NCBI GenBank assembly: GCA_030753015.1
Contig: JASMDC010000070.1
Span: 1 to 9,087, forward strand
Reading direction: 5' to 3'
DNA: 9,087 bases
DNA from: Candidatus Undinarchaeales archaeon
GTDB taxonomy: Archaea; SpSt-1190; JASMDC01
Below the pieces are notes generated by a model. The model saw only the letters and a list, made by a program, of their open reading frames with translations, was not told the origin of the DNA and did not search any database. The position numbers and the translations under genes were made by a program. This document shows positions 1-9,087 of this stretch, one piece after another; within the stretch, counting starts at the first letter, position 1; every line of letters begins with the position of its first letter.

Positions 1-847
1 TGACGATGTAAGGTTGGTCACGCCCTGGTTCGGTAAGGCATACGCCATTGGAGCAGCGCTGACCGTGGTAGCAGATGCCCCCTGGCTCGGCACCACGGAA
101 GCACATACAGTACGGATAGTCCACGTCGGTTGGCTCGCAGCGCTCCCCGTCCGCGATGCAGGGGATGTCCAGTCCCGCTGCAGTGAAGTGCCTGTTGGCG
201 CACAAGGGTGATACCGGTACCTTCGGTCCGATCACCGCGATCTCCCGTGTCCATACAGCGACACGGGTGTTCCCATGGAAGGATTCCACGACTATGCGGT
301 ATGGCCCGGGCGTCGTCGCCTCCGCTATGGGCAGCTTGGTGGTGAGGCACCCATGGTCCGGACCGCACCCGACCGTCCGTGTAGCGACCTTTGTCCCAAG
401 CCGGGTGGTGATGGTGTACGTGAACGAAACGAGCAGGCTCGTGGCGTCTATGTCCTCCGCGTTCGTGACGGCAACAGGGAGCTTCTCCCCGGCATGGACG
501 TTCTCGGGAACATCTACTGCGAGCGGGTGTTTTAGAGCGAGCTTGCCTTTGTATGTGGATGTCTCAGCATCGTTGATCATGGACATAAGGGAGAACTCCA
601 ACGTCTCCCGCGTACCGAGGAGATTGGGGATGAACACGTGTGCAGCTCTTGCATCGGACCCGGTCGTACAAGGCTCCTGCCAGAGCACTTCGTCCTTACC
701 GACCTCCTTGATCACCAGCATATCGCATGGCGGCTGATGTTCGATGGAGAGGTGATCGCCAGCGATCCGCACGTTGACCAATGTACCAGCGGCTAAGACG
801 AACAGGATGAACAGGATCGGTGCCAAGGAGCGTGCACGGATCAACAC
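1..847 (-). CDS. Cys-rich surface or secreted protein, 3' end outside the window
   Basis: The frame is open from a GTG at 847 to the left edge (282 residues), so the C-terminus is missing. Residues 5-25 form a hydrophobic signal peptide or anchor (SLAPILFILFVLAAG) with no lipobox. Residues about 108-205 look like a beta-sandwich of the CARDB/NEW3 kind (pattern HPLAVDVPENVHAGEKLPV, then alternating strands). Residues 216-270 are Cys-dense, with cysteines at 216, 230, 237, 247, 249, 259, 265 and 270, resembling a small disulfide-bonded knot; four more lie at 41, 60, 161 and 167. The GTG overlaps the stop of the upstream gene (GTGTTGA) and follows a good Shine-Dalgarno site, hence the start choice; the next codon, TTG, is the alternative. 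It is probably co-translated with the gene at 841-2694 and works outside the membrane. Function unknown. Confidence 0.8.
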   Translation of the reverse strand, partial: MLIRARSLAPILFILFVLAAGTLVNVRIAGDHLSIEHQPPCDMLVIKEVGKDEVLWQEPCTTGSDARAAHVFIPNLLGTRETLEFSLMSMINDAETSTYKGKLALKHPLAVDVPENVHAGEKLPVAVTNAEDIDATSLLVSFTYTITTRLGTKVATRTVGCGPDHGCLTTKLPIAEATTPGPYRIVVESFHGNTRVAVWTREIAVIGPKVPVSPLCANRHFTAAGLDIPCIADGERCEPTDVDYPYCMCFRGAEPGGICYHGQRCSNGVCLTEPGRDQPYIV

Positions 848-2694
848 GAGCAATCACCCTCCGCGATACGCGATACGTGCTCAGTCTCGCCGCCGGTCAC
901 CCGCACGACGAATGCTGGAAGGATGGGGATATCGACATCACGGTCATCGGCTTCCACTTCCATCAGAGTGGCGAAGCGCATGGTGTACTCATTGTATCCC
1001 TCCGCCACGACCAGGTACTTGCCCTCCACCATATCGGGAACGGTGAAGCGCGACTGCTCGTCCACGATCGCCTCGTGGCTGATCCTGTCACGCAGGTTGA
1101 CGAAGGTGAGGCGGACGTAGCTTGGCGGATCGTCCTCGGTGGGCGGAAGCGAACGTTCCGCGTTCACGGTGCGCACGCAGCTCCTCGGCTTACAGAACTC
1201 CTTTTCGACGGAGTACACCCTTCCGGAGAGGGTGAGGGAACGGCGCAGGAACATCTGCTCGCGCGTACGACGCTCTATATAGATGATAGCGCTCTCGGCC
1301 GCGAACCCGGAACCCTCGGGTGGTTCGACGAGGACTTCCGCTTCCTCGCACGGAGCGTTGGTCATGGTGACCACGCCCTGAGCGTCCGTCCGTTGCTCGA
1401 GCACGCACTCGTTGATGGTGACCTTGCTGCCGGGGATCGGATTCTTGTCATCGTCCTTGACGACGAGCTCCAAGTTGCACGAACCCGTGCAGATCGCGTC
1501 GTCTCTGACCGTGCCCTCGACGGCCACGCAATCGGGCATGCACGAACCACAGTCCTTGGCGAACGCATCGAGGTTGAAGCTGAAGGTCAGGGGTACAAGG
1601 GTGCTCCCGTCGGCCCCCATGAGCCGTGCTTCGCTATCCGTTATGTCAACCCGGACGGGGAACGAGAAGGCATATAGCACATCCCATCGACCCATCTGGA
1701 CAGCACCGAGCACGGATATCTTCTCTGCCCGTTGACGACAGACAGTGGGATCGGTCATGCACTCGTCAGCGCGTTCAGGGTTCAGGTCCTTGAAGGAGAA
1801 CTCGAAACCCGCTTCGCGCATCCCCAAAGAGATGCTCATCCCATCGATCCTCGGGAAGGTGCGATTGAACCGTTTCCTGGTATAGCCCTGCTCAAGGGAG
1901 ATGGTGGCATGGGCGTTGGTGACGACCTTGGGAAGCACCTGGGCGTACTCGACCACCTCGGGCTGCCATGTGGGATCGCAGGGACCACAGCAGTGGAACA
2001 GCCGCATCTGTGGCCGCCGGTCGTTCTCGAGGAAAACGTGCACGAGGCTCTGTTCGAACCCTCTGCGGACAAGGTGGTTCCCAACGAGCTCGCCCGCCAT
2101 GGCGTGAAGGAGCCCCAATCGGAGCGGCACCTCCACATCGATGGGGAACGGAAGGATCTCGTCCTCGGTCTGGACCGTGAGATCGGGAAGTGCCACCTTG
2201 ACAAAGGTCTCGCCAATATCAGCATTGGGCTGCGGGTAGGAAGGTCGGAATCCGTGCGTGCTACTGATGCTCCGAAAGGCGATCAGCAGACGCTTCTTCA
2301 CTTCTTTCTCCAGTTCCGAGGTCAGGCCCCCGGTGTCCCGTGCCAGCAGCCCGTGGGTACCGACCGCGCTGCCCTTGGGCCGCCAGTTGGTCTTATAGAA
2401 CTTGGTAGGCTGCCCCTTTTGGACAAGATAGGGGAGGTTCTCGAAGCTTTCAGGAGGAACTGTCTCGGCTCGAGAACCGCCATGGGCAGCGACCGTAGCG
2501 ACCGAGCGGTGCACGGCCTCGAGGAGGGCGTCCGACAGCACGCGTTGTACCATCTCTGCTTCGAGCTTCTTTGAGCCTGCCTCGATATCTTGGATATCGA
2601 GCTCCCGCTCGACGCCTCGGAGCTGGGTCATCCCCACCATCACGAAGATGACGGCGATGGCGATTCCAAAGAGAGCGAGCAGGCTCTGGTTCAT
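841..2694 (-). CDS. Large N-terminally anchored surface protein with Cys pairs and a carboxypeptidase-regulatory-like domain
   Basis: This 617-residue protein is not one I can name. Residues 4-22 (SLLALFGIAIAVIFVMVGM) form one membrane segment with no lipobox, followed by a polar helical stretch (23-70) and a long extracytoplasmic part. A core of mixed character covers about 85-375. Residues 405-490 resemble a carboxypeptidase-regulatory-like (CarboxypepD_reg/Cna-B) beta-sandwich, with the hallmark order NPIPGSKVTI then TDAQGVVTM. A second sandwich of similar style (522-600) contains FTVPDMVEGKYLVVAEG. Sixteen cysteines occur mostly in clusters (235/236/239, 312/319, 382/385/389, 402/406, 430/449, 501/506, 615/617), suggesting disulfides outside the cell. 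The architecture (membrane anchor, stalk, large ectodomain) recalls surface proteins of DPANN-type archaea; this is an impression, not a match. It lies 46 bases after the permease and overlaps the next gene by seven bases. Long plus-strand frames opposite it are artefacts of GC-rich codon use. Confidence 0.85.
   Translation of the reverse strand: MNQSLLALFGIAIAVIFVMVGMTQLRGVERELDIQDIEAGSKKLEAEMVQRVLSDALLEAVHRSVATVAAHGGSRAETVPPESFENLPYLVQKGQPTKFYKTNWRPKGSAVGTHGLLARDTGGLTSELEKEVKKRLLIAFRSISSTHGFRPSYPQPNADIGETFVKVALPDLTVQTEDEILPFPIDVEVPLRLGLLHAMAGELVGNHLVRRGFEQSLVHVFLENDRRPQMRLFHCCGPCDPTWQPEVVEYAQVLPKVVTNAHATISLEQGYTRKRFNRTFPRIDGMSISLGMREAGFEFSFKDLNPERADECMTDPTVCRQRAEKISVLGAVQMGRWDVLYAFSFPVRVDITDSEARLMGADGSTLVPLTFSFNLDAFAKDCGSCMPDCVAVEGTVRDDAICTGSCNLELVVKDDDKNPIPGSKVTINECVLEQRTDAQGVVTMTNAPCEEAEVLVEPPEGSGFAAESAIIYIERRTREQMFLRRSLTLSGRVYSVEKEFCKPRSCVRTVNAERSLPPTEDDPPSYVRLTFVNLRDRISHEAIVDEQSRFTVPDMVEGKYLVVAEGYNEYTMRFATLMEVEADDRDVDIPILPAFVVRVTGGETEHVSRIAEGDCSC
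853..862 (-). promoter_or_regulatory. Shine-Dalgarno site for the Cys-rich gene
   Basis: On the minus strand, GGAGGGTGAT lies inside the last codons of the upstream gene and ends five bases before the GTG at 847. It matches the 3' end of 16S rRNA well. It decides the GTG start for a gene with no ATG near its upstream boundary. Confidence 0.6.
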
Positions 2695-2718
2695 CTGATT
2701 CCCATGGGAGCAGGGAGC

Positions 2719-2726
2719 CTTAAAAA
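2719..2726 (-). promoter_or_regulatory. Possible internal archaeal promoter (TATA box)
   Basis: In the 46-base gap between permease and surface protein, the minus strand reads TTTTTAAG, an A/T island in GC-rich surroundings. Its centre is about 28 bases before the ATG at 2694. In archaea that spacing puts the transcription start at or next to the start codon, and no clear Shine-Dalgarno site is present. The last two genes may therefore also be transcribed separately from the ABC genes. Confidence 0.45.
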
Positions 2727-2740
2727 CCCTTCGTCACGAA

Positions 2741-3868
2741 TCACTTGTTTGCCAGCGCTTCCAGGGGATCTAGGTCGCCGGCGCGCTTGGCGGGGATCGC
2801 TCCCGATATCGCAGCGATCAGGGTACCGATCAGGACGCTGAGGACAAGTATTCGGCCATCGATCACGGGAACGATGCCGAACCCGGTCCGTCGGATGAGC
2901 ATCACAACAAGAGAGCGAGAAAGCCCCACACCTACGACGCATCCGAGCACGCTGCCCAGCACACCGATGAAGAGACTCTCCAGGATGAACACCGAGACCA
3001 CCTCCAGACGTGTGAAACCCAGAGCTTTGAGGATCCCGATCTCTCGGGTCCGTTCGATGACAGTTATCATCATGGTATTGATCGTGGACATCGATGCGAT
3101 GATGATGGCGATCGCGGAGATGAGGAAGAACGCGTATCGGAAGCTCTCGGTGAGGGTGATGACCTCCTTCACTTGCGCTTCGAAGGAAACAGCATCATGG
3201 TTCCGTTCCTGCTCGATACGCTCGGCCACGGGACCCATGCTCTCGAGCCGGTCGACACGTACGAGCGCCAGGTCATAGGCCTTCTGAGGTGCCATCTCCA
3301 TGGGGAGGACCACGGCATAGTCGAAGGTTAGACTGCCGAGCACGAGCCCGCCCTTGCTCAGCACGCCACCGACATTGACAGGTATCTCGCGTCCGCCGAA
3401 TCGTGGAAGGGACAGGCGAAGGCGCGAACCGACGTCCAGTTCCGGATTGGCGACACGCAGACGTTCGAGAGCCTTGGCGCCCAAGAGCACTCCCTCCACC
3501 GTTCCTCGCTCGAGAGTGATCTCGTCTATCATCTCGTCCCGGTCGATGAACGCCGCTGTAACGAAGGTACCGCCCCCTCTGGAAGCCACATGGCCTGCAG
3601 TAGAGAGCTTACGGACGACACCCATGACCTCTGGATATGCCTCCAGAGCTGCTATATCGTCGTCCTCGAGGAAGCGGGCCTCGGAGTATCTGGGCGTGAC
3701 GATAATGCGGTTGAAGAAGCCTGACATGGCCTTCCCGAACTCTGCCTCCAGCCCGGTCGAGAAGGAGAAAAGGGCAACGAACTGGGCCACACCGATACCT
3801 ATGCCCATCACGGTGAGGAGTAATCGTGTCCGGTCCCTCATGATGTCAAGGAACGCGTACCGGAGCAT
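2741..3868 (-). CDS. ABC transporter permease, MacB/LolC (FtsX-like) type
   Basis: This 375-residue permease has the standard layout of the MacB/LolCE superfamily. It has an N-terminal membrane helix (about 17-37), a large extracytoplasmic MacB-PCD-type domain (38-243), then three helices (about 244-268, 293-318 and 339-360). Family signatures are clear: INTMMITVIERTREIGILKALG after helix 2 (the coupling region facing the ATPase), and a C-terminal PAKRAGDLDPLEAL. Length is normal for the family. In characterised members (MacB, LolCDE) the ATPase drives mechanical movement of the outer domain instead of moving solute through the membrane. Two copies are expected per transporter; only one permease gene is present, so a homodimer is likely. 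The start overlaps the stop of the adaptor gene by one base (TAATG), implying coupled translation. The substrate is unknown. Confidence 0.95.
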   Translation of the reverse strand: MLRYAFLDIMRDRTRLLLTVMGIGIGVAQFVALFSFSTGLEAEFGKAMSGFFNRIIVTPRYSEARFLEDDDIAALEAYPEVMGVVRKLSTAGHVASRGGGTFVTAAFIDRDEMIDEITLERGTVEGVLLGAKALERLRVANPELDVGSRLRLSLPRFGGREIPVNVGGVLSKGGLVLGSLTFDYAVVLPMEMAPQKAYDLALVRVDRLESMGPVAERIEQERNHDAVSFEAQVKEVITLTESFRYAFFLISAIAIIIASMSTINTMMITVIERTREIGILKALGFTRLEVVSVFILESLFIGVLGSVLGCVVGVGLSRSLVVMLIRRTGFGIVPVIDGRILVLSVLIGTLIAAISGAIPAKRAGDLDPLEALANK

Positions 3869-5448
3869 TATCGCTCACGCAGGATCGACTTGATCTCGAG
3901 GTGCACGGTACCGTCCTCTACTCTGACGACGGCCATCGTCGTTGCCGGGCCGTCCCGGACCCGACCGTCCGTCACACCTTTTACTGTGCCCGTGTCATCG
4001 GACACCTCGACAAGGCTGTGCTTCCCACGACTCCCTACACCCCGCACATGGTGACCCACGGCCACGAGCTTATCGGTGAAGCGCTTGGGATGAGCGATTA
4101 TGCTTTGGATCGGGATCCGCTCTACTTCGGATACGAGGTACTCAACGGTCTCCAGCTGTTCCACCTTGCGCTTCAACGAGTCCATCTCATGTTCCTCCTC
4201 CTCCTCAAGAAGCTCGAGCTGGTCCCGCTCAGCGGACAGTTCTCGTTCGAAGTCACGTAGCTTGCGCACGTACCCGAACGCCAACCATGCGACCACCAGG
4301 AAGGCCACGCCGGCAAGGAGCCCCGCCGACTCGAACGGACCGAGGAAGGTCTTTGTAGAACTTCCCGTTGACGGTTTCGTCCCTGTCGTGATGGGTGCCA
4401 CGGGCAGGGACGCCTGGACAGCCAGCACCTGGAAGTTATGAGCGAGCCGCTCCTCGTGCTCGTCACCGAACAGGTCACGGTAGCGCAGCATCGATTCCAC
4501 GGAGATGGTCGCGTTGGCCGTGTCGGCGTTGGGGACAACCTCGATGGTGACCTGTCGGCTATCCTGGGCCGAGATGATACCTAGATAAATCGTCTCCGGG
4601 ATCGGTTCTCCCGCTGCAGAACGGGTATCGATGCGTGCTGAGCGGACCGGCTGGTCGCCCAGGTTGAGGATGTCGAAGGTGATCGTCGCGAGCTCACCGG
4701 GGAGAGCATCGGTGGGGAGAACGAGATTAACTACTTCGAGCCTGAGGAGGGGCGCTCCGATAAGGCCCACGAGAAGTTCCTCGCTGCCCTCCGAGTGCAT
4801 AATCCTGACAGGCACCTCGACGAGACCTATGCTCTCAGGGTGGATATAGGTCTCGAAGGTGAGCGACCGACGGTCCCCTGCAGGGATGCTATCAAGTGTC
4901 CGGGTTTCACCATCGAGCACACGGTAGCCCGAGTCGCGTGCAATGCTCACCGTTACGTGATCGAGGTCACGAACCGAGCGGTTCCGTAGCTGAATGATGA
5001 GGTCGATGATCTTACCAGGTGACGCCGTTGTGGGATAGATGCCGGCAAGCTCGATATATTTCTCCCCGCTCCTCAGGCTGAAAGGAATGAGGACGGGAGG
5101 GGCCGCGTTCGCGGTCCCATCCGCTTCGGACCAGGTCAGCTCGGCCTTGAGCGAGCGTGTCTTCTCGGTACCCGGTACGACCGACACAATAATATCGAAG
5201 GTCTCGCCTGGCCCGACGGCGCCGACAACACCGTCATAGGAGCGGACTTCGATACCAGTTCCAGAGAGCGTGACCTCCACATCAAGGGCGGTCGCCTCAC
5301 CCGTATTCCGGCCACGCACGGTGACCATGCTCTGTCCGGGAGGGAGCACAGTAGGGTCTGCTCCGGTGATCGCCACCTCGGCGGAGACCACAGTGATCAT
5401 GAGCACCAGGGTGACGAGCGCCACCCATCGTAGTTCAGTCATCCTCAT
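3868..5448 (-). CDS. ABC-associated membrane protein: CARDB-like ectodomain, coiled coil and C-terminal OB-fold
   Basis: This 526-residue protein sits between ATPase and permease genes. Residues 8-23 form a signal peptide (VALVTLVLMITVVSA). Residues 24-345 read as three beta-sandwich repeats of the CARDB/NEW3 kind (COG1361-like): each has a phrase such as VLPPGQSMVTVRGRN, ASPGKIIDLIIQLRN or ALPGELATITFDILN. A Thr/Ser/Pro linker (351-368) leads to a membrane helix (about 374-394), a basic stop (RKLR), and a charged coiled coil (398-440) with an EEEEE run at 415-419. The last 80 residues look like an OB-fold (KLVAVGHHVRGVG, VEVSDDTGTVKGV, VVRVEDGTVHLEI). By the positive-inside rule the coiled coil and OB-fold are cytoplasmic. 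There is no cysteine. COG1361-type proteins next to archaeal MacB-like transporters are familiar, but the cytoplasmic OB-fold tail is not something I recognise. The ATG at 5448 follows a GGAGG site; the ATG at 5442 is the alternative. Confidence 0.85.
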   Translation of the reverse strand: MRMTELRWVALVTLVLMITVVSAEVAITGADPTVLPPGQSMVTVRGRNTGEATALDVEVTLSGTGIEVRSYDGVVGAVGPGETFDIIVSVVPGTEKTRSLKAELTWSEADGTANAAPPVLIPFSLRSGEKYIELAGIYPTTASPGKIIDLIIQLRNRSVRDLDHVTVSIARDSGYRVLDGETRTLDSIPAGDRRSLTFETYIHPESIGLVEVPVRIMHSEGSEELLVGLIGAPLLRLEVVNLVLPTDALPGELATITFDILNLGDQPVRSARIDTRSAAGEPIPETIYLGIISAQDSRQVTIEVVPNADTANATISVESMLRYRDLFGDEHEERLAHNFQVLAVQASLPVAPITTGTKPSTGSSTKTFLGPFESAGLLAGVAFLVVAWLAFGYVRKLRDFERELSAERDQLELLEEEEEHEMDSLKRKVEQLETVEYLVSEVERIPIQSIIAHPKRFTDKLVAVGHHVRGVGSRGKHSLVEVSDDTGTVKGVTDGRVRDGPATTMAVVRVEDGTVHLEIKSILRER

Positions 5449-6103
5449 CTACAAGCCTCCCATCTTCGATGACCACCCTTTTTAAACCCAACGACGCCAC
5501 GACGGGATCATGGCTCACCACGAGGAACGTGGAGCCCTTCTCGTTGATCTTCCTAAAAAGGTTCATGATCTCCAACGTCTTCTTCCGGTCCAGTGATCCC
5601 GTAGGCTCGTCGGCGAGTACGATGCCCGGATTGTTGATAAGTGCACGGGCCACGGCCACGCGTTGCTGCTCTCCCCCGCTCAACTGGTGAGGGTGGTTCG
5701 CTAAGCGAGCGCCCAGCCCCACCATTTCGAGCAGTTCACGACCACGCTCTTCCGTCGCCCCACGGGACGGGAGCATCACGTTCTCTAGAGCCGTGAGGTG
5801 AGGGAACAGGTTCGGCGACTGGAACACGAAACCGATACGCTTCCGTCTGAGGATGGCCAGCTGGTCCAGGTCCAGCTTCGCAAGGTCGCGACCCTCGACC
5901 GTGATGTTGCCCTTGGTCGGTCGTGTTAGACCGCTGACGAGATTGAGTAGGGTCGACTTACCGCTCCCCGACGGCCCCTCGATGACCATCAGGTCCCCCC
6001 TGTCGATAGAAAGTGACACGTTCCGGAGGACCCATATACGCTCGGTCCCGGTGACGTAGAGCTTCGATGCCCGCTCAATCGTGACGATGGGAGCGGTAGT
6101 CAT
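5435..6103 (-). CDS. ABC transporter ATPase, MacB/LolD type
   Basis: This 222-residue nucleotide-binding subunit has every expected motif: Walker A GPSGSGKST (43-51), Q-loop FQSPNLFPHLTALENV (Q95), signature LSGGEQQR (141-148), Walker B IVLADEP with catalytic E166, D-loop SLD (170-172) and H-loop H198. The aromatic after the first strand (KLY, residue 16) fits the A-loop, and the GSLDRKKTLEIMNLF stretch is typical of the MacB/LolD subgroup. It would hydrolyse ATP on the inner membrane face and drive the permease at 2741-3868. I start it at the ATG at 6103 (MTTAPIV), about 28 bases after a TATA-like element, which fits a leaderless message and the usual family N-terminus. A GTG at 6124 would add seven residues but lies too close to the TATA element. 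The stop overlaps the adaptor gene by 14 bases. Confidence 0.95.
   Translation of the reverse strand: MTTAPIVTIERASKLYVTGTERIWVLRNVSLSIDRGDLMVIEGPSGSGKSTLLNLVSGLTRPTKGNITVEGRDLAKLDLDQLAILRRKRIGFVFQSPNLFPHLTALENVMLPSRGATEERGRELLEMVGLGARLANHPHQLSGGEQQRVAVARALINNPGIVLADEPTGSLDRKKTLEIMNLFRKINEKGSTFLVVSHDPVVASLGLKRVVIEDGRLVDEDD
5456..5460 (-). promoter_or_regulatory. Shine-Dalgarno site for the adaptor gene
   Basis: The minus strand reads GGAGG seven bases before the ATG at 5448, inside the end of the ATPase gene. The strong site at this internal operon gene contrasts with the absence of such sites at promoter-proximal genes here. Confidence 0.65.
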
Positions 6104-6126
6104 CGTACATATTTCAGCCGTCACCC

Positions 6127-6140
6127 ATTATATCTTTATC
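6127..6140 (-). promoter_or_regulatory. Promoter (TATA region) of the ABC operon
   Basis: The minus strand reads GATAAAGATATAAT, the most A/T-rich stretch near the operon's 5' end. Its TATAAT-like part is centred about 28 bases before the ATG at 6103, the expected distance for archaeal initiation on or beside the start codon. It forms half of a divergent promoter pair with the element at 6176. Confidence 0.6.
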
Positions 6141-6175
6141 ACAGGGAGCGTCGTGAACGGTCGCACTGGCAAGCC

Positions 6176-6183
6176 TTTTAAAT
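6176..6183 (+). promoter_or_regulatory. Promoter (TATA box) of lipoprotein copy 1
   Basis: TTTTAAAT, preceded by a purine-rich AAG a few bases upstream (possible BRE), is centred about 25 bases before the ATG at 6205. The gene has no Shine-Dalgarno site, so a leaderless transcript is likely. The element lies about 50 bases from the opposing ABC promoter, so one regulator bound between them could affect both. Confidence 0.65.
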
Positions 6184-6204
6184 GACGCGCGCCTTTATTC
6201 TTAC

Positions 6205-6693
6205 ATGGTCACACAAAGGAGCGCGATCCTCTTCAGTCTGCTTGCAGCTGTCTTCCTCGCAGGTTGTACGGGCGGCGTCGATAACGAGGTCTGCAAAGAC
6301 GTAGAGAGCTACAGTATCCCGATGGGCCGCATGGAGTCCGTCGAGGAGGCGTGCGACCATTGTGTGAACGTCCTGTCGATCTCGAGCCAGGAGTCCAAAT
6401 GCCTTGAGAAGCGCGACTTCATCTCTACCCTCAACGGTCGTAGGGACCTGGAGGCAGGTCAGATCTCGTACCCCAACCTCTATGCAATGGAGGACGAGTG
6501 GGAGGGGTGTGACGACCTCAAGGACGACGACAACAAGCTCAAGTGCGGTTGCTGCATCCTCAAAGGCAAGGACTACCAGTACGAACCCGGGCGCATGTGC
6601 TACCGCATCACCGGGAGCAGTTACTTCAAGGGCTCCGAAAAGACCGAGGACGTCCCGATCGACCAGTACTTCGAGGCCGGGCAGTGCAAGTAG
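6205..6693 (+). CDS. Lipoprotein with 10-Cys domain, paralog 1
   Basis: This 162-residue predicted lipoprotein has a hydrophobic signal (SAILFSLLAAVF) ending in the lipobox LAGC, so Cys21 would be lipidated and the rest anchored outside the membrane. The mature part is one domain with cysteines at 30, 50, 53, 66, 102, 114, 116, 117, 132 and 161. Shared marks with the three following copies are EVCKDVESYS, the Cx2C pair, a QxxxxCL, a YPxL...EDEW segment, an acidic stretch (DDLKDDDNK), KLKCGCC, GRxCY and a closing GQC. Ten cysteines in an extracytoplasmic protein suggest five disulfides; a CxCC metal site is a less likely alternative. I do not recognise the family. The ATG sits at the predicted transcription start, with no Shine-Dalgarno site. 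A 184-base gap separates it from copy 2. Confidence 0.85.
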   Translation: MVTQRSAILFSLLAAVFLAGCTGGVDNEVCKDVESYSIPMGRMESVEEACDHCVNVLSISSQESKCLEKRDFISTLNGRRDLEAGQISYPNLYAMEDEWEGCDDLKDDDNKLKCGCCILKGKDYQYEPGRMCYRITGSSYFKGSEKTEDVPIDQYFEAGQCK

Positions 6694-6845
6694 TACCAGC
6701 TAATACATTTTCATGAGATTGGGACATCAGGGAAGGGAAGTGGTCCCCGAGAAGACGCACTTCGAGAACGAGCATTGCGTCGATCGATCCCTGAAGGTCT
6801 GACACCCACGTCCGGTGACGACACATCGTCCCCCCAAGAGAAACA
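6694..6845. other. Non-coding spacer between lipoprotein copies 1 and 2
   Basis: No credible gene or RNA is visible. Just after the stop there is a short A/T-rich stretch (ACATTTTCAT) that could help end transcription of copy 1, but no hairpin supports it. The right end leads into the promoter of copy 2. Frames crossing this region on either strand have no plausible start or composition. Confidence 0.5.
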
Positions 6846-6853
6846 CTTTTATA
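6846..6853 (+). promoter_or_regulatory. Promoter (TATA box) of lipoprotein copies 2-4
   Basis: CTTTTATA, preceded by a purine-rich AGAGAAACA that may act as BRE, is centred about 28 bases before the ATG at 6878. This matches the geometry of the copy 1 promoter and points again to a leaderless message. It would drive copies 2, 3 and 4, which have no gaps large enough for promoters of their own. Confidence 0.65.
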
Positions 6854-6877
6854 CGAGCTGACCCCCGTAACAGCCAC

Positions 6878-7363
6878 ATGGGACATCCCCGAGCGACATC
6901 TGCCCTTGTCGTTCTTGCCGTTCTCGTGGCCGCTGGTTGTACAGGGGGTGTCGACAACGAGGTCTGCAAGGACGTCGAGAGCTACAGCACAGCCATGGGC
7001 AGAATGGAGTCCGTTGAGGGCGCTTGTGACGATTGCGTCACGGCCCTGAGCGTTTCCGGCCAGCAGGAGCGATGCCTGCAGAAGCAGAACTTCATAAGCA
7101 CCTGGAACGGACGGAAGGATTTGGAAGCTGGACAGCACACCTATCCGGTGCTCTTCAATCGTGACGACGAATGGAGCGAGTGCACGTCCCTTGACCAGGA
7201 TAACGCTAAGCTCTACTGCGGTTGCTGCCTCCTCCTGGGCAAGGAATACAAGTTCAATGAGGCGACCTGCCAGAAGTTGGTGGGTACTGCGTACCTGAAG
7301 TCCATGCAGAAGTGGGAGATCGTCGACCAGAGCGAGTATCTCAAGGACGGCCAGTGCATCTGA
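6878..7363 (+). CDS. Lipoprotein with 10-Cys domain, paralog 2
   Basis: A 161-residue protein aligning almost without gaps with copy 1. The signal VVLAVLVAAGC places the lipidated Cys at 21; domain cysteines are at 30, 50, 53, 66, 102, 114, 116, 117, 131 and 160. Residues 21-37 are identical to copy 1, and AMGRMESVEGACDDC and KDLEAGQ follow closely, so these two are the closest pair. The GRxCY motif is changed to EATCQ, while the Cys is kept. The frame extends upstream to 6815, but that start would remove the signal peptide from the N-terminus and lies before the TATA box, so the ATG at 6878 is chosen. Its stop is five bases before copy 3. Function unknown; probably a surface-exposed disulfide-bonded domain. 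Confidence 0.85.
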   Translation: MGHPRATSALVVLAVLVAAGCTGGVDNEVCKDVESYSTAMGRMESVEGACDDCVTALSVSGQQERCLQKQNFISTWNGRKDLEAGQHTYPVLFNRDDEWSECTSLDQDNAKLYCGCCLLLGKEYKFNEATCQKLVGTAYLKSMQKWEIVDQSEYLKDGQCI

Positions 7364-7368
7364 TCAGG

Positions 7369-7878
7369 ATGATGGATCAGTCTCAAAGGACCGCCCTACT
7401 GGCGGTTGCAGCGGTCTTCCTGGCCGCAGGATGCACGTCCATCGAGAACGAGGTCTGCAAGGACCGAGAGAGCTTCAGCCTCGACTTCGGTGGCAAGATC
7501 GTCTCGGTAGAGGATGCCTGTGACGAGTGCGTGACGGTCCTCACCGTATCGGGACAATCCTCAAGGTGCCTTGAGACGCGCCGCACGATGACCGCCTTCA
7601 AGGAGTCCGGGGGGAGTGTGCAGGTGCCGAGCAAGCACAAGTACTACCCCCACCTCCTTGAACGTGAGGACGACTGGGACGACTGTTCCTCGATCGGCGA
7701 TAACGACGAGCGTCTCAAATGCGGGTGTTGCCTGCTCCAGGGTACACGTCACAAGTACGAGTCCGGACGTGGATGCTACAATATAGTCTCAACGGAGCGG
7801 CGGGCCGGCGGGTTCGGCAAGACGATCAACACCAAGGATGTGCCTCAAAGTTCATACTACTATAGTGGAAGGTGCAGA
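7369..7878 (+). CDS. Lipoprotein with 10-Cys domain, paralog 3
   Basis: A 170-residue copy (the frame plus stop ends at 7881). The signal TALLAVAAVFLAAGC gives lipidated Cys22; domain cysteines are at 30, 51, 54, 67, 106, 118, 120, 121, 136 and 169. It is the most divergent of the short copies: extra residues lie near 79-90 (between the fourth and fifth domain Cys) and near 144-151 (RRAGGFGK), both between conserved cysteines, as expected of surface loops. Two adjacent ATGs (7369 and 7372) are possible starts; no strong Shine-Dalgarno site is seen, so translation is probably coupled to copy 2, whose stop is five bases upstream. The frame is open further upstream, but that would bury the signal peptide. 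Function unknown. Confidence 0.85.
7867..7874 (+). promoter_or_regulatory. Shine-Dalgarno site for lipoprotein copy 4
   Basis: GGAAGGTG ends eight bases before the ATG at 7883 and lies within the last codons of copy 3. It fixes the start of copy 4 at 7883, directly before its signal peptide, in place of upstream in-frame ATGs. Confidence 0.6.
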
Positions 7879-7882
7879 TAGG

Positions 7883-8704
7883 ATGGGAAAGGACGAAATC
7901 ATCATCATGTTAGTAGTTCTTGCGTCGATCATCGCGGGCGGTTGTGTCACAGGAAGGCTCCTGTCCGATGTCAAATACATCGAATGCGGTGACAAGGAGA
8001 GCTACAGCATAGCGCTTGGGAAGTCCATTTCAGTGTCAAAGTCCTGCGACTACTGTTTCGGCGCCCTTATGCAGTCGGACCAGCAAACGGAGTGCTTCAA
8101 GACCAGCGGCAGCATCCCGACACTCAGCGGATCGAAAGATGTTCCCGCGGGCCAAAAATACTATCAACACCTTTCCAATCGTGAAGAGGAGTGGAGCGTG
8201 TGCGACATCGATGATGATGATGCGCAGCTCAAGTGCGGTTGTTGTCTCATTGCGAGCCGGGACCACCGGTTCGAGGTGGGGCGAGGATGCTACCAGCTCA
8301 CGTCCACAGGATATATCAAAGGGACCGAGAGGACCGCAGATGTCCCGGAATCAGCATACTTCGACCAAGGGCGCTGCAAGGGCATCGCGGTCGGTAAGAA
8401 GTTGTACAAGACCACGACGACAGCTGGCAGTGAACTGAAGCGCGCGATCAACAGCGACTTCACCCACATACCCGCCCACGTGGCCGCGGCCCAGGTGGCG
8501 AAGTACCTCCAAGTGGACCAGAACCACCATGATGGTAACTGGACGTCATGGAGCGAGAGCGGTGAGTACCCGCCGGACAGCCGAGCGCTCCAAGCTGTGA
8601 AGTTCATCGAGGCCAATTACCAAAAGTCGGCCATGCCCCATCATATGCTCGCTACCGACCTGGCACGTGTCGTCAAGGCATGGGAAGAGGGTATGCTCAA
8701 CTAA
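7883..8704 (+). CDS. Lipoprotein with 10-Cys domain plus C-terminal extension, paralog 4
   Basis: A 273-residue, two-part protein. The signal (EIIIMLVVLASIIAGGC) gives lipidated Cys21, with a slightly weak lipobox (AGGC). The family domain has cysteines at 35, 55, 58, 71, 107, 118, 120, 121, 136 and 165; spacing from the lipid Cys to the first domain Cys is longer than in the other copies (14 versus 8-9). After GRCKG at 163-167 comes a unique extension (about 166-273) with no cysteine. It appears mostly helical (SELKRAINSDF, HVAAAQVAKYL, DSRALQAVKFIEANY, LATDLARVVKAWEE) around a His/Trp-rich loop (QNHHDGNWTSW). I do not recognise this part; a peptidoglycan-like or protein-binding role cannot be judged from sequence alone. 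It is the last gene of the cluster, one base after copy 3's stop. Confidence 0.85.
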   Translation: MGKDEIIIMLVVLASIIAGGCVTGRLLSDVKYIECGDKESYSIALGKSISVSKSCDYCFGALMQSDQQTECFKTSGSIPTLSGSKDVPAGQKYYQHLSNREEEWSVCDIDDDDAQLKCGCCLIASRDHRFEVGRGCYQLTSTGYIKGTERTADVPESAYFDQGRCKGIAVGKKLYKTTTTAGSELKRAINSDFTHIPAHVAAAQVAKYLQVDQNHHDGNWTSWSESGEYPPDSRALQAVKFIEANYQKSAMPHHMLATDLARVVKAWEEGMLN

Positions 8705-8733
8705 GGTAGCTAACTCCCTCTAGCGTATTCACG

Positions 8734-8749
8734 ATATCGCCCCGGATAT
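8734..8749. terminator. Weak inverted repeat after the lipoprotein cluster
   Basis: ATATC and GATAT flank a six-base GC-rich loop (GCCCCG) about 30 bases after the stop of copy 4. The stem is short and A/T-rich with no oligo-T tail, so a terminator role is only a possibility. Confidence 0.2.
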
Positions 8750-8775
8750 AGCTCTGCCTTCACAATAGAATATAA

Positions 8776-8792
8776 GGGCGCGGATTGCGCCC
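8776..8792. terminator. Hairpin between convergent genes, candidate terminator
   Basis: GGGCGC, a five-base loop (GGATT) and GCGCCC form a perfect six-pair GC stem midway between two converging genes. On the minus strand it is followed by TTATATT, so it suits the minus-strand gene ending at 8815 better than the lipoprotein operon. Archaeal termination relies mainly on T-tracts, so the role is uncertain. Confidence 0.4.
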
Positions 8793-8814
8793 CGAAATAT
8801 CCCCTGCAACACAC

Positions 8815-9087
8815 CTACATGAGACCTAAGAGCTTCTTGATCTGGTCCAAGAAGATCCAGATGAGACCCTTCGAGTAGTCCTCACCGAAGTAGTCACAGA
8901 TGTTCTTGTAGTTGTAAAACAGGATGAAGAAGATGATAAGGATCGCAATCGTGGCGATCATCACCTTGTCATGAAGGATGGCATCAAGGAGGTCCTCCTC
9001 CTCGCCCCAGTCTTCCTCTTCTTCCTCTTCTTCCTCTTCTTCCTCTTCTTCCTCTTCTTCCTCTTCTTCCTCTTCTTCCTCTTCTTC
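8815..9087 (-). CDS. Tail-anchored membrane protein with poly-glutamate tract, 5' end outside the window
   Basis: The last 90 codons of a gene that enters from the right edge. The visible protein begins with 25 uninterrupted glutamates, then DWGEEEDLLDAILHDK, one membrane segment (about VMIATIAILIIFFILFYNY), and a short amphipathic tail ending in WIFLDQIKKLLGLM. With the membrane helix close to the C-terminus and an acidic region before it, it is probably a tail-anchored protein or the end of a larger membrane protein. The side on which the acidic tract lies is uncertain. The N-terminal part and any domain there are outside the window, so function cannot be assigned. Only this frame through the repeat joins the sensible downstream sequence; the other two give Lys/Arg-rich or Arg/Gly repeats. 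Confidence 0.75.
   Translation of the reverse strand, partial: EEEEEEEEEEEEEEEEEEEEEEEEEDWGEEEDLLDAILHDKVMIATIAILIIFFILFYNYKNICDYFGEDYSKGLIWIFLDQIKKLLGLM
9013..9087 (-). repeat. 9-base tandem repeat encoding poly-glutamate
   Basis: The unit TTCCTCTTC (GAA/GAG codons on the minus strand) is repeated eight full times without any mismatch, plus three bases to the window edge. Because nine is a multiple of three, changes in copy number lengthen or shorten the glutamate run without breaking the frame. The total copy number is unknown because the window ends inside the array. Confidence 0.9.

Follow-up and report, generated by a model that had tools for sequence, protein, structure and literature searches.

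The stretch of DNA analysed here (the window) is contig C85, 9,087 bases long, from an archaeal genome of 3.85 Mb in 117 contigs that is 98.9% complete. It carries a tandem array of four lipoprotein genes, W1 to W4, and the following features have been located in it.

2-2694, minus strand: two exported cysteine-rich proteins to the left of the ABC operon, the first of which ends in a knottin-like cysteine cluster
2741..6124, minus strand: divergent operon neighbouring the array, encoding an ABC ATPase (LolD/MacB-like), a CARDB membrane protein and an FtsX/MacB-like permease
6174..6183, plus strand: archaeal-type TATA-box-like ccttttaaat, identified by reading the sequence, ~27 nt upstream of the W1 start codon
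6205..6693, plus strand: W1 lipoprotein, 162 aa, lipobox LAGC (Cys21), domain cysteines 30, 50, 53, 66, 102, 114, 116, 117, 132 and 161
6845..6853, plus strand: archaeal-type TATA-box-like cttttatac, identified in the same way, ~29 nt upstream of the W2 start codon
6878..7363, plus strand: W2 lipoprotein, 161 aa, lipobox AAGC, ten domain cysteines, start ATG at 6878
7369..7881, plus strand: W3 lipoprotein, 170 aa, lipobox AAGC, ten domain cysteines, beginning 5 nt past the W2 stop
7883..8704, plus strand: W4 lipoprotein, 273 aa, lipobox AGGC, ten domain cysteines, C-terminal extension, beginning 1 nt past the W3 stop
8405..8701, plus strand: C-terminal two-repeat module of W4, also present in a tandem gene pair of contig C45 (170 aa each), where the repeat order is permuted
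8815-9087, minus strand: small membrane protein with a poly-glutamate run (a GAA/GAG repeat) up to the contig end

W2, W3 and W4 look like one operon read as a single transcript, because the gaps between them are only 5 nt and 1 nt, while W1 seems to have a promoter of its own. For W2, a longer open reading frame starting with GTG at 6815 is unnecessary. The GAA/GAG repeat at the contig end likely caused the assembly break.

All four genes encode a signal peptide and a lipobox cysteine, followed by a domain of ~135 residues. The cysteine order in this domain is C..CxxC..C..C..CxCC..C..C (4/4), as the preliminary description of this DNA had reported. Its observation that length differences are confined to the segments between cysteines also holds. 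Its claim of one domain per gene holds for W1 to W3, whereas W4 adds the two-repeat module in the ~107 residues that follow its last cysteine. The shared motifs that it listed are present in a looser form: VCKDxESYS is found, from W1 to W4, as VCKDVESYS, VCKDVESYS, VCKDRESFS and ECGDKESYS, EDEW as EDEW, DDEW, EDDW and EEEW, and LKCGCC reads LYCGCC in W2.

Extent of the family and search for relatives

The array had been described as a four-gene tandem family. The array is real, and the family extends beyond it. A profile built from the four window domains finds, well beyond chance expectation, three dispersed copies in the same genome, on contigs C24 (E = 6e-35), C31 (6e-24) and C67 (3e-18), so that the family comprises seven copies, four in tandem and three elsewhere. 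Each dispersed copy has the lipobox LAGC, and the pattern [LVIA][ASG][GA]C is satisfied by all seven members. The ten domain cysteines, in the same order, and the lipobox cysteine are invariant (7/7). The remaining residues and the lengths of the loops differ between members, and the identity among the mature domains is 28–57%. The C24 copy has two additional cysteines beside the lipobox cysteine and an insertion ahead of the ninth domain cysteine. The host genome is itself large, its 3.85 Mb comparing with 0.6–1.1 Mb in nine other genomes of the same class and phylum; its contamination is given as 5%, and a search of the assembly gave no archaeal 16S match.

Profile searches of ~540 archaeal genomes have found no further relative. 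These searches covered 60 and then 393 other genomes (252 genera including that of the host), with 156 genomes of another archaeal phylum that partly overlap the 393. The matches obtained there were inspected individually and consist only of lipoprotein signal peptides, stop-containing frames and short chance matches. The nine other genomes of the host phylum have no copy. Pattern scans of GTDB contigs, viral contigs, phages and plasmids also returned nothing, but these scans look for short conserved peptides, which limits them to close relatives and makes them miss distant ones, and bacteria are covered solely by them.

No family match has been obtained in Pfam, NCBIfam or PHROG, counting as a match any score over the curated cut-off, or E < 0.001 for models that lack one; the PDB sequences gave no match either. 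The best sub-threshold matches have E = 0.047 (Pfam), 0.044 (NCBIfam) and 0.013 (PHROG) and each concern only one or two members, and the Pfam and NCBIfam scores displayed with a cut-off fall far under it. The PADLOC models give no anti-phage defence match for the family, and a literature search on such lipoproteins found nothing relevant. The family had been called unrecognised before any search was run. That assessment stands, and the result named as refuting it, a strong profile match to a known domain family, did not appear. Within the genomes and libraries searched, the family so far appears private to this genome.

Predicted fold and state of the cysteines

The AlphaFold2 model of W1, calculated from the seven-row alignment, has a mean pLDDT of 83.7 and a pTM of 0.74, and the domain beyond the signal peptide is mostly above pLDDT 90. 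It is an alpha+beta model with two strands, a helix at 47–60, a short helix at 63–67, two further strands, helices at 96–103 and 108–118, and three final strands. The W4 model repeats this order of strands and helices with a pLDDT of ~90 or more across most of the domain. Foldseek searches of the domain model against the PDB and BFVD (viral models) give no match at E < 0.001, and VIA-align gives no row at Z >= 2. With the W4 model, the aligned rows covered only the low-confidence C-terminal part (RFC-type helical rows, Z <= 5). The absence of fold matches is compatible with a new fold.

The best sequence match to a known structure, the C-type lectin-like domain of CD302 (2nan), is doubtful since its E of 0.05–0.1 is not significant, it involves one chain only, and the predicted secondary structure differs. 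In the alignment, W1 helix 108–118 coincides with a strand region of the lectin topology, and no lectin is found in the Foldseek list.

The ten cysteines could brace the domain as disulfides or bind a metal. Their joint retention in every member suits five disulfides. This arrangement is favoured over a metal site by circumstantial evidence from the proteins and the genome, namely the predicted export, the even number of cysteines, the lack of a CxxCH motif and of an invariant histidine, and the presence of exported DsbA-like proteins. The residue after CxxC is V, V, V, F, M, T and Y in the seven members, so the c-type cytochrome motif is absent, and no histidine is invariant among them. The genome encodes three exported DsbA-like proteins with CPFC motifs: a lipobox protein, and two in which a transmembrane segment precedes tandem DsbA domains.

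L030:1234-2157, minus strand: DsbA-like lipoprotein with a cysteine-rich tail
L031:124-2001, minus strand: membrane-anchored protein with two DsbA-like domains and CPFC motifs
L032:217-2502, plus strand: membrane-anchored protein with two DsbA-like domains and CPFC motifs

VKOR has not been found in the genome, which counts against the disulfide reading. In its favour, in a 450-kb sample of heuristic gene calls, cysteine makes up 3.1% of residues in proteins with one N-terminal membrane segment, a class that includes two of the window lipoproteins, versus 1.4% in soluble proteins. Five unrelated lipoproteins in this sample have only one to three cysteines beyond the lipobox cysteine. Elsewhere in the genome, an exported open reading frame of 1,431 residues (L044:1-4295, minus strand) has 81 cysteines past residue 60.

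Alternatively, CxxC and CxCC could belong to a metal or redox centre, in which case these proteins would be extracytoplasmic metal-binding or electron-transfer lipoproteins. The two motifs lie within predicted W1 helices, 47–60 and 108–118, and an RnfB-like iron-sulfur protein (L036:346-1260, named by its sequence) suggests membrane redox chemistry in the host. Set against the missing histidine and heme motif, the cysteines retained as a full set of ten and the DsbA-like proteins, this leaves a metal or redox centre unlikely. In thioredoxin and DsbA the CxxC lies at a helix start; in the W1 model it sits inside helix 47–60, and the thioredoxin fold is absent among the Foldseek rows.

Neighbouring genes, fused parts and divergence of the copies

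The divergent ABC operon directly adjoins the array, and the lipoproteins could be its substrates or accessory subunits. LolD is the best-scoring model for the ATPase (212 bits, under the NCBIfam cut-off of 308) and LolCE for the permease (58 bits, under the cut-off of 362). However, no such ABC system is present among the genes read around the three dispersed copies, and a paralogous ABC operon on contig C21 (L034) has no ten-cysteine lipoprotein in the stretch read, which together make this partnership quite improbable. The cysteine-rich pair to the left of the operon likewise has a paralogue (L038:1947-6532), with no ten-cysteine gene in the stretch read. Across the genes read around all seven copies, no conserved neighbour has been seen.

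Two of the copies, W4 and the one on C31, carry C-terminal parts that are unrelated to each other, and the remaining five of the seven have no such partner. The proteins concerned outside the window are the following.

L009:7667-9235 (contig C31): ten-cysteine lipoprotein of 522 residues, with ~350 residues C-terminal to the domain
L065:10008-10520 and L065:10582-11094 (contig C45): a tandem pair of genes of 170 residues each, whose products have a membrane-like hydrophobic stretch and the two-repeat module

The W4 module consists of two halves that the C45 genes carry in reverse order, with best local matches of 55% and 48% identity. The relationship between the two halves is clear in the C45 proteins and less so inside W4. 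The C31 part has a lone cysteine, Cys319, and a GGDH sequence further downstream, and on this reading of its residues it may be a cysteine hydrolase. The searches run have found no relatives of it beyond two weak archaeal matches (E ~0.003), to a helicase-like protein and an unrelated protein, which we attribute to chance. Finding one domain joined to two unrelated C-terminal parts is what one would expect if its role were to anchor or target other domains.

The C31 fusion and its lone cysteine also raise the idea of an inhibitor, propeptide or immunity domain that restrains or targets an enzyme domain. Many small cysteine-rich exported domains in other organisms are protease inhibitors, which counts in favour of this idea. 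Yet the C31 part has no relatives and its enzyme nature has been read off its sequence, and most copies have no C-terminal partner to restrain; we therefore find such a role decidedly unlikely.

The preliminary description had suggested, as an inference from the tandem amplification, diversification in binding partners, for example, or in response to other cells or viruses. For every pair with a usable estimate, dN (0.43–0.85) is lower than dS (0.85 to saturated), so rapid diversification is unsupported. The copies are old or fast-evolving and constrained overall, although with dS near saturation this is a weak test for single sites or loops. The tandem array is best read as the product of an old duplication. 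A fast-evolving surface family that recognises other cells or viruses, as the variable loops of the tandem copies and their differing C-terminal additions might suggest, is very unlikely given the old divergence, the excess of dS over dN and the lack of any relative in the defence models (PADLOC) or among viral contigs and phages.

Proposed function and comparison with known systems

The best-supported statement is structural: the family consists of a putatively lipid-anchored, probably disulfide-braced extracytoplasmic domain that is at times joined to other parts. Our preferred reading goes further, and we give it about an even chance. It holds that these are lineage-private exported lipoproteins whose ten-cysteine alpha+beta domain, probably with five disulfides, acts outside the cytoplasm as a stable module for binding or adhesion. 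The protein would be exported through Sec and lipidated at the lipobox cysteine. The five disulfides would brace the domain, and the lipid-anchored domain would be displayed on the cell surface, where it might bind a ligand or partner. This last step is the least certain, and the term binding module is used by analogy alone because there is no homologue of known function, conserved neighbour or ligand hint. More tentatively, and as a possibility that we rate clearly lower, the ten-cysteine domain would be a new fold born in this archaeal lineage. The lineage would use it as its general binding module outside the cytoplasm, having duplicated it to seven copies and fused it with different effector parts.

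The analysis adds a well-defined domain family whose seven divergent members suffice for a confident structure prediction. Were its structure solved, it would show whether archaea can evolve disulfide-rich domains de novo, and what is displayed on the surface of an archaeon whose genome is unusually large for its class.

Among known systems, the haloarchaeal lipobox lipoproteins have an N-terminal signal peptide ending in a lipobox and cysteine (PMC2945643). The proteins described here are like archaeal lipobox lipoproteins in their signal peptide, lipobox and terminal cysteine, but share no common domain with them, and the ten-cysteine domain matches no described family. The C-type lectin-like domain is also extracellular and of similar length, and gives the best, insignificant, sequence match; the ten-cysteine domain differs from it in that a helix is predicted at a position occupied by strands in the lectin. 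Lineage-specific, cysteine-rich paralogous surface families are a familiar class, with tandem and dispersed copies, a disulfide-type cysteine pattern and variable loops. The present family is archaeal, has a lipobox and shows no sequence relationship to any family in the libraries searched, whereas its tandem and dispersed copies, cysteine pattern and variable loops are the same as in that class. It is a genuine new family with no relative found, and its general kind, that of lineage-specific cysteine-rich surface proteins, is familiar.
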